From NCBI RefSeq assembly GCF_013410375.1, contig NZ_JACCFL010000001.1:3720001-3784000 (forward strand): a stretch of 64,000 bases of DNA. The letters are read 5' to 3'. The notes under the pieces were generated by a model that saw nothing but the letters and a program-made list of their open reading frames with translations, had not been told where the DNA came from and made no database searches. The position numbers were made by a program, and so were the translations under genes. Source of the stretch: Leifsonia shinshuensis (GTDB lineage: Bacteria > Actinomycetota > Actinomycetes > Actinomycetales > Microbacteriaceae). This document shows positions 1-64,000 of the stretch, one piece after another (positions within the stretch are counted from its first letter, which is position 1; each line of letters opens with the position of its first letter).

Positions 1-764
1 TGCGACACCAGCAGAGTGCCGATCGCTCCCGAGACGGTCTCGATGATGACCGCGGCGGCGTCCTCCGTGGTGATGCCCGCGTGGGAGGCGCGCTCGGCGA
101 ACACCGTGCGCTTCTTCGCGGACAGCCGCGCGACCCGGTCCCCGCTGACGAACTCCACCAGATCGACCAGGTGCGAGCCGATGTCGGCGAACGCGCGGGA
201 GCGCCCGCCCTGCTCGGAGTCGACGCGCCAGTTGTCGTCGCCGGAGGCCAGCAGCCAGTCCTGCAGGTAGGAGGCGTTCACGGTGAGCACCTGCCCGGCG
301 GCCCCGGACGCGAAGCGCGCCCGGGCCTCCCGCACGAGCGGGTGGAAGCGGTAGACGAACGGCACGGTCGCGGTGCGACCGGCCGCGGCGGCGACCAGCG
401 CCTCCGCGTCGGCGACGGTGGTCGCCAGCGGCTTCTCGCACACGACGTCCTTGCCGGAGGCCAGCACCGCCGCGGCCTGGGAGGCGTGCAGCGCGTTCGG
501 CGTGGTCACGTGGACGACGTCGATCGTGTCGTCGGCGAGCACCTCCTCCAGCGACCCGTATGCTCGGCCGATCCCGAGGCGCTCGGCCGCGGCGGCCGAG
601 CGCTCCGGGGAGGACGAGACGATGCCCGCCAGCTCGGCGCGCGCGGCCCGGGCGGCGCGCGAGTGCACCTCCGCCATGAACCCGCCGCCGACGATCGCGA
701 CCCGCAGCCGCGCTCCGGCCGCGCTCTCGTCCCGTCGGCTCAGTCCACCTGACTCGCTGCTCAC
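1..764 (-). CDS. Gfo/Idh/MocA family oxidoreductase (3' end outside window)
   Basis: The visible 254 residues are an NAD(P)-dependent sugar dehydrogenase of the Gfo/Idh/MocA family. A Rossmann glycine-rich turn (GGGFMAE, about residues 26-32) is followed by the family EKP motif (VCEKPLAT) and the substrate-binding DIGSHLVD motif. I chose a GTG start at 764 because GGAG lies 4 bases upstream and the first ATG upstream runs into a stop after six codons. It lies about 105 bases downstream of another Gfo/Idh gene on the same strand, so both are probably one catabolic operon. Substrate is unknown. The C-terminus is cut off by the window edge, so full length cannot be judged. Confidence 0.88.
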   Translation of the reverse strand, partial: MSSESGGLSRRDESAAGARLRVAIVGGGFMAEVHSRAARAARAELAGIVSSSPERSAAAAERLGIGRAYGSLEEVLADDTIDVVHVTTPNALHASQAAAVLASGKDVVCEKPLATTVADAEALVAAAAGRTATVPFVYRFHPLVREARARFASGAAGQVLTVNASYLQDWLLASGDDNWRVDSEQGGRSRAFADIGSHLVDLVEFVSGDRVARLSAKKRTVFAERASHAGITTEDAAAVIIETVSGAIGTLLVS

Positions 765-869
765 ACTGCTCCGTTCGTCATGGTCTGTGATTGGTCCTCG
801 GTCGCAGGCTCCCTCGGCGCTGGGGTCGCGGCATCGCTCCGCGCTGCCCTGAGCTCCACCGCGCCGTGA

Positions 870-1985
870 TCAGGCCAGGGTCGCCGCGCGCGGGTCCCAG
901 TCCTCCGGCAGGGCCGGAGCGACCTCGACGGTGCTCTTCACGTCCACCGGCGCACCGGACTCGCCGGCCTCGATGGTCGCGACCATGACGTCGAGGACGT
1001 GGAAGGCCTGCTCGCCGGAGGCCCGCTCGGGGACGCCCGCGCGGATGGCCCGCGCCAGCTCGACGACGCCGATGCCGCGGCTGCTCGTGGTGCCGGTCGA
1101 CGGCAGCGTCTCGACGCCGTCGGCGCCGTGCACCAGGAGGTCGCCCTCGAAGGTGTTCGGGTCGGGGACGACGAGCGTCGCCTCCAGGCCGGCGACCTCG
1201 AACTGGGTGCGGCCCAGCTTGGAGTCGAAGCTGAAGATCGACTGCGCGGTCTGGCCGCTCTCGAACTCGTAGAGCGCGCTGACGTGCGTCGGCACGGTGA
1301 CCTGGAACGACTCGCCGGCGCGCGGGCCGGAGCCGATGACGCGCGACTCCTTCGCCTTGGAGGCGACGGCAGACACGCGCTTGACCGGGCCGAACAGCTG
1401 CACCAGGGCGGTCAGGTAGTACGGGCCGATGTCGAACAGCGGACCGGCGCCCTCCTGGAACAGGAAGTCCGGGTTCGGGTGCCACGACTCCGGGCCGGCG
1501 CTCTGCATGAGGGTCAGCGCGGTCAGCGGGGCGCCGATCGCGCCGCTCTCGATCAGGCGGCGCGACGACTGGATGCCGGCGCCGAGGAAGGTGTCGGGCG
1601 CCGTCGCGACGCGCAGGCCCTTCTCGTGCGCGGCCTCCAACAGCTGGATGCCGCTGGTGCGGTCGAGGGCGAACGGCTTCTCGCTCCAGACGTGCTTGCC
1701 GGCGGCGAGCGCCTGCAGCGCCACCTCGACGTGCACCTTGGGGATGGTGAGGTTGACGACGATCTCGATGGCGTCGTCCGCGAGCAGCTCCTCCACAGTG
1801 CCGGAGCCCGGGACGCCGTACTTCTCGGCCTGGGCCTTGGCGCGCTCCAGGTCGATGTCGGCGACGAAGCGCACGTCGAGGTCCGGGAACGCGGTGAGGT
1901 TCTCGAGGTACTGGTTGCTGATGACGCCGGCGCCGATGAGGCCGACGCCGACCTTGCCCGTGCCGACCTTCTCCGTGCCGGTCAC
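870..1985 (-). CDS. Gfo/Idh/MocA family oxidoreductase
   Basis: A 371-residue NAD(P)-dependent dehydrogenase. The N-terminal Rossmann fold shows GLIGAGVIS (residues 15-23), the EKP motif is at 102-104 and the active-site region DIGPYYL starts at 185. The GTG start overlaps the stop of the upstream isomerase gene by four bases (GTGA), so the two are translationally coupled. Family members oxidise or reduce ring hydroxyls of sugars, inositols and glycosides. Pairing with a xylose-isomerase-like TIM-barrel protein suggests sequential oxidation and epimerisation or cleavage of one sugar. The exact substrate cannot be read from the sequence. Confidence 0.92.
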   Translation of the reverse strand: MTGTEKVGTGKVGVGLIGAGVISNQYLENLTAFPDLDVRFVADIDLERAKAQAEKYGVPGSGTVEELLADDAIEIVVNLTIPKVHVEVALQALAAGKHVWSEKPFALDRTSGIQLLEAAHEKGLRVATAPDTFLGAGIQSSRRLIESGAIGAPLTALTLMQSAGPESWHPNPDFLFQEGAGPLFDIGPYYLTALVQLFGPVKRVSAVASKAKESRVIGSGPRAGESFQVTVPTHVSALYEFESGQTAQSIFSFDSKLGRTQFEVAGLEATLVVPDPNTFEGDLLVHGADGVETLPSTGTTSSRGIGVVELARAIRAGVPERASGEQAFHVLDVMVATIEAGESGAPVDVKSTVEVAPALPEDWDPRAATLA

Positions 1986-2728
1986 GCGAAGGCCTCGGTG
2001 GTGAGGAACGCGTAGCTGTCGGCGACGGCCTGGAAGCGGTCGCCGCGCGAGTCGTCGAGCTCGATGACGCGGAGGGCGTTCGGGGCGGCGGCGATGATGT
2101 CGGCGATCGGCAGCGAGCCCTGGCCGACGGCGACCTGGTCCTTGGTCTCGGTGGTGCCGGGGCCGTCCTTGATGTGGAGGGCGACGACGCGGTCGCCGAG
2201 CTTCGGGAGCAGCGTCACCGGGTCCTTGCCGCCGACGGCCACCCAGTAGGTGTCGACCTCCAGGACGACCTCCGGCGCGAGCTTCGACGCGAAGTACTCC
2301 AGCGCGGTCACGCCGTCGATCGTGCTCTCCAGCTCGTGCGCGTGGTTGTGGTAGCCCACGCGGACGCCGTGCTTCGCGGCGACCTCGGCGGCGGCGTTGA
2401 GCGCGGCGGCGGTGGCCTCCACGTCCTCGGCCGTCTGCCAGCGCTCGGCGGGGACGTGCGGGTCGATAACCGTCGTGATGCCCAGGTCCGCCGCCGTGGC
2501 GAACACGGTGTCGAGGTCCTCGCGGCCGATGAACCCCTGGTGGGTGGTGGGCGCGGTGAGGCCGGTCTCGGCGAAGCCCTGGCGCAGGCCGTCCGCGAAG
2601 TCGAGGAAGCCGAACGGCTCCACCTGGGTGAACCCGATGTCGGCGATCCGGTGGAGGGTTCCGACCGTGTCCTCGGTCAGGAGCTCACGGACCGTGTAGA
2701 GCTGCACGGAGAGGTTGGACGTCGACAC
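1982..2728 (-). CDS. Sugar phosphate isomerase/epimerase-like TIM-barrel protein
   Basis: A 248-residue xylose-isomerase-like TIM barrel (IolE/Hyi/TagatoseE type). Metal-ligand motifs typical of the fold are visible in order: GYHNHAHE, LEVDTYW, HIKDG and VIELDD. I place the start at the GTG at 2726-2728 because GAGGAG sits five bases upstream. The longer reading frame to 2800 would add 24 low-complexity residues and cover the promoter. The gene is first in a minus-strand operon with two Gfo/Idh dehydrogenases and is divergent from a ROK regulator. Relatives include keto-sugar epimerases, inosose dehydratases and 3-keto-glycoside-cleaving enzymes; which applies is unresolved. Confidence 0.9.
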   Translation of the reverse strand: MSTSNLSVQLYTVRELLTEDTVGTLHRIADIGFTQVEPFGFLDFADGLRQGFAETGLTAPTTHQGFIGREDLDTVFATAADLGITTVIDPHVPAERWQTAEDVEATAAALNAAAEVAAKHGVRVGYHNHAHELESTIDGVTALEYFASKLAPEVVLEVDTYWVAVGGKDPVTLLPKLGDRVVALHIKDGPGTTETKDQVAVGQGSLPIADIIAAAPNALRVIELDDSRGDRFQAVADSYAFLTTEAFA

Positions 2729-2798
2729 TGGTTCTCCTCGTCGAGTTTCGCTGGATGGTGACGCTGGGGTGACGGCGCACGAAACGGCGCCGACGTCC

Positions 2799-2827
2799 AT
2801 TCAAGCGAGACTTCTGCCGATTGTCAA
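2799..2827 (-). promoter_or_regulatory. Promoter and operator-like palindrome of the isomerase/dehydrogenase operon
   Basis: On the minus strand a perfect -35 hexamer TTGACA (2827-2822) is followed after 17 bases by TTGAAT (2804-2799), about 70 bases upstream of the isomerase start. The -35 lies inside the palindrome GATTG-T-CAATC (2819-2829). A repressor bound there would block the polymerase. The divergent ROK protein is the obvious candidate; this link is inferred from position. Confidence 0.55.
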
Positions 2828-2891
2828 TCAAAAGTCGACGCACGGCCGCCCGCCTTTGGATCGCCGGCCAGCCCTGTGATTCAATACCTGC

Positions 2892-4073
2892 ATGACCGAC
2901 AGTGCCCGGGCGTCCGGCATCGTCGCCGCAGACGCCTCGGAGCTCCTGGCGATCCTGCGCGACGGCGTTCCGCGTACCCGGGCGCAGCTCGCGGAGCTGA
3001 CCGGTCTCGCGCGCTCGACGATCGCGGTGCGCATCGACACGCTCACCGAGACCGGGCTCGTGGCGCCGGCCGGCGACGACGTGTCGACCGGAGGCCGCCC
3101 TCCCGCGCGGATCCGGTTCAACCCCGACTCGCGCGTGGTCCTGGCGATCGACCTCGGCGCGACCCACGGCGTCGTCGCGTTGGCCGACCTCGCCGGTACG
3201 ATCACGACCAGCGAGTCCCGCCGCCTGCGGATCTCCGACGGCCCGGAGGCGATCCTCGACTGGGCGCTCGAGACCGCCGAGCGCCTGTATGCCGCGACCG
3301 GGCGCCCGCTCGGCGACCTGGTCGGCGTCGGCATCGGCGTGCCGGGGCCGGTCGAGCACTCGACGGGCCTCCCGGTGAACCCGCCGATCATGCCGGGCTG
3401 GGACCGCTTCGACATCCCGACGTACGTGCGGCGCGTGTTCGACGTGCCCGTCCTCGTCGACAACGACGTGAACCTCCTCGCCCTCGGCGAGCACGCCCTC
3501 GCCTGGCCCGACCAGTCGGAGCTGCTGTTCGTCAAGGTCGCGACCGGCATCGGCGCCGGCATCATCAGCGGCGGCCGGCTGCAGCGCGGGGCGCAGGGCT
3601 CCGCGGGCGACCTCGGCCACGTGCGCGTGCCGTTCACCAGCGAGACCCCGAGCCACGGCGCCAGCGACGCCGATCTGGAGGCCCTGGCCAGCGGACCGGC
3701 GATCGCCCGCGCCCTCACCGCCGCGGGCATCCCCGCGGCCTCCAGCGACGACGTGGTCGCGCTCGCCCGCACCGGCAACGCCGAGGTGCTGCAGGCCATC
3801 CGCCAGGCGGGCCGCGATCTCGGGGAGGTCGTCGCGACCTGCGTCAACCTGCTGAACCCGTCGCTCGTCGTCGTCGGCGGCAGCCTGTCCCAGGTCGGCG
3901 AGCAGCTCCTCGCCGGGGTGCGGGAGGTCGTCTACCAGCGCTCCACCCCGCTCGCCACGCAGCATCTCACCATCACCCAGTCCCGCTCCCCGGAGACCGG
4001 CGGCGCCATCGGCGCGGCCATCATGGTCATCCAGGACACCCTGGGCGTCGCCTCCCGTCCCCTCCCCCGCTGA
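2892..4073 (+). CDS. ROK family transcriptional regulator
   Basis: A 393-residue protein with an N-terminal winged helix-turn-helix (about residues 15-65, core [16 protein letters not shown]) joined to a ROK sugar-kinase-like domain. The phosphate-binding loop IDLGATHG and the DNDVN segment are present. The canonical ROK zinc motif CxCGxxGCxE is absent, so metal-dependent sugar sensing of the NagC type is probably altered or lost. It is divergent from the isomerase/dehydrogenase operon and precedes a dehydrogenase/ThuA pair by 120 bases, so it likely represses both in response to a sugar or its derivative. Start is ATG. Confidence 0.9.
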
Positions 4074-4193
4074 AGCCGCACCGCACCACCGCCGCCCCAC
4101 AGGAAGGTCGAATCGATTCGACCGCCCGCCGCCCTCGACCACCACGACCACCACGACACCGCTCCACGAACACCCTCCCTCGAAAGGACCGCA

Positions 4194-5339
4194 GTGACCG
4201 CAACCACTCCGACCACCCCGCTCCGCGCCGGCGTCGTCGGCCTCGGCTGGGCCGGCCAGCAGCACATGGACGCCTACGCCTCCCTCCCCGGCGTCGAGCT
4301 CGTCGCCATCGCCGGCATGGAGGACGGCCCCCGGGCCGAGCTCGGCGAGAAGTACGGCGTCACGCGCCGCTACAGCGACTGGCGCGACCTCGTCGCCGAC
4401 GGCGACCTCGACGTCGTGAGCGTCGCCGTCCCCACCTTCCTGCACGCGCCGATCACCGTCGGCGCGCTGGAGGCGGGCATCCACGTGCTCAGCGAGAAGC
4501 CGATCGCGCGCACCGCCGCCGAGGCCCAGACCATGGTGGACGCCGCGCACCGCTCCGGCCGCGTGCTGGAGGTCGCCTTCAACCACCGCCGCCGCGGCGA
4601 CATCGAGGCGCTGAAGGCCGCGATCGACGCCGGCCAGATCGGCCGGCCGTACCACGCGCGCGCGATCTGGCTGCGCAGGGCGGGCATCCCCGCGCTCGGC
4701 AGCTGGTTCACCAACCGCGAGATGGCCGGCGGCGGACCGCTGATCGACATCGGCGTGCACGTGCTCGACTACGCGCTGCACCTGTTCGGCGAGCCGCAGG
4801 TCACCGCCGTCTCCGCCGTCACCCACTCCGAGCTCGGCGCACGCGGCCGCGGCGGCGCCAAGAGCGACAAGCAGCACGTCGGCTCCGCCTACGAGGTGGA
4901 GGACCTGGCCAGCCTGCTGCTGCGCCTGGAGGGCGGCGGCTCGATCGTCCTCGAGACCAGCTGGGCCGCCTACCGGCCGGCCGGCGACGAGTTCGGCATC
5001 ACCCTCTACGGCACCGAAGGCGGCGCGGACCTCCGCGTCGTCGACTACGCCCCCGCCGGCGAACTGACCATCTTCACCGGAGAGGGCGAGGAGGTCGAGG
5101 ACATCGCGGTGACCGCCGACGCCGGCCGCGGCCACCTCGCGGTGGTCGAGACCTTCCTCGAGCACGTCGCCGACGAGCCGAACTGGTCGCACTGGGACGG
5201 CTCGCTCGCCCTCGATCGCGCCCGCGTCATCGACGCCGCCTACGAGTCGGCCCGCCTCGGCGCCGAGGTGCGCCTGACCCCGGCGACCGCCGGGCTCGAC
5301 GCCGACAGCACGACCACCACCGAGACCCAGGAGGCATGA
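4194..5339 (+). CDS. Gfo/Idh/MocA family oxidoreductase (ThuB-like)
   Basis: A 381-residue NAD(P)-dependent sugar dehydrogenase. The Rossmann turn GVVGLGWAG is at 13-21, EKP at 101-103, and the catalytic-region motif DIGVHVLDY at 185-193 supplies the usual Asp and His. The GTG start at 4194 follows GAAAGGA at good spacing. The stop overlaps the ATGA at the head of the ThuA gene. A Gfo/Idh plus ThuA pair is the arrangement of thuB-thuA, known from rhizobial trehalose and related disaccharide use through 3-keto intermediates. I therefore read it as a keto-sugar-forming dehydrogenase; the disaccharide is not determined. Confidence 0.92.
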
Positions 5340-5341
5340 CC

Positions 5342-6082
5342 ATGACCGCCACGACACCGCTGCGCGTCACCGTCTGGAACGAGGGCGTCCACGAGACCAC
5401 CCAGCCCGAGATCGCCGCGATCTACCCGGACGGCATCCACGGCGCCATCGCCGCCGGCCTCACCGAGCTGCTCGGCCAGGAGGTCACCGTCCGCACGGCG
5501 ACCCTCGCCGACCCGGAGCACGGTCTGAGCGAGCAGCAGCTCGCCGAGACGGACGTGCTGCTCTGGTGGGGGCACATCGCCCACGACCAGGTCTCCGACG
5601 AGGTGGTGGAGCGCGTGCGGCAGCACGTCCTCGGCGGGATGGGCCTGATCGTCCTGCACTCCGGGCACTTCTCGAAGATCTTCATCCGCATGCTCGGCAC
5701 CACCTGCTCGCTGCGCTGGCGCAACCCGGAGGGCGGCGAGCGCGAGCTGGTCTGGAACGTGAACCCGACGCACCCCATCGCGGAGGGCGTCGACCAGCCC
5801 ATCGTGATCGAGGCGCAGGAGATGTACGGGGAGTTCTTCGACATCCCGACGCCGGACGACCTGGTGTTCATCAGCTCGTTCACCGGCGGGGAGGTCTTCC
5901 GCTCCGGCGTGACGTTCACGCGCGGCCGCGGCAAGATCTTCTACTTCTCGCCCGGCGACCAGGAGTACCCGGTCTACTTCCACCCGCAGGTGCGCCGCGT
6001 CCTCGCCAACGGCGTCCGCTGGGCCGCGCCGGTCGCGGGCGCCCGCCAGGCCCCAGAGGTCTCCAACCCGCAGCCGGTCTGA
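5342..6082 (+). CDS. ThuA domain-containing protein
   Basis: A 246-residue ThuA-like protein (class I glutamine amidotransferase-like fold). Typical blocks include VTVWNEG near the N-terminus, a [12 protein letters not shown] strand-turn, GLIVLHSGH at the nucleophile-elbow position with Ser/Gly rather than Cys, and [14 protein letters not shown] near the end. Two in-frame ATGs exist at 5336 and 5342; AGGAGG at 5329-5334 is well spaced only for the second. Family members act with Gfo/Idh dehydrogenases on 3-keto disaccharides. The adjacent coupled dehydrogenase supports the same role here. Confidence 0.9.
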
Positions 6083-6087
6083 CCCGA

Positions 6088-6157
6088 ACCTCAGAAGAGG
6101 GGTCGCAACACGCCGTTCCGCACCGCGGATAACGGCGTGTTGCGACCCCCCTGAGGT
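6088..6157. repeat. Long interrupted inverted repeat (palindromic intergenic element)
   Basis: A perfect 19-base inverted repeat has arms at 6099-6117 and 6131-6149 around a 13-base loop. A second 7-base pair of arms (ACCTCAG 6088-6094 and CTGAGGT 6151-6157) is offset by a small internal bulge. The element fills the gap between the ThuA gene and the next dehydrogenase. It could end transcription, though no T-run follows, or be a dispersed palindromic repeat. I saw no second copy in the window. Confidence 0.75.
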
Positions 6158-6176
6158 GGCAGGGCAGACTGTGCGT

Positions 6177-7208
6177 ATGGCCAGCCTCCCCTCGCCCCGC
6201 TTTCCGGACCCCGCGGACGCGCCCGCCCTGCGCTGGGGCGTGATCGGCCCCGGCGGGATCGCCGCCGACTTCACCGACGCGCTGCACGCGCACACGACGC
6301 AGCGGATGGTCGCCTGCGGGTCGCGGTCGGCCGAGCGGGCAGCCGCGTTCGCCGCCGCACACGGCGTCGAGCGCGCCTACGACTCCTACGAGGCGCTGGT
6401 CGCCGACCCGGAGGTGGACGTCGTCTATGTCGCCACCCCGCACAGCGAGCACCTGGAGCACGCCCTCCTCGCGATCGCGGCGGGCAAGCACGTCCTGGTG
6501 GAGAAGCCGCTCGCGGCGACGGCCGAGCAGGCCAGGCGGATCGCCGACGCCGCGCGGGCGGCCGGCGTCTTCGCGATGGAGGCGATGTGGACGCGTTACC
6601 TCCCGCAGACCGACATCGTGCGGCAACTGCTCGACGCCGGCGCGCTCGGGGAGCTGCGCGTCGTCACCGCCGACTTCGGCGGGAACGCCGCCTTCGACCC
6701 CGCCGGGCGGCTCTGGGACCCCGCGCTCGCCGGCGGCGCCCTCCTCGACCTCGGGGTCTACGTGGTGTCGTGGGCGTCGTTCGCGCTCGGCGCCCCCGCC
6801 GGGATCATCGCGACAGGCACGCTGGCCCCGACCGGTGTGGACGAGCAGGCGGCGCTGATCCTCAGCTCGGCCCGCGGCGCGCAGGCGCTGCTGAGCACCG
6901 GCCTGCGGGCCGGGACGCCGTCGCTGGCGACCATCTGCGGCGCCGACGGCCGGATCGAGCTGGACAGCCCGTTCTGGGGTCCGAGCGGCCTCCGGCTGAC
7001 CGGCTCGGACGGCCGCGTCGTGGAGGCGTGGCGCGACCCGTACGGGCGTCCGCACCGGCAGGGGATGTCGTACGAAGCAGCCGCTCTCGCGCGCTACGTG
7101 GCGGAGGGCCGCACCGAGTCGCCGCTGCACTCGCTGGCGGAGGCGGTGTCCACCCTCGCGACGATCGACGAGGCCCGCCGCCAGCTCGGCGCGGCGGGCG
7201 TGGGCTGA
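6177..7208 (+). CDS. Gfo/Idh/MocA family oxidoreductase
   Basis: A 343-residue NAD(P)-dependent dehydrogenase with the Rossmann turn GVIGPGGIA, the EKP motif (VLVEKPLAAT) and the segment AMEAMWTRYLP. This segment is typical of the D-xylose dehydrogenase / dihydrodiol dehydrogenase branch of the family. I chose the ATG at 6177; the in-frame GTG at 6156 would lie within the palindromic element. It is separated from the ThuA gene by that palindrome, so it may be its own transcription unit. The fourth dehydrogenase of this family within 7.2 kb, it is not a close copy of the others. Confidence 0.9.
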   Translation: MASLPSPRFPDPADAPALRWGVIGPGGIAADFTDALHAHTTQRMVACGSRSAERAAAFAAAHGVERAYDSYEALVADPEVDVVYVATPHSEHLEHALLAIAAGKHVLVEKPLAATAEQARRIADAARAAGVFAMEAMWTRYLPQTDIVRQLLDAGALGELRVVTADFGGNAAFDPAGRLWDPALAGGALLDLGVYVVSWASFALGAPAGIIATGTLAPTGVDEQAALILSSARGAQALLSTGLRAGTPSLATICGADGRIELDSPFWGPSGLRLTGSDGRVVEAWRDPYGRPHRQGMSYEAAALARYVAEGRTESPLHSLAEAVSTLATIDEARRQLGAAGVG

Positions 7209-7243
7209 CGGCGAGTCGCCGGGGGCCGAGGCAGAATGGAGGA

Positions 7244-7975
7244 GTGTTCGACCGCTCCGCCACCCGCACCGCCGACCTCTACCGGCCGGGCGTGCTGGCG
7301 GACCTGGGGCCCTCCTCGTCCGCTCCGGCCCCGCGGCCGGTGGTGCCGGCCGTCCCGGGGGCGACCGGGCACCTGGCGCGCGTCGTGGCGTCGTCGAGCG
7401 ATCGCGTCGGCTGGCTCCGCGCCCGCAGCCGCGGCATCACCGCGACGGATGTCGCCAAGCTGTCGACGCCGCAGTCGCTGCGCGCCGCCGTCTCCGACAA
7501 GCTGAACGGCTCCGGGTTCTCCGGCAACAGCTTCACCCGGCACGGCCGCAGCCGCGAGCCGGAGATCGCCGCCTGGGTCGCCGCGACGCACGGCATCCAG
7601 CCGTCCGACCTGCTGTTCCACGCCGAGCGCGACCGCCGGCACCTCGCGACGCCGGACGGCCTCGTCCTCCGCGACGGCGGCCGGATCGAGCTGGCCGAGA
7701 TCAAGACCACGAACAAGCCGTTCAACAGCATCCCCCGGCACTACCTCCGGCAGATCTGGTGGCAGCAGTACGTCCTCGGCGCCGAGCGGACGCTGTTCGT
7801 GTGGGAGCAGCACGACCGGTTCGTGCCGATCCACGAGGAGCCCCAGTGCCAGTGGGTCGACCGGGACGACCGGGAGATCGCCCGGCTCGTGGCGCTGGCG
7901 GGCGATCTGATCGACCTGCTGCGCGAGGCGACGGCGCGGCCGGCCGCTGCGGTTCAGCCGACGATCGCTTCCTGA
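7244..7975 (+). CDS. YqaJ-like PD-(D/E)XK nuclease
   Basis: A 243-residue protein whose second half is a YqaJ/lambda-exonuclease-like PD-(D/E)XK domain. Visible elements in order are GITATDV (about 65-71), the acidic helix SREPEIAAW (103-111), TPDG with Asp138, the catalytic EIK at 152-154, and RQIWWQQY with Gln170 and Gln174. These are the expected metal and DNA-binding residues of the fold. The first 45 residues are Pro/Ala-rich and poorly ordered. Start is GTG with GGAGG almost abutting it. YqaJ proteins are best known from phage recombination, but no phage genes are nearby. Its last 22 bases overlap the convergent membrane-protein gene. Confidence 0.82.
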   Translation: MFDRSATRTADLYRPGVLADLGPSSSAPAPRPVVPAVPGATGHLARVVASSSDRVGWLRARSRGITATDVAKLSTPQSLRAAVSDKLNGSGFSGNSFTRHGRSREPEIAAWVAATHGIQPSDLLFHAERDRRHLATPDGLVLRDGGRIELAEIKTTNKPFNSIPRHYLRQIWWQQYVLGAERTLFVWEQHDRFVPIHEEPQCQWVDRDDREIARLVALAGDLIDLLREATARPAAAVQPTIAS

Positions 7976-8712
7976 TCCATCGTGCCGGCTTCGGCGGCGT
8001 CCGGTGCGGCGGCCATGGTGCGGCCAGGGCCGGCCGGGACCCGGACCAGCGCGAGGGCGTAGACCGCCATCCACGCGATCGCGACGGTGGTGCCGACGAG
8101 CTCCAGCCAGGCGCCGATCTCCGTCGCGACGTGCACGAGCGCGAGCAGGCCGCCCACGATGGTGATGAGGGCCACCGCGACGCAGCTCGCCAGCGAGAAG
8201 CGCGCGACCCGCGGCAGGCCGGAGGCGAACGCGACCTGGAGCATCGCGAAGCACGCCGCCGCGAAGCCGAGGACGGCCGAGACCGTGTGCACCAGGTCCT
8301 GCACCGTCGACTCGGGGTTCACCAGCGGGACCGGGCAGTACGCCGTGCAGGTGACCTGGGACGCCAGGACGAAGCACAGCGCGGCGAAGCCGAGGCTGAC
8401 GGCGGGCGCCCACCGGTCCAGCGCGCGCAGCGACGACCGGACGTGCCCGCTCGCCAGCGCGACGGAGAAGCCGCCCGCCGCGATGAGCAGGAGCGCGACC
8501 TTGAACGGGACCGCGGTGGGAGCGCCGACGGCGCCGAGCTCGCTCACGTAGACCGGATACGGCACGGTGAGCCGGGCCGCCCAGATGATCGTCAGCCCGC
8601 CGAGCACGCACACCGTCCCGATCGCCAGCAGCACCGGGACGGCCCGCTGCCAGCCGCCCGCGAGCACCGGCAGGGCGAACGGCTGGCGCACGATACGCAG
8701 CGGTCGTCGCAC
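7954..8712 (-). CDS. DUF998-like integral membrane protein
   Basis: A 252-residue, strongly hydrophobic protein with about six membrane segments and short loops, resembling the DUF998 family. No catalytic motif is visible. Start is a GTG preceded by GAGGAGA. It converges on, and overlaps, the nuclease gene by 22 bases. The divergent neighbour across 261 bases is an oxidoreductase. Function is unknown. Confidence 0.75.
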   Translation of the reverse strand: MRRPLRIVRQPFALPVLAGGWQRAVPVLLAIGTVCVLGGLTIIWAARLTVPYPVYVSELGAVGAPTAVPFKVALLLIAAGGFSVALASGHVRSSLRALDRWAPAVSLGFAALCFVLASQVTCTAYCPVPLVNPESTVQDLVHTVSAVLGFAAACFAMLQVAFASGLPRVARFSLASCVAVALITIVGGLLALVHVATEIGAWLELVGTTVAIAWMAVYALALVRVPAGPGRTMAAAPDAAEAGTMDQEAIVG

Positions 8713-8874
8713 AGCGGCTCTCCTCGGGTCGTGTTCCGGCAGGGATGGTCCTCGGACCGGGATGATTCGGGTCGAGGGATTCTATCCGGACCCCTCCTGC
8801 GAACGTCCTGAGCCGGGCCGCCCGATCCTGAACGGACCGGGAAAGGCGCTGCGCAGGGTCCGGGAAACAGACTG

Positions 8875-8902
8875 TTCACACGTGGTGACCCGCCTGTAAC
8901 AC
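8875..8902 (+). promoter_or_regulatory. Possible promoter of the MDR oxidoreductase
   Basis: TTCACA (8875-8880) and TAACAC (8897-8902) are spaced by 16 bases in the 261-base divergent intergenic region, roughly 70 bases upstream of the oxidoreductase start. The hexamers match consensus only partly, so this is a weak call. Nothing else coding is visible between 8713 and 8973. Confidence 0.3.
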
Positions 8903-8973
8903 CGCAGACTCATCCGCGCGTTTGACTGGGAGGCAGCCGCACCGCACGCGGCGGGGCGACGAGGGGATCAGGA

Positions 8974-9945
8974 ATGCCGAAGACGATGCGCGCCGCACTC
9001 CTCGACGCGGCAGGCGACGCGACAGTGCTCCGGATCGGCGAGGCCCCCACGCCCGACCGGGTCAACGCGGAGTTCCTGGTGAAGGTCGTCGCGGCCGGCG
9101 TGAACCCGCTGGACGCCTCCACGCGCTCCGGCCTCGGCGTCTTCGACGCGATCCACAGCTTCCCGGCCGTGCTCGGGCACGACTTCAGCGGGGTCGTCGT
9201 GGAGTCGCCGTTCGCCGCGCATCCGCTGCGCCCGGGCGACGAGGTCTTCGGGATGGTGATGGTGCCGCGCTTCGGCGGGAGCTACGCCGAGTACGTCTCG
9301 GTGCCGAGCGTGAGCCTCGTCCGCAAACCGGCCACGCTCTCCCACATCGAGGCGGCCGCGGCGCCGCACGCCGCGCTCACGGCGTGGGGCATGGTGGTGG
9401 AGCTGGCCAAGGCGCACGAGGGCCAGCGCGTCCTCGTCCACGCCGGCACCGGCGCCGTCGGCCACTTCGCGATCCAGTTCGCCGCGTACTTCGGCGCCCA
9501 CGTGATCGCCACCACGCCCAGCACGAACCACAGCTGGCTGCGCGCCCTGGGCGCCGCCGAGGTGGTGGACGAGGCCGCGACCGGGTACGACCCCACCGGC
9601 CTCGGGGACACCGTCGACGTCGTGATCGACCCGTCCCCGGAGCTGGACCGCGCCACGCGCGCGCTCGCGCTCATCCGGCCGGGCGGCCTGCTCGTGCTGC
9701 ACGTCCCCGCCGGCGTCGACCCCGGGCTCGCCGAGGCGGCAGAAGCCGCCGGGGTGCGGGCGACCGGCTACACGGGCGCGCCGGACGGGAGCACCCTCGC
9801 CGTCATCGCCCGCCTGCTGGAGACCGGGAGCGTGCGGGTGCACGTCGACCGGATCTTCCCGCTCGACGAGATCGCGGAGGCCCACCGGGCGCTCGAGCAC
9901 GAGCACACCCGGGGCGCCATCGTGCTCAAGGTCGCGGAGGGCTGA
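8974..9945 (+). CDS. NADP-dependent zinc-free alcohol dehydrogenase/quinone oxidoreductase (MDR)
   Basis: A 323-residue medium-chain dehydrogenase/reductase. The GroES-like N-terminal part carries VLGHDFSGVV (67-76), and the cofactor domain has the AGTGAVG nucleotide-binding turn (157-163). The zinc-ligand cysteines of classical alcohol dehydrogenases are missing, which places it with quinone oxidoreductases and enoyl reductases. The ATG start is preceded by GGGGATCAGGA. It overlaps the convergent acetyltransferase by 20 bases. A role in detoxifying reactive carbonyls or quinones is a family-level guess. Confidence 0.88.
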   Translation: MPKTMRAALLDAAGDATVLRIGEAPTPDRVNAEFLVKVVAAGVNPLDASTRSGLGVFDAIHSFPAVLGHDFSGVVVESPFAAHPLRPGDEVFGMVMVPRFGGSYAEYVSVPSVSLVRKPATLSHIEAAAAPHAALTAWGMVVELAKAHEGQRVLVHAGTGAVGHFAIQFAAYFGAHVIATTPSTNHSWLRALGAAEVVDEAATGYDPTGLGDTVDVVIDPSPELDRATRALALIRPGGLLVLHVPAGVDPGLAEAAEAAGVRATGYTGAPDGSTLAVIARLLETGSVRVHVDRIFPLDEIAEAHRALEHEHTRGAIVLKVAEG

Positions 9946-10477
9946 CCAGCGCGCGCTCCATCACCCAGTCGTCCTCCAGCCGGTCGCCGACCAGGAAGCG
10001 CTTGGAGCCCACGCGCTCGAAACCGTGCTTGCCGTAGAAGCGCTGCGCCCGCGCGTTCTCCTCGTTGACGCCGAGCCAGATGCCCTCCGCTCCGGCGGCG
10101 GCCGCCGCGGCCAGGCTCGCCTCCATCAGGCGCCCCGCGACGCCCTCGCCGTGATGCCCGGGCAGCACGTAGCACTTGCTCAGCTCGGCGGTGGGGCGCA
10201 CCCGGAGGGCCGCGCGCACGTCCGCGTCCGCGGGCTCGCCGAGGTTCACCATGGTGTAGCCGATGACCTCGCCCGCGGCGTCCTCCGCCACGAGCAGCCG
10301 CCGCTCCGGGTCGACTGTGTACTCGCCGAACCGCTCCGCGGACAGCACCGTCGCGATGAAGGCGGCCTTGGCCTCCTCCGTGGTGTGCGGCGGGCACGCC
10401 AGCGGGAACGTCACGGCGGCGACGGAGGCCAGCGCCACGGCGTCGCCGGGGGTCGCGGGACGGATCACGACGGTCAT
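9926..10477 (-). CDS. GNAT family N-acetyltransferase
   Basis: A 183-residue acetyl-CoA-dependent acetyltransferase. Motif A is recognisable at residues 102-118 (CYVLPGHHGEGVAGRLM), and the C-terminal FYGKHGFERVG block is the usual motif B. I chose the ATG at 10477, at MTVVIRP, because the family fold starts there; the longer frame would read through an upstream hairpin. Substrate unknown. The gene lies downstream of the sedolisin terminator and is convergent with the oxidoreductase. Confidence 0.9.
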   Translation of the reverse strand: MTVVIRPATPGDAVALASVAAVTFPLACPPHTTEEAKAAFIATVLSAERFGEYTVDPERRLLVAEDAAGEVIGYTMVNLGEPADADVRAALRVRPTAELSKCYVLPGHHGEGVAGRLMEASLAAAAAAGAEGIWLGVNEENARAQRFYGKHGFERVGSKRFLVGDRLEDDWVMERALVSPPRP

Positions 10478-10509
10478 CCCGCCAGCGTAGCGGCGCCGGG
10501 GCGGACAGA

Positions 10510-10545
10510 GGGACGCCCCCATGCGCAGCCGCATGAGGGCGTCCC
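10510..10545 (-). terminator. Stem-loop downstream of the sedolisin gene
   Basis: An inverted repeat with a 9-base outer stem (10510-10518 / 10537-10545), a 2-base mismatch and a 5-base inner stem around a 4-base loop lies 20 bases past the peptidase stop. It lacks a clear T-run on either strand, as is common in high-GC actinobacteria. Confidence 0.55.
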
Positions 10546-10565
10546 CCGTCGTCGGTCGGACCCGC

Positions 10566-12572
10566 TCAGTGCCGTCCCTGGGCCACGAGGCTGAGGAGGG
10601 TGAACGAGACGCCGCCGAGGCCGGTGACATCGTCGTATCCCCTGGCCGTCTTCAGCGACGTGTCCTGATCGAGCGTGATGAAATAGCTGTTGCCGCTGTT
10701 GCGGCTGGTGTAGACCAGCGCCTGCGGCGGATTCTGCGGCACGACATCGCGGAACGCGCTCGGCAGCACCCGGTCGACCGCGTAGAGCGTCGGGTTGGCG
10801 AACCCGATCGTCCTCCCGGTCGCCTGCTGCACGATCGCGATCTGGGCGGCGACGATCGGCGAGGCCAGCGACGTGCCGCCGTAGGTCTCGTTGACGTAGT
10901 CGCCCGTCGCGAGGGTCGTGTCGTCGACGATGGGCCGGATGCCGATCTGGAAGCCGGTGTACGGGTCGGCCAGCGCCGAGACGTCCGGCGAGACCCGGTA
11001 GCCGTTGCTCAGCGCCTGCGGCACGATCCCGCGCTGGTACTCCGGCGCGGAGAAGACGGCGCTCACGCCGCCGCCCGCGCCCCCGGCGAAGAGGGCGCCG
11101 GGCAGAGCGGAGGTGTACGCGAGGGTACCGTCGGGGTTCTTCACGATCTTGTCGAGCTGGTCGCCCCAGCCGGTCTCCCACGCGATCGCGCCGTTCTTGT
11201 CGATGCCGAGGCTGGTGCCGCCGACCGAGGTCACCCACGGCGACGACGCGGGGAAGTCGGGCGACGGGTGGCCGACCTCGTTGGGCGCCGCCTCGTCCCC
11301 GTGGTCGCCGCTCGAGAAGTACAGGCCGATGCCTTCGCCCGCCGCCTGCAGTTGGAGGTCCACCTCGCCCTGGATCACGTCGGCCGGCACGGCCTCGCCC
11401 ACGTTCCCGTAGCTGTTGCTGACGATGTTCGCCAGCTTGTTGTCGAGGATCTTCGACATGGCGATGTCCAGGCCGCCGCCGCAGTCGGTGCCGCCCACGT
11501 AGAGGATGCGCGCGCCGGGGGCAACCGAGTGCACGGACTCGACGTCGAGGGTCTGCTCGCCCTGCCACCCGCTCGGGTACTGGCAGGCCGCCTGATCCGT
11601 GAACTGCGACGCCGGCGGCACGAGCTGCTGGTAGCTCGACGCCGTCAGCAGCGGCTCGCCGTTCTGCTGTGCGAGGCCGTTCGCGTCCTGCAGGATGCTC
11701 GGGCTGGCGTAGGCGTCGATGATCGCGACCGTCTGGCCGCTGCCGTTGACGCCGCGGCGGGTAAGGTCGGTCAGTCCGTACGCGCTCCGGAGCTGCTGCG
11801 GGGTGTAGCCGCAGTTGTAGGTGCTGTAGCTGGTCTGTCCGTTGTACGCGGGAGGAACCGTCACCACGTGCTCGCCGACGTAGTGCGAGCACGGGGTCTG
11901 GATCACCGGAGCAGTGGCGGCCTTGCGCGAGACCTGCGGGGTCTCGGAGGCGCCGATGTCGCCCTGCACGATCGAGTCCGGCCGCGTCAGCGTCCGGGAC
12001 TGCTCGATGCTGACGCCGGAGACCTTCGCTCCGATCGCGGCCGGCAGCGACGGAGCCGACGACGGCGCCACGAGCCGGTGGCCCGCGTAGTCGTAGGCAT
12101 GCAGGGAGGTCCCGAACACCGAGCCGAGCTGCTGCGGGGTCCCGCGGAACACCACGTACTGACGGCTGTCCGGCGTGCCCTGGATGGTGAGACCCGCCGT
12201 CTTGAGGAACGCGAGCACCGAAGCGTAGTCGGCCTGCGACGGCGAGAACCGCGCGATCCACTGCGCCGGGCTCAGGGCCTTGCGGTAGCCGGCCAGCGAC
12301 GGATTCGAGACCTGCTTGGCCAGATTCTCCGCGCCCTTCAGGTCGCGCAGCGGCAGATAGATCTCGCCTTGCACGGTCTCGTCGGCCGGCGCCGCCCCCT
12401 GGTCGTTCTGGGCGGTGGCCCACGACGGGACGGAGCCGGAGTAGGAGACCCGGCCGTCGGCGTTCGCCGCGGGTGCCCCTGCCATCAAAAACGCCACCAC
12501 GGCGGCCGTGGTGGCGATGATACCGATGGCCCTCTTGTGGATGACCTGGTCGGTGGTGCGAGAGTGCTTCAC
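10566..12572 (-). CDS. Secreted S53 family peptidase (sedolisin/kumamolisin)
   Basis: A 668-residue secreted serine-carboxyl peptidase active at acid pH. Residues 1-38 form a signal peptide (basic start, hydrophobic core about 15-31, AxA-type cleavage before DGR). Residues about 45-215 are the pro-kumamolisin prodomain. The catalytic domain contains Glu339 and Asp343 (QGEQTLDVES), oxyanion Asp423 (SSGDHG) and nucleophile Ser568 (GGTSLASP), matching the sedolisin Glu/Asp/Asp/Ser set. Calcium-site segments FRDVV (Asp609) and GYDDVTGLG (about 645-653) close the domain. It is a lone gene followed by a stem-loop and probably scavenges extracellular protein. Confidence 0.95.
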   Translation of the reverse strand: MKHSRTTDQVIHKRAIGIIATTAAVVAFLMAGAPAANADGRVSYSGSVPSWATAQNDQGAAPADETVQGEIYLPLRDLKGAENLAKQVSNPSLAGYRKALSPAQWIARFSPSQADYASVLAFLKTAGLTIQGTPDSRQYVVFRGTPQQLGSVFGTSLHAYDYAGHRLVAPSSAPSLPAAIGAKVSGVSIEQSRTLTRPDSIVQGDIGASETPQVSRKAATAPVIQTPCSHYVGEHVVTVPPAYNGQTSYSTYNCGYTPQQLRSAYGLTDLTRRGVNGSGQTVAIIDAYASPSILQDANGLAQQNGEPLLTASSYQQLVPPASQFTDQAACQYPSGWQGEQTLDVESVHSVAPGARILYVGGTDCGGGLDIAMSKILDNKLANIVSNSYGNVGEAVPADVIQGEVDLQLQAAGEGIGLYFSSGDHGDEAAPNEVGHPSPDFPASSPWVTSVGGTSLGIDKNGAIAWETGWGDQLDKIVKNPDGTLAYTSALPGALFAGGAGGGVSAVFSAPEYQRGIVPQALSNGYRVSPDVSALADPYTGFQIGIRPIVDDTTLATGDYVNETYGGTSLASPIVAAQIAIVQQATGRTIGFANPTLYAVDRVLPSAFRDVVPQNPPQALVYTSRNSGNSYFITLDQDTSLKTARGYDDVTGLGGVSFTLLSLVAQGRH

Positions 12573-12706
12573 AACGTTCCCCTTCGCTGAGACTGGCTCG
12601 ACATCGAGCCGCCGCGCGACGCGCGACAGACCGAACGTAGTCCAGCCGTTCTACCCTCCGCAAGATGGGGTAGACAGGTTCGTCGCAGATTCCGTCCCGC
12701 GGACGA

Positions 12707-12745
12707 CGACGGGCCGGTCACCGCGTGCGCGGCGCCGGCCCGTCG
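12707..12745 (-). terminator. Terminator of the ribosomal protein operon
   Basis: A perfect 11-base stem (CGACGGGCCGG at 12707-12717 and its complement at 12735-12745) with a 17-base loop sits 15 bases past the rplA stop. The very GC-rich stem has no T-run. Confidence 0.65.
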
Positions 12746-12759
12746 AGGGAACGATGCGA

Positions 12760-13449
12760 TCAGATCGCGTTGACGTCCAGCGGGATGCCCGGGCCGAACG
12801 TGGTCGACACGGCGCCCTTCTGGATGTAACGGCCCTTCGCGGCGGACGGCTTGAGACGGACGACCTCGTCGAGGGCGGCCTTGATGTTCTCGTCGAGCTG
12901 CTCGGCGGTGAAGCCCGCCTTGCCGACCACGAAGTGCACGTTGGCGTGCTTGTCGACGCGGAACTCGATCTTTCCGCCCTTGATGTCGGAGACGGCCTTC
13001 GCCACGTCCGGGGTGACCGTGCCGGTCTTCGGGTTCGGCATCAGGCCGCGCGGGCCGAGCACCTTGCCGAGACGGCCGACCTGGCCCATGAGCTCCGGGG
13101 TGGAGACGGCCGAGTCGAAGTCGGTGTAGCCGCCGGCGACCTTCTCGATCAGGTCGGTGCCGCCGACCTCGTCGGCGCCCGCGGCGATGGCTGCCTCAGC
13201 GGCCGGGCCGGTCGCGAACACGATGACGCGCGCGGTCTTGCCGGTACCGTGAGGAAGGATGACGGTACCGCGGACCATCTGGTCCGCCTTGCGCGGGTCC
13301 ACGCCGAGCTTCAGCGCGACCTCGACGGTCGAGTTGAACTTGGCGGAACCGGTCTCCTTCGCGAGGGTGACGGCCTCGGTGGGGGTGTAGAACTTGCCGG
13401 CCTCGATCTTGTCGGCCGCGGCCCGGTAGGCCTTGGACTTCTGTGCCAT
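12760..13449 (-). CDS. rplA: 50S ribosomal protein L1
   Basis: A 229-residue ribosomal protein L1, full family length, binding 23S rRNA at the L1 stalk and acting in E-site tRNA release. Conserved blocks seen include [36 protein letters not shown] and the C-terminal PFGPG-like segment [14 protein letters not shown] start follows AAGGAGA. It is last in the secE-nusG-rplK-rplA block and is followed by a strong hairpin. In many bacteria L1 represses this operon by binding its mRNA. Confidence 0.99.
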
Positions 13450-13528
13450 GAGATTTCTCCTTACGAGAATGTGGTGCGAGCCTGGCCGGCTCTGCCACGG
13501 TGATGTCTGGGTGACGGGGAGGTCGGGC

Positions 13529-13960
13529 TTACGCCTCGACCGTGATGCCCATCGAACGGGCGGTGCCTGCGATGATCTTCGACGCCGCGTCGATGTCGTT
13601 GGCGTTGAGGTCGACCATCTTCTGCTCGGCGATGGCGCGCACCTGCTCCTGGGTCAGCTTGCCGACCTTGGTGGTGTGCGGGACGCCGGAGCCCTTGGGA
13701 ACGCCAGCGGCCTTCTTGATCAGCTCTGCGGCCGGCGGGGTCTTCAGGACGAACGTGAACGAACGGTCCTCGTAGACGGTGATCTCCACCGGGATGACGT
13801 TGCCGCGCTGCGACTCGGTCGCGGCGTTGTACGCCTTGCAGAACTCCATGATGTTCACGCCGTGCTGACCCAGGGCCGGGCCGATCGGCGGGGCCGGGTT
13901 GGCGGCGCCGGCGTTGATCTGAAGCTTGATCAGACCGGTGACCTTCTTCTTCGGTGCCAT
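13529..13960 (-). CDS. rplK: 50S ribosomal protein L11
   Basis: A 143-residue L11, normal length, which binds the GTPase-centre rRNA and is needed for stringent response activation. The Pro-rich N-terminal segment ([25 protein letters not shown]) holds the thiopeptide-contact prolines, and the C-terminal RNA-binding part ends with [12 protein letters not shown]. It lies 79 bases upstream of rplA and about 120 bases downstream of nusG in the usual order. ATG start follows GAAGGAAGAG. Confidence 0.99.
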
Positions 13961-14082
13961 GTCTCTTCCTTCTTTGTGTATTCGAGCGCGTGGATTCGGA
14001 ACCCGCGTCGCTCTCCCGGTTTCTCGGCCTTTCCGAGACCCGGTGTCATGTCAAAACTGGGGGATGCCCTGAATGATTCCCG

Positions 14083-15012
14083 TCAGAGCTTCGTGACCTG
14101 GTCGAAGCTGAGCTCGACCGGGGTCTCGCGCTCGAAGAGCGACACGAGCACGGTGAGCTTGCCGCTCTCCGGCTTGATCTCGCTGATCGAGCCAGGCAGG
14201 CCCGCGAACGAGCCCTCCTTGATGGTGATGGTCTCGCCGATCTCGAAGTCGACCTCGGCGGGGATGACGCGCGCGGCGGCCTTCTGGCCCTTCGCGGCGC
14301 CCTTGGCCGGGGCCTGGTCGACCTGCACGAGGCTCTTGAGCATCGAGAAGGCCTCTTCGAAGCGCAGCGGGGTCGGGTTGTGGGCGTTGCCGACGAACCC
14401 GGTGACGCCGGGGGTGTGGCGGACGACGGACCAGCTGTCCTCGTTGAGGTCCATGCGCACCAGCACGTAGCCGGGGATGCGCACGCGGTTGACCATCTTG
14501 CGCTGGCCGTTCTTGATCTCGACCACGTCCTCCATGGGGACCTGGACCTCGAAGATGAAGTCCTCCATGTTCATGGAGACCATGCGGTTCTCGATGTTGG
14601 ACTTCACGCGGCGCTCGAAGCCGGCGTAGGAGTGGATGACGTACCACTTGCCGAACTTGGCGCGCAGCTCGGCGCGGAACTCCTCGTAGGGGTCCGCGGC
14701 GGCCTCGTCCTCGTCCTCGACGGCCTCCTGGGCGGCCTCGGCCTCTTCGGCCGAGTCGACCTCGAGGGCCTCGTCGACCGCACGGTCGGCCTCGGGGTCG
14801 ACGGCCTCGGCCATCGCGTCGAGGACCGCGTCCAGGTCGATCTCGGTGCCGTCCTCCGCGACGATGTGCAGCGCCTCGTGCTCGGCGGGGTCGGACGACT
14901 CCTCGTCGCGCTCCAGGACGTTGCCCGTCTGCGCCTCGTCGTCTTCGGAGGACTGCTCTGCAGCGGTCGCCCAGTCGACGTCGTCGCGATTCGTCTCAGA
15001 CACTGAATTCAT
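14083..15012 (-). CDS. nusG: Transcription termination/antitermination protein NusG
   Basis: A 309-residue NusG that couples RNA polymerase to Rho or ribosomes. An acidic, Glu/Asp-rich extension (residues 1-120) precedes the NGN domain (from GKWYVIHSYAG, 121) and the C-terminal KOW domain (about 250-305, IGETITIKEGSFAGLPG). The long acidic N-terminus is typical of actinobacterial NusG and much longer than the E. coli protein. I chose the ATG at 15012; a GTG at 15003 is an alternative, and the longer frame to 15081 would overlap secE. Confidence 0.97.
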   Translation of the reverse strand: MNSVSETNRDDVDWATAAEQSSEDDEAQTGNVLERDEESSDPAEHEALHIVAEDGTEIDLDAVLDAMAEAVDPEADRAVDEALEVDSAEEAEAAQEAVEDEDEAAADPYEEFRAELRAKFGKWYVIHSYAGFERRVKSNIENRMVSMNMEDFIFEVQVPMEDVVEIKNGQRKMVNRVRIPGYVLVRMDLNEDSWSVVRHTPGVTGFVGNAHNPTPLRFEEAFSMLKSLVQVDQAPAKGAAKGQKAAARVIPAEVDFEIGETITIKEGSFAGLPGSISEIKPESGKLTVLVSLFERETPVELSFDQVTKL

Positions 15013-15056
15013 TCCATTTCTGTCGGTATGGCCGTGCGGCCGGTCGGGAGGCTCGG

Positions 15057-15329
15057 TTACTTCGGATTCCCGAAGACCCACACCACGCCGAGACCGAACA
15101 CCCAGTCGAGCAGGGACACGATCGCCATCATGATCACCACGAAGACGAGCACGACGCCGGTGTAGCTCAGGAGCTCCTTGCGCGTCGGCGTGACGACCTT
15201 CCTGAGCTCGCCCATGACCTGCCGGATGAACAGGGCGATCCGCGCGAAGGGGTTGCGCCTCGCGGCGCGATCCTTCTTGGCGTTGGCGACGACTTCCTCG
15301 CTCGGCTCGTCGATTACCTTTCGGGCCAC
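15057..15329 (-). CDS. secE: Preprotein translocase subunit SecE
   Basis: A 90-residue single-span SecE that clamps SecY in the translocon. A basic N-terminal half is followed by the amphipathic segment FIRQVMGELRKVVTPTRKEL and one membrane helix (about residues 50-72, TGVVLVFVVIMMAIVSLLDW). The GTG at 15329 is chosen because AAAGG lies nine bases upstream. The gene lies directly between tRNA-Trp and nusG, the usual actinobacterial order. Confidence 0.97.
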   Translation of the reverse strand: MARKVIDEPSEEVVANAKKDRAARRNPFARIALFIRQVMGELRKVVTPTRKELLSYTGVVLVFVVIMMAIVSLLDWVFGLGVVWVFGNPK

Positions 15330-15372
15330 CTCGTTACACCTTTCGTGGACCGGCATCCGGGATGCCGGTTTG

Positions 15373-15445
<73 letters not shown>

Positions 15446-15569
15446 AGGGATCGTGAACCCAAGAAACCCTCCTGGCATTCGCGAAAAATAGGCGCAGAAA
15501 AGCTTGGCGGATTCAACCACCGCACCCAAGTGTACGGGACGCCGCACCCCCTCGCAAAAACGCCCGGGG

Positions 15570-16241
15570 TCAGAGCAGCTTGCGCTCCAGGGCCCACGCG
15601 GTGAGCTCGTGACGGGACGAGAGCTGGAGTTTGCGCAGCACGGCGGAGACGTGCGTCTCGACGGTCTTGACCGAGATGAAGAGCTCGGCGGCGACCTCCT
15701 TGTAGGCGTAGCCGCGCGCGATCAGCCGCATGACCTCGCGCTCGCGCGCCGAGAGCCGGTCGAGCTCGTCGGTGCTCTCGGCCTGCTCCCCCGCCGCCGC
15801 GCCGAACGCGTCGAGCACGAACCCGGCGAGCTTGGGCGAGAACACCGCGTCGCCGCCCGCGACGGCGACGACCGCGTCGCTCACCTGCCGTCCGGAGCTG
15901 CCCTTGGTCAGATAGCCGCGCGCTCCCGCCCGGATGACGCCCACGACGTCCTCGGCCGCGTCGGAGACGCTGAGGGCCAGGAAGCGCGTGCCGTGGTGCT
16001 CCGCGGCCGTGCGGCGCAGCACCTCCGCGCCGCCGCCGCCCGCCCCGCCGGGGAGGTGGACGTCGAGCAGCACGACGTCGGGACGCGTGCGCTGGATCGC
16101 CTCCACGGCGCCGTCGACGTCCTGCCCCTCCGCGACGACCCGGAGGCGGTCGTCCAGGTCGGACCGCAGCCCGGAGCGGAAGATCGAATGGTCGTCGACG
16201 ATCACGACCGTGATCGGGCGCGGTGCGGTGTCGTCGGTCAT
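15570..16241 (-). CDS. LuxR/NarL-type response regulator
   Basis: A 223-residue two-component regulator. The receiver domain has the acidic pair Asp16-Asp17, phosphoacceptor Asp60 (VVLLDVHLPGG), Ser91 and Lys113 (YLTKG). The C-terminal LuxR helix-turn-helix spans about 158-220 (LSAREREVMRLIARG, then VKTVETHVSAVLRKL). It lies four bases after the histidine kinase gene and is surely its partner. By position the targets are the divergent PspC/LiaF-like membrane genes, an arrangement like cell-envelope-stress systems. Confidence 0.95.
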   Translation of the reverse strand: MTDDTAPRPITVVIVDDHSIFRSGLRSDLDDRLRVVAEGQDVDGAVEAIQRTRPDVVLLDVHLPGGAGGGGAEVLRRTAAEHHGTRFLALSVSDAAEDVVGVIRAGARGYLTKGSSGRQVSDAVVAVAGGDAVFSPKLAGFVLDAFGAAAGEQAESTDELDRLSAREREVMRLIARGYAYKEVAAELFISVKTVETHVSAVLRKLQLSSRHELTAWALERKLL

Positions 16242-16245
16242 GGTC

Positions 16246-17448
16246 TCATTCTCGCTCGGCGGGCAGTTCGACGGTCAGGTGGATCTCGGTCCCGGTGTCC
16301 CGGGAGGTCACCGTGGCGTGGCCGCCGGCGCGGCGCATCCGGCCGACGATGGACTCGCGCACGCCGAGCCGGCCCTCCGGCAGGGCGGCGATGTCGAAGC
16401 CGGGGCCGCGGTCGCGGACGAACACGTCGGCGCTGCCCGCGCCGGACTCGACGTAGACGGAGACGTCGCCGCCCGCGTGCCGGGCGGCGTTGAGCATCGC
16501 CTCGCGCGCTGCCGCGCCCAGCTCGGCGGGAGCGCGCAGCACGGGCTCGCCCACGCTCACGACGTCGAAGTGCACGGCGTGGTCGACCTCGAGCGCCGCC
16601 GCCACCTCGCGGAGCTCGGTGGCGAGGTCGGACGCCTCCGGCGGCGCGCCGTCCGCGCCCTCGGCGTACAGCCAGTCGCGCAGCTCGCGCTCCTGGGCCC
16701 TGGCGATCCTGCCGACCTCGCTGGAGGCCCCCGCCCGGTTCTGGATGAGCGCCAGGGTCTGCAGGACCGAGTCGTGCAGGTGCGCCGCCATCTCCGCGCG
16801 CTGCTCCTCGCGCACGCGAGCGGTCCGCTCGGCGATCAGCTCCCGCCAGAGCCGCAGCGCCCAGGGCGCGACCAGGACGGCGGCGCCGGCGAAGGTCGCC
16901 CCGATGATCGCCAGCCACAGGTACCCGGAGGAGCGGCCCGCCTGCATGCCGCTGAGCACGAGAGCGAGGGCGACGAGGAACGCGCCGGCCGCGAGCCGGA
17001 AGGTCGCGGGCGCCAGCGGCGAGGGCGCGAGGCTCTGGTCGTCGACGAGCTGGTCCCAGACCACGCCGGCGACGAGCAGGAGCACCGAGGCGACGACGGC
17101 GCCGAACGCCGCGCCGGAGGCGTCGGCGGCCACCAGGACGATGGCCGTGAGCCCTGCGGCCGCGCCGAAGGCGGCGAGCACCCACGGCACGTTCACGCGG
17201 CGCGTCACGCGCTCGTCCGGGTCGCCGGGAGCCGGGTCGCGGAGCGGGCTGAGCGCCCAGAGCCACAGGTAGAGCAGCGCTCCGGCCCCGCCGATCAGGG
17301 AGGTGCCGACGAAGAGCCAGCGCACGGCAGTCACCGGCCAGCCGAGGTGGTCGGCCAGCGCTACGCTCACCCCGCCGACCACGCAGTCGCGCGGGCGCGC
17401 GAGCGGAGGGCGCTGCACGCGCGCGCCGGTCGCTGGAGTGGTGGCCAT
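16246..17448 (-). CDS. PspC-domain sensor histidine kinase
   Basis: A 400-residue membrane kinase. An N-terminal PspC domain (about 16-70) with a membrane helix precedes several further hydrophobic segments (about 88-200). A HisKA_3-type dimerisation helix follows, with phosphoacceptor His225 in AAHLHDSVLQ, then an HATPase domain with the G1 box DRGPGFD and a shortened G2 region. ATG start. It is co-transcribed with the LuxR regulator and divergent from a PspC/LiaF-like gene across 115 bases. The PspC sensor suggests detection of membrane or lipid II stress. Confidence 0.93.
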   Translation of the reverse strand: MATTPATGARVQRPPLARPRDCVVGGVSVALADHLGWPVTAVRWLFVGTSLIGGAGALLYLWLWALSPLRDPAPGDPDERVTRRVNVPWVLAAFGAAAGLTAIVLVAADASGAAFGAVVASVLLLVAGVVWDQLVDDQSLAPSPLAPATFRLAAGAFLVALALVLSGMQAGRSSGYLWLAIIGATFAGAAVLVAPWALRLWRELIAERTARVREEQRAEMAAHLHDSVLQTLALIQNRAGASSEVGRIARAQERELRDWLYAEGADGAPPEASDLATELREVAAALEVDHAVHFDVVSVGEPVLRAPAELGAAAREAMLNAARHAGGDVSVYVESGAGSADVFVRDRGPGFDIAALPEGRLGVRESIVGRMRRAGGHATVTSRDTGTEIHLTVELPAERE

Positions 17449-17563
17449 ACCTGGAATCCAAGCAGACCCGGTCCGTCCCGCACAGCGCGATCGGCGGGAA
17501 TCAGGGTGCGGTCAGGGTGTCCCCCGATAGCGAGCGGACGGCTCGGCGCGCCACGATCGAGTC

Positions 17564-19171
17564 ATGGTGAACGACAGCACGACCCCTCCGACTTCGGATG
17601 GCCCTCCCCCGTCCGGCGGCCCTGGCTCTTCGGGCGCGCAGGCCGGCAGCGGGCCCGCATACGGCGGCCCGCAGGCCCCGTACGGCGGCCCGCAGACCGG
17701 CCTCTCCGGCCGCGGCACCCGCTTCTTCGACTGGATGCGCAGCCTCGGCGTCACGCGCACCGACGGCTGGATCGGCGGCGTCTGCGCCGGCGTGGCCTAC
17801 CGCATCGGGATCGACCCGCTGATCGTCCGCGGGATCGTCGTCGTGGCCGCGCTCCTCGGCGCACCCGCCGTGCTGCTCTACGCCCTCGCCTGGGCGCTGC
17901 TGCCGGACCGCGACGGCCGCATCCACCTGCAGCGCCTGTTCGAGGGCGAGTTCGAGCCGCCGATCGTCGCGATCGGCGTGCTCGTGGTGCTCTCGCTGCT
18001 GCCCTGGTCGAACGGGATCTGGTGGTTCGGCGGCCCCACCGGCTGGTGGGACGGCTTCGGCAGGGTGTTCTGGACGCTGGTCGTCCTCGGCGCCGCCACC
18101 GCCCTCATCGTCGTCGCGGCGCGCAACGCCGACCACCGCGGCTGGTCCGGGCGCGCCACGACCGCGACAGCCGCAGCCGCGCCGGAGCGTCCCTCCGATG
18201 TCGGCGCCCCGGCGGCGAGCGGCCCCGCGACCGCAGCGGCAGCCACCGCCACCGCTGCCGCCGCGGTCCCCGCACCGCCGACCGTCGCGACCGTCGCCGA
18301 GCCGACCGCGCCTCCCGCCCCCGCCGCGGGAGCGACCGAGCAGGAGGTGGCCGACTGGCGCACCCGCCAGGCCCAGTGGAAGGCGGAGCACGACCAGTGG
18401 AAGCTGCGGCTGGCCGAGGACATGCGCGCGGTGAAGGCCCAGCGCTCGGCCCAGCTGCGGGCGCAGGCGTCGGCCGCGAACGCCGAGGCCGAGGCGCGGC
18501 GCGTCGCCTACCGCGCCGCCAACCCGCGGGTCGGCGCCGCGATCGGCTGGCTGTCCGTCGGCCTCGCGCTCGTCGCCGGCTCCCTCACCGGGGCGCTCTG
18601 GGGTCCGCTGACCGGGCTCCCCGGCTACGCGCTCACCGCCTCCCTCGCCGCGGCCACCCTGGTCTTCGGGGTGACGGTCCTGATCGCGGGGATCGCCCGC
18701 CGCCGCAGCGGCTTCCTGATCTTCCTCGGCCTCCTGCTCGCCGCGCTCACCGCCCTGGCCGCGCTGCTGCCGACCTCGCCGGGGGTGCGGCTGGACGCCG
18801 GCGTCACCCCGGGGAGGACGCTGTCGGTGACACCGGCGGGGAACGCGAACTACCTCCAGGCCCTCGGCGACACCACGATCGACCTCTCGAAGGCCGTGAC
18901 CGCCGCGGGGACGCCCGTCGTCAACCTGGCCAAGGGGCCGGGCCCGACCACGGTGATCGTCCCCGCCGACGCCACCGTGCGCGTGGAGACGGCAACCGTC
19001 TCCGCGGTCACAGTGACCGACCCGTCCGGCGCCGAGCAGGTGCACCGGTGCGACGGCGGCCTCTTTGGGGGATGCGCCACCGACCTCGTGGTCGGACCGT
19101 CGGGGCCGCCGGAGGCCGTCGTCCGGGTGGCGCAGATCGACGCCGTCCACATCGAACGAGTCCAGCAGTGA
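17564..19171 (+). CDS. PspC domain membrane protein with LiaF-like C-terminus
   Basis: A 535-residue protein. A Gly/Pro-rich cytoplasmic N-terminus (1-60) leads into a PspC domain with hydrophobic helices (about 62-115). A predicted helical Ala/Gln/Arg segment (about 265-320) is flanked by further membrane spans (about 325-410). The C-terminal 120 residues are beta-rich with no hydrophobic helix and resemble the LiaF cell-wall-response domain. Start is ATG. The divergent kinase also carries a PspC domain, so this protein probably acts as inhibitor or accessory sensor, as LiaF does for LiaS. Confidence 0.85.
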   Translation: MVNDSTTPPTSDGPPPSGGPGSSGAQAGSGPAYGGPQAPYGGPQTGLSGRGTRFFDWMRSLGVTRTDGWIGGVCAGVAYRIGIDPLIVRGIVVVAALLGAPAVLLYALAWALLPDRDGRIHLQRLFEGEFEPPIVAIGVLVVLSLLPWSNGIWWFGGPTGWWDGFGRVFWTLVVLGAATALIVVAARNADHRGWSGRATTATAAAAPERPSDVGAPAASGPATAAAATATAAAAVPAPPTVATVAEPTAPPAPAAGATEQEVADWRTRQAQWKAEHDQWKLRLAEDMRAVKAQRSAQLRAQASAANAEAEARRVAYRAANPRVGAAIGWLSVGLALVAGSLTGALWGPLTGLPGYALTASLAAATLVFGVTVLIAGIARRRSGFLIFLGLLLAALTALAALLPTSPGVRLDAGVTPGRTLSVTPAGNANYLQALGDTTIDLSKAVTAAGTPVVNLAKGPGPTTVIVPADATVRVETATVSAVTVTDPSGAEQVHRCDGGLFGGCATDLVVGPSGPPEAVVRVAQIDAVHIERVQQ

Positions 19172-19188
19172 GAGAGAACGAGACCGAC

Positions 19189-19746
19189 ATGACCACGAAC
19201 GCCGACGACCCGACCGACGGCACGGACGCCACGACGCCGCTGCCGACCGACCCGCCCACGGCCGCAGAGCCTTCAGAGCGTGTCGAGCCTGCCGAGTCCG
19301 CGCAGTCCGCCGAGGCCACCGACTCCGCCACCAGCGCCGACGACGCCGACACGCTCGTCATCCCGTCGGCGGGCGCCGTCCCGGAGCCGGCAGCGCATGC
19401 GGAGCCGCCCGCCGCCCCCGTCGCGCCGGAGCCGGCCGCCGAGCCGGCCGAGCCGTGGCTGTCCGTCACCGTCCCCGCGGTCCCGCCGCGCCCGGCGCCG
19501 TCGGGGCCGCCCCCGGTGCGCTGGGGCGGGATCGTCTGGGGGCTGCTGCTGGTCCTCTTCGCCGCGGGGACGCTCGCGGTCGTCTCGTCGCCCGCCCGGC
19601 TGGCCGGCGTCACCGTCTGGATAGCCACGCTGACGCCCGGGGCTGCCATCGCCGTCTGGATCGCCGTCGTCGGGCTGATCATCGTGGTGTCCGCCCTGCT
19701 CGGCGCCGTCAGCGCCGCACAGCGCAACCGGCGCCGTCAGGTCTGA
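19189..19746 (+). CDS. Small two-span membrane protein with acidic N-terminus
   Basis: A 185-residue protein of unknown function. Residues 1-105 are low-complexity, rich in Asp, Glu, Ala and Pro, and presumably cytoplasmic. Two membrane helices follow (about 115-137 and 150-175), then a basic end (RNRRRQV). The ATG start is 17 bases after the PspC/LiaF-like stop, so the two are one operon. It may be a third component of the envelope-stress system; that is inferred from position alone. Confidence 0.75.
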   Translation: MTTNADDPTDGTDATTPLPTDPPTAAEPSERVEPAESAQSAEATDSATSADDADTLVIPSAGAVPEPAAHAEPPAAPVAPEPAAEPAEPWLSVTVPAVPPRPAPSGPPPVRWGGIVWGLLLVLFAAGTLAVVSSPARLAGVTVWIATLTPGAAIAVWIAVVGLIIVVSALLGAVSAAQRNRRRQV

Positions 19747-20151
19747 CCCCGCCCGCGGGATGAGGGCGCCGGCCGCTCAACCCGAATGAGCCGCCGGCGC
19801 CCCGGGTAGTCGTGTCCTGCCGTCTGACGTGGCGACGCCCGACCACCCTCGGCGGCGCCTCCGGGTACCCGATCCGGAACGCGGCGTCCGCGGACTCCAG
19901 TAAGACCCACGTTCCGGCGCCCGCGCGGGGCGCACTCCGGAATCCCGCCGGACACGACGCGCAGGATCACCTGAGCGCTCACCTGAGCCGTCGCCCGCCC
20001 GGCGGGACGCGCCGCCCGCGGCTGCGACTATGTCGGAGGGGCGGCCGGGAGCGCCGGTGCGGCCCCCTGCGAGTCAGGCGGAACCGCGGCGATCGCACCG
20101 GGACCTTCCGGAGGCGGGAGCCGCGGCCGCCGCCGATGGGAGGACGCGGAA
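19747..20151. other. 405-base intergenic region with hairpins, no gene
   Basis: I see no credible coding sequence here. A perfect 10-base inverted repeat (19764-19773 / 19793-19802, 19-base loop) directly follows the membrane-protein stop and probably terminates that operon. A second pair, CCGGAACG (19874-19881) and CGTTCCGG (19910-19917), lies upstream of the nucleotidyltransferase gene and could be a regulator site. A promoter for that gene presumably lies in 19920-20140, but no convincing hexamers stand out. Confidence 0.6.
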
Positions 20152-21087
20152 GTGAAAAGCCTGGTGAAACGACCCGGATCGTGGTCGCCCTCCCCGCCTC
20201 CCCCGCCCGCGCCGCCGACGCTCCTGCTCAGCGCCGCCGTCGCCCGGCTCGCCGCCCTGGACGGCATCCGCCTCCTCGTCATCAAGGGGATCGCGGCCGA
20301 CGAGTACGAGCTCCGGCCGGCGCACGTCAGCAGCGACGTGGACGTGCTCGTGGCCGAGGACGACCACCGCCGCCTCACCGCGGCGCTCGAGGCCAGGGGC
20401 TGGCGCCGCCGGGCGCACGACCCGGACACCGACACCTTCCCCGTGCACAGCGCGAGCATGTACCACCCGGAGTGGGCGGCGGACATCGACGTCCACTTCC
20501 GCTACCCGGGGCTGGAGGCGGCGGGCGACCTGTTCGAGCTGATCTGGGCCCAGCGCACGGTCATGTGGTGCGGCGACCAGCCGGTCCGCATCCCCGGACT
20601 CGTCGACGCCATCCTGATCGGAGCGGTCCACGCGATCCGCTCGCGGTTCTCCCAGCGCCACCGCGACGAGCTCCGCTTCCTCGTCGCGCGCTGCGCCCGC
20701 ATGGACGTCGCGACGCTGCTCGAGCGCGCGGAGCGGCTCGGCGCGCTGGCCACCGCGCGCCCGTTCCTGGAGCAGCTGAAGCCGTACGAGGCGGGCTTCG
20801 CGTGGGGCGAGGCGTCGCTCGAATGGCGGCTGCGCACCCAGTTCCCCGAGGCGTCGGAGCGGCGGGCGCTGCTCCTGCGGCGGGCGTCGCCGCGCGAGCG
20901 GCTCTCGAAGCTGCGCCTCGCGCTCTTCCCCCCGCCCTCCGCCTTCCTGAAGGAGACGACGGCCAGCCGGCTCGGGCCGGTGGAGCTGGCCGGGCGCTAC
21001 CTGCGGCGCTGGTTCCGCGGCGCGCGGGCGCTCCCGCGGGTGCTCGCGACGCTGACCGCGGCGGGCCGGGACCCGCGCCGGCGCTGA
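20152..21087 (+). CDS. Nucleotidyltransferase-like protein (NTP_transf_5 type)
   Basis: A 311-residue protein resembling the uncharacterised nucleotidyltransferase family (PF14907). The segment LLVIKGIAADEYEL followed by SSDVDVLVAED supplies the G-S-like turn and the DxD metal pair; a later WAADIDVHF gives a third acidic group. Start is GTG with GGAGG upstream. It opens an exopolysaccharide locus and is convergent with the sugar transferase. In other bacteria this family travels with HprK-like kinases and PqqD proteins, both of which appear 3.4-5.8 kb downstream. The nucleotide acceptor is unknown. Confidence 0.8.
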   Translation: MKSLVKRPGSWSPSPPPPPAPPTLLLSAAVARLAALDGIRLLVIKGIAADEYELRPAHVSSDVDVLVAEDDHRRLTAALEARGWRRRAHDPDTDTFPVHSASMYHPEWAADIDVHFRYPGLEAAGDLFELIWAQRTVMWCGDQPVRIPGLVDAILIGAVHAIRSRFSQRHRDELRFLVARCARMDVATLLERAERLGALATARPFLEQLKPYEAGFAWGEASLEWRLRTQFPEASERRALLLRRASPRERLSKLRLALFPPPSAFLKETTASRLGPVELAGRYLRRWFRGARALPRVLATLTAAGRDPRRR

Positions 21088-21121
21088 GCCTCTCCCGGCG
21101 TCAGGCTGAGCATCCCCGGCG

Positions 21122-22516
21122 TCAGTAGGCGCCGTTCGGCCGCAGCACCACCCCGACGGTCTGGAAGAGGATCCCGAGGTCGCCGGCCACGGACCAGTTC
21201 TCCACGTAGAAGAGGTCGAGCCGCACCCCCTGCTCCCAGGTCAGGTCGGACCGGCCGCTGACCTGCCACAGGCCGGTCATCCCCGGCTTCACGATGAGCC
21301 GGCGATGGCTGTCGCGGTCGTACTCGGCGACCTCCGTCGGCAGCGGCCCGACGAGGCTCATCTCGCCCTTGAGCACGTTCCAGAGCTGCGGGAGCTCGTC
21401 GATCGACGTGCGGCGCAGGAAGCCCCCGACGCGGGTGACGCGCGGGTCGTCCTTGATCTTGAAGAGCGGCCCGGCGCCCTCGTTCCTGTGCTGGAGGGCC
21501 GCCAGCTGCTTCTCCGCGTCCACCCGCATCGTCCGGAGCTTGACGATGCCGAACGTCTTGCCGCCGCGGCCGATCCTGGCCTGCCGGAAGAAGGCGGGCC
21601 CCGGGCTGTCGAGCCGGATCAGGACGGCGCAGACCACGATGACGGGGAGGAGCAGCGTCAGCGCGACCGAGCTCAGCACGATGTCGAACGCGCGCTTCGC
21701 CCGCCTCCGCGTGATCGAGCGGTCCGCGGGCGCGACCTCGATGATCGGCAGCCGGTCGATCGGATGGTACTCCGCTCGCGGGGCGGCCAGCTCCGGGACG
21801 TCGATCGACAGCCAGACCACGGCGCCGGCCCCCTCCACGTCCCAGAGCAGCTGGCGGACGTTCGCGCCGTCACGCTCCTCGGTCAGCACGATGATGTCGA
21901 TGCGGTGCTCCTCGACCAGCTGCCGCAGGTACGGCCCGTGGGCGTTCTCGACGCCCGTGGTGGCGACGACGTCGACTGCGACGGGCGCGGCGCGCTCGGC
22001 GAACACGCCGGCGAGCTCGGCGACCCGCTCCGGCGTGCCCACCACGAGCGCGCGGCGCGTGTACCTGCGTGCCCTGTGCGCGTAGATCCACCACCGGCTC
22101 ACCGAACGGACGGCCAGCAGACCGAGCAGCCCGATCGGGATGGCGAAGCCGAGATAGGCGCGCGACAGGTCGAGCTGGAGCGCGAGCGAGGCGACGGCCA
22201 GCAGGGCGACCAGCCAGGCCGAGGCGCGGACCGGCGGCCAGTACGACGGGCCGTTCAGCCGTCGCGGCCAGGTCCGGTAGCCGTCCAGCGCGACGACAAG
22301 GACCAGCCAGAGCACCCCGAGGACGATCGAGACCATCACGTACGACGTGTCGAGCGGCCCGATCTGCGCCGGGTCGTTGCGACTGCCGAACCGGACGAGG
22401 TGCGCGGTGGCGAGGGCTCCCCCGATCACCAGGACGTCGGCCACGAGGAGGGCGCGCGCGGCGCGCAGCCGGCCGGCCAGCGTGTGCGGGAGTTGCGACT
22501 CGGTGCGGACCATCAT
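21122..22516 (-). CDS. Exopolysaccharide polyprenyl-phosphate sugar-1-phosphate transferase
   Basis: A 464-residue priming transferase of the WbaP/CpsE family that loads the first sugar phosphate onto undecaprenyl phosphate. The N-terminal half has four to five membrane helices and a Rossmann-like region. The C-terminal catalytic part begins KRAFDIVLSS, has one membrane helix, then DSPGPAFFRQARIG, KLRTMR and RTSIDELPQLWNVLKG. It ends with the family NGAY. ATG at 22516 overlaps the LCP gene stop (ATGA); ATG 22513 is better spaced from AAGGA and is an alternative. It is third in an operon with phosphatase and LCP genes. Confidence 0.95.
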   Translation of the reverse strand: MMVRTESQLPHTLAGRLRAARALLVADVLVIGGALATAHLVRFGSRNDPAQIGPLDTSYVMVSIVLGVLWLVLVVALDGYRTWPRRLNGPSYWPPVRASAWLVALLAVASLALQLDLSRAYLGFAIPIGLLGLLAVRSVSRWWIYAHRARRYTRRALVVGTPERVAELAGVFAERAAPVAVDVVATTGVENAHGPYLRQLVEEHRIDIIVLTEERDGANVRQLLWDVEGAGAVVWLSIDVPELAAPRAEYHPIDRLPIIEVAPADRSITRRRAKRAFDIVLSSVALTLLLPVIVVCAVLIRLDSPGPAFFRQARIGRGGKTFGIVKLRTMRVDAEKQLAALQHRNEGAGPLFKIKDDPRVTRVGGFLRRTSIDELPQLWNVLKGEMSLVGPLPTEVAEYDRDSHRRLIVKPGMTGLWQVSGRSDLTWEQGVRLDLFYVENWSVAGDLGILFQTVGVVLRPNGAY

Positions 22517-23601
22517 TTCCTTCCGTCGCCCAGCGCCCCGCCCTCGAGCGTCGGGATGACGTCGTCGGCGGCGAGCGCTTTCCTGAGGACCTCCGTGCGC
22601 GCCGGATCGACCTTCACGATCGACTGCCCGTCCGGAGAGGTTCCCGTCCCGGCTGTCGGGAGCGTGAGGGTGTGGATGTCTCCGGGTCGCAGGCCCGGGT
22701 AGCCGAGCGCCAGCGACGCCACCGCCGAGGCGTCCAGCCCGTCGTCGACGGCCACATAGCGCGCGAACGTGCCGATCGCGGCCCGCGTCCTGCCCGGGTC
22801 CGTCAGCGTCGACGCGCTGATGAAGCTCTGCAGGATGCCGCGGATGAAGGCCTGCTGGTTGCGGACGCGCTGATAGTCGCCGTCGGGGAAGGAGTAGCGT
22901 TCGCGCACGAACGCGACGGCGGCGGAGCCCTCGAGCAGGTTGTCGCCCTTCACGAACGAGTAGCCCGGCATGTTCTTCGAGGTGAACGCGTAGTCGGACC
23001 GGACCTCCACGCCGCCGAGCGCGGTGGAGAGGGCTCCGAACCCGTCGAAGTCGACCACCATCACGTGGTCGATCCGGGCGCCGAGCAGGTCCTCGACGGT
23101 CTGGACCGCGAGCGGGACCCCGCCCCAGCTGAACGCGGCGTTGATCTTGGCGGTGCCGTGACCGGGGATGGGCACCCAGAGGTCGCGCATGATCGAGACG
23201 AAGACGACGCCGGAGCGGTCCGCGGGGAGGTGGACGAGCATCAGGGTGTCGGAGCGCTCGCCGGTCGCCTTCCCGGACATGACGTCGTGCAGGCCGTCGC
23301 GGGAGTCCGACCCGATGAGCAGGATGTTGGTGACCCCCGCCACGCCCGTCGGGCGCGGGCCCTCGCTCGGGAACGCGTTCGGGATGCGCCCGACCGACCC
23401 GTCGTAGGTCGAGCCGAGCCACCACAGGTAGCCGCCGATCAGGGCGACGGGCAGCACGAGGACGAGCGCGGCGGCCGTGATCCAGATCCAGCGCCTGCGG
23501 CGCCGCGTGCGGCTGGTGCGCTCGCGTTCGCGATCCCGCCGGGCGCGGCGCGCGGTGACCGGCGCGGTGTCGGTGTCGGTGTCGTGCTCGGGGTGCGTCA
23601 T
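22513..23601 (-). CDS. LytR-CpsA-Psr (LCP) family protein
   Basis: A 362-residue membrane-anchored transferase that attaches glycopolymers to peptidoglycan. A very basic cytoplasmic N-terminus and one membrane helix (about 38-60) are followed by the LCP domain. Conserved blocks include NILLIGSDSRDG, ERSDTLMLVH, SIMRDLWVPIPG, KINAAFSWGG and the later VRERYSFPDGDYQRVRNQQ with its catalytic arginines. Four-base overlaps on both sides couple it to the phosphatase and the sugar transferase. It likely anchors the polymer made by this locus. Confidence 0.95.
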   Translation of the reverse strand: MTHPEHDTDTDTAPVTARRARRDRERERTSRTRRRRRWIWITAAALVLVLPVALIGGYLWWLGSTYDGSVGRIPNAFPSEGPRPTGVAGVTNILLIGSDSRDGLHDVMSGKATGERSDTLMLVHLPADRSGVVFVSIMRDLWVPIPGHGTAKINAAFSWGGVPLAVQTVEDLLGARIDHVMVVDFDGFGALSTALGGVEVRSDYAFTSKNMPGYSFVKGDNLLEGSAAVAFVRERYSFPDGDYQRVRNQQAFIRGILQSFISASTLTDPGRTRAAIGTFARYVAVDDGLDASAVASLALGYPGLRPGDIHTLTLPTAGTGTSPDGQSIVKVDPARTEVLRKALAADDVIPTLEGGALGDGRK

Positions 23602-24197
23602 CGGGCGGCCACCGGCCGTCCGGCGAGCAGGTCGATCGCGGGGACGAGCCGGCGCGCCATCTCGTCGAACGCCTTCTCAGGGCGGCCGTAGGGGTCCGCG
23701 ATGTCGTCGTCCGCGCGCGGCGGCACGAGGCCGCGGCGGCGGGCGTCGACGGCGCGCTCCGTCACGGCGCGCCAGCGTTCGGGGTCACCGGCGTCGCCGC
23801 GGATGCCGTGTCCGTCGACGCCGTCTCCGTCGATGGCGGCCGCGTGGAGGGAACGGGCGAACTCCAGCAGCGTGAAGGTGCGCCGGAACGCGCCGGGGTC
23901 CAGTTCGGTGACCCGCGTGGCGTGCTCCTGCGCCATCCCGAGGATCAGGTCGGCCCGCGCGATCGCCGCCTCGGTCAGCTGGGTGGCCGCGAAGCCGTCG
24001 GGATCGCCGCCGAACGCGCGCACGCGCGGCCGGGTCAGGGAGGAGATCCCCCGCCCGACCACCGCGCGGGTGCCCGCGCTGCTCACCGTGACGATGCCCG
24101 GGGCGCCCATCCGCGCCGCGAGCAGTCGCTCCGCCATCGCCGACCGGCAGATGTTGCCGGTGCACACGAACAGGACGGAGAAGCCGCTCTCCGGCAT
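23598..24197 (-). CDS. Low-molecular-weight protein tyrosine phosphatase (Wzb-like)
   Basis: A 199-residue phosphatase with the P-loop CTGNICR (Cys12 to Arg18) and the late general-acid segment DIADPYG (Asp168). It is longer than the usual 150 residues because of an insertion around 120-160, which includes a short Asp/Gly repeat. First gene of the minus-strand operon. The Wzc-like tyrosine kinase in the divergent operon is its obvious substrate, since such pairs control capsule chain length. Confidence 0.93.
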   Translation of the reverse strand: MPESGFSVLFVCTGNICRSAMAERLLAARMGAPGIVTVSSAGTRAVVGRGISSLTRPRVRAFGGDPDGFAATQLTEAAIARADLILGMAQEHATRVTELDPGAFRRTFTLLEFARSLHAAAIDGDGVDGHGIRGDAGDPERWRAVTERAVDARRRGLVPPRADDDIADPYGRPEKAFDEMARRLVPAIDLLAGRPVAAR

Positions 24198-24475
24198 CGG
24201 GTCTCCCCTCGGGTCGATGCCGCGGCGGGTGGAGCCGCGGACGCAGAGCGAAAGGATCGCCTCCGCGTGCGCCGTGCCGACGCGGGAGGCGCGCGCTCCC
24301 GCGGCGGCGCACCGGACTCTTCACCTGGCATTTCGGCCCGGCGCCCGCCTGTCGCCGCCCGGCATCACCCGCCGGCGGCGGGACGGGCGACGGACCACGC
24401 CGCGAGGGAGCCGCCGCACGCGCGCCGATACTGGTCCTCCCTGCCTGGACCGACGGCACCTGAGGAGACCCGCCC

Positions 24476-25633
24476 ATGCCCGCGCACCCGACCGAGCCCG
24501 CCACCCCCCTGGCAGCGATGCCCCTGCCCGCGACGCCCCTGCCCGCGACCGGGCGGACGTTCGTCGTCGGCGCCCTGGGCCACCGCCTGCGCGTCACCGT
24601 CGGCGGGGAAGGCGCCGACGCTCTCGGCGCGGCGTTCGCGGACGCGTGGTCCCACCTCCTGCTCTCCGATGCGGCCGCCGGCGGCGCTGAGGTGGCCGAG
24701 CAGGAGGTCTCCGTCGTCGCCCCGGGCGGCGACACCGCGGTCGCCGCCGCGCTCGCCGACGCCAGCGCGCGGATCACGCGGGCCCTCATCGATCGGAGCA
24801 CCGGCCGGGGGCTGCTGTTCCACGCCGCCGCTGTCGCGGACCGGGACGGCGGCGCGATCCTCCTGGTCGGACCCTCCGGCGCGGGCAAGACCACCGCTGT
24901 CGCCCGGCTCGCCACGGCCTCCGGCTACCTCACCGACGAGATGGCGCTGGTCGGCGCCGACGGCGCGGTGCTGCCGTATCCCAAGCCGCTCTCGGTGGGC
25001 CGCGGCGGTCCCGTGAAGGCGCAGCTCGCACCGCGCGCGCTCGGTCTCGCGGTCGCCGAACCGCGGCCCCACCCGGTCTCCCGCGTCATCGTCCTCGACC
25101 GCGACCCCGGTCTGGCCGGGCCGCCGCGCTCCCGGCGCCTCGACCTGATCGAGAGCCTGGACGCGCTGGTGCCGCAGCTCTCCGCGCTCGCCCACCATCC
25201 GCGGCCGCTCCGCGCCCTCGCGGAGCTGATCCGGCAGGTCGGCGGCATCGAGCTGCTGACCTACGCCGACGCGCGCGAGCTGGACCCCGTCGCCGGTCCC
25301 CCCGCCGCGCCGCCCGGCTCCGCCGAGGAGCTCGCGTTCACGACGCCCGCTGTCGGACGGGACGCGGCAGAGGGGACCACCAGCCTGGTCCGCACCCCCG
25401 TCGGCGACGCCGTCGAGGCCGGCGGCCTGCTCGCCCTCGCGCACGGCGCCGAGGTCCGTGTGCTCGCGGGCATCGCCGGGACGCTCTGGCGGGAGACCGC
25501 GCAGCCTCGCACCGAGGACGCCCTCCTCGCCCGCCTGCGGGACGCCCACGGCGCGGCGCCCGGGGACGATGCGGCCTTCCACGACGCCGTCGGCCTGCTG
25601 GTCGACGCGGGGGTGCTCGAGTGGCGACGGTGA
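24476..25633 (+). CDS. HprK-like P-loop protein of an exopolysaccharide locus
   Basis: A 385-residue protein related to HPr kinase/phosphorylase. FHAAAV (115-120), the Walker A loop GPSGAGKTT (132-140) and YLTDEMALV (151-159) follow the order seen in serine kinases of this group. The C-terminal 100 residues look like a separate PqqD-like or winged-helix region (TSLVRTPVGDAVEAGG then a helical end). ATG start follows GAGGAG. It overlaps the PqqD gene and is divergent from the phosphatase operon. The substrate is not HPr of a PTS here, as no PTS genes are near; a capsule-related serine kinase is my guess. Confidence 0.75.
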   Translation: MPAHPTEPATPLAAMPLPATPLPATGRTFVVGALGHRLRVTVGGEGADALGAAFADAWSHLLLSDAAAGGAEVAEQEVSVVAPGGDTAVAAALADASARITRALIDRSTGRGLLFHAAAVADRDGGAILLVGPSGAGKTTAVARLATASGYLTDEMALVGADGAVLPYPKPLSVGRGGPVKAQLAPRALGLAVAEPRPHPVSRVIVLDRDPGLAGPPRSRRLDLIESLDALVPQLSALAHHPRPLRALAELIRQVGGIELLTYADARELDPVAGPPAAPPGSAEELAFTTPAVGRDAAEGTTSLVRTPVGDAVEAGGLLALAHGAEVRVLAGIAGTLWRETAQPRTEDALLARLRDAHGAAPGDDAAFHDAVGLLVDAGVLEWRR

Positions 25634-25992
25634 CGTCGGCCCCTGCTTCGGGCGAAATCGCGGGTGAACCCGGTGCGATGGTGCATCGCCATGCCCGCGC
25701 GGTGGTCTCCGTGGAGACGGCCGCGGGGCGGTGGGCCGTGGCGGACGTGACCGACTTCCGCCAGTTCGTCCTCACCGGGACGTCCGGGGCGCTCTGGCGG
25801 TCGTTCGACGGTCACGCCCCGGACGGCGAGCTGGTCGACCGCCTGCTCGCCGCCTACCCCGGCCACCCCGCCTCCGCCCGCGCGGAGTGCCGGGCGCTGA
25901 TCGACGAGCTGGTGACGCTGCGCCTCCTCGAACCCACGCACCGACCCGAACAGGAACAGGCCGACGACGCCGGAAATGGAGCTGCGCGATGA
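25630..25992 (+). CDS. PqqD family protein
   Basis: A 120-residue PqqD-like protein. The three-helix core is recognisable in LTGTSGALWRSFDGHAPDGELVDRLLAAYPG followed by ALIDELVTLRLLE; the first motif spans about residues 47-77. I chose the GTG at 25630, which overlaps the previous stop as GTGA; an in-frame GTG at 25621 is an alternative. It ends in an ATGA overlap with the tyrosine kinase gene, so three genes are tightly coupled. PqqD domains usually bind leader peptides for modifying enzymes; no such peptide gene is evident alongside. Confidence 0.8.
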   Translation: MTSAPASGEIAGEPGAMVHRHARAVVSVETAAGRWAVADVTDFRQFVLTGTSGALWRSFDGHAPDGELVDRLLAAYPGHPASARAECRALIDELVTLRLLEPTHRPEQEQADDAGNGAAR

Positions 25993-27542
25993 GCTTGCAG
26001 ACGGACACCGCTGACACCCAGGCGAAGGGCCGCGACCTGCGCGACTTCGTGCGGATGATCCGGCGCTACTGGCTCGGTGAAGCAGTCATCGTGCTCGCCA
26101 CCATCGGCCTGGTGGCGGGCGTCACCGCGCTCCAGCCCCGGGTCTACCAGTCGACGGCCACCGGGCTGACCCAGGCCGCGACCGGCGAGAGCCTGTCGAT
26201 GGCGTTCGCCGGCGAGAGCCTGGCGAAGTCGCGTGCGGAGTCGTACGTGCGCGTCGCCACGTCGGACGCCGTCGCCAAGCGCGCGCAGGAGGCCTTGGGC
26301 ACCGACCGCTCGATCTCCGACCTCCTCGCCCACATCACCGCCACCCTGCCCGCGGACACCGCGATCATCGAGATCACGGCGAGCGCCGGGACCCCGGAGG
26401 CCGCCGCGAAGCTCGCCAACGCCTGGAGCACCGCGCTCTCGGAGCAGGTGCGCGCGCTGGAGTCCCCCGAGGGCTCGGTCGGGGATCCCGCCATCTCGTT
26501 CGTCCCCCTCGCGAACGCCCGCGCACCCTACTTCCCGTCCTCGCCCAACATCCAGACGGCCCTCGTGCTCGCCGTGCTGGCCGGCTGTGCGCTCGCGCTC
26601 GTCTACGCGCTCCTGCGCCAGCAGTTCGACCGGCGGATCCGCTCGGTGGAGCAGATCGAGCGCCTCCTCGACGCCCCCGTCATCGGCACCGTTCCGGCGA
26701 GCCCGGCGCTCTCCGAGCGCCAGCGCGTCGTCGAGCAGGCCTCGACGGCCGACTCGGTGCAGCTCTTCGCCATCTCGGAGTCGCTCAGGGAGCTGCGGAC
26801 GAACCTCAGCTACATCGACGTGGACAACCCGCCGAAGGTCATCGTGGTGACGAGCTCGATCCCCGGCGAGGGCAAGTCGACGCTCACGGCGAACCTGGCG
26901 GACGCGATCGCCTCCAGCAACCAGAACGTCGTCATCATCGACTGCGACCTGCGCCGTCCGATGCAGTCGACGCTGTTCTCGCTGCGCGGCGGCGTCGGGC
27001 TCACCGACGTCCTGAGCGGGCGGGTCGCGCTCGGCGACGCGCTCCAGGCGCCCTCCGCCAGCACGCACCTGCGCGTGCTCGGCGCCGGGCGCGTGCCGCC
27101 GAACCCGAGCGAGCTGCTCGGCTCCCGCACGATGCGGGAGCTGATCGGCGCGCTCTCGGGCGTCGCCACCGTCATCCTCGACGCGCCGCCGCTGCTGTCC
27201 GTGACCGACGCCGCCATCCTCGGCACCATCGCGGACGGCGTCGTGATCGCGGTCGGCGCCAAGCAGGTCACCGCGGAGCAGCTCCAGAAGGCCTACCGCT
27301 CCGTGACGCGGGTCAACGGCAAGGTGCTGGGCGCCGTGCTCAACAAGATCCCGCCGAACGGCGTGGACTCGCACGACTACGGCTACTACCGCAACGACTA
27401 CTACACCTCCCACGCGGACGCCGCCCCGGTGCCCGTGGAGGCACGGTCCGCCGAGGCGGGCGGCGCCGAAACGGGCGCCGCGGAGCCGGCGTCGACCCGT
27501 CGGGAGCAGCGCAGCAGGAAGGCACTGCGCTCCGGCCGCTGA
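25989..27542 (+). CDS. Wzc-like polysaccharide co-polymerase/tyrosine autokinase
   Basis: A 517-residue bacterial tyrosine kinase fused to a Wzz chain-length domain. Two membrane helices (about 32-50 and 188-208) bracket the extracellular Wzz part. The kinase has Walker A SIPGEGKST (290-298), A' IIDCDLRRP (316-324) and B VILDAP (395-400). A C-terminal tyrosine cluster (Tyr464, 466, 467, 471, 472) is the expected autophosphorylation site. The ATG overlaps the PqqD stop. With the LMW phosphatase and Wzy-like protein it controls export and length of the polymer. Confidence 0.96.
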   Translation: MSLQTDTADTQAKGRDLRDFVRMIRRYWLGEAVIVLATIGLVAGVTALQPRVYQSTATGLTQAATGESLSMAFAGESLAKSRAESYVRVATSDAVAKRAQEALGTDRSISDLLAHITATLPADTAIIEITASAGTPEAAAKLANAWSTALSEQVRALESPEGSVGDPAISFVPLANARAPYFPSSPNIQTALVLAVLAGCALALVYALLRQQFDRRIRSVEQIERLLDAPVIGTVPASPALSERQRVVEQASTADSVQLFAISESLRELRTNLSYIDVDNPPKVIVVTSSIPGEGKSTLTANLADAIASSNQNVVIIDCDLRRPMQSTLFSLRGGVGLTDVLSGRVALGDALQAPSASTHLRVLGAGRVPPNPSELLGSRTMRELIGALSGVATVILDAPPLLSVTDAAILGTIADGVVIAVGAKQVTAEQLQKAYRSVTRVNGKVLGAVLNKIPPNGVDSHDYGYYRNDYYTSHADAAPVPVEARSAEAGGAETGAAEPASTRREQRSRKALRSGR

Positions 27543-27564
27543 CGCCGGCACCGGCAAGCCGGAC

Positions 27565-28824
27565 TCAGGCGGTCAGCAGCGCCGGCTCGCCGGGCGGTGC
27601 GACGAGCCCGGGAGCCGGCCGGGCCGTCCGCGGCAGGGCGATCATCAGGCTGGCCAGGACGCCCGCGTTCATCCAGGTGAACAGGTCGAACGAGAAGAAC
27701 ATCGCGAACAGCATCGCGAGGACGGCCTTGACCGTGCGATCGGCGAAGCAGAACGCCACCACCCAGAAGGCGAGCAGCGCGACCAGCCCGACGACCCCCA
27801 TCGTGCCGAGCGCGTAGACGAGCATGTTGTCGACGGCGCGCAGGTAGATCTGCTGCATGAGCCCGCGGTCGTAGAGCTGGTTCTCGCTCCCGAACCCGTT
27901 ACCGAACCACGCCTCCAGCGGTGGCCGCGCCATCAGCTGGGAGACCGACTCGAGCGCGCCGAGGCGGTGGCTCCACGAGCCGGAGTCCAGCAGGTTCGCG
28001 ACGATCGTGCCGATGCCGATGTCGATGTTGAGCAGGACGACGATCACGGCGCCGACCCCGACGGCGGAGCGCAGCCAGGCGGTCAGCGAGCTGTTCAGCG
28101 CGACGTGGAGGAGCAGGCCGACGGCGACGGCCGCCACCGCGCTGCGGGTCCCGGAGAGGCCGAGACCGACGACCGCGACGGTCAGGTTCGTCAGCCGCCA
28201 CTTCGGCGACCACCGCGCCGGGTTGGACCAGGCGACGATCACGGCGATCCCGCAGAACACGGCGAAGACGATCGGGTGGCCGAACGTGCCCTGCGCGCGG
28301 GCGTAGACGTCGCCCACGAACGGGTTGTACCGGACGAAGCCGGTGTAGCCCCAGACCGGCTCCGGCAGGACCAGGACCTCCAGGGCCGCGAGGGCGACCT
28401 GCAGGGCCGCCAGCCCGGCGACGGTGCCGTAGACCAGCCGGAGTTCTGCCTGCGCGAGCGACGACGCGACGTAGGCCGCGAGCGCGGCCAGGCCGAAGTA
28501 CAGCACGATGCGGATGGACCCGTAGCTGCCCGTGAGCAGCACGCCGAGCGACACGTAGCCCCACCACACGGCGACGGCCCAGAACCGGACGCCCCCGGAG
28601 CGCGCCGCCCGGGACCGGACCAGCGACAGCACCAGGACGCCGATGGCGGCCACGGAGCTCACCTGCCGGATGATGTCCGGGGCGTTGGTCGCGAGACCGA
28701 ACGAGGCGGCGACGAATGCGAACGAGACGGCGACGCCCCGGATCATCCGCGGCGGCACGGCGATCATCAGGAGCGCGACGGCGAGGACGCCGACCGCCCC
28801 GAGGAAGAGCAGGAGCGGGCTCAC
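27565..28824 (-). CDS. O-antigen ligase/Wzy-like polysaccharide polymerase
   Basis: A 419-residue polytopic membrane protein with about eleven helices and a large periplasmic loop (about 255-325) containing RLGALESVSQLM and GNGFGSEN, as in the O-antigen ligase/polymerase superfamily. The GTG start overlaps the glycosyltransferase stop (GTGA). It probably polymerises lipid-linked repeat units exported by a flippase. No Wzx-type flippase gene is visible in the window, so one must lie elsewhere or a different exporter is used. Confidence 0.88.
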   Translation of the reverse strand: MSPLLLFLGAVGVLAVALLMIAVPPRMIRGVAVSFAFVAASFGLATNAPDIIRQVSSVAAIGVLVLSLVRSRAARSGGVRFWAVAVWWGYVSLGVLLTGSYGSIRIVLYFGLAALAAYVASSLAQAELRLVYGTVAGLAALQVALAALEVLVLPEPVWGYTGFVRYNPFVGDVYARAQGTFGHPIVFAVFCGIAVIVAWSNPARWSPKWRLTNLTVAVVGLGLSGTRSAVAAVAVGLLLHVALNSSLTAWLRSAVGVGAVIVVLLNIDIGIGTIVANLLDSGSWSHRLGALESVSQLMARPPLEAWFGNGFGSENQLYDRGLMQQIYLRAVDNMLVYALGTMGVVGLVALLAFWVVAFCFADRTVKAVLAMLFAMFFSFDLFTWMNAGVLASLMIALPRTARPAPGLVAPPGEPALLTA

Positions 28825-29882
28825 GAGCGGGCGGCCGCGGCGAGGCGGCGGTAGGTGTCGAGCACCGGGCCGAAGACGCGCTCCGAGGAGGCCTCCGCGT
28901 CGGCCCACCGCTTCGCGGTCTCGACCGCCGCGGCGCGCCCGGCGCCGTCGTCGGCCGCCCGAGCGATCGCCGCGGCGAAGTCGCGGTCCGAGCTGTCGTC
29001 CCGCACTTCGTAGCCCCGCCCGCCGTCGAGCAGGCCGTTGGCGGCGGACGCGGTCGCGACGACCGGCCGCCTGCGGTCGAACGCCTCGAGCACGGCGAGC
29101 GGCGTCCCCTCCCAGCGGGAGGTCATCACCAGGAAGTGCGCGGCGTCCAGCCGCTCGGAGACGTCGTCGACGTGACCGGCGAACTCGACGGGGGCGCCGA
29201 GCTCGCGCGCGAGCGCGTGCGCGGTCTCGCGCAGCTCGCCGTCCCCGGCCCACGTGGCCGCCACCGGCCGTTCGCCGGCGAGCCGGGCGACGACGCGCAC
29301 GAAGCGCAGCGGGTCCTTCTGCTCGACCAGCCGGCCGACCGCGAGGAGCCGCAGCGGCGCCGTCACCGGGCGGGGCGCCGGATCGGCCGAGCCCGGGCGC
29401 TGAGCGGGGACGTTGCCCACCACGAGCACCCGCTCGCGCGGCCGGCCGGCGTCGTGGACGACCATGTCGGCCACGGCGGGGCTCACCGCGAACACCGCGC
29501 GGCTGCGGAACGACAGGAACCGCGGCCGCACGCTCGGCAGCCGGGTGTGGGCGTGCTCCACGACGGGGATGCCGAGGATCCGTCCCACCACGAGCGCCTG
29601 CAGGGCCTCCCGCCGCTGGTGGGCGTGGAGCACGTGCGGTCGCACCGCCCGGGCGGCGCGCAGCAGCCGCAGGGTCTGGCCGCCGAAGCCGCCGCCGTCG
29701 CCCGTGAGCACGCGCACGGCCGGCGCCAGGCGGGCCGCCGAGGGACCGCCGGCGCCGATCACGGACACCTCGACGCCGTGGTCGGCGGACAGCCAGTTGG
29801 AGAGGTCGACCACGACCTGCTGGGCCCCGCCGTGGCCCAGGTGGTCGACCACCTGCATCACCCGGAGCGGTTCGCGGTTCAT
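28821..29882 (-). CDS. GT4 family glycosyltransferase
   Basis: A 353-residue GT-B glycosyltransferase. The N-terminal acceptor domain has the Gly-rich DHLGHGGAQQV loop, the middle has LLAVGRLVEQKDP, and the nucleotide-sugar domain shows TSRWEGTPLAVLEAF with the EX7E motif. Start is the ATG at 29882, weakly preceded by ACGAG. Four copies of a 15-base repeat lie immediately upstream, in what must be the 5' untranslated region. It heads a two-gene operon with the polymerase and adds one sugar to the exopolysaccharide repeat unit. Confidence 0.93.
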   Translation of the reverse strand: MNREPLRVMQVVDHLGHGGAQQVVVDLSNWLSADHGVEVSVIGAGGPSAARLAPAVRVLTGDGGGFGGQTLRLLRAARAVRPHVLHAHQRREALQALVVGRILGIPVVEHAHTRLPSVRPRFLSFRSRAVFAVSPAVADMVVHDAGRPRERVLVVGNVPAQRPGSADPAPRPVTAPLRLLAVGRLVEQKDPLRFVRVVARLAGERPVAATWAGDGELRETAHALARELGAPVEFAGHVDDVSERLDAAHFLVMTSRWEGTPLAVLEAFDRRRPVVATASAANGLLDGGRGYEVRDDSSDRDFAAAIARAADDGAGRAAAVETAKRWADAEASSERVFGPVLDTYRRLAAAARS

Positions 29883-29885
29883 CTC

Positions 29886-29945
29886 GTGTTCTCGGGCGCT
29901 GTGTTCTCGGGCGCTGTGTTCTCGGGCGCTGTGTTCTCGGGCGCG
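29886..29945. repeat. 15-base tandem repeat, four copies
   Basis: Four head-to-tail copies of GTGTTCTCGGGCGCT occupy 29886-29900, 29901-29915, 29916-29930 and 29931-29945; only the last base of the fourth copy differs. The array ends 4 bases upstream of the GT4 start codon. Copy-number change would shift promoter-to-start distance or local mRNA structure, making expression variable. Confidence 0.95.
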
Positions 29946-29990
29946 TCGCAGTGAGACGCCGTCGCGCGGGCGGCGCTCACGGACGACGGA

Positions 29991-30176
29991 TCATCGGGAC
30001 TCCATGACCTGGACGTCACCGAGCGCGTTGCGGGCCAGATCGAGCGCCTCGCCGACATTGCGGGCCTCTATGGCGACGACCGCCGAGGTGCCGTCGGGGA
30101 GGCGGAGCCGCAGCTCGAACGGACGGAGGCGAGCCCGGACGCTGCCCTGTGCGCGGGTACGGGTGAGAGTGGACAT
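29991..30176 (-). CDS. Small hypothetical protein (61 residues)
   Basis: A 61-residue reading frame with an ATG start and a basic N-terminus. Its body has an amphipathic beta-beta-alpha look: FELRLRLPDGTSAVVAIEA, then VGEALDLARNAL, then VQVMES. This even amino-acid mix differs from the Arg/Pro/Gly pattern of spurious frames in this genome, so it is probably real. It is divergent from recQ across 210 bases and sits upstream of the GT4 repeat array. Function unknown. Confidence 0.55.
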   Translation of the reverse strand: MSTLTRTRAQGSVRARLRPFELRLRLPDGTSAVVAIEARNVGEALDLARNALGDVQVMESR

Positions 30177-30386
30177 CCCGATACGGTAGGGGCGCGATCC
30201 GGGGCGATCCCGGCCCCGTCCCGCCCTGACCGCGTTCCGCGCCGGCCATTTCATCCCGTCGATCACCTGAGCCGCGCCGCGGCGGCGGGACGGCCGATCT
30301 CCTCCACAGGGCGGCTCGCTTGGCTTCCGGTCCACAGCTGCGCCGGGGGCGGTTGCGACGTCGGCGCCCTCTGGGACGATGGCTGC

Positions 30387-32528
30387 ATGAGCACCGCCAG
30401 CACTAGCCCCGACACCAGCACCGACACCGCCGCCGAGACCACCCGCGACCGTGCGCTCGCCCGCCTCCGGGACCTCGTCGGGCGCCCCGACGCCGACTTC
30501 CACGACGGCCAGTTCGAGGCCGTGTCCGCGCTCGTCGACGATCGCAGCAGGGCGCTCGTCGTCCAGCGCACCGGCTGGGGCAAGTCGGCGGTGTACTTCG
30601 TCGCCACGATGCTGCTGCGCGAGCGCGGCGCGGGCCCGACCATCCTGGTGTCGCCGCTGCTCGCGCTCATGCGCGATCAGGTGGAGGCGGCGGCCAGGGC
30701 GGGGGTGCGCGCGCTGACCATCAACTCGGCCAACCGGCACGAGTGGGACGACGTCGTGGCCCGGCTGCGCGACGACACGGTCGACGTGCTCCTGGTGTCG
30801 CCGGAGCGGCTGAACAATCCGGACTTCCGCGACGAGCACCTTCCCGCCCTCGTCGCCCGCTGCGGCCTGCTCGTGATCGACGAGGCCCACTGCATCTCCG
30901 ACTGGGGCCACGACTTCCGGCCGGACTACCGGCGGCTGCGCGATCTCGTGGCGGCGCTGCCCGACGGGATCCCCGTGCTCGCGACCACCGCCACGGCCAA
31001 CCGGCGCGTGGTCGCCGACGTCGAGGAGCAGCTCGGCGGGTCCGCGGCCGCCGGAGCGGTGCGCACCATCCGCGGTCCGCTGGCCCGGCGGTCGCTCCGG
31101 CTCGGCGTGCTCGCCCTCGAGGACGCCACCGCGCGCCTCGCCTGGCTCGCCGGCCACCTCGCCGACCTGCCGGGCAGCGGGATCGTCTACACGCTCACCG
31201 TCTCGGCCGCCGACGACACGGCCCGTGTCCTCCGGCGCGCCGGACACGATGTCGCCGCCTACACCGGCCAGACCGACCCGGCCGAGCGGGAGGAGCTCGA
31301 GGGCCGGCTCAAACGCAACGAGGTCAAGGCCCTGATCGCCACCAGCGCTCTGGGCATGGGCTTCGACAAGCCCGACCTGGGGTTCGTGGTGCACCTCGGC
31401 GCGCCGTCCTCCCCGGTCGCGTACTACCAGCAGGTGGGCCGCGCCGGGCGCGCGACGGACTCGGCCGACGTGCTGCTGCTGCCCGGGCCGGAGGACCGGG
31501 CGATCTGGGCGTACTTCGCCACCGCAGCCATGCCGACGGAGGAGAAGGCGACGGCGCTGCTCGCAGCGCTCGGGCCGCAGGTGCAGTCCACGCGCGTTCT
31601 GGAGAGCCGCGTCGACCTGCGCGCGTCGACGCTGGAACTGCTGCTGAAGGTGCTCGACGTCGACGGCGCCGCGCGCCGGGTGCCCGGCGGCTGGGTGTCG
31701 ACGGGGCAGCCGTGGTCGTACGACAGGGACCGCTACGAGCGCATCGCCGCGGCGCGGGAGGCCGAGCAGCGGGCGATGCTCGACTACGAGAGCACGCCCG
31801 GCTGCCGCATGGAGTTCCTGCAGCGGCAGCTGGACGACCCGGACGCCGGTCCGTGCGGCCGCTGCGACCGGTGCGCCGGCGTGTGGTACCCGGCGGCTGT
31901 GGAGGCCGACGCGCGCGCGACGATCGCCGGCGAGCTCGACCGGGTCGGCGTCCCCGTCGAGCCGCGCAAGCTCTGGCCGACCGGCGCCGACACGCTCGGC
32001 GTGCCGGTGAAGGGCAGGATCGCCCCGGGCGAGCAGGTCGAGACCGGGCGCGTGCTCGCCCGGCTCACCGACCTGGGCTGGGGCGGGCGCCTGCGGCAGG
32101 TCCTCGACACCGGCGCGCCGGACGCCGAGTGCCCGCCGGAGCTGCTCCGGGCGTGCGTGCAGGTGCTCGCCGACTGGGACTGGGCGAGCCGGCCCACGGC
32201 CGTCGTCGCCGTGCCGTCACGCGGCCGGCCGCGGTTCACCGAGAGCCTCGCGCGCGGACTGGCGGAGATCGGCCGGCTGCCGTACCTCGGCGCGCTCGGG
32301 CCGCGCGGCGGCGGCCCCTCCGGCGGCCCCGGCGGCAACAGCACCTACCGGCTGGCGGGCGTGTGGGACCGGTTCGACGCGTCGGCGCTCGACGTGCCGG
32401 CCGGCGCTCCGGTGCTGCTCGTCGACGACCTCATCGACAGCCGCTGGACGGTCACCGTGGCCGGACGCGAACTCCGGCGGGCGGGAGCGGGGGCGGTGCT
32501 GCCGTTCGCGGCGGCGCTGCGGGCGTGA
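30387..32528 (+). CDS. recQ: RecQ-like ATP-dependent DNA helicase with phosphoribosyltransferase-like tail
   Basis: A 713-residue superfamily 2 helicase. Walker A reads RTGWGKS (61-67), motif II is DEAHCISDWGHDFRPDYRRL (165 on), motif III includes ATTATAN, and motif VI is QVGRAGRATDS. The zinc-binding region has Cys473, Cys490, Cys493 and Cys496. The last 130 residues lack an HRDC domain. Instead they resemble a ComF/PRTase fold: AVPSRGRPRFTESLARG, then the PRPP-loop-like VLLVDDLIDSRWT. ATG start. Role in replication-fork or recombination repair is by family. Confidence 0.93.
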   Translation: MSTASTSPDTSTDTAAETTRDRALARLRDLVGRPDADFHDGQFEAVSALVDDRSRALVVQRTGWGKSAVYFVATMLLRERGAGPTILVSPLLALMRDQVEAAARAGVRALTINSANRHEWDDVVARLRDDTVDVLLVSPERLNNPDFRDEHLPALVARCGLLVIDEAHCISDWGHDFRPDYRRLRDLVAALPDGIPVLATTATANRRVVADVEEQLGGSAAAGAVRTIRGPLARRSLRLGVLALEDATARLAWLAGHLADLPGSGIVYTLTVSAADDTARVLRRAGHDVAAYTGQTDPAEREELEGRLKRNEVKALIATSALGMGFDKPDLGFVVHLGAPSSPVAYYQQVGRAGRATDSADVLLLPGPEDRAIWAYFATAAMPTEEKATALLAALGPQVQSTRVLESRVDLRASTLELLLKVLDVDGAARRVPGGWVSTGQPWSYDRDRYERIAAAREAEQRAMLDYESTPGCRMEFLQRQLDDPDAGPCGRCDRCAGVWYPAAVEADARATIAGELDRVGVPVEPRKLWPTGADTLGVPVKGRIAPGEQVETGRVLARLTDLGWGGRLRQVLDTGAPDAECPPELLRACVQVLADWDWASRPTAVVAVPSRGRPRFTESLARGLAEIGRLPYLGALGPRGGGPSGGPGGNSTYRLAGVWDRFDASALDVPAGAPVLLVDDLIDSRWTVTVAGRELRRAGAGAVLPFAAALRA

Positions 32529-32547
32529 CCCTCCGGCCGGGAATCGC

Positions 32548-33735
32548 CTAGAGAACCAGCCCGACCAGGATCGGCTCCGGGCGCAGCAGCACCCCGAACT
32601 CCGACTGGACCCTGGCCTGGATGAACGACGCGAGCTGCGCCACGTCCGCGGCGCTCGCGTGGCCGCGGTTGACGATCGCGAGCGTGTGCTTCGACGAGAT
32701 GGCGGCGCCGGATCCCGGCAGCGCGAACCCGCGGCGGATCCCCGCGTTCTCGATCAGCCACGCGGCCGACAGCTTGACGTCGTACGGACCGTCCGCCAGC
32801 GGCGGGATGTCCAGCGGGTGCACGCCGCCCGGCGGGAGGCCGATCACGACGTTCGGCTCGGGAGGCGTCACCGGCCAGCGCGGCGCGTTCGCCGGGAGGC
32901 TGCGGGCGAACGACTCCGAGACGATCGGATTCGTGAAGAAGCTCCCGGCGCTGACCGAGTCCGGGTCGTCCGGGTCGAGCACCATGCCCTTGGAGGCGCG
33001 CAGGGCGAGCACCGCGCGCCGGAGCTCCGCGACCGGCACGCGAGCGCCGAGGGCCACCCCGAGCGAGTCCGCGAGCTGCGCGTAGGCGACAGGAGCGCTG
33101 AGCGGCGCGCCGACGCCGCCCGGCACCGAGTTGTCCGCCAGCTCCAGGTCGACCGAGAGCACGACGCCGAGCATCCCGCGCTTCAGCACCGAGGTGCGGT
33201 AGCCGAGCTCCAGCTCGGCGCGCGACAGCCGGCGGACCTCGCCGGTCCCCGCGTCCAGGAACTCGACGCCGAGCAGCGCCGACTCCAGCTCCTGGCCGTA
33301 GGCGCCGATGTTCTGCACGGGCGCGGCGCCGGTCGAGCCGGGGATGCCGGACAGCGCCTCCACGCCCGACCAGCCGTTCCGCACGGTCAGCGCCACCACG
33401 TCGTCCCAGGGCTCGCCGGCCTGGACCCGCAGCCGCACGCGGCCCTCCGGCGCGTCCAGCCGCTCGACGCCGCGCGTCACCACGCGGATCACGGTGCCGT
33501 CGAAGCCCTCGTCGCTCGCGACGGTGTTGGAGCCGCCGCCGAGCAGCAGCCACTCCTCGCCCGACTGCCAGACCTCACGGGCGGCGGACACCAGCGCGGC
33601 GGTGTCCGCCGGCGCGATCAGCCGCTCGGGGACGCCGCCGACGCGCATCGTCGTCAGCTCCGACAGCGGAGTCCCCGTCCGCTCCTCGTCCACGGTCATC
33701 CCGTCGCTCACGCCGTCGTTCACGCCGTCGTTCAC
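32548..33735 (-). CDS. murB: UDP-N-acetylmuramate dehydrogenase
   Basis: A 395-residue FAD enzyme that reduces UDP-GlcNAc-enolpyruvate in peptidoglycan precursor synthesis. FAD-binding segments LLLGGGSNTV and GIPGSTGAAPVQNIGAYGQE are present, as are the catalytic Ser in SAGSFFTNPI and Glu387 in RPEPILVG. This is the E. coli-like type I layout. The GTG at 33735 overlaps the hadB stop (GTGA). Downstream GTGs at 33723 and 33711, created by a 12-base repeat, are equally possible starts and give the odd VNDGVNDGVSDG leader. Confidence 0.97.
   Translation of the reverse strand: MNDGVNDGVSDGMTVDEERTGTPLSELTTMRVGGVPERLIAPADTAALVSAAREVWQSGEEWLLLGGGSNTVASDEGFDGTVIRVVTRGVERLDAPEGRVRLRVQAGEPWDDVVALTVRNGWSGVEALSGIPGSTGAAPVQNIGAYGQELESALLGVEFLDAGTGEVRRLSRAELELGYRTSVLKRGMLGVVLSVDLELADNSVPGGVGAPLSAPVAYAQLADSLGVALGARVPVAELRRAVLALRASKGMVLDPDDPDSVSAGSFFTNPIVSESFARSLPANAPRWPVTPPEPNVVIGLPPGGVHPLDIPPLADGPYDVKLSAAWLIENAGIRRGFALPGSGAAISSKHTLAIVNRGHASAADVAQLASFIQARVQSEFGVLLRPEPILVGLVL
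33699..33734. repeat. 12-base tandem repeat at the hadB-murB junction
   Basis: CGCCGTCGTTCA occurs perfectly at 33711-33722 and 33723-33734, with a degenerate third copy at 33699-33710. On the coding strand each copy supplies a GTG codon, so the array multiplies possible murB starts and also covers the hadB stop. Confidence 0.85.
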
Positions 33736-34160
33736 GCGAGCGAGACGCGCACCTGCGCCTTGCCGAGCACGGTCTCGGCGTTGAACGTCGTGGTCAGGTC
33801 GATCCGCGCGACCCGGGCCTCCGCGTCGAGCTGACCGACCTTGGCCGTCACGAGCACGCTCGCGCCCTCGGCCGGGTCGACGACCACCGGACGGGTGAAC
33901 CGCACCTGGTAGTCGACCACGCGCGCCGGGTCGCCCGCCCAGTCGACCACCGGCTGTACGGCGAGCCCCATCGTGAGCATCCCGTGTGCGATCACGCCGG
34001 GGAGGCCGACCGAGGTCGCGACGTCGTCGCGGTAGTGGATCGGGTTGAAGTCGCCCGACGCTCCGGCATAGCGGACCAGCGCGTCGCGGCTGAGGTCGAA
34101 GGCGCGCTCGGCGACGACGTCGCCGACGGCCAGGGCGTCGAAATCGGGGGCGGCCATCAC
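33732..34160 (-). CDS. MaoC-like (3R)-hydroxyacyl dehydratase, HadB type
   Basis: A 142-residue hot-dog-fold hydratase/dehydratase. The catalytic motif YAGASGDFNPIHY carries Asp37 and His42. Its partner lacking the catalytic pair lies immediately upstream with a four-base ATGA overlap, as in mycobacterial HadA-HadB, so a heterodimer is expected. The role is probably dehydration of 3-hydroxyacyl intermediates in fatty acid metabolism. The gene runs straight into murB, a conserved actinobacterial neighbour. Confidence 0.9.
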   Translation of the reverse strand: MMAAPDFDALAVGDVVAERAFDLSRDALVRYAGASGDFNPIHYRDDVATSVGLPGVIAHGMLTMGLAVQPVVDWAGDPARVVDYQVRFTRPVVVDPAEGASVLVTAKVGQLDAEARVARIDLTTTFNAETVLGKAQVRVSLA

Positions 34161-34603
34161 TCGTCTCCTCGCACGACCAGGGTGGACACGGTGGTGACGA
34201 CGTGCTCGCCGGCGGCGTCCACGATCACCGTCTCGGCGGTGACCATGCTGTGCGCGCCGAGCGACTTGACCGCCGTGACGGTCAGCGTCGCCGTCAGCTC
34301 GTCGCCCGCGACGACGGGGCGCGAGAACGTGAACCGCTGGTCGCCGTGGACGACGCGGCTGAAGTCGATGCCCGCCTCCGGGTCGGCGAGGAGCTGATCG
34401 AGCGTGCGCTGCTGCACCACGACCGGGAAGGTGGGCGGCGCGACAAGGTCGGCGTGCCCGGCGGCCTGCGCAGCGGCCACGTCGAAGCTGAGGGGATCCG
34501 TCGCGAGCACGGCGGCGGCGAACTCGCGCACCTTCTCACGGCCGACGAGATACGGAGGGGTGGGCGGGAAACTGCGGCCCACGAGCTCGGGATTCACTGG
34601 CAC
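34157..34603 (-). CDS. MaoC-like dehydratase subunit, HadA type
   Basis: A 148-residue hot-dog-fold protein of the FAS1-like dehydratase N-terminal family. It begins MPVNPELVGRSFPPTPPYLVG and contains VVHGDQRFTFSRPVVAGDEL, as in HadA/HadC. The Asp/His catalytic pair is missing, so it is likely the substrate-binding partner of HadB. Start is ATG. About 75 bases upstream lies a strong terminator hairpin ending the 27-codon gene, so hadA either has its own promoter there or depends on readthrough. Confidence 0.9.
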   Translation of the reverse strand: MPVNPELVGRSFPPTPPYLVGREKVREFAAAVLATDPLSFDVAAAQAAGHADLVAPPTFPVVVQQRTLDQLLADPEAGIDFSRVVHGDQRFTFSRPVVAGDELTATLTVTAVKSLGAHSMVTAETVIVDAAGEHVVTTVSTLVVRGDE

Positions 34604-34678
34604 CCATCGATTCTACGCAGCCGGCTCCCGACCCCTCCGCGAAACCCCCTCCCCATCAAACGTGAACCCGGGAACAGA

Positions 34679-34709
34679 AGAACCCCGGCGCACCGGGCGC
34701 CGGGGTTCT
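34679..34709 (-). terminator. Intrinsic terminator-type hairpin after the 27-codon gene
   Basis: A perfect 13-base stem (34679-34691 with 34697-34709) closes on a 5-base loop. It starts 20 bases after the small gene's stop. On the minus strand the stem is followed by TTCTGTTCC, a weak T-rich tail. This is the cleanest hairpin in the window. Confidence 0.85.
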
Positions 34710-34728
34710 CGAAGCTGTCGTCAGCGGG

Positions 34729-34812
34729 TCACTGGCAGCTGTCGCACTGCAGCAGGTCCATCGGGTCGACCGGAACCGCATAGCCGCCGACGGTGTCGTT
34801 CTCGTAGTCCAT
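34729..34812 (-). CDS. 27-residue peptide gene with C-terminal CDSCQ motif
   Basis: ATG at 34812 encodes MDYENDTVGGYAVPVDPMD followed by LLQCDSCQ and a TGA stop. GGGGAGG at 34818-34824 is an excellent ribosome-binding site, five bases upstream. A near-consensus promoter lies about 50 bases upstream and a perfect hairpin follows, so the unit looks complete by itself. The peptide is acidic, lacks a hydrophobic signal sequence and ends in two cysteines separated by Asp-Ser. It could be a precursor of a modified peptide, a metal or redox peptide, a signal, or a leader peptide controlling hadA-hadB-murB. I do not recognise a named family. Confidence 0.72.
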   Translation of the reverse strand: MDYENDTVGGYAVPVDPMDLLQCDSCQ

Positions 34813-34862
34813 GATGGCCTCCCCTGAAGTCTTGTCATCCGCGCGTCTCGCGGTGTTTACCC

Positions 34863-34892
34863 ACTATATAACCCGAATGACACGATTGTCAT
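34863..34892 (-). promoter_or_regulatory. Promoter of the 27-codon gene
   Basis: On the minus strand ATGACA (34892-34887) and TATAGT (34868-34863) are spaced by 18 bases, each one mismatch from consensus. The surrounding sequence is clearly more AT-rich than the genome average. Initiation would be near 34856, giving a leader of about 45 bases. Confidence 0.7.
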
Positions 34893-34893
34893 T
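34876..34893. promoter_or_regulatory. Operator-like palindrome over the small-gene promoter
   Basis: AATGACA-CGAT-TGTCATT has perfect 7-base arms and covers the -35 element and part of the spacer of the small-gene promoter. A bound repressor would block it. The divergent ROK regulator is a candidate binder by position only. Confidence 0.6.
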
Positions 34894-34924
34894 CCACTAG
34901 ATGTAGTGTTTTGGGGATTTTTTC

Positions 34925-35008
34925 GGGACGTCGTCCCACACCCGCGACAATACGCGGAACCACCGACATTCCCCCCTCCGAACTGGGTACAGCGACACGG
35001 CGTGTCGC
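34925..35008. promoter_or_regulatory. Two further palindromes upstream of the ROK regulator
   Basis: GGGACG-T-CGTCCC (34925-34937) and GCGACAC-GGC-GTGTCGC (34992-35008) are perfect inverted repeats in the long divergent intergenic region. Their sequences differ from each other and from the palindrome at 34876, so they may serve different regulators or autoregulation of the ROK gene. Confidence 0.45.
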
Positions 35009-35095
35009 CCTCCGGTGAACTCGCAACGGGGCGTGCGCCACTTTCGTCGCACACGGATAGTAAAGTTCTAGCGATCAGGACCAGGGGTGGACGAC

Positions 35096-36316
35096 ATGGC
35101 ACGACGCGCAAGCGGAGCGGCGACGACGAGCACGCTCGCCCGCGTGAACCAGACCGCGATCATCGAGGCCCTCCGCGCCTCCGGTCCGCTCTCGCGGCAG
35201 CAGCTCGGAGCGATGACCGGCCTCAGCCCGGCCACGATCAACCGGCTCACCGCAGCGCTCGTCGAGGACGGGCTGGTCGTCACGGCGGGCCAGGAGCCTT
35301 CGCGCGGCGGGCGGCCCTCCGTGCTCCTCCGCTACGCGGGCAGCTCGCGCCTGGTCGCGGCGATCCAGCTGCGCTCCGACGTGGCGACGGGCATCCTCGT
35401 CGACTTCGACGGCACCATCGTCTTCCGGCGGAGCGTCGAGCTCGGGCCGCGTGCGTCCAAGGACTCTCCCGAGCAGCAGCGCAGGGACGACCAGCAGGCC
35501 CAGCTGGAGCGCGTGTTCGCGCTCTTCGACGAGCTGATCGCCAGAGCCGACGCGCTCGGCACGCCGTGCCTGGCCGCGGGGATCGCCGTCCCGGGGGTCG
35601 TCCAGCAGCCCGACGGCATCGTCGGCACGATGCCGGAGTTCGGCTGGACGGGGGTGCCGTTCGGCACCCTGCTCCGGCAGCGGACGGACCTCCCGATCGT
35701 GGTCGAGAACGACGCGAACGCCCTCGCGTTCGGCGAGCTGCGGGCGGGCGCGGGCAAAGGGCTCTCCGGGCTGGTCGCGATCTTCCTCGAGAACGGGCTC
35801 GGCGCCGGCGTCATCACAAACGGCGAGCTGTACCGCGGCGCGCGTGCCGAGGCCGGCGAGATCGGCTACCTGCTGATGGAACGGTCATCCCTGGAGCGCT
35901 CGTACGACGAGCACGGCGACCTCGAGGACCGGATCGGGTCGCTCGCGCTCACCCGCCGCGCCCGCGAGCTGGGCGTCGCACTCCCCGCGTCGGGCACCCT
36001 CGCCGCGCAGGACGTCTTCGAGCTCGCGCGCACCGGCGACCGCGACGCGCGGGAGATGGCGGACGAGATCCTCGACATGGTGGCCATCGCCGTCGCCGCG
36101 CTCGTCATCGTCCTCGACCCGGAGCTCGTCGTCTTCGGCAGCAGCTTCGCCGGTGAGCACGCGAATGTGATCCCGGAGATCGAGCAACGCCTCCGCGGCC
36201 GGATCATCCGGGTTCCGCGCGTCACCCCCGCCACCCACGGCGAGGACGGCGTGCTGCTCGGCATCGCCGAGCTGGCGGCGGCCGAAGTGAACGGCTTCGC
36301 GTACATCGACTTCTGA
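35096..36316 (+). CDS. ROK family transcriptional regulator
   Basis: A 406-residue repressor: N-terminal winged helix-turn-helix (about 15-75, LSRQQLGAMTGLSPATINRLT) plus ROK domain. ENDAN and FLENGLGAGVI mark the kinase-like fold. The zinc motif CxCGxxGCxE is absent; the same position reads GEIGYLLMERSSLERSYDEHG. I prefer ATG 35096, eight bases after AGGGG, over GTG 35087. A promoter for the sugar-uptake operon starts 8 bases after its stop, so it likely controls that operon through a sugar or sugar phosphate ligand. Confidence 0.92.
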   Translation: MARRASGAATTSTLARVNQTAIIEALRASGPLSRQQLGAMTGLSPATINRLTAALVEDGLVVTAGQEPSRGGRPSVLLRYAGSSRLVAAIQLRSDVATGILVDFDGTIVFRRSVELGPRASKDSPEQQRRDDQQAQLERVFALFDELIARADALGTPCLAAGIAVPGVVQQPDGIVGTMPEFGWTGVPFGTLLRQRTDLPIVVENDANALAFGELRAGAGKGLSGLVAIFLENGLGAGVITNGELYRGARAEAGEIGYLLMERSSLERSYDEHGDLEDRIGSLALTRRARELGVALPASGTLAAQDVFELARTGDRDAREMADEILDMVAIAVAALVIVLDPELVVFGSSFAGEHANVIPEIEQRLRGRIIRVPRVTPATHGEDGVLLGIAELAAAEVNGFAYIDF

Positions 36317-36323
36317 GCCGCTC

Positions 36324-36389
36324 TTGACACGGCGGCCGTCCTGCTTCTAGTGTCGACCCAACTTCTTCTCACTCCGATCGGAAAGAAGT
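36324..36389 (+). promoter_or_regulatory. Promoter and operator of the amino-sugar-type uptake operon
   Basis: TTGACA (36324-36329) and TAGTGT (36348-36353) are spaced by 18 bases. Immediately downstream lies a nested palindrome: outer arms ACTTCTT (36361-36367) and AAGAAGT (36383-36389) enclosing TCCGATCGGA (36373-36382). Its place just past the transcription start is typical for a repressor roadblock, presumably by the adjacent ROK protein. Confidence 0.7.
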
Positions 36390-36439
36390 ACCCACCGGTC
36401 GGAGAGAACTTCCTGGCAACGACGGCAGAGGAGCCACGC

Positions 36440-37375
36440 GTGATCGTTGGGATCGACATCGGCGGCACGAAGACGCATGTCCGCGCCGAGTCCGACGGCG
36501 CCACGCTCCTGGACCGGTCGGTGCCGACGGCCGAATGGCAGGCGGACGGAAAGCTCGACTCCCCCGCGAGCGTGCAGGGCCTGCTGGCGCTGTTCGGCGG
36601 ACTGCCCGGCAGCGCCGAGGCCGCCCTGGCCGTCGGCGCGCACGGGCTCGACAGCGAGGCCCAGACCCTGGCCTTCCAGTCGGCTCTCGCCGAGGCCCAC
36701 CGCGGACGCACCTGGACCGTCAACGACGTCGAGCTCCTCGGACCCGCCGCCGGCTTCGACGACGCGATCGCCGTGATCGCGGGCACCGGCTCGAAGGTCG
36801 TCGGACGCCTGGCCGACGGGACCCCGGTCACCGCGGGCGGCTACGGCTACATCCTCAACGACCCGGGCAGCGCACCGGCACTGGTCCGCGACGCCGTCCG
36901 CTCCCTGTTCGACGCCGTCGACGAGCGCGAGCAGCCCGACCAGCTCGCCGACGCGCTGTTCGCCCACTTCGGCGTCGACGACGTCGTCGGCCTGTCGAAC
37001 GCTCTCACCGTCCATCCCCGGATCACTCGCTGGGGAGCGGCCGCACCGCTCGTGTTCGCCGCCGCCGACGCCGGGAGCCGGCGCGCGGCACGCGTCATCG
37101 ACGACGCGGCGGACGAGCTGGCCCGCAGCGTGCAGCTCGTCCACCGGCACGGAGCCGTCGGCCGGCACGTGGTCTGCGCGGGCGGAGTCATCACCAACCA
37201 GCCGCGCCTGTTCCAGGCGTTCCACGAGCGCCTGCGCACCCGCGGCCTCGGGCACGTCGTGCACCTGCTGACCGCGGCTCCGGTCGAAGGCGCCCTGGCG
37301 ATGGCCAGGCGACTCTCGGCCCAGCCGGGCGCGGTCCCGTTCGCACCATCAACACCATCACGGAGGAAGTCATGA
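36440..37375 (+). CDS. BadF/BcrA-type ATPase, likely N-acetylglucosamine kinase
   Basis: A 311-residue sugar kinase of the BadF/BadG/BcrA/BcrD superfamily. The phosphate 1 loop VGIDIGGTKT is at the N-terminus, and VIAGTGSKVVG provides phosphate 2. The GTG at 36440 is chosen because AGAGGAG precedes it by six bases; the longer frame would cover the operator. It overlaps the solute-binding protein gene by four bases. Members of this family phosphorylate GlcNAc and related amino sugars, which fits the SIS-domain protein later in the operon. Confidence 0.85.
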   Translation: MIVGIDIGGTKTHVRAESDGATLLDRSVPTAEWQADGKLDSPASVQGLLALFGGLPGSAEAALAVGAHGLDSEAQTLAFQSALAEAHRGRTWTVNDVELLGPAAGFDDAIAVIAGTGSKVVGRLADGTPVTAGGYGYILNDPGSAPALVRDAVRSLFDAVDEREQPDQLADALFAHFGVDDVVGLSNALTVHPRITRWGAAAPLVFAAADAGSRRAARVIDDAADELARSVQLVHRHGAVGRHVVCAGGVITNQPRLFQAFHERLRTRGLGHVVHLLTAAPVEGALAMARRLSAQPGAVPFAPSTPSRRKS

Positions 37376-38673
37376 GAATCACACCCCCTCGGCGACGCCG
37401 CGCGCTCGCCGGCGTCGGGCTCGCGGCGGTGGCCGCGCTCGCCCTCACCGCCTGCAGCGTGACGGGAGCCGGTTCCGGCGGCGGCGGCCAAGGCGACGGC
37501 ACCGGCACGATCAACGCCCTGTTCATGAAGCAGGCCGGCTACTCGGAGTCGGACATCGGCGCGATGATCAAGGACTTCGAGGCGAAGAACCCGAAGATCA
37601 CGGTCAAGCCGACGTTCGTCGCGTACGAGGCGCTGCACGACAAGATCGTCACGTCGGCGCCCGCCGGCACCTACGACGTCGTGCACCTGGACGTGATCTG
37701 GCCGGCCGAGTTCGCCTCCAAGGGCATCATCACCGACGTGACCAAGAACTTCCCGTCGAGCTGGAAGTCCGACATGCTCGGCGGCGCGCTCAGCAGCGCG
37801 GAGTACAAGGGCAAGTACTACGGCGTGCCGTGGGGACCCTCCACCAAGCTGTTCTTCTACAACAAGGACATGCTCGCCAAGGTCGGCGCCGGTCCTGACG
37901 ACGTGAAGACGTGGGACGGCGTGCTCGCCGTCGCGAAGAAGCTCAAGGACGCCGGGATCGTGCAGTACCCGATCTCCTGGAGCTGGTCGCAGGCCGAAGC
38001 GCTCGTCTGCGACTACGCCGAGCTGCTCGGCGCCTTCGGCGGCCAGTTCACCGACTCCAGCGGCAAGCTCGCCATCAACAAGGGCGCGGGCGTGCAAGCG
38101 CTGGAGTTCATGAAGAAGTCGCTCGACGAGGGCCTCACCGACCCCGCCTCGACGACCTTCCTGGAGGACGACACCGACAAGTCGATGGCGGCGGGCAAGA
38201 CGGCGATGGAGCTGAACTGGGAGTCCACCTTCCGCGACCAGAACGACCCGTCGATCTCGAAGGTGGTCGGTCAGGTCGCCGTCACCGTGCCGCCGGCCGG
38301 TCCCGGCGGGGACAACCCCGGCGTGAACGGCTCGATGGCCCTCGCGATCGGCTCGAAGTCGACGCACCAGGCGGCCGCGTGGAAGTTCATCGAGTACATG
38401 ACGAGCGAGGCCGTGCAGGACAAGTACGTCACCAGCTCCATGACGAACTGGAAGGCCAGCTACGACAAGCCGGACATCACCAAGACGAACCCCGAGGTGT
38501 TCGCCGCGGCCGGCAAGGCGTACGACTCGATGATCCTGCGCCCGCCGGTGGCGAACTACAACACGGTCTCGCAGGCCCTCCAGGTCGAGCTGCAGAACGC
38601 GCTGCTCGGTAAGAAGAACCCGCAGCAGGCCCTCGACGACGCGGTCGCGGCCGCCAACGCGAGCCTGAAGTGA
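37372..38673 (+). CDS. ABC transporter sugar-binding lipoprotein
   Basis: A 433-residue family 1 extracellular solute-binding protein. The signal sequence ends in a lipobox (LTAC) with lipidated Cys28, followed by a Gly-rich linker. Aromatic residues along the mature part (VPWGPSTKLFFYNKD, ISWSWSQAEA) are typical of oligosaccharide binding. ATG start with GGAGGAAGT. It overlaps kinase and permease genes at both ends. Substrate is likely an amino sugar or chitooligosaccharide, judging by kinase and SIS partners. Confidence 0.95.
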   Translation: MRITPPRRRRALAGVGLAAVAALALTACSVTGAGSGGGGQGDGTGTINALFMKQAGYSESDIGAMIKDFEAKNPKITVKPTFVAYEALHDKIVTSAPAGTYDVVHLDVIWPAEFASKGIITDVTKNFPSSWKSDMLGGALSSAEYKGKYYGVPWGPSTKLFFYNKDMLAKVGAGPDDVKTWDGVLAVAKKLKDAGIVQYPISWSWSQAEALVCDYAELLGAFGGQFTDSSGKLAINKGAGVQALEFMKKSLDEGLTDPASTTFLEDDTDKSMAAGKTAMELNWESTFRDQNDPSISKVVGQVAVTVPPAGPGGDNPGVNGSMALAIGSKSTHQAAAWKFIEYMTSEAVQDKYVTSSMTNWKASYDKPDITKTNPEVFAAAGKAYDSMILRPPVANYNTVSQALQVELQNALLGKKNPQQALDDAVAAANASLK

Positions 38674-39626
38674 CGGGCGTGTCGGTCGCCGGAGTCGAGA
38701 CGGAACGGCGCTCCCCCGCACGGGAGCGCCGCACCCGGCGCAGGCGCGACAACCAGGGCCGGCTGGCGTTCTGGCTGCTCCTGCCCGCCGCGATCGCCGT
38801 CTTCGGGGTCATCGTCTACCCGATCCTGCGCACGCTGCTGATCTCGTTCTTCGAGGTGAACTCGGCGCTGGCGACCGACACCCCGTTCGTCGGGCTGCAG
38901 AACTACATCGGCGTCCTCAGCTCGTCCGGGTTCTGGGCGGCGATGGGACGCACGCTCTACTTCACCATCGTCTCGACGGCGCTCGAGCTGGTCTTCGGGC
39001 TGATCGTCGCCGGCCTGCTGAACGCCAAGCTGCGCGCCCGCTGGCTGTTCCGCGCCATCGTCATCATCCCGTGGGCGATCCCGACGATCGTCAACGCGGC
39101 GATGTGGAAGGGCATCTTCAACGCGCAGTACGGAGCGCTGAACGCGGCGCTCACCCAGCTCGGGATCATCGACCAGTACCAGGCGTGGCTCGGCGACCCG
39201 ACCACCGCCTTGAACATGGTCATCATCGCCGACGTCTGGAAGACGACACCGCTGGTCGCGTTCTTCCTGCTCGCCGGGCTGACGTCCATCCCCTCCGAGC
39301 TCTACGAGGCGGCGAAGGTCGACCGGGCGAGTTGGCCGCGGATCTTCCGCTCGATCGTCCTCCCGATGCTCGTGCCCTCCATCTCGGTGGTGCTGGTGCT
39401 GCGCACGGTGGAGGCGTTCAAGGTCTTCGACATCATCTACACGATGACGCGCGGCGGCCCGGTCAACGGCACCCAGACGGTCGCGTACTACGCCTACACG
39501 ACGGCCTTCTCCGACCAGAACTTCGGGGTGGGAGCCGCACTGTCGTACATCATCGTGCTCGTCATCCTGGCCCTGACCTTCTTCTACCTGCGCCTGCTGC
39601 GCCGATCCGAGATGAGCCTGCTGTGA
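38670..39626 (+). CDS. Sugar ABC transporter permease (MalF type)
   Basis: A 318-residue permease with six predicted helices after a basic cytoplasmic N-terminus. The ATPase-contact EAA loop reads EAAKVDRASWPRIFRSIVLP. Start is GTG overlapping the previous stop (GTGA). It pairs with the next permease. No ATP-binding subunit is encoded here, so a shared MsiK-like ATPase elsewhere is expected, as in many actinobacteria. Confidence 0.95.
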   Translation: MTGVSVAGVETERRSPARERRTRRRRDNQGRLAFWLLLPAAIAVFGVIVYPILRTLLISFFEVNSALATDTPFVGLQNYIGVLSSSGFWAAMGRTLYFTIVSTALELVFGLIVAGLLNAKLRARWLFRAIVIIPWAIPTIVNAAMWKGIFNAQYGALNAALTQLGIIDQYQAWLGDPTTALNMVIIADVWKTTPLVAFFLLAGLTSIPSELYEAAKVDRASWPRIFRSIVLPMLVPSISVVLVLRTVEAFKVFDIIYTMTRGGPVNGTQTVAYYAYTTAFSDQNFGVGAALSYIIVLVILALTFFYLRLLRRSEMSLL

Positions 39627-40471
39627 GACACGCCAAACGCAACTCGATCCTCCTGCACCTCGCGGCGCTGGTCGTCGCGCTCGCGGTCCTCCTGCCGTTC
39701 GGCTGGATGGTGCTCGCCAGCGTGACGCCGCAGCGCGTGCTCATCTCGACGCCGCTGCAGTGGATCCCGGACACGCTGGACTGGAGCCGCTACGAGCTGA
39801 TCTTCCGCGGCGGAGCCGACAGCGTCGGCGCCACCTTCCGTGCCGCCCTCGCCAACACGACGATCGTGGCGGTCGGGACCGTCGGCATCTCGATGATCGT
39901 GGGCATCCTCGGCGCCTACGCCTTCGCCCGGCTGCGGTTCCGGTTCCGGCAGGCCGTGCTGATCCTGTTCCTCGCGACGTACATGCTGCCGCAGATCGCC
40001 CTGCTGATCCCGCTCTATCTCATCCTCAACTCGCTGGGGCTGCTCGACACCGTCACGGGGCTGATCATCGTCGACTGCTCGCTGGTCGTCCCGTTCGTGC
40101 TCTGGATCCTCAGCAACTACTTCCTCACCATCCCCGAGGAGCTGGAGGAGGCCGCCCGCATCGACGGCACCACCCGGCTCGGCGCGCTGTTCCGGGTGAT
40201 CCTGCCCGCCGCCCGGCCCGGGATCTTCGCCGCGCTGATGTTCGCGTTCCTGCTGGCGTGGGACGAGTTCATGTACGCCCTCATCTTCACGTCGTCGAAC
40301 GCCGCGAAGACGCTGCCGGTCGCGATCAGCGAGTTCGCCGGCCGCTACACCACCGACTTCGGGCTCGTCGCCGCCGGCGGCATCCTCGCCGCCCTGCCGC
40401 CGATCATCGTGGCGATGGTCTTCCAGCGCTACGTCGTCAGCGGCATGGCCGCCGGCGCCGTCAAGGGCTGA
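39623..40471 (+). CDS. Sugar ABC transporter permease (MalG type)
   Basis: A 282-residue permease with six helices and the EAA loop EEAARIDGTTRLGALFRVILP. The GTG start overlaps the preceding stop by four bases. It ends with the family-typical QRYVVSGMAAGAVKG. Together with the MalF-type gene it forms the membrane channel of the importer. Confidence 0.95.
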   Translation: MRHAKRNSILLHLAALVVALAVLLPFGWMVLASVTPQRVLISTPLQWIPDTLDWSRYELIFRGGADSVGATFRAALANTTIVAVGTVGISMIVGILGAYAFARLRFRFRQAVLILFLATYMLPQIALLIPLYLILNSLGLLDTVTGLIIVDCSLVVPFVLWILSNYFLTIPEELEEAARIDGTTRLGALFRVILPAARPGIFAALMFAFLLAWDEFMYALIFTSSNAAKTLPVAISEFAGRYTTDFGLVAAGGILAALPPIIVAMVFQRYVVSGMAAGAVKG

Positions 40472-40516
40472 CGCCCTCCCGAACCCGCACGACCCACCTC
40501 TTCGAGAAAGACGACT

Positions 40517-41554
40517 ATGGAACCGACCGCATCCTTCATCGACGCCATGAACGCCCAGCCCGCCAACCTCGAGCTCGCCCTGGCGACCGTCGCACGCGCT
40601 CTCGACGCGGCAGCGCTCCCGCGCTGGGGCCGGGACGAGAGCGTGGCCTTCGTCGCGATGGGAGCCTCGCTCAACTCGGCGCAGGTGCCGCTCGCCGCGC
40701 TCGCGCAGCGCGGCCGGCCGGCTGTCGCGGTGATCGCCTCCGACGTGGCGGACGGCCTCGCGGCGGTGCGTGCCGATCACTCGATCATCGTCTCGGAGTC
40801 CGGCAGGAGCCCGGAGCCGCTCGCCGCCGCCGGCGCGCTGCCGCCCGGTTCGCGGATCGGCATCACCAACTTCCCGGATCAGCCCATCCGGGAGGCGACG
40901 GACGTCGTGCTCGGTCTCGGCGGCTTCCCCGACTCCCCGGTCTACACGAGCGGCTACACCGCCACGATCCTCGCCTACGCGCTGCTGCTGGACCGGGTCG
41001 GGGCGCTCGACTCGGGAGAGGAGGCCGCGCGGCTCCCGGAGCGGGTCGCGGAGGCCCTCCGCGGGTACGCGCCGATCGCGGAGGCCGCGGGCGGGATCCT
41101 GGCCGGGGCCGCGAGCATCGACGTCGTCGGCCGCGGCGCCTCGCTGGCGTCCGCGGCGGAGCTCTCGCTCATGGTGCGCGAGGGGCTCCGCACGCCCAGC
41201 AGCGCGTTCGAGACCTATCAGTACCTGCACGGCCCGATGGAGGTCCTCTCGGCCGACGACGTCCTCGTGCTGTTCGGCGACGGCCGCGAGACCACGATCC
41301 CCTCCTCGGTGCTCGACGCCGGGGTCCGGGTCGTGCTCGTCACGAGCGCCGAGGCCGCGGAGCTCCCGGCGTCGGGGCACCCCGGCCTCACCGTCATCAC
41401 CGTCCCGTCCGGGCTCGGCCTCTTCGAGCGGGCGGTGGTCGAGACGGTCATCGGCCAGCTCCTGATCGCCGCCGCCGTGCAGCACAAGCCGTTCCCCCTC
41501 GAGAAGTTCCTGTACCACCAGGACGACACGAAGCTCCCCGTCCGCGCGGGGTAG
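40517..41554 (+). CDS. SIS domain protein (sugar isomerase / amino-sugar deaminase type)
   Basis: A 345-residue protein with two tandem SIS domains: the first about 38-165 (VAFVAMGASLNSAQ, ISES-like VSESGRSPE), the second about 185-320 (IDVVGRGASLASAAELSLMVREGL). This matches GlmS isomerase-like and AgaS-type proteins acting on amino-sugar phosphates. The ATG follows GAGAAAGACG, 45 bases after the permease. It probably deaminates or isomerises the phosphorylated amino sugar made by the operon's kinase. Confidence 0.87.
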   Translation: MEPTASFIDAMNAQPANLELALATVARALDAAALPRWGRDESVAFVAMGASLNSAQVPLAALAQRGRPAVAVIASDVADGLAAVRADHSIIVSESGRSPEPLAAAGALPPGSRIGITNFPDQPIREATDVVLGLGGFPDSPVYTSGYTATILAYALLLDRVGALDSGEEAARLPERVAEALRGYAPIAEAAGGILAGAASIDVVGRGASLASAAELSLMVREGLRTPSSAFETYQYLHGPMEVLSADDVLVLFGDGRETTIPSSVLDAGVRVVLVTSAEAAELPASGHPGLTVITVPSGLGLFERAVVETVIGQLLIAAAVQHKPFPLEKFLYHQDDTKLPVRAG

Positions 41555-41567
41555 CTCATGCATATAT

Positions 41568-41593
41568 GAAATCGGCTTTCGCCTGTGTACGAT
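41568..41593 (+). promoter_or_regulatory. Probable leaderless promoter and GAAA/TTTC inverted repeat
   Basis: TACGAT (41588-41593) is followed after seven bases by the ATG at 41601, so transcription would begin at or next to the start codon; there is no ribosome-binding site. GAAA-TCGGC-TTTC (41568-41580) lies just upstream and is the size of IclR-type sites. The IclR regulator is the next gene after the hydrolase-like gene. Confidence 0.5.
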
Positions 41594-41600
41594 ACTGCAC

Positions 41601-42785
41601 ATGGACACCGACGATCACGCCGAGCAGGGACGCGCGCGCGTCGCCTGGATCCGCTCCCGGATGAGCCTCCTGGCCGCCGCCCGCGATGAGCTCGCCGGGA
41701 CGCGGCCGTTCGCCGGCCATCGGATCGGCATGTCCCTGCACGTCGAGCCGAAGACGGCGGTCCTGCTGGAGACGCTCGCCGCCGGCGGCGCCGAGATCGT
41801 CGGGACGGGCAACTTCGGCTCCACTCAGAACGACGTCGTGGCGTACCTCAACACGCTCCCCGGGGTGACCATCCACGGCGCACGCGAGGACACCGCCGAG
41901 CAGCACGCGGGCAACATCGCGAAGGTGCTCGACGCCGGGCCGGACATGATCCTCGACAACGGCGCCGACCTGGCGGCCGGCCTCGTCGAACGCGGGTCAG
42001 CGCACACGATCCTCGGCGGGACCGAGGAGACGACGAGCGGCGGCGACCGCCTGCGCAGCGAGCTGGCCGGGAGCATCCCCTTCCCGGTGATCGTCATCAA
42101 CGACAGCCTGCTCAAGGCCATCGGCGAGAACAAGCACGCCGTCGGACAGTCGGCCGTCGAGAGCTTCATGCGCATCACCAACGTGATGGTCCCCGGCCGG
42201 CGCTTCGTGGTGTTCGGCTACGGCTGGTGCGGCCGGGGCGTCGCGCAGTATCTCCGCGCGCTCGGCGGCAAGGTGGCCGTCGTCGACACCGACGAGCTGA
42301 AGGCGTTCGAGGCCGCGCTCGACGGCTTCCGCGTCGGCACCCCGCAGGACTTCGCGGCCTGGGGCGACGTCTTCATCACCGCGACCGGCCGGCCGGACGT
42401 CCTCGGCTACGACATCGTGGAGAACATGCACGACGGCGCGATCCTCGCCAACATCGGCCACTTCCCGTGGGAGATCGACGTCGCCGCCCTCCGGGCCAGG
42501 CAGACCGGCAGCACGGAGATCGTCGACGCGGTCGAGCGGATCGACCTCCCGAACGGCAACCACGTGATCCTCATCGCGAACGGCCGGATGTTCAACCTCG
42601 CCGGACGCGAGCCGAAGGGGAACTCGATCGAGTCGATGGACCTCGGCTTCCTGCTGCAGACCTTCTCGCTGGAGCGGGTGGCGACGCAGGCCGCCACGCT
42701 GCCGCCCGGCGCCCAGCCGGTACCGGACGACATCGACCGGACGATCGCCCGCCGCATGCTGGCGAACCTCCACGCAGCTTCGTAA
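41601..42785 (+). CDS. Divergent adenosylhomocysteinase-like protein
   Basis: A 394-residue NAD-dependent SAH hydrolase homologue. Counterparts of human catalytic residues are His47 (LHVEPKTAV), Asp119 (LDNGADL), Glu142/143 (EETTSGG), Lys172 and Asn177, plus His287 (NIGHFPWEID). The NAD loop is GYGWCGRG (206-213). Human Asp190 is replaced by Glu176, and His353 by Asn341 (GNSIESMD instead of a GHP-type loop). The C-terminal KPDxYRY NAD-clamp is missing, as in short archaeal forms. It lies among sugar genes with an IclR regulator rather than methionine genes, so substrate may differ from SAH. Confidence 0.85.
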   Translation: MDTDDHAEQGRARVAWIRSRMSLLAAARDELAGTRPFAGHRIGMSLHVEPKTAVLLETLAAGGAEIVGTGNFGSTQNDVVAYLNTLPGVTIHGAREDTAEQHAGNIAKVLDAGPDMILDNGADLAAGLVERGSAHTILGGTEETTSGGDRLRSELAGSIPFPVIVINDSLLKAIGENKHAVGQSAVESFMRITNVMVPGRRFVVFGYGWCGRGVAQYLRALGGKVAVVDTDELKAFEAALDGFRVGTPQDFAAWGDVFITATGRPDVLGYDIVENMHDGAILANIGHFPWEIDVAALRARQTGSTEIVDAVERIDLPNGNHVILIANGRMFNLAGREPKGNSIESMDLGFLLQTFSLERVATQAATLPPGAQPVPDDIDRTIARRMLANLHAAS

Positions 42786-42786
42786 G

Positions 42787-42845
42787 CAGCCCGTCAGCAT
42801 GACCAGCCCGTCAGCATGACCAGCCCGTCAGCATGACCAGCCCAT
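42787..42845. repeat. 17-base tandem repeat, three and a half copies
   Basis: CAGCCCGTCAGCATGAC repeats perfectly at 42787-42803, 42804-42820 and 42821-42837, followed by a partial copy (42838-42845). The array fills the gap between the hydrolase-like gene and the IclR start at 42862. Each copy contains ATG. Confidence 0.95.
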
Positions 42846-42861
42846 AGGGGAAGGGGACCGG

Positions 42862-43599
42862 ATGTCCGACTCACCCGACTACGCGGCGCCGGCGATCGAC
42901 AAGGCGCTCGACATCCTCGAACTCCTGGCGAGCAGCCCGTCGCCGCTCAGTCAGCTGGAGATCGCCACCGCCGTCGGGCGCTCGACCGGACAGATCTTCC
43001 GGCCCCTGATGCGGCTCGAGAAGCGCGGCTACCTGCACAGGGACCGGTCGTCCGGCCTCTACCAGCTGTCCATGCGGATGTTCGACCTGGCCCACCGGCA
43101 GGAGCCGCTGCGCTCGCTGCTCAGCGTCGCCGTCCCGGTGATGCGGGAGGTCTCCGCGACGGTCGCGCAGTCCTGCAACCTCGGGATCCTCGACGGCGAC
43201 CGGGTGCGGATCGTCGCGCAGGTCGAGAGCCCGGCGGACTTCGGCTTCCGGGTGCGGGTGGGGGCGCTGTTCGACGTGGCCACGACCGCGACCGGGATGG
43301 TCCTCGCCGCCTTCTCCGCCGTCACCGGCGCCGCCGACACCGTCTCCACGGCTTTCGGGGGCCTCGACCAGGAGCGGCTCACAGCGATCCGGAAGGACGG
43401 GGTGTTCGTGCTCCCGGACTCCGCGCAACCGGGGATCACCGACGTCGTCGTCCCCATCCTCCGCTCGGACAGCCCGGAGGCCGTGGCGGCGCTCACCGTG
43501 CCTTACGTCGCGACGAGCTACAGCCCGTCCAGCGTCGACAGCGCGCGGGAGACGGCGTCGCGCGCCGCGCGGGAGATCCAGGCCGCGCTCGGCATCTGA
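42862..43599 (+). CDS. IclR family transcriptional regulator
   Basis: A 245-residue regulator. The N-terminal winged helix (about 8-65) contains LSQLEIATAVGRSTGQIFRPLMRLEKRGYL. The C-terminal IclR effector domain (about 80-245) has the family pattern CNLGILDGDRVRIVAQVES and a late conserved region around GITDVVVPI. ATG start follows AGGGGAAGGGG. It is 76 bases after the adenosylhomocysteinase-like gene and converges with the GH95 locus. It probably controls that hydrolase-like gene and perhaps the uptake operon. Confidence 0.93.
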   Translation: MSDSPDYAAPAIDKALDILELLASSPSPLSQLEIATAVGRSTGQIFRPLMRLEKRGYLHRDRSSGLYQLSMRMFDLAHRQEPLRSLLSVAVPVMREVSATVAQSCNLGILDGDRVRIVAQVESPADFGFRVRVGALFDVATTATGMVLAAFSAVTGAADTVSTAFGGLDQERLTAIRKDGVFVLPDSAQPGITDVVVPILRSDSPEAVAALTVPYVATSYSPSSVDSARETASRAAREIQAALGI

Positions 43600-43617
43600 C
43601 CCGCGGGCAGCGGCGGG

Positions 43618-44811
43618 TCAGACCACGAGGGAACGGACCGCGGTCGCCGCAGCGCCCCGCGCCCAGTCCTCGAAGGTGTGCGGGCGGACGGCGATCCGGC
43701 AGCGGTCGGCGGAGGCGAACACGTGCTCCGCGTACGAGCGGCGCAGCGGCTCCTCGATGAGGTCGAAGTCGGCCACCCCCTCGCCGCCGATGACGACGAG
43801 CTCGGGTCCGACCAGGTTGACCAGGCTGGCGATGGCGGCTCCGATCACCCTCCCGGCCTCGTCGAACACCTCGACGGCGGCGGCGTCCCCGGCCCGGCGG
43901 AGCTCGACGGCCTCGCCGATCGTGACCGGCCGTCCGTGCGCGGCGGACACGGCGGCCGCGATGGCGCTGGTGGAGGCCACCGCCTCGACGCAGCCGCGGC
44001 GGCCGCAGGCGCACACCTTGTCGGGCGAGGTGAGCGGCAGGTGGCCGATCTCGCCGGCCACGCCGTAGGCGCCTTCGACGACCTCCCCGTTCAGGTGCAG
44101 GCCGGAGCCGATGCCGCGGCCGATCGTGACGATCGCGAACGACCGGGTGCCGAGCCCCACACCGAACCAGTGCTCGCCGATGGTGAGCGCCCGCACGTCG
44201 TTCTCCACGACGACCCGGCGACCGAGCCGCTCCGCGAGCACCGGTCCCAGCTCGACGTTCCTCCAGCCCATGATGGCGGAGTCGCGGACGACGCCCGTCT
44301 CGGAGTCGACGTCGCCCGAGACGGCGACTCCGACGGCCGCGAGCCGCGGGCCCAGGTCGCCGAGCCGCTCCGCGAGCCGCGCGCAGAGCTCCGCGATCGC
44401 GTCGATGACCTCCGCCGGCGCCCGCGACGCGAGCGGCAGCCGCTCGGACGCGATGACGCGCGTGGTGAGGTCGGTGGCGACGCCGATGAGCTCGTCATCG
44501 TTCACCTTCACGCCGAGCGTGACGACCGCGTCGGGGACGAGCGCGACCGGGCTCACGGGCCGGCCGGGGAGGCCGGTCAGGGTCGGTCCGAGCGAGTCGT
44601 TGAGCAGCCCCACCGCCACCAGCGGAGCGACCGCTTTGGTCACGGCCGCCTGCGACAGCCCGGTGAGCTTGGCCACGTCGATCCTGCTGATCGGGCTCCT
44701 GGTCAGGATCGTGGTGAAGACGCGGGTGGCCGCGTCGGACGCCGACCCGAGCAGGGCCGTGCGGCTCCGCAGCTCGTCGTCAAGGTCCAGTGCTCGATCG
44801 GGCATCTCCAT
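43618..44811 (-). CDS. ROK family transcriptional regulator
   Basis: A 397-residue ROK repressor with N-terminal helix-turn-helix (about 25-80, ISRIDVAKLTGLSQAAVTKAV). The ROK domain has ENDVR and the full zinc motif CACGRRGCVEAVAS preceded by GEIGHLPL. It is a close paralogue of the regulator at 57908-59101, sharing the LTGLSQA helix and the RPHTFEDWARGAA ending (RRHTFVDWARGAA there). ATG at 44811 is seven bases after the GH95 stop, so it is co-transcribed with GH95. A second ATG at 44805 is also possible. It likely senses a sugar released by GH95. Confidence 0.93.
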   Translation of the reverse strand: MEMPDRALDLDDELRSRTALLGSASDAATRVFTTILTRSPISRIDVAKLTGLSQAAVTKAVAPLVAVGLLNDSLGPTLTGLPGRPVSPVALVPDAVVTLGVKVNDDELIGVATDLTTRVIASERLPLASRAPAEVIDAIAELCARLAERLGDLGPRLAAVGVAVSGDVDSETGVVRDSAIMGWRNVELGPVLAERLGRRVVVENDVRALTIGEHWFGVGLGTRSFAIVTIGRGIGSGLHLNGEVVEGAYGVAGEIGHLPLTSPDKVCACGRRGCVEAVASTSAIAAAVSAAHGRPVTIGEAVELRRAGDAAAVEVFDEAGRVIGAAIASLVNLVGPELVVIGGEGVADFDLIEEPLRRSYAEHVFASADRCRIAVRPHTFEDWARGAAATAVRSLVV

Positions 44812-44818
44812 GTCCCGA

Positions 44819-47254
44819 TCAGGATACGGGCACCGGGTCCGCGACGACGGCCGTCCCGCCGGCGGGCACGAGCACGTCGACATCCGACCCGCCCCAGCGG
44901 ACCGGCACGCGGCGGTCCACCGCACCGGGGTTGTGCAGCACGGCCTCCCGCAGGGCGCCGTCCGACCAGGACACGTCGACGACGATGCCGCCGCGGGCGT
45001 GGAGGCCGTCGACGCGGCCGTCCGGCCAGGCCGCGGGCAGCGCAGGAAGGAGGTGGACGCGGCCGCCGTGGCTCTGCAGCAGCAGCTCGGCGATCGCGGC
45101 GGGGAAGCCGAGGTTGCCGTCGAGCTGGAACGGCGGGTGCGTGCTGAACAGGTTCGGGAGCAGGCCGCCCCACTCGGAGCCGTCGACCGGTCCGTGCCGC
45201 CTGGCGTCCCCGCGATACGGCGCGAGTGCCTCCCGCAGCAGCTCCGCGGCGGTGTCGCCGTCGCCGAGCCGGGCGCGGAGGGCGATCTTCCACGCCCAGG
45301 ACCAGCCCATCGCGCCGGGGCCGCGGGCGTCGAGGAAGCGCCGGGCGCCGTCCGCGAGCGCGGGCGTCGCCTCCGGGGTGATCTGGTCGAGCGGGTACAG
45401 CCCGACCAGGGCCGAGAGGTGGCGATGCGCCGGCTCGTGCTCGCCGACCTCCGCCGACCACTCCAGCAGCCGGCCGTCGGAGCCGACCCGGGGCTCGGGG
45501 AGGGAGGCGAGGGACGCGACGACCTCCCGGCGCAGCGCGGCGTCGGCGTCCGCGCCTTCGGTGTCCGCGGCGTCGGTGTCCGCGCCGCCGACCGTGTCGA
45601 TGGCCACCAGCGCGCGCTCGAACAGGGCGCGGATCAGCTCCAGGTCCATCGTGGAGGTGAGCCCGAGCGCCCGCGGCCGGCCCTCCGCGTCGAGGTACTG
45701 GTTCTCCGGGGAGGTGGAGGGTGCGAGGTACGCGACGCCGTCCGGGCCGACCTGCAGCCAGTCCAGGCAGAACTCGGTCGCGCCGCGCAGCAGCGGCCAG
45801 ATCCGGTCGCGCAGGAGCGCGTCGTCGCCGGTGAACTCGTACTGGTCCCAGAGCGAGTGGCACAGCCAGACGCCGCCCATCATCCAGATCGCCCAGCTCG
45901 GCGCGCCGTGCCCCATCCCGACCGGCAGGCTCCAGCCCCACAGGTCGCTGTTGTGGTGGGCGACCCAGCCGCGGCAGCCGTACAGCTCGCGGGCGACGTC
46001 CCGGCCGGTGCGGGCGATGCGCTCGACGAGCGCGATCAGCGGCTCCGCCTCCGGGACGAGACCGAGCGGGCCGGCCGCCCAGTAGTTCATCTCGGTGTTG
46101 ATGTTGATCGTGTAGTTGGAGGACCAGGCGGGCCGCAGCTCGCCGTTCCAGATGCCCTGCAGGTTGGCGGCGGGGCCGCCCGGGGTCGAGCAGGACTGGA
46201 GGAGGTAGCGGCCGTACTCGGCCGCGACCGTCGCCCGGAGGCCGTCGTCGGCGCCGTCGAGGATGTCGGCGCGCACGTCCCACCGGCCGGCTCGCCGGCC
46301 GCCGATCGCGAACCGCGCCGCCCGCCCGCGCAACGCGCCGGGGGCGGCCGGGGAGGCGTTCTCGCCAAGCGCGCCGAGAACGCGCTCCCGCGCGCGGTTC
46401 CGGATCGTCTCATGGGAGACGCTCCGCCACTCGTCGTCCGCGCCGGCCCACCACGACTCAGCGCGGGACGACGACGAGAGGGCGATCGACAGCCGACCGG
46501 CACGGCGGATCGTCAGACCGGAGTCGTCGGATTCGGTCGTGCCATCGCTCCGCACCGCAAGGGCCGTGGATGCGAAGCCGTCATACGATCCGTCGCCCGG
46601 CTCCGCGTAGCGGAGGGCGGGGACGACGGAGGGTTCGTGCAGGGGCGCCCCGTCGACCGGGACGGCCAGGTCGAGGCCGAGCTCGCCGTAGCCGGGCCCG
46701 CCGTGACCCCGGCGGCCGAGCTCCCGCAGCGGGGAGGTCAGGCGGACGCGCACCTCGGGGAGCGGCTCGTCGGCCTCGATGCGGATGACGAGGGTGTGCC
46801 CGGCGACCCAGGAGACGCGGCGGACGGCGACGCCGCCGACCTCCAGCCGCTCCTCCAGGTACGCGTCGTCGAGGTCGAGCACCCGCGCGGGCTCGCCGGC
46901 CGCGACGGTGGCGCCGGGGAGCCCGACGAACAGGTCGGCGAGCGGCAGGAACTCCTGCGAGTAACGCCCCTCGAAGGTCAGGAGCAGCCGCTCGGCGGTG
47001 TCCAGGTCGCCGTCCGCGAGCGCGGCGCGCACCTCCCGCAGCCGGTCGGGACCGGCCCCGCCCGCGAGGACGCGGCGCAGCTCCTCCCCCGCCGTCTCCG
47101 GGGTGCCGGACCAGACCGTGGCGTCGTTCACCTGGTAGCGGCCCTCGGCGCCGCCGAACGCCATCGCCCCGAGGCGACCGTCGCCGAGCGGCACGGCCTC
47201 CTCCCAGTGGGCGGCCGGAGCCGACCAGGAGAGCTGCAGCGTGTTCGTCGTCAT
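44819..47254 (-). CDS. Glycoside hydrolase family 95 (alpha-L-fucosidase/alpha-L-galactosidase)
   Basis: An 811-residue inverting glycosidase that removes terminal alpha-1,2-linked L-fucose or L-galactose. GH95 hallmarks are visible: NLQGIWN, YTININTEMNYW with the base-position Asn pair, HHNSDLW, PSTSPEN with the acid Glu, and FQLDGNLG with the activating Asp. No signal peptide is seen, so it acts inside the cell on imported oligosaccharides. A local Asp/Ala-rich insertion near 545-565 is built from short repeats. ATG at 47254 is chosen because the domain starts there. It is divergent from the GH36 gene. Confidence 0.93.
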   Translation of the reverse strand: MTTNTLQLSWSAPAAHWEEAVPLGDGRLGAMAFGGAEGRYQVNDATVWSGTPETAGEELRRVLAGGAGPDRLREVRAALADGDLDTAERLLLTFEGRYSQEFLPLADLFVGLPGATVAAGEPARVLDLDDAYLEERLEVGGVAVRRVSWVAGHTLVIRIEADEPLPEVRVRLTSPLRELGRRGHGGPGYGELGLDLAVPVDGAPLHEPSVVPALRYAEPGDGSYDGFASTALAVRSDGTTESDDSGLTIRRAGRLSIALSSSSRAESWWAGADDEWRSVSHETIRNRARERVLGALGENASPAAPGALRGRAARFAIGGRRAGRWDVRADILDGADDGLRATVAAEYGRYLLQSCSTPGGPAANLQGIWNGELRPAWSSNYTININTEMNYWAAGPLGLVPEAEPLIALVERIARTGRDVARELYGCRGWVAHHNSDLWGWSLPVGMGHGAPSWAIWMMGGVWLCHSLWDQYEFTGDDALLRDRIWPLLRGATEFCLDWLQVGPDGVAYLAPSTSPENQYLDAEGRPRALGLTSTMDLELIRALFERALVAIDTVGGADTDAADTEGADADAALRREVVASLASLPEPRVGSDGRLLEWSAEVGEHEPAHRHLSALVGLYPLDQITPEATPALADGARRFLDARGPGAMGWSWAWKIALRARLGDGDTAAELLREALAPYRGDARRHGPVDGSEWGGLLPNLFSTHPPFQLDGNLGFPAAIAELLLQSHGGRVHLLPALPAAWPDGRVDGLHARGGIVVDVSWSDGALREAVLHNPGAVDRRVPVRWGGSDVDVLVPAGGTAVVADPVPVS

Positions 47255-47305
47255 GTGAGTCCCGAAAGTCCGTTCACCGATCGCAGGGCCGGGGTTGCAG
47301 ATGAC

Positions 47306-47335
47306 ACAGTAGGCATGGTTTATTGACACTGTCAA
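47306..47335 (-). promoter_or_regulatory. Divergent promoter/operator between GH95 and GH36
   Basis: TTGACA-C-TGTCAA (47323-47335) is a perfect palindrome containing a consensus -35 on each strand. On minus, TTGACA (47335-47330) is followed after 18 bases by TACTGT (47311-47306), driving GH95. The plus-strand -35 has no clear -10. One repressor dimer here could silence both glycosidase genes. Confidence 0.6.
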
Positions 47336-47363
47336 GCAATCCCCTTCCCTAGGAGCCAGACCC

Positions 47364-49610
47364 ATGCTCGACGGCTACGGCGCCGTACTCGCCCTGCGTG
47401 CAGCGGGCACCTCCCTCGTCATCGACACGGCAGGGCGGATGCCGCGCGTGCTGCACTGGGGCGCCGACCTCGGCCCGGTGGACGAGACGACGCTGGAAGC
47501 CCTGCGCGACAGCGGCGACCCCGCCGTGCTCAACAACTCGCCGGACATCCCGCGGTCGTTCAGCCTGTGGCCCAGCGAGTTCGAGGGCTGGGCGGGGACC
47601 CCGGCGCAGGAGGGGCACGCCGCCGGGTCGGCGACCACGCCGCGGCCGCACACGGTGGCCGTGCGGTACGAGACCGACGGCCGGGACGGCGGGCTCGGCG
47701 GCCGGATCGAGTTCGACCTCGTGGACGAGATCACCGCGCTGCGGTCGACGATGGCGATCGCGCTCGACCGGTTCGGCGTGCTCGCGGTGGACGTCACGGT
47801 CACCCGGGACGCCGCGCTCTCCGGCGGCGCCGCGGTCTCCGGCGACGCCGCGCTCTCCGGCAGTGCCGCTGAGCCGTACACGCTCGACGCCCTCCGCGTC
47901 CTGATGCCCGTGCCGGAGCGGGCGACCGACATCCTCGACTTCACCGGGAAGTGGTGCCGCGAGCGCGCCCCGCAGCGCGGCCCGCTGTTCTTCGGCAGCC
48001 ACGTCCGGCGCGCGCGCCGCGGCAAGCCCGGTCACGACGCCCCGTTCCTGGTCGTCGCCGGCACGGAGGACCTCGGCTTCCGCCGCGGCGAGGCCTGGGC
48101 CGCGCACCTCGCCTGGAGCGGCGACGCCGAGTACGTCGTGGAGCGCCTCACCGAGGGCGCCGGCCCGTTCTCGTCCGTCCTCGGCGTGGGCGAGGGCCTG
48201 CGCCCCGGCGAGATCGCGCTCGCGGACGGCGACCGCTACGTCGCACCGACCGCGCTGTTCCTGTGGTCGGCGGACGGGCTCGACGGGCTGGCCGACCGCC
48301 TCCACCGGCGGCTGCGGGCACGTCCGTCGCACCCGGCGAAGCCGCGCCCGCTGACGCTGAACTCGTGGGAGGCCGTCTACTTCGACCACGACCTTCAGCG
48401 GCTCACCGCCCTGGTCGAGCGCGCCGCGCGCGTCGGTGTGGAGCGCGTGGTGCTCGACGACGGCTGGTTCCACGGCCGCCGCGACGCGAACGCCGGGCTC
48501 GGCGACTGGATCGTGGACCGCTCGGTCTGGCCGGACGGGCTCGGCCCGCTGGTCGACATCGTCCGCGCGCACGGCATGGAGTTCGGCCTCTGGTTCGAGC
48601 CGGAGATGATCAACCTCGACTCGGACCTGGCGCGCGCGCATCCGGACTGGGTGCTCGGCCCGCGCCAGGCGCTCGGCGCCACCGCCCGCGACCAGTACGT
48701 GCTCGACCTCACCCGCCCGGACGCCTACGCGTACGTCCTCGAGCGGATCAGCGCGATCGTCGACGAGTACCGCGTGGACTACATCAAGTGGGACCACAAC
48801 CGCGACCTCTCCGAGGCGGTCAGCGGCTACGCCGGCGTCGACCGGCCGGCGGTGCACGAGCAGACCCTCGCCCTCTACCGGATGCTCGACACCCTCCGGG
48901 CCCGCCACCCCGGGCTGGAGATCGAGACCTGCTCGGGCGGCGGCGGCCGGGTCGATCTCGGCATCCTCGACCGCACCGACCGGGTCTGGGCGTCCGACTG
49001 CAACGACCCGGTGGAGCGCCTGCAGATCGAGCGCTGGACCCGGATGCTGATCCCGCCCGAGCTGATCGGCTCGCACCTCGGCGCCGCGCGCTCGCACACC
49101 ACCTCCCGGACCACCGATCTCGCGTTCCGCCTGATCGTCGCGCTGACCGCGCACGCCGGCATCGAGTGGGACCTGCAGGAGGCCGACGAGGACCAGCTGG
49201 AGCGGATCGCCCGCTGGGGCGCCGCCTACCGGGAGCTCCGCGGCCTGATCCACTCCGGCCGCGTGGTGAACGCCGACCTGGCCGACGACACGACGCTGCT
49301 CTCCGGCATCGTCTCCGTCGACGGCGACCGGGCGATCTACACCTGGGCGCGCCTGGCCACCTCCGCGCCGGGCCAGTCCGGCCGCGTGCGCTTCCCCGGC
49401 CTCGACCCGGACGCCCGCTACCGCGTGCGGATCCGCGACGACTTCGGCCCGGCGAGCCGGCACCAGAGCGCCGACCCGTCCTGGATCGCCGCAGCCGCGA
49501 CCGCCGACGGCGTCGTCCTCCCCGGCGCGGTGCTCGCCGTCGCCGGGACCCCGCTGCCCACGCTCAACCCCCAGCAAGCGATGCTGTTCGACCTCGTGCG
49601 CGTGCCCTGA
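47364..49610 (+). CDS. Glycoside hydrolase family 36 alpha-galactosidase
   Basis: A 748-residue retaining alpha-galactosidase or alpha-N-acetylgalactosaminidase. The N-terminal beta-sandwich leads into the TIM barrel with VVLDDGWF, GLWFEPEM, nucleophile Asp477 (YIKWDHNR) and acid/base Asp545 (SDCNDPVERLQIER). No signal peptide, so cytoplasmic. An 18-base sequence repeated three times encodes an Ala/Ser/Gly stretch at about residues 149-171, probably a surface loop. ATG start follows AGGAG. It is first of a plus-strand run with GH27 and two esterases. Confidence 0.95.
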   Translation: MLDGYGAVLALRAAGTSLVIDTAGRMPRVLHWGADLGPVDETTLEALRDSGDPAVLNNSPDIPRSFSLWPSEFEGWAGTPAQEGHAAGSATTPRPHTVAVRYETDGRDGGLGGRIEFDLVDEITALRSTMAIALDRFGVLAVDVTVTRDAALSGGAAVSGDAALSGSAAEPYTLDALRVLMPVPERATDILDFTGKWCRERAPQRGPLFFGSHVRRARRGKPGHDAPFLVVAGTEDLGFRRGEAWAAHLAWSGDAEYVVERLTEGAGPFSSVLGVGEGLRPGEIALADGDRYVAPTALFLWSADGLDGLADRLHRRLRARPSHPAKPRPLTLNSWEAVYFDHDLQRLTALVERAARVGVERVVLDDGWFHGRRDANAGLGDWIVDRSVWPDGLGPLVDIVRAHGMEFGLWFEPEMINLDSDLARAHPDWVLGPRQALGATARDQYVLDLTRPDAYAYVLERISAIVDEYRVDYIKWDHNRDLSEAVSGYAGVDRPAVHEQTLALYRMLDTLRARHPGLEIETCSGGGGRVDLGILDRTDRVWASDCNDPVERLQIERWTRMLIPPELIGSHLGAARSHTTSRTTDLAFRLIVALTAHAGIEWDLQEADEDQLERIARWGAAYRELRGLIHSGRVVNADLADDTTLLSGIVSVDGDRAIYTWARLATSAPGQSGRVRFPGLDPDARYRVRIRDDFGPASRHQSADPSWIAAAATADGVVLPGAVLAVAGTPLPTLNPQQAMLFDLVRVP

Positions 49611-49722
49611 CCTCCGCACGGACGATCGCCCAGCCCCACACCGCCCACCACAGATCAGACGGCCCACCACATATCGCTCCACCGCCGTAAGGGCGCGCGA
49701 GCTCTTCAGAGAGGAAGAACGT

Positions 49723-52293
49723 ATGACAGGCCAGAAACGTTCGCGACGCGGGCTGACCGCCCTGCTCGCGACGATCGCGGCGCTGGGGCTCGTGGCGGCA
49801 GCCGCGGCTCCCGCCGGGGCGACCCCGACGGGGACGCCCACCCCCACCGCTCCCACGACCGCCACGGCGACCAGTACCCCGGCTCCCACCGGGACGCCCG
49901 CGGCGACCGCGACACCGACCGCGTCGCCGACGGCGAAGCCGACGTCCACTCCGAAGCCCGCGGCGACGGCGACCCCGACACCGGCGCCCGCGCCGACCCC
50001 GGACCCCTGGGCGCTGAAGCCGTACCTGGGCTGGAGCAGCTATTCCATGCAGGTCTACACCGGCAACGGCAAGTGGATCACCGCCGACCAGATCATCGCC
50101 CAGTCCGACGCCATGAAGGCGAAGCTGGGCAAAGCCGGGTACGACCGCATCAACGTGGACTCCGGCTGGAACGACGGCGTCGACGCCAACGGCCGGCCGG
50201 CGCCGAGTGCGACGCTGTACCCGAACGGCCTGAAGGCGGTCATCGACCACGTCCACGCGAACGGCCAGAAGTTCGGTCTCTACTTCATCCCCGGCATCTC
50301 GCCCGCGGTGTACCAGGCGGCGTACCCGATCGCGAACGCGCCCGGCTGCACCACCCACGACATCGTGAAGCAGCCGCTGCAGCAGGCCGACTATTGGAAG
50401 ATCGGCTACCGCCTCGACTTCTCCAACCCGTGCGCGCAGAAGTACATCGACTCCATCGTCGACCAGCTGGCGGCCTGGGGCGTGAACTTCGTGAAGTTCG
50501 ACAGCGTGACCCCGGGCTCGGGGATCAGCGACCTGTCGGTGGACGCCCGTGACGACGTCGCCGCCTGGTCGAAGGCGCTCAAGGCCAAGGGGATCTGGTT
50601 CGAGCTGTCCTGGGCGCTCGACATCAACTACGCGAACACCTGGAAGCAGTACGCGAACGGCTGGCGCGTGGAGTGGGACGTCGAGGCGTACGCCCCCGGC
50701 GTCCAGCTGACCCAGTGGAGCAACATCGCGCGGCTGTTCCCGCGGGCCGCCGACTGGTGGCGCTACGCCGGGCCGGGCGGCTGGAACGACTTCGACTCGC
50801 TCGACGTCGGCAACGGCACGATGGACGGCCTCACCCGCGACGAGCGCCGGACGGCGACCACGCTGTGGGCGATCTCGGCGGCTCCGATGTACGTCGGCAA
50901 CGACCTGACCAAGCTCGACCCGTTCGGCGTCGACCTGCTCACCAACAAGGAGGTCGTGGCGGTCGACCAGACCGGCACGCCCGCCCAGCCGGTGTCGACC
51001 TCCACGAACAAGCAGGTCTGGTACGCGCCGAACGCGGACGGCAGCTACACCGTCGCCCTGTTCAACCTCGGCCCGACCGAGTCCGACATCACCGCGAACT
51101 GGTCCGACCTCGGCCTGACCGGGCCGGCGAAGGTCCGCGACCTGTGGGCCGGCAAGGATCTCGGAACCTTCACCGGGAGCTTCACCGGCTCGCTCGTGCC
51201 GATCCACGGCGTCCGGCTGCTCCGGGTGACCCCGCTGCACGGCGACACCGTCGCGCTGAACGACGACGCCCAGCGGGTGACCTACGCGGGCCAGTGGACG
51301 CGCAACGGCGGCAACGAGGTCGCGGCGACCACGCAGCCGCTGCAGGTCGCGGTCGGCGACTCCTCGACGGGGACCGTGCCGACGCCGCCCGCGTCCGGCC
51401 GGATCGTCGCGGTCAACGACAGCGATCCCGGCATCACCTACACCGGCGGCTGGGGGCAGAGCGGAGGCCGCGGCCTCGGCGACTACCAGGACGACGTGCA
51501 CTACACCGAGGGCGACGGCTCGTCGTTCCAGTACACGTTCACGGGCACGGGCATCGACTACGTGACCGAGCTCGACCAGTCCCAGGGCGCCGTGGACGTC
51601 TACCTCGACGGCCAGTTCCAGAAGACCGTGGACACCGGCCGGCCGGCGGGGCAGCCGCGGCTCGCCCAGCAGGTGGTCTGGAGCGCCAGCGGCCTCCCGA
51701 ACGGTTCGCACACCCTCCGGGTGGTCAAGAAGTCGGGCCAGTTCATGCTGCTCGACAAGCTCGACGTCACGCTGGCGAGCCTGCTCGACCCCGACACCGC
51801 GGTGTTCGACAAGGCGAAGCCCACCGATGTGACGGTCACCCTCCAGCGCGACGGCGGCGAGCTCGCCGGCATCGTGCGGGACGGGACGGCGCTGAAGCGC
51901 GGAACGGACTACACCGTCTCCGGCTCGACCGTGACGATCGCCTCGGCGTACCTCGCGGGCCTGGCGAACGGCACGGTCTCGCTCGGGTTCTCGTTCCGCG
52001 GCGACGCGCACGACGACGTCCACGCGACGACGACGAACGGCGACACCGTCGCCCTGACCTTCGCCGGCACCGGCGTCTCGTGGATCGGACCGACCGCGCC
52101 CGACCAGGGCACGGCGGAGGTCTACATCGACGGGAAGCTCGCCAAGACCGTCGACACGCACGCGGACACGCGCCGCACCGGGCAGAAGCTGTTCGGCGTG
52201 ACGGGGCTGCGCGACGGGCGGCACACCATCCTGGTGAAGAAGGTGTCGGGGGACGTCCTCCGGCACGATGTGTTCCAGTACACCGCGAAATGA
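49723..52293 (+). CDS. Secreted GH27 alpha-galactosidase-like enzyme with accessory domains
   Basis: An 856-residue secreted glycosidase. Residues 1-33 are a signal peptide, and 34-94 a Thr/Pro/Ala linker. The GH27 barrel (about 98-400) has nucleophile Asp260 (FVKFDS) and acid/base Asp319 (RVEWDV). A beta-sandwich follows (about 410-505), then two similar beta-rich modules (about 525-690 and 765-856) around an X2-like module (about 690-765, AKPTDVTVTLQRDGG to GFSFRGD). The linker placed before the catalytic domain, not after it, is unusual. It probably trims galactosides outside the cell for the importer at 53935-57646. Confidence 0.92.
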   Translation: MTGQKRSRRGLTALLATIAALGLVAAAAAPAGATPTGTPTPTAPTTATATSTPAPTGTPAATATPTASPTAKPTSTPKPAATATPTPAPAPTPDPWALKPYLGWSSYSMQVYTGNGKWITADQIIAQSDAMKAKLGKAGYDRINVDSGWNDGVDANGRPAPSATLYPNGLKAVIDHVHANGQKFGLYFIPGISPAVYQAAYPIANAPGCTTHDIVKQPLQQADYWKIGYRLDFSNPCAQKYIDSIVDQLAAWGVNFVKFDSVTPGSGISDLSVDARDDVAAWSKALKAKGIWFELSWALDINYANTWKQYANGWRVEWDVEAYAPGVQLTQWSNIARLFPRAADWWRYAGPGGWNDFDSLDVGNGTMDGLTRDERRTATTLWAISAAPMYVGNDLTKLDPFGVDLLTNKEVVAVDQTGTPAQPVSTSTNKQVWYAPNADGSYTVALFNLGPTESDITANWSDLGLTGPAKVRDLWAGKDLGTFTGSFTGSLVPIHGVRLLRVTPLHGDTVALNDDAQRVTYAGQWTRNGGNEVAATTQPLQVAVGDSSTGTVPTPPASGRIVAVNDSDPGITYTGGWGQSGGRGLGDYQDDVHYTEGDGSSFQYTFTGTGIDYVTELDQSQGAVDVYLDGQFQKTVDTGRPAGQPRLAQQVVWSASGLPNGSHTLRVVKKSGQFMLLDKLDVTLASLLDPDTAVFDKAKPTDVTVTLQRDGGELAGIVRDGTALKRGTDYTVSGSTVTIASAYLAGLANGTVSLGFSFRGDAHDDVHATTTNGDTVALTFAGTGVSWIGPTAPDQGTAEVYIDGKLAKTVDTHADTRRTGQKLFGVTGLRDGRHTILVKKVSGDVLRHDVFQYTAK

Positions 52294-52309
52294 CCGTCTG
52301 AGGAGTCCC

Positions 52310-52945
52310 ATGCCCCACCCCGCCCGATTCGTCTTCGTCGGTGACTCGATCACCGACTGCGGCCGCGATCGGAGCGACCCCGCGTCGCTCGGCGAGGGCT
52401 ACGTCCGCCACATCGCGGACGCCCTCGCCGGGCACGCCGGCGGCGCCGGGGACGCCGAGGTGCGCAACCTCGGCGTCTCCGGCGACCGCGCCGTCGACCT
52501 CGAGGCCCGCTGGGCCGCCGAGGTCCTGCCGGCCCAGGCCGACGTCCTCACGCTCTACGTCGGCGTCAACGACATGTGGCGGCGCTTCGACAGCGACGAC
52601 CCGACCAGCGCGGCCGACTTCGAGGCGACCCTGCGCCGCCTGCTCGACGCGCTGCCCTCGCCGCGCCCGCGACTGCTCCTCATCGAGCCGTTCTTCCTGC
52701 CCGTCACGACCGACCAGGAGAGCTGGCTCGACGACCTCGACGGCAAGCGCGCCGCCGTGACCCGGGTCGCCGCCGACTACGGCGCCGCACTCGTCCGGCT
52801 GCACGACCCCATGACTTCAACGGCCCGCGACCAGGGCATCCCGGCGATCGCCCCGGACGGCGTCCACCCGACCCCCGCCGGGCACCGGATCATCGCCGAC
52901 GCGTGGCACGAGGCGGCCGCTCCGCTCGGCGGACTGCCGCGATGA
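52310..52945 (+). CDS. SGNH/GDSL-type esterase
   Basis: A 211-residue cytoplasmic SGNH hydrolase. Block I is FVGDSITDCG (Ser13), block II NLGVSGDRAVDL, block III YVGVNDMWRRF and block V APDGVHPTPAGH with the Asp and His. ATG follows GAGGAG and is 17 bases after the GH27 stop. Placed with an acetylxylan-esterase-like gene, it likely removes acetyl groups from imported oligosaccharides. Confidence 0.9.
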   Translation: MPHPARFVFVGDSITDCGRDRSDPASLGEGYVRHIADALAGHAGGAGDAEVRNLGVSGDRAVDLEARWAAEVLPAQADVLTLYVGVNDMWRRFDSDDPTSAADFEATLRRLLDALPSPRPRLLLIEPFFLPVTTDQESWLDDLDGKRAAVTRVAADYGAALVRLHDPMTSTARDQGIPAIAPDGVHPTPAGHRIIADAWHEAAAPLGGLPR

Positions 52946-53859
52946 CCGACGCCCCGTTCCCGGCCCTGCTCGGCACCGAGCCGCTGCCGACCCCCGACGA
53001 CTACGACGACTACTGGGCCGATGCCCTCGAGCGGGCGCGCCGGCACAGCGTCGCGCCGCGCGCCGTCCCCGTCGACACCCTGCTGACCACGATCGACGTC
53101 TTCGACTTCTCCTTCGCCGGCGCCGGCGGGCGCGCCGTCACCGGCTGGCTGCGACTCCCGCGGCACCGCGAGGGGACGATCCCCGCCGTCGTCCACGCGA
53201 ACGGCTACGGCGCCGGACGGCTCTCCCCGATCGACGACCTGACCTGGGCGTCCGCCGGCTACGCGGAGCTGATTGTGAACACGCACGGCCAGGGCGGCGG
53301 CAGCACCGGCCACCTCCTCGACGGCATCGAGGACCGCGAGCGCTATTACTACCGCGACGTGCTCGTCGACGGCGCCCGCGCCGTGGACGCGGTGCGGGAG
53401 CTCGACGTCGTCGACCCGTCGCGCGTCGCCATGATCGGCAACAGCCAGGGCGGCGGCATCGCGCTCGGCGTCGGCGCGCTCGCGAACGGCCTCGCGGCGG
53501 TGCTCGCCCAGTCGCCGTTCCTGACCGACGCGCCGACCGCACTGCGGCGGGCCGCGCAGGGGCCGTGGACCGAGCTGCGCGGCTACCTGACCGAGCGTCC
53601 GGAGCGCGCGGACGCGGTCGCCCGCACCCTCGCCTACGTCGACGGGGTCACCTCGGCGCGCCACGCGACCGCTCCCGGCTGGATCTCCGACGGGCTCGCC
53701 GACGACATCTGCCCGCCCGAGACGACGCGCACCGCGGTCGCGGCGTATGCGGCCCCCGTCGCGTTCCGGGAGTGGCCGGGCGCCGGGCACGAGTCCGGCG
53801 GCAGCGCGGACGTCGCTGCCGCGCTGCGCGTCCTGCGCCGGCAGTTCGCCGCCGGCTGA
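52942..53859 (+). CDS. Acetylxylan esterase-type alpha/beta hydrolase (CE7-like)
   Basis: A 305-residue alpha/beta hydrolase of the AXE1 type. Nucleophile Ser168 is in GNSQGGG, acid Asp254 or Asp255 in LADDICPPET, and His283 in GAGHESGG. The oxyanion region HANGYGAG and the NTHGQGGGSTGH loop fit the CE7 family. ATG overlaps the SGNH stop by four bases. CE7 enzymes deacetylate small oligosaccharides inside the cell. It ends at a bidirectional terminator. Confidence 0.9.
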   Translation: MTDAPFPALLGTEPLPTPDDYDDYWADALERARRHSVAPRAVPVDTLLTTIDVFDFSFAGAGGRAVTGWLRLPRHREGTIPAVVHANGYGAGRLSPIDDLTWASAGYAELIVNTHGQGGGSTGHLLDGIEDRERYYYRDVLVDGARAVDAVRELDVVDPSRVAMIGNSQGGGIALGVGALANGLAAVLAQSPFLTDAPTALRRAAQGPWTELRGYLTERPERADAVARTLAYVDGVTSARHATAPGWISDGLADDICPPETTRTAVAAYAAPVAFREWPGAGHESGGSADVAAALRVLRRQFAAG

Positions 53860-53889
53860 GGCTCACCGGCTGAGGCTTAACGGACTCCG

Positions 53890-53918
53890 GCCCGGCCCCG
53901 ACGATGTCGGGACCGGGC
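53890..53918. terminator. Bidirectional terminator between convergent operons
   Basis: A 13-base stem with one A/C mismatch (53890-53902 / 53906-53918) and a 3-base loop sits between the esterase stop (53859) and the binding-protein stop (53935), serving both strands. No strong T-run is present on either side. Confidence 0.75.
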
Positions 53919-53934
53919 CGGGCGTGTCAGGCGG

Positions 53935-55617
53935 CTACTTCTTGCTCTTGTCGTAGGCCGTCTGGAGCGTGCTCAGGTAGTCCTTGAGACCGAGCCCGTT
54001 GAAGCCGGCGACGTACGAGTTCCAGTCCGTGTCCAGGTTCTTCGAGCCGGTGATGAAGGCCAGCGCGTTCTGGGTCACGTAGTTGTCGATGTTCGTCTGC
54101 TCCGTGGCGACCTGCGTGGCCTTCGCCGCGTCCGGCCACACCTTCCAGGTCGGGTAGATCGAGCTGGTGTCCTCGTGGCCCTTGTACAGCTGGGTCGCCT
54201 GGAACAGCCGGCGCTCGTAGCCCGAGGGGTCGTAGATGTCGGTCGGCTCGACCTGCGCCCCGCGGAAGGCCGCGTTCTGGTTGTAGGTCGACAGCGCGCC
54301 CCACTGGACGGCGTTGGCGGCGTCCTGCGACAGCTGGAGGTTCTTGAACAGCGGCTTCTCGCTCGGGTCGAGCGCCTGGTCGCCGGCGGCGGGCTTGCCC
54401 CAGCCCTGGCCCTCCGGACCGAAGTTGCCGTCGAGCTGGCCCTCGTTGGTGAAGAGGTAGTCCACCATCTTGATCGCGGCGACCTGGTCGTTCTTCGATG
54501 CCTTGTTGGTCAGCAGGAACGTCGCGCCCGGCGTGCTCCCGAAGGCGTACGTCGCGAAGTTCGCCCCGTCCGGCCCGGTCAGCGGCGGCACCGCGTCGTA
54601 CTGCTTGTCACGGCCGTCCTTGGCGCCGGGGCTGACGAAGATGTACGGGTGCAGGGCGCTCGCGGCCCCGAGCAGCACCGGACCGGAATTGTTGCCCTCC
54701 TGAGCCAGCGCCGCCGGGTTCTGGGTGAAGGCGCCCTTGTCGATCAGGCCCGCGTCCCACAGCGACTTGATGTACTTCAGGCCCTCGCGCCAGCCGTCCT
54801 TGTTCGCCTGGATGTCGACCTTGCCCTTGTTGAGCACGGTCGTGGACTGGATGCCCTTGTCCGGGTTCTGCGGGTCGTAGATGAAGGCGTTCATGAAGAA
54901 CGGGATCAGCGTGTCGTGCGAGTCGCCGCTCAGCGGGATCTCGTCGGCCTTTCCATCGCCGTTCGGGTCGCCGTTCTTGAACGCCGTGAGGACCTTGGTC
55001 ATGTCGGCCGTGGTCTTCGGCATCTGGAGGCCCAGCTTCTTCAGCCAGTCGGTGTTGATCCAGAGCTTGGACGGGTACTGGATGTGCAGGGTCTGGGCGA
55101 GCTGCGGGAGGCCGTAGATCTTGCCGTCCGGCGAGGTCACCATCGCCTTGTAGTCCGGGTTGGTGTCGATCACCTTCTGGATGTTCGGCGCGTACTGCTT
55201 GATGAGGTCGTTCAGCGGCAGCGCGACGCCCTGCTGGGCGAGCTTCTCGACGTCCACCTGGTTGAACTGGTCCACCCACGGGATGAGGAGGAAGAGGTCG
55301 GGGTAGTCGCCGCTGGCCATCAGGATCTGGCGCTTCTCCGGCGCCACCGACGAGTCCTGCGTCGTGGTCTGCCAGGAGAACTTGATGTTGAACTTCTTCT
55401 CGAGCTGCTTGGTGAACGCGTTCGTCGCCAGGTCCTGGCCCGTGCCCTGCTGCGCGAAGACGGTGATCTTGGCGGTGCCGCCGATCTTATCGTCGGCGTT
55501 GGTCGGCGAGCTGGTGCAGGCCGTGATCGCCAGCAGCGCGAGACCGCTCGCCGCAGCGGTCAGCGTGCGGACGAGCCGCCGCCGCCGGCGGGCGTGACTG
55601 TCGGTGATGAGTGGCAT
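53935..55617 (-). CDS. ABC transporter oligosaccharide-binding lipoprotein (LplA/LipO-like)
   Basis: A 560-residue binding lipoprotein, longer than usual sugar-binding proteins and typical of the LplA group. A basic N-terminus, a hydrophobic core and the lipobox ITAC (Cys34) form the signal. The body contains a calcium-loop-like stretch GDPNGDGKADEIP. ATG follows AAAGGAGGAAAG. Third gene of a minus-strand operon after two permeases. It likely captures large galactosylated or fucosylated glycans prepared by the secreted GH27. Confidence 0.95.
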   Translation of the reverse strand: MPLITDSHARRRRRLVRTLTAAASGLALLAITACTSSPTNADDKIGGTAKITVFAQQGTGQDLATNAFTKQLEKKFNIKFSWQTTTQDSSVAPEKRQILMASGDYPDLFLLIPWVDQFNQVDVEKLAQQGVALPLNDLIKQYAPNIQKVIDTNPDYKAMVTSPDGKIYGLPQLAQTLHIQYPSKLWINTDWLKKLGLQMPKTTADMTKVLTAFKNGDPNGDGKADEIPLSGDSHDTLIPFFMNAFIYDPQNPDKGIQSTTVLNKGKVDIQANKDGWREGLKYIKSLWDAGLIDKGAFTQNPAALAQEGNNSGPVLLGAASALHPYIFVSPGAKDGRDKQYDAVPPLTGPDGANFATYAFGSTPGATFLLTNKASKNDQVAAIKMVDYLFTNEGQLDGNFGPEGQGWGKPAAGDQALDPSEKPLFKNLQLSQDAANAVQWGALSTYNQNAAFRGAQVEPTDIYDPSGYERRLFQATQLYKGHEDTSSIYPTWKVWPDAAKATQVATEQTNIDNYVTQNALAFITGSKNLDTDWNSYVAGFNGLGLKDYLSTLQTAYDKSKK

Positions 55618-55700
55618 GTGTCTTTCCTCCTTTGGAAATGCAGTGCGTAGGTGGTGCAAGTGGTGGGTCTGGGGGGATCCGGGGGCGGGCGTGCGCCCGC

Positions 55701-56651
55701 TCAGCCCTTGACGGATCCGATGAGGACGCCCTTGTTGAAGTACCGGGCGACGAAGGGGTAGATGACGAGGACGGGGACGCTCGTGATGACGATGAGCGAG
55801 TACTTCAGCAGGTTGACCAGCTCCTGGTTCTGCGCCTGCGCCGCCAGGTCGTTCGTGCCGCCGTTGGTGGCGTTGAGCACGAGGATGTTGCGGAGCACCA
55901 GCTGGAGCGGGAACAGGTCGGAGCTCTTCAGGTAGAGCAGGGCGTCGAAGAAGCCGTTCCACTGGCCGATCGCGTACATGAGCGCGATGACGGCGATCAG
56001 CGGCTTCGACAGCGGCAGCACGACGCTCCAGAGGAAGCGCAGGTCGCTCGCGCCGTCGAGCGATGCGGCCTCGACCAGCTCCTCGGGGATCGCCGACTTG
56101 AAGAAGGTGCGGGCGATGATGACCTGCCAGACCGCGATCGCCTGCGGGAGCAGCAGCGCCCAGCGGGTGTCGAGCATCCCGAGGTTCTGGACCACCATGT
56201 AGGTCGGGATCAGGCCGCCGCTGAACAGCATCGTGAACAGCAGCAGGGACATGATCACGTTGCGTCCCATGAAGGTCCGGCGCGAGAGCGGCCACGCGAT
56301 GCAGACGGTCAGCGTGGTGCTGATGAACGTGCCCGCGACCATGTAGAACAGCGAGTTCGCGTAGCCCAGGAGCACCTGCGGGTCGGCCAGAACCGTCTGG
56401 TAGCCCTTCAGCGTGAAGTCGACCGGCCAGAGGAACACCCGCCCGGCGGTCACGGCCTGGGGCGACGAGAACGAGCTGGCCACGATGAACAGCAGCGGCA
56501 GCAGCACGATGAGGACGGCCAGCGTCAGCCCGAGGTAGATGACGACCAGGAGCGCGCGGTCGGAGGCGGACTCCCGGATGCGGCGCGTCTTCTTGGCCGC
56601 CGTCGTCGGGCGGGTGCGCCGGCGCGCGGTCGGGCTCTCGATGGTTACCAC
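55701..56651 (-). CDS. Carbohydrate ABC transporter permease (LplC type)
   Basis: A 316-residue permease with six helices after a basic, Thr/Arg-rich N-terminus. The EAA loop is VEAASLDGASDLRFLWSVVLP and the end is YFNKGVLIGSVKG, standard for LplC. GTG at 56651 overlaps the LplB-type gene by seven bases and has GGAG upstream. No ATPase gene accompanies the set, so it must borrow a shared one. Confidence 0.95.
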   Translation of the reverse strand: MVTIESPTARRRTRPTTAAKKTRRIRESASDRALLVVIYLGLTLAVLIVLLPLLFIVASSFSSPQAVTAGRVFLWPVDFTLKGYQTVLADPQVLLGYANSLFYMVAGTFISTTLTVCIAWPLSRRTFMGRNVIMSLLLFTMLFSGGLIPTYMVVQNLGMLDTRWALLLPQAIAVWQVIIARTFFKSAIPEELVEAASLDGASDLRFLWSVVLPLSKPLIAVIALMYAIGQWNGFFDALLYLKSSDLFPLQLVLRNILVLNATNGGTNDLAAQAQNQELVNLLKYSLIVITSVPVLVIYPFVARYFNKGVLIGSVKG

Positions 56652-57646
56652 AGTCCACTCCCACTGATTCGCTTGGCCACCCAGTTCACGATGAGCAGCA
56701 GCACGAGATTGATCACAGAGTTGAAGAGGCCGACGGCGGTCGCCGTGCCGAAGTCGGCGTTGAGGATGCCCAGCTTGTAGACGTAGGTCGCGATGATCTC
56801 GGACTGGCCGAGGTTCAGCGGGTTCTGCAGCAGGAAGACCTTCTCGAACCCGATCGACATGATGTTGCCGACGCTCAGGATCAGCACGATCATCGCCGTG
56901 GGCAGGACGCCGGGGATGTCGACGTGCCAGATCTTGCGGAGCCGGGACGCCCCGTCGACCTTCGCCGCCTCGTACAGCGACGGGTCGATGCCGGACAGCG
57001 CGGCCATGTAGATCACCGCGGAGTAGCCGGCGGTCTGCCAGACGTCCGACCAGACGTAGATGTGCCGGAAGTAGTCGGGGTTGCCGAGGAAGTCGGGCGA
57101 CTGGACGCCGAAGAAGCCGAACACCTGGCTCAGCACGCCGAGGCGCGGGGCCATGATGAGGATCAGCATCGACACCACGACGACGGTCGAGATGAAGTAC
57201 GGCGCGTAGGTGACCATCTGGACGGTCTTCTGGAACCAGCGGTGCCGGACCTCGTTGAGCGCGAGGGCCAGGATGAGCGGGATGGGGAAGCTGGCCAGGA
57301 TCGCGTAGCCGGACAGGATCAGGGTGTTCTGGATCAGCGTCGGGAACACCGGGTTCTGGATCATCGTGGCGAAGTTGGCCCAGCCGGACCACGGGCTCCC
57401 CCAGACGCCGAGGACCGGGCTGTAGTCCTTGAACGCGATGATCGCGTTGGAGATCGGCACGTACTTGAAGATCACGAAGTACGCCAGCGGCAGGATCGTG
57501 AGCAGGTAGAGCTGCCAGTGCCGCCGGAGGGCGACCCGCCAGCGCTGACCGAGGGTCAGCCGGTTCCGCGGCACGCGCCTCGGGGTCGCCGCGGCGGGGA
57601 CCCGCGTGGCCGGCGGCGCCGGCGTCACCGGCGGTGCGCTCGTCAT
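56645..57646 (-). CDS. ABC transporter permease (LplB type)
   Basis: A 333-residue permease with six helices. A Pro/Ala-rich leader precedes LGQRWRVALRRHWQLYLLTI, the usual LplB opening, and the EAA loop reads YEAAKVDGASRLRKIWHVDIP. ATG at 57646 is chosen with GAAGG upstream. First gene of the importer operon, divergent from a ROK regulator across 261 bases. Confidence 0.95.
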   Translation of the reverse strand: MTSAPPVTPAPPATRVPAAATPRRVPRNRLTLGQRWRVALRRHWQLYLLTILPLAYFVIFKYVPISNAIIAFKDYSPVLGVWGSPWSGWANFATMIQNPVFPTLIQNTLILSGYAILASFPIPLILALALNEVRHRWFQKTVQMVTYAPYFISTVVVVSMLILIMAPRLGVLSQVFGFFGVQSPDFLGNPDYFRHIYVWSDVWQTAGYSAVIYMAALSGIDPSLYEAAKVDGASRLRKIWHVDIPGVLPTAMIVLILSVGNIMSIGFEKVFLLQNPLNLGQSEIIATYVYKLGILNADFGTATAVGLFNSVINLVLLLIVNWVAKRISGSGLW

Positions 57647-57732
57647 GAGGCCGCAACCTTCGTCATCGAAGACTCCCAACAAGAGATGATCCGGGTCCGC
57701 ACCGCGGGCCGGAGAGCGCCGCGAGGGGGTGG

Positions 57733-57766
57733 TCTATAGCAAAACCTATTTCTTTGCCGCTGTCAA
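57733..57766 (-). promoter_or_regulatory. Promoter of the LplBCA-type importer operon
   Basis: On minus an extended -10 TGCTATAGA (57741-57733) lies about 90 bases upstream of the first permease. TTGACA (57766-57761) is 22 bases further up, too distant for a classical pair, so it may instead be part of a repressor site resembling the TTGACA palindrome between GH95 and GH36. The region is visibly AT-richer than its surroundings. Confidence 0.5.
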
Positions 57767-57841
57767 TAATCTCCCCCCTCTGTGTTGGCTCACGCATGAT
57801 CGGACCGCCCTACTCCCTTGAAAACACACCGATCAATGGGA

Positions 57842-57871
57842 TTGAGAGTTACATCACGTTGGAAATAAGAT
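57842..57871 (+). promoter_or_regulatory. Promoter of the ROK regulator at 57908
   Basis: TTGAGA (57842-57847) and TAAGAT (57866-57871) are separated by 18 bases, each close to consensus, giving initiation about 30 bases upstream of the regulator start. Confidence 0.6.
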
Positions 57872-57907
57872 GCTCCCAAGCCCGCCGCGATACAGATCAG
57901 GTGCACG

Positions 57908-59101
57908 ATGACCGTGAGCATGTCCGAACACACAGCACGCCGACCCGTGCTGGGCACGGCGGCGTCGGCCGAGATATTCACGCGCATCATCACGCACGGC
58001 CCCGTCAGCCGGCTCGACATCGGCCGGCTCACCGGGCTGTCCCAGGCGAAGGTGACCAAGACGGTCAGCCCGCTCATCGCGGACGGCTTCGTCACGGTCG
58101 GCGAGCACGCCGAGCACGCCTTCCCCGGCCGGCCGGTTCGTCCGCTGAGCGTCGTGCCGCGCTCGATGATCGCCGTCGGGGTCAAGGTCAACGCCGACGA
58201 GATCTTCGCCGTCACGGTGAGCCTCGGCAACGAGGTGATCGGCTCCACCCGCCGCCGGCTGACCGGCCACGCTCCGGAGACCACGATCACCGCCATCGTG
58301 AAGTCGGTGACCGCGCTCGTCGACCAGCTCGGCGACGACGCGCGCTTCCTCACCGGCGTCGGCGTCTCGGTCTCCGGCGACATCGACACCGCCGACGGCA
58401 TCGTGCGCGACTCCCCGCTGCTCGGCTGGACGCACGTCCCGCTCGGCAGCCTGCTCTCCGAACGGCTCGGGCTCCCCGTCATCGTCGAGAACGACGTGCG
58501 GGCGCTGGCCAAGTCGGAGCAGTGGTTCGGCGTCGGGACGGACGCCGACTCGTTCGCCATCATCACGATCGGCGCGGGCATCGGCTGCGGGATCTACGTG
58601 AACGGCGACGTCGTCGTCGGCGCCCACGGCGTGGCCGGCGAGATCGGCCACCTCCCGCTCGGGCCCTCGGATGCGCTCTGCGTCTGCGGACGCAGGGGCT
58701 GCGTCGAGGCGGTCGCCTCCTCGCACGCCATCCGCGACGCCGTGTGCCAGGGGCACGACGACCCGACGCTCACCCTGGCCGACGCGATCCGCCTCGCGCA
58801 CGAGGGCGACCCGAGCGCGGTCGACGCGTTCGAGCGCGCGGGCACCGCGATCGGCGCCGCGGTCGCCACCACGGTGAACCTCTTCGGGCCGGAGGTGGTC
58901 GTGATCGCCGGCGAGGGCGTCATGGACTACGACCTCTACGAGCGCCGCTTCCGCGAGGAGTTCCTGGCGCACGTCTTCGGCACGGCGGCGAACTGCCGCC
59001 TGATCGTGCGGCGGCACACCTTCGTCGACTGGGCGCGCGGCGCCGCGGTCGCCGCGCTCCGCGAGGCCATCAGCGTCGCGCCGGGCGGCCCGTCCGACTG
59101 A
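57908..59101 (+). CDS. ROK family transcriptional regulator
   Basis: A 397-residue ROK repressor. The helix-turn-helix (about 30-80) includes VSRLDIGRLTGLSQAKVTKTV. The ROK domain has ENDVR, GEIGHLPL and the complete zinc motif CVCGRRGCVEAVAS. It is a paralogue of the regulator at 43618-44811, of identical length and with the same C-terminal HTFxDWARGAA signature. Divergent from the importer operon, it is likely its repressor, and the paralogue pair brackets the whole glycoside locus. ATG at 57908; another at 57920 is possible. Confidence 0.94.
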   Translation: MTVSMSEHTARRPVLGTAASAEIFTRIITHGPVSRLDIGRLTGLSQAKVTKTVSPLIADGFVTVGEHAEHAFPGRPVRPLSVVPRSMIAVGVKVNADEIFAVTVSLGNEVIGSTRRRLTGHAPETTITAIVKSVTALVDQLGDDARFLTGVGVSVSGDIDTADGIVRDSPLLGWTHVPLGSLLSERLGLPVIVENDVRALAKSEQWFGVGTDADSFAIITIGAGIGCGIYVNGDVVVGAHGVAGEIGHLPLGPSDALCVCGRRGCVEAVASSHAIRDAVCQGHDDPTLTLADAIRLAHEGDPSAVDAFERAGTAIGAAVATTVNLFGPEVVVIAGEGVMDYDLYERRFREEFLAHVFGTAANCRLIVRRHTFVDWARGAAVAALREAISVAPGGPSD

Positions 59102-59147
59102 GTCCGGCCGGGTCACGGCGGCCGACGGCGACCACTACTGTCGGACT

Positions 59148-60071
59148 ATGCGACTCGGAGTCCTCGATGTGGGATCGAACACCGTCCACCTTCTCGTCGT
59201 CGACGCGCACCCGGGCGCCCGGCCGCTCCCCGCGGCCACGCACAAGTCCGTGCTGCGCCTCATGCGCTACATCACCGCGGACGGCGCGATCAGCGCGGAG
59301 GGCGAGACGGCGATCCTGGAGGCGATCCGGTCGGCGGTGGAGGTCGGCCGCGCCGAGGGCATCGAGGAGCTGCTGCCGTTCGCGACCTCGGCGATCCGGG
59401 AGGCCGCCAACGGTCCCGCGATCCTGGCGCGGATACTCGAGGAGACCGGCGTCGACCTCCAGGTGCTCTCCGGCGAGGACGAGGCGCGGCTGACGTTCCT
59501 CGCCGTGCACCGCTGGTCGGGCTGGTCGGCCGGCTCGATCCTGCTGATGGACATCGGCGGCGGCTCGCTGGAGATCGCCGCGGGCGTCGACGAGTACCCG
59601 GACACGGCGGTGTCGCTGCCGCTCGGCGCCGGCCGCAGCACCATCGGGTTCCTGCACCAGGACCCGCCCACCGCCGACCAGCTCACGGCGCTCCGCGACC
59701 ACGCCAGGACGACGCTCGCGGACGCCGTCGGACGCTTCACCGACCGCGGGCCCGCGCACGTGATCGGCACCTCCAAGACCATCCGCTCGCTCGCCCGGCT
59801 GGCCGGCTCGACCGCGAGCGGACCGGGCGGGACGGAGCGCAGCCTGCTGCGCCGCTCCGAGCTCTCCGACTGGGTGCCGCGCCTGGCGCAACTGACGGCA
59901 GACGCGCGCACGGCGCTGCCGGGGATCACCGCCGACCGCACGTTCCAGATCGTCGCGGGCGGCGTGGTGCTGCGGGAGGCCATGCGCGCCTTCGACGTCC
60001 CCGTGCTAGAGGTGTGCCCGTGGGCGCTGCGCGAGGGCATCATCCTCCGCTACCTCGACCACCTCGAGTAG
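59148..60071 (+). CDS. Ppx/GppA phosphatase family protein
   Basis: A 307-residue exopolyphosphatase/guanosine pentaphosphatase of the short actinobacterial type with the ASKHA fold only. Motifs are [14 protein letters not shown] at the N-terminus, [21 protein letters not shown], and the phosphate loop [10 protein letters not shown]. The C-terminal HD-type domain of E. coli Ppx is absent. ATG start. It stands alone, 46 bases after the ROK gene, and likely acts in polyphosphate or (p)ppGpp turnover. Confidence 0.93.
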
Positions 60072-60084
60072 CCATCGCCGCGGG

Positions 60085-60750
60085 TCAGGGCTCCAGGCGC
60101 TCCACGCCGTCGAGGACGAGGTCGAGGCCGGTGGCGAACTCCTCGTCGTAGTCGTAGCCGGCCCGCGCGAGCTCGGCGACGACCTCCAGCAGGTACGGGA
60201 AGGCCAGCGCCAGCTCCGGCGGCACCGACTGCTCCTTCTCGGCGGCGACCCGCCCCGACTCCTCCGGGGTGTCGAACGGGAGCGTCTTCTCCTGCAGCGC
60301 GAAGCCGTAGACGTAGGCGTCGAGCACGGAGGTGACGTGCACGGTGGCGCGGAACGAGAAGCCGGCCTCGCGCAGGCAGCCCATCATCGCGTTGTGGGCC
60401 GCCAGGTTGGCCGGCCCCGGCCGCATGCGCGACTCCATCAGCCCGACGGCCCAGGGGTGCCGCCGCAGGGCGTTCCGCAGCGAGACCGCGCGGGCGCGCA
60501 GGGCGGGACGCCACGGGACGCCCGGCGCCCCGATCGCCGGCGGCTCGACCTCCGCCCAGACCAGGTCGACCATCCCGTCGATCAGCTCCTCCTTGTTGGC
60601 CACGTGCTTGTAGAGCGCCATCGGGACGACGCCGAGCTCGGCGGCGAGCGCGCGCATGGTCAGCGCGTCGAGCCCGCCGGCGTCGGCGCGCTCGAGCGCG
60701 CGGGCGAGCACGGCGTCGCGGGTCAGGCGCGGGCGCGCAGACTCCGGCAT
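60085..60750 (-). CDS. TetR family transcriptional repressor
   Basis: A 221-residue regulator. The helix-turn-helix (about 10-55, LTRDAVLARALERADAGGLDALTMRALAAELGVVPMALYKHV) is followed by a TetR_C-like ligand domain recognisable from LRRHPWAVGLMESR. ATG at 60750 with GGAG; the longer frame would run through the operators. It is divergent from a DUF4386 membrane gene across 128 bases holding two perfect palindromes, so it very probably represses both itself and that gene. Confidence 0.94.
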   Translation of the reverse strand: MPESARPRLTRDAVLARALERADAGGLDALTMRALAAELGVVPMALYKHVANKEELIDGMVDLVWAEVEPPAIGAPGVPWRPALRARAVSLRNALRRHPWAVGLMESRMRPGPANLAAHNAMMGCLREAGFSFRATVHVTSVLDAYVYGFALQEKTLPFDTPEESGRVAAEKEQSVPPELALAFPYLLEVVAELARAGYDYDEEFATGLDLVLDGVERLEP

Positions 60751-60787
60751 GGGCGTCTCCTTGGGTGGCAGGTCGGGCGCAGGGATA

Positions 60788-60837
60788 TTGACAAGGTGTA
60801 CGCCGTACACCTATCGTTCGGGTGTACACCGTACACC
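60788..60837 (+). promoter_or_regulatory. TetR-type double operator over the DUF4386 gene promoter
   Basis: TTGACA (60788-60793) and TATCGT (60812-60817) are spaced by 18 bases. The spacer is almost exactly the palindrome GGTGTAC-GCC-GTACACC (60795-60811). A second copy, GGTGTAC-ACC-GTACACC, lies at 60821-60837, 26 bases centre to centre, over the transcription start. Two bound dimers would fully block the promoter. Confidence 0.85.
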
Positions 60838-60878
60838 AGCCATCCTAAGCCACCACCCACCCGAAATCCGAGGCACCC

Positions 60879-61622
60879 ATGACCACCCTCACCACGGCCG
60901 CCGCGGCCACGGCCTCCGACCGCGTCGACCGCCGTCGCTCGCTCACCGCCGGCGTGCTCTTCCTCGTCACCTTCGTCTCTGCCATCGCCGGCGTGCTGCT
61001 CTACGCGCCGGTGCTGGACGACGCGCACTACGTGCTCGGCGCCGGGGAGGACACCCGCGTGCTGCTCGGCGTCCTCTGCGAGGCGGTGCTCATCGCCGCC
61101 AACCTCGGCACCGCGCTCGCGCTGTTCCCCGTCCTCCGTCGTCGCGCCGAGGGCCTCGCGCTCGGCTACGTCGTCGCGCGGGTCATGGAGTGCGTCTTCA
61201 TCGCGGTGGGGATGCTCTGCGTGCTCACCGTGGTCAGCCTCCGCCAGCACGCGGCCGCGATCGGGGACGCCGACGCCCTCGTCGCGTCGGCGCAGACGCT
61301 GGTCGCGCTGCGGAACTGGACCTTCCTGCTCGGCCCCGGCTTCGTCGCCGGGCTCGGCAACGGCGTCCTGCTCGGCTGGCTGCTGCTGCGCTCCGGCCTC
61401 GTGCCGCGTCCGATGGCGCTCGTCGGCATGGCCGGCGGCGCGCTCGTGGCGCTGTCCGGCGTCGGCGTGCTGTTCGGGCTGTGGAGCCAGGGCTCGCCGG
61501 TCTCCGCCGTCGCGACGCTGCCGGAGATCGTCTGGGAGGCGTTCCTCGGGGTGTACTTCGCTTTCGTGGGGTTCCGGGCGCACCGCCGCGGCGCCGCGCG
61601 GCCTCAGCCCTCGGCGGAGTGA
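60879..61622 (+). CDS. DUF4386 domain membrane protein
   Basis: A 247-residue integral membrane protein with about six helices, resembling DUF4386. Recognisable features are the N-terminal GVLFLVTFVSAIAGVLLY helix and the central YVVARVMECVFIAVGML and LLGPGFVAGLGNGVLLGWLL helices. ATG start. Controlled by the adjacent TetR repressor, it may respond to a small hydrophobic compound. It overlaps the convergent ATPase gene by 19 bases. Function of the family is unknown. Confidence 0.85.
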   Translation: MTTLTTAAAATASDRVDRRRSLTAGVLFLVTFVSAIAGVLLYAPVLDDAHYVLGAGEDTRVLLGVLCEAVLIAANLGTALALFPVLRRRAEGLALGYVVARVMECVFIAVGMLCVLTVVSLRQHAAAIGDADALVASAQTLVALRNWTFLLGPGFVAGLGNGVLLGWLLLRSGLVPRPMALVGMAGGALVALSGVGVLFGLWSQGSPVSAVATLPEIVWEAFLGVYFAFVGFRAHRRGAARPQPSAE

Positions 61623-62359
61623 CGGCCGCGGCGGCGGGCGGCGTGCCCGAGCCGGCCGTCGTGCAGCTCCAGCACGCGGTCGGCGCGGGCCATCAGCAGC
61701 GGGTCGTGCGTCGTCACCACCGCGGCCACCCCGCCGCCGTGGACGAGGTCGACCAGCAGGTCCATGATCTGCCGGCCGGTGACGCTGTCCAGCTGGCCGG
61801 TCGGCTCGTCCGCGAACAGGAGCGGCGGGTCCGCGGCGAGCGCGCGGGCGATCCCGACGCGCTGCTGCTGGCCTCCGGAGAGCTCGGTCGGCCGCTGGCG
61901 GGCGTGCGCGGCGAGGCCGACCCGGTCGAGGAGCTCCGCGACCCTGGCGTCCCGTTCCATGGGCTCCGTTCCGAGCAGCCGCAGCGGGAGCTCCACGTTC
62001 TCGGCGGCCGACAGCACGGGGATCAGCCCGAAGGACTGGAACACGAACCCCACGTCGCGCTGGCGGAGCCGCACGAGGGCGGCCTCGTCGGCGGTGGCGA
62101 CCTCCACGCCGTTGACGACGACGGTGCCGGAAGTCGGCCGGTCGAGGCCGCTCAGCACGTTGAGCAGCGTGGTCTTGCCCGAGCCGGATCGGCCCTTGAT
62201 GACGACGAGCTCGCCGGCGTGCACCTCCAGCGACGCCTCGGCCAGCGCCACCACGGGGCCCGCCGCGGTGTCGAACACGCGGCTCACGCCGTCGGCGACC
62301 AGCAGCGGCCCTTCCGGCACGGCCTCGGCACGGTCGGTCACGGTGTCGACGCTCGTCAT
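61604..62359 (-). CDS. ABC transporter ATP-binding protein (LolD/MacB type)
   Basis: A 251-residue ATPase. Walker A GRSGSGKTT, signature LSGGQQQR, Walker B LLFADEPTG and the His-switch TTHD are all intact. ATG at 62359 overlaps the preceding ATPase stop (ATGA). The second ATPase in an operon with an FtsX-type permease, it suggests a MacB-like exporter or mechanotransmitter with two different ATPases or two permease sets. Confidence 0.93.
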   Translation of the reverse strand: MTSVDTVTDRAEAVPEGPLLVADGVSRVFDTAAGPVVALAEASLEVHAGELVVIKGRSGSGKTTLLNVLSGLDRPTSGTVVVNGVEVATADEAALVRLRQRDVGFVFQSFGLIPVLSAAENVELPLRLLGTEPMERDARVAELLDRVGLAAHARQRPTELSGGQQQRVGIARALAADPPLLFADEPTGQLDSVTGRQIMDLLVDLVHGGGVAAVVTTHDPLLMARADRVLELHDGRLGHAARRRGRHSAEG

Positions 62360-63360
62360 CGGGCGGCCTCCTGGTCCTGCTGCGACGGGTCCTGCTGGTA
62401 GGTGTCCGGCTGCGACTGCTCCGCGTGGCCGGCCGGCTGGGCGTGCGGCCACACCCCGACGTGGTCGGCCTCCAGCGCCAGCCGGACTCGCTCGCGCATC
62501 CCGAGCGTCGTCAGGTACTCCTGCGGGAGCTGCAGGCGGCCGACCCGGTCGAGCACCGCGTACTCCTCCGCCACGGTGTGCTCGTCGCCCTCCGCGGTGA
62601 CGCCCGTGCGGCGCAGCACCTCGGTGGAGGTGCGGCCGTCGCGGATCCGGACCGTGCGGGCGACGTGCTCGGAGACGGTCGGGTCGTGCGTGACGATCAG
62701 CGTCGTCACCCCGAGCTCGCGGTTGACGCCGCGCATCGCCTCCAGCACCTCCGCGCTGGTCGCCTCGTCCAGCTCGCCGGTCGGCTCGTCGGCCAGGAGG
62801 ACGCGCGGCTCGTTGGCGAGACCCACGGCGATCGCGACGCGCTGCTGCTCGCCGCCGGACAGCTCGGACGGGCGGCGGTCCGCGCAGTGGGCGACCTCCA
62901 GCAGGTCGAGCAGCTCGGCGGAGCGGCGCTCCCGGTCCGGCGTCTTCGCCAGCGACATCGCGAGCGCGAGGTTCTCGCGGGCGGTGAGGTAGCCGAGCAG
63001 GTTGCGGGAGGTCTGCTGCCAGACGAACCCGACCGTGCGCCGGCGGTAGTCCACCCGCTCCCGCGACGACAGGGCGAGGAGGTCGCGGCCGGCGACCGAC
63101 ACCTGCCCGGCGGTCGGCTTGTCCAGGCCGGAGAGGATGCCGAGCAGCGTCGACTTGCCCGAGCCGGACGCTCCGACGATGGCGACGAGCTCGCCGCTGT
63201 CGACGCTGAGGGTGAGGCCCTGGAGCGCCTGCACCTCCACGCCGTCGGCGGTGAAGATGCGCACGAGGTCGGCGCAGCGGATCGCGGCGTCGGCTCGGGT
63301 CGCGGCGTCGGCTCCGGTCGCGGCGGCGCCGAGCACGGTGGGTGTGGTCATCCCGGTCAT
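62356..63360 (-). CDS. ABC transporter ATP-binding protein with AbrB-like C-terminal segment
   Basis: A 334-residue ATPase. Walker A GASGSGKST, signature LSGGEQQR, Walker B LLADEPTG and THD switch lie in the first 245 residues. Residues about 265-308 (YAVLDRVGRLQLPQEYLTTLGMRERVRLAL) match the swapped-hairpin AbrB/SpoVT pattern. A Gln/Asp-rich tail ends the protein. The ATG overlaps the permease stop (ATGA). The DNA-binding-like tail is unusual for an ABC ATPase and might act as a dimerisation element instead. Confidence 0.9.
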   Translation of the reverse strand: MTGMTTPTVLGAAATGADAATRADAAIRCADLVRIFTADGVEVQALQGLTLSVDSGELVAIVGASGSGKSTLLGILSGLDKPTAGQVSVAGRDLLALSSRERVDYRRRTVGFVWQQTSRNLLGYLTARENLALAMSLAKTPDRERRSAELLDLLEVAHCADRRPSELSGGEQQRVAIAVGLANEPRVLLADEPTGELDEATSAEVLEAMRGVNRELGVTTLIVTHDPTVSEHVARTVRIRDGRTSTEVLRRTGVTAEGDEHTVAEEYAVLDRVGRLQLPQEYLTTLGMRERVRLALEADHVGVWPHAQPAGHAEQSQPDTYQQDPSQQDQEAAR

Positions 63361-64000
63361 TGTCCTCCTGTCGTCGGAAGGTCGCCCGCGGCGCGCAGCA
63401 CGGCGGCGGGCGAGGAGCGGCGCGCGCCGGCCAGCGCGACGAGCGTGGCCAGGGCGGCGACCGCCGCGAACCCGGCCAGGGCCGCGGCGCTCAGCCAGGG
63501 GTCCCGCACGATCGCCGGCTGCACCGGGCTGCCGGTGAAGCCGCGGAGGTCGAGCGGGCCGAGAACTACGCCCGGCAGCAGCAGGCCGACGACGGTCCCC
63601 GCGATCAGCCCGACCACCAGCACCGGCCCGAGCTCCCAGGCCAGCACGCCGGCCGTCTGGCGCGCGCTGAAGCCGACCGTGCGCAGGGTGGCGACCAGCC
63701 GGATCCGGGAGGCGGTGTTCATCACCAGCGTGAGCAGCAGAGCGGCCACGCAGAGCAGCGCCGTGAGCGCGATCGAGAGCAGCGCGACCGCCTCGGTGCC
63801 CGCCACGAGCGGCGACGCGTGCAGGGCCGCCCGCTCGGCCACGGCGTCGCCGACGAGGGCGCCCTTCCCGCCGATGCGCGCGAGCGCGGAGTGCACCGCC
63901 GCGGCGTCGGCGCCGGGCGCGAGGGCGACCAGGACGGTCTGCGGGGCGCCGGCGACCTCGCTCGACCGCGGCAGCGTCGAGCGGTCGATGATCGCCCAGC
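63357..64000 (-). CDS. FtsX-like ABC transporter permease (5' end outside window)
   Basis: The last 214 residues of an FtsX/MacB-type permease; the reading frame stays open to the window edge. Three C-terminal helices are visible (AVALLSIALTALLCVAALLLTLVM, LGPVLVVGLIAGTVVGLLLPG, LAGFAAVAALATLVALAG), with the conserved cytoplasmic RLVATLRTVGFSARQ between the first two. First visible gene of the operon with two ATPases. Its start and extracellular domain lie beyond the window. Confidence 0.88.
   Translation of the reverse strand, partial: WAIIDRSTLPRSSEVAGAPQTVLVALAPGADAAAVHSALARIGGKGALVGDAVAERAALHASPLVAGTEAVALLSIALTALLCVAALLLTLVMNTASRIRLVATLRTVGFSARQTAGVLAWELGPVLVVGLIAGTVVGLLLPGVVLGPLDLRGFTGSPVQPAIVRDPWLSAAALAGFAAVAALATLVALAGARRSSPAAVLRAAGDLPTTGGQ

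Follow-up and report, generated by a model that had tools for sequence, protein, structure and literature searches.

We propose that a 27-codon gene on the minus strand of the window (the whole 64-kb stretch of DNA that was analysed) encodes a free-standing form of the C-terminal CxxC redox tail of NrdA, the large subunit of class I RNR. RNR (ribonucleotide reductase) supplies the building blocks of DNA; it is essential and intensely studied, and its class I tail is regarded as a swinging arm attached covalently to the enzyme. The identification of the window peptide with this tail is strongly supported by sequence comparison. The fuller reading, to which we assign a probability of about 0.85, is that the tail was split from NrdA in this branch of the Microbacteriaceae, would act in trans, would be tied to NrdR and would have been borrowed by mobile elements. 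It draws on the match to the fused tails of relatives, the co-occurrence with a tail-less NrdA, the conservation of the gene, and the NrdR-like box pairs that it shares with nrdA.

The 27-codon gene and its predicted control

The unit occupies positions 34909-34679 of the minus strand and comprises two NrdR-like boxes, a dyad, a promoter-like pair, a ribosome-binding site (RBS), the 27-codon frame and a hairpin:

34894..34909, minus strand: NrdR-like box 1, ACACTACATCTAGTGG; the sole 16/16 score in a scan of the window
34875..34894, minus strand: dyad GAATGACA-ATCG-TGTCATTC, between the NrdR-like boxes and overlapping the -35-like element
34863..34892, minus strand: promoter-like pair ATGACA-18 nt-TATAGT; 10 of 12 consensus matches
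34861..34876, minus strand: NrdR-like box 2, TCGGGTTATATAGTGG, overlapping the -10-like element
34818..34824, minus strand: ribosome-binding site GGGGAGG; GGGGAG core in 30 of 30 loci
34729..34812, minus strand: 27-codon gene MDYENDTVGGYAVPVDPMDLLQCDSCQ, putative free-standing RNR C-terminal tail; matches the fused NrdA tail of relatives
34679..34709, minus strand: terminator-like hairpin with a perfect 13-bp stem and a 5-base loop; compensatory changes among loci

Re-examination confirmed the promoter, palindrome, RBS, 27-codon frame and hairpin that the preliminary description had placed on the minus strand. The unit that it delimited at 34679..34893 is real, but its upstream edge was set too short, as the NrdR-like boxes reach 34909; likewise, its AT-rich island holds upstream of the frame (49-51% G+C) but not for the frame itself (63-67% G+C). 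The -35-like ATGACA starts at 34892 and the -10-like TATAGT ends at 34863, with an 18-bp spacer between them; there are two promoter-like sites in 34500-35200, the other one being weaker, against 0.2 +/- 0.5 in shuffled sequences. The frame runs from an ATG at 34812 to a TGA at 34731-34729, its peptide ends in CDSCQ, and only a weak T-rich run lies behind the stem of the hairpin. The neighbours downstream, earlier named hadA-hadB-murB, had been named correctly in kind, being two MaoC-like dehydratases and MurB; a ROK protein is encoded on the other strand, and a BadF-type kinase-like ATPase is also among the neighbours with Pfam matches. A search of the window with Rfam at gathering thresholds returned nothing but a tRNA, and no model of the Pfam and NCBIfam libraries scored above its cut-off with the 27-residue peptide.

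In a DNA search of 60 relatives, the unit was present in all 27 genomes of the same genus, and a long match was found in two of the nine other family genomes (G035 and G036), while G033 matched over 36 bases. The ATG, the RBS and the frame are intact in 30 of 30 loci, as is the CxxC pair near the C-terminus. Conservation of the frame over its flanks, proposed in the preliminary description as a check, was borne out in these loci: the frame is 93% identical at the nucleotide level, against 81% for the promoter stretch and 62% for the 30 nt that follow the stop, and the pooled pairwise pS of 0.218 and pN of 0.035 give a dN/dS of 0.14 for the 27 codons. Judged from these substitutions, the gene, which is unlinked to nrdA, is under purifying selection. 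The hairpin shows compensatory changes at 8 of 14 consensus pairs (16 aligned loci chosen from the 30). In a wider set of 49 unlinked genes (a subset of those listed, from which mobile-type copies and a duplicate in G018, L188, were left out), both cysteines are present in every copy; the collecting script required the motif, but 29 of these loci were found by DNA similarity instead. The script used to find tails elsewhere requires an ending of the form D-x-[MLIVF]...CxxCQ.

The two NrdR-like boxes of the window gene lie 33 bp apart from start to start, with a 17-bp spacer, and the left half of box 2 is degenerate, with a G in place of the conserved C. Scored with a consensus that was tuned on sequences of this set, a pair of boxes 32-33 bp apart lies upstream of all 49 unlinked tail genes examined and of 79 of the 80 nrdA genes, and the same score was reached in none of 80 control stretches inside nrdA and in 0.16% of shuffled upstream sequences. 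The window genome's own nrdA also has such a pair, and NrdR itself is encoded in that genome (G000:C1:2060558-2060989; 151.6 bits against a cut-off of 124.65). The spacers found here are of 16-17 bp; according to PMC12051234, the NrdR of S. coelicolor binds best at spacers of 15-17 bp, and published NrdR sites mostly have 15-16 bp. Thus, as in NrdR-regulated RNR promoters, two 16-bp boxes about three helix turns apart overlap the promoter, whereas the target is here the tail peptide alone, the spacer is of 17 bp, and an extra dyad lies between the boxes. The best reading of this arrangement is that the unlinked tail gene is co-regulated with RNR as a predicted member of the NrdR regulon.

As to the dyad, its arms are mostly kept and its centre is variable in the loci of the genus, and it is degenerate in L030. 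A first idea that it could be the operator of a metal- or redox-responsive regulator was dropped because the NrdR-like pair explains the promoter better.

Tails behind nrdA, apart from it and fused to it

The sole PF02867 match of the window genome is a class I NrdA with an ATP-cone, adjoining nrdB. This protein ends in ...GFGGLTSNAAGGDK and has no tail; the TAA of its gene overlaps the ATG of a 25-codon tail frame, MNSTKIEEYYVPVDPMDDLQCESCQ, and nrdB comes next. The DNA search with the window unit had also matched its coding part elsewhere in the same genomes, including the end of nrdA. Eighty named NrdA loci were drawn from 442 relatives (Leifsonia, Clavibacter, Glaciihabitans, Naasia, Microcella, Salinibacterium, Homoserinibacter and others), and in 77 of them a linked tail frame directly follows the 3' end of nrdA, its start codon overlapping the nrdA stop in 63. 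The loci without a linked tail are L115, L154 and L160, the last of which is cut by the contig end. Three frame relations to NrdA occur among the 77 linked tails (66, 7 and 4 loci), the 7 lying in the same frame behind the stop and the 4 in the third frame, so that no single frameshift would fuse all of them.

With the frame anchored on TTYYLH, no cysteine follows this motif in any of the 80 named NrdA sequences, and the detached enzymes end after a GFG-type motif without a cysteine. In an alignment with P. aeruginosa NrdA 5im3, the cysteines of their active site fall on those of that enzyme. Most unlinked tails read GY[AS]V..LLQCDSCQ and most linked ones EY.V..[DE]LQC[DE]SCQ; because of this difference in sequence, the roles, partners or timing of the two kinds of copy may differ.

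A motif [RK][RK]GF[GA] was seen near the C-terminus of all 79 named detached NrdA sequences that were parsed, out of 80 (in L031 at about 3560-3619). This GFG-type motif is a possible docking place for the tail.

In relatives from other families, whose NrdA shows 70-75% identity, the tail is fused to the enzyme and ends in the same motif in 16 of 16 cases (for example ...ARRGFGGLQPHVDVIDGEECPVDPMERLQCESCQ in L380). Such fused actinobacterial tails (e.g. ...DGEECPVDPMERLQCESCQ) and the detached ones are alike over the last 18 or so residues, including a C-terminal DPM[DE]xLQC[DE]SCQ; they differ in that the Microbacteriaceae tail is a separate gene, and that the window copy is, in addition, unlinked from nrdA. 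Fifteen of the 198 genomes in a sample of the order match the tail pattern: the window genome does so three times, and the 14 outside the family have one match each, at the 3' end of nrdA. More distant actinobacterial NrdA sequences with readable ends carry shorter fused tails such as ACSLENPESCEACQ. The survey of NrdA ends left out L182-L184, L335, L337-L342, L345, L346 and L350; the motif filter gave no match in L182-L184, which do not enter the counts. In a tree built from 94 NrdA barrels, all 80 detached enzymes fall into a single group, requiring one change, with an SH-aLRT of 92 on the one-origin branch, below the mark of 95. L144, which falls inside the detached group, comes from a record labelled Cellulomonadaceae.

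The 199 genomes of the family divide into 91 with this NrdA, 102 whose only matches are of the NrdE type (about 30% identity) and 6 without either. All 91 NrdA-type genomes show the tail pattern, as do 1 of the 102 NrdE-only genomes and 2 of the 6 of neither type (Fisher P = 1.7e-55 for NrdA-type against NrdE-only, in a test that ignores relatedness), while a reversed pattern used as a control was found in none of the genomes. The RNR-hit-free genomes G162 and G220 nevertheless carry tails. The NrdE proteins have a CVSC tail of their own in 8 of 8 ends examined.

The sole NrdE-type genome with a tail-like match is G189, with one mismatch (L073, G189:C18 26839-26877, minus strand). There is a stop just before this copy and no start was found for it; it is perhaps a decayed mobile copy.

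Three NrdA-type genomes, G065, G415 and G414, have no linked tail. In G065 (0.93 Mb) and G415, the single tail match, with three mismatches allowed, is the unlinked gene with its NrdR-like boxes, G415 being a metagenome-assembled genome of unstated completeness in which a second tail could be missing. G414 has the unlinked tail and a weak second match without a clear tail frame. If NrdA requires any tail in G065 and G415, where only the unlinked one was found, that tail has to work in trans.

Tail genes on phages, plasmids and viral contigs

The tail pattern was found in at least 120 stretches of IMG/VR contigs, of which 80 loci were retained and all examined. Each of the 80 contains a frame that has a start codon and closes with the tail; as this set was found by the tail pattern, conservation of the motif in it is by construction, and since 20 of the 80 frames are open for more than 60 codons, a longer product is possible for those. 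Either nrdA or nrdB lies within the examined stretch in only 2 of the 80 loci. A tblastn search with the peptide, weak matches with E up to 3 included, gave six phage records corresponding to four phages, namely Clavibacter phages CMP1 and CN1A, Pontimonas phage phiPsal1, and Pan2; plasmid matches came from 19 records (15 Clavibacter, 3 Leifsonia and 1 Gryllotalpicola). Tail frames were examined in all four phages and in 4 of the 19 plasmids. Two Clavibacter plasmids have the tail flanked by an ArdC-like gene on one side and an SSB gene on the other.

The RNR large-subunit barrel family was undetected in 49 of 50 tail-bearing records, G598 being the exception, in a search that took in the eight named phage and plasmid records and 42 of the 80 viral contigs, which may be fragments. 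None of the eight named records contained the barrel. PMC3653736 describes phages that carry parts of RNR, among them genes interrupted by introns or inteins, and to this extent the present cases are alike; the difference from the phage-borne RNR genes of that source is that the tail alone is carried here, the large subunit being detected in 1 of 50 records.

One plasmid tail, of 33 residues (L326 4962-5063; NZ_CP065038.1 49231-49332), is named 'ribonucleotide-diphosphate reductase subunit beta' (WP_223361114.1). In phage records, others are unannotated or overlaid by another annotated frame. In phage Pan2 the tail frame is MDDFDTIDGFACPNDPADLVSCESCQ (L331 4993-5076), and the record annotates another frame over it; Pan2 is recorded as a Pseudanabaena phage, and its stated host, a cyanobacterium, differs from those of the other phages (Clavibacter and Pontimonas).

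Some further arrangements were observed. The contig G026:C9 carries two different tail genes about 26 kb apart (L045 and L046) on what is apparently one type of mobile element, and similar pairs are present in G001:C9, G010:C18, G016:C12 and G020:C3. L276, an IMGVR contig of 95416 bases, has a tail gene and, downstream of it, an nrdA match split into two pieces with about 0.9 kb between them, followed by nrdB. The window genome itself has a third tail copy, MAGSERTDEDRSVRV...GYIVPVDPMDDLHCEGCQ (L044, G000:C1:62824-62868, minus strand), with similar ones in L053, L076 and L194; by eye, its start seems to overlap the end of a helix-turn-helix, excisionase-like frame, as in an integrative element.

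Alternative explanations and a possible mechanism

The possession of its own NrdR-like operator and terminator, and a sequence different from that of most linked copies, would also suit an unlinked copy that is a regulator or decoy, one that tunes RNR by competing with the linked tail for thioredoxin or for the active-site cleft of NrdA. We consider this unlikely, as the unlinked gene is the only tail found in G065 and G415, and both cysteines are retained in 49 of 49 unlinked copies (by a script that requires the motif, although 29 loci came from DNA similarity). It is very improbable that the linked tail is joined to NrdA by a programmed frameshift or stop read-through, with the unlinked copies as spare fragments: the fact that stop and start overlap and that 66 of the 77 linked tails share one relative frame might suggest it, yet translational coupling accounts for both the overlap and the frame, 7 of the 77 lie in the NrdA frame behind the stop and 4 in the third frame, L115, L154 and G065 are without a linked tail, and the unlinked gene, besides having an RBS of its own, evolves under purifying selection.

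The preliminary description had put forward several functions for the peptide. As a leader-peptide attenuator, it would control hadA-hadB-murB through stalling at the two Cys codons, which do lie in frame ahead of the terminator, and hadA is at most 400 nt downstream in 43 of 49 unlinked loci. It lies directly downstream in 30 of 30 loci of the first set; among the 19 other unlinked orthologues, 13 have it within 400 nt and 4 at a distance of 0.96-1.14 kb, in one it is not downstream, and in one short stretch it was not found. Linkage to hadA is, then, common but not universal, and there is one conserved terminator hairpin. Attenuation fits poorly because the same peptide family also follows nrdA, and because hadA or hadB was found in none of 106 mobile or viral loci examined; moreover, the whole peptide sequence is conserved beyond the Cys codons, and a TAGAAT element just 5' of hadA suggests that hadA has its own predicted promoter. 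We therefore give this function very little credence, while the frequent linkage means that there may be some read-through or a secondary effect on hadA. The suggestion of a precursor of a modified, exported or signalling peptide, which a small acidic CxxC peptide above the cut-off of no Pfam or NCBIfam model could well have been, is displaced by the match to the NrdA tail and appears scarcely tenable, given also the NrdR-like boxes, the co-occurrence with a tail-less NrdA, and Pfam-matched neighbours confined to the MaoC-like dehydratases, MurB, the ROK protein and the BadF-type ATPase. That it is a thiol peptide, as had also been suggested, agrees with the match of its CxxC pair to the NrdA redox tail.

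Under the free-standing tail reading, the tail would have been split from NrdA into a gene that usually overlaps the nrdA stop and an unlinked gene with its own promoter, operators, RBS and terminator. The peptide would bind NrdA in trans, possibly weakly, given that it may do so with only 25-27 residues, and its CxxC pair would re-reduce the active-site disulfide that forms at each turnover, to be re-reduced in turn by a thioredoxin-type protein. NrdR would tie the amount of tail to RNR demand, and phages and plasmids would use tail genes of their own to boost or take over the RNR activity of the host during replication.

The tail of yeast Rnr1 has reportedly been found to act in trans. In class I and II RNRs, as stated in PMC3483043, electrons pass through a CxxC pair on a flexible C-terminal tail; in a class II RNR the C-terminus of one subunit can serve another (PMC5704485); and the split class II RNR of P. 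aeruginosa has its redox domain on a protein of its own, NrdJb, which is required in vivo (PMC4520616). Such precedents make a separate tail chemically plausible. The NrdJa-NrdJb pair resembles the present case in having a redox-active C-terminal part as a separate polypeptide that mediates dithiol exchange, and by analogy the detached tail may work like NrdJb. NrdJab, however, belongs to class II, and its NrdJb has 229 residues and is encoded in the same operon (PMC4520616), whereas the tails found here have 25-27 residues, go with a class I enzyme, and include extra unlinked and mobile copies. Membership in the NrdJab class was considered and set aside, since the enzyme is a class I NrdA with an ATP-cone, next to nrdB.

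A split RNR is already known in class II (PMC4520616), and in the literature searched (CC-licensed only) no paper on a detached class I RNR tail was found. What appears to be new is a class I RNR with a detached tail of 25 residues, an unlinked copy with NrdR-like boxes, and mobile elements that carry the tail only. We find it rather probable, with less confidence than the main reading, that a three-part class I RNR operates across this branch of the Microbacteriaceae, with an exchangeable and diffusible tail that the unlinked gene doses through NrdR, and with RNR-less phages, plasmids and integrative elements supplying tails that drive or reprogram the host enzyme.

The finding also carries a warning that tail-less RNR genes need not be truncated. 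With a separate arm of 25 residues, a simple titration would be enough to measure electron transfer in trans. If the proposal is true, the dose of the tail would add an extra layer to dNTP control, and tiny genes of phages and plasmids would form a class that targets the synthesis of DNA precursors in the host, including a viral auxiliary gene that, at 20-30 codons, escapes gene callers.
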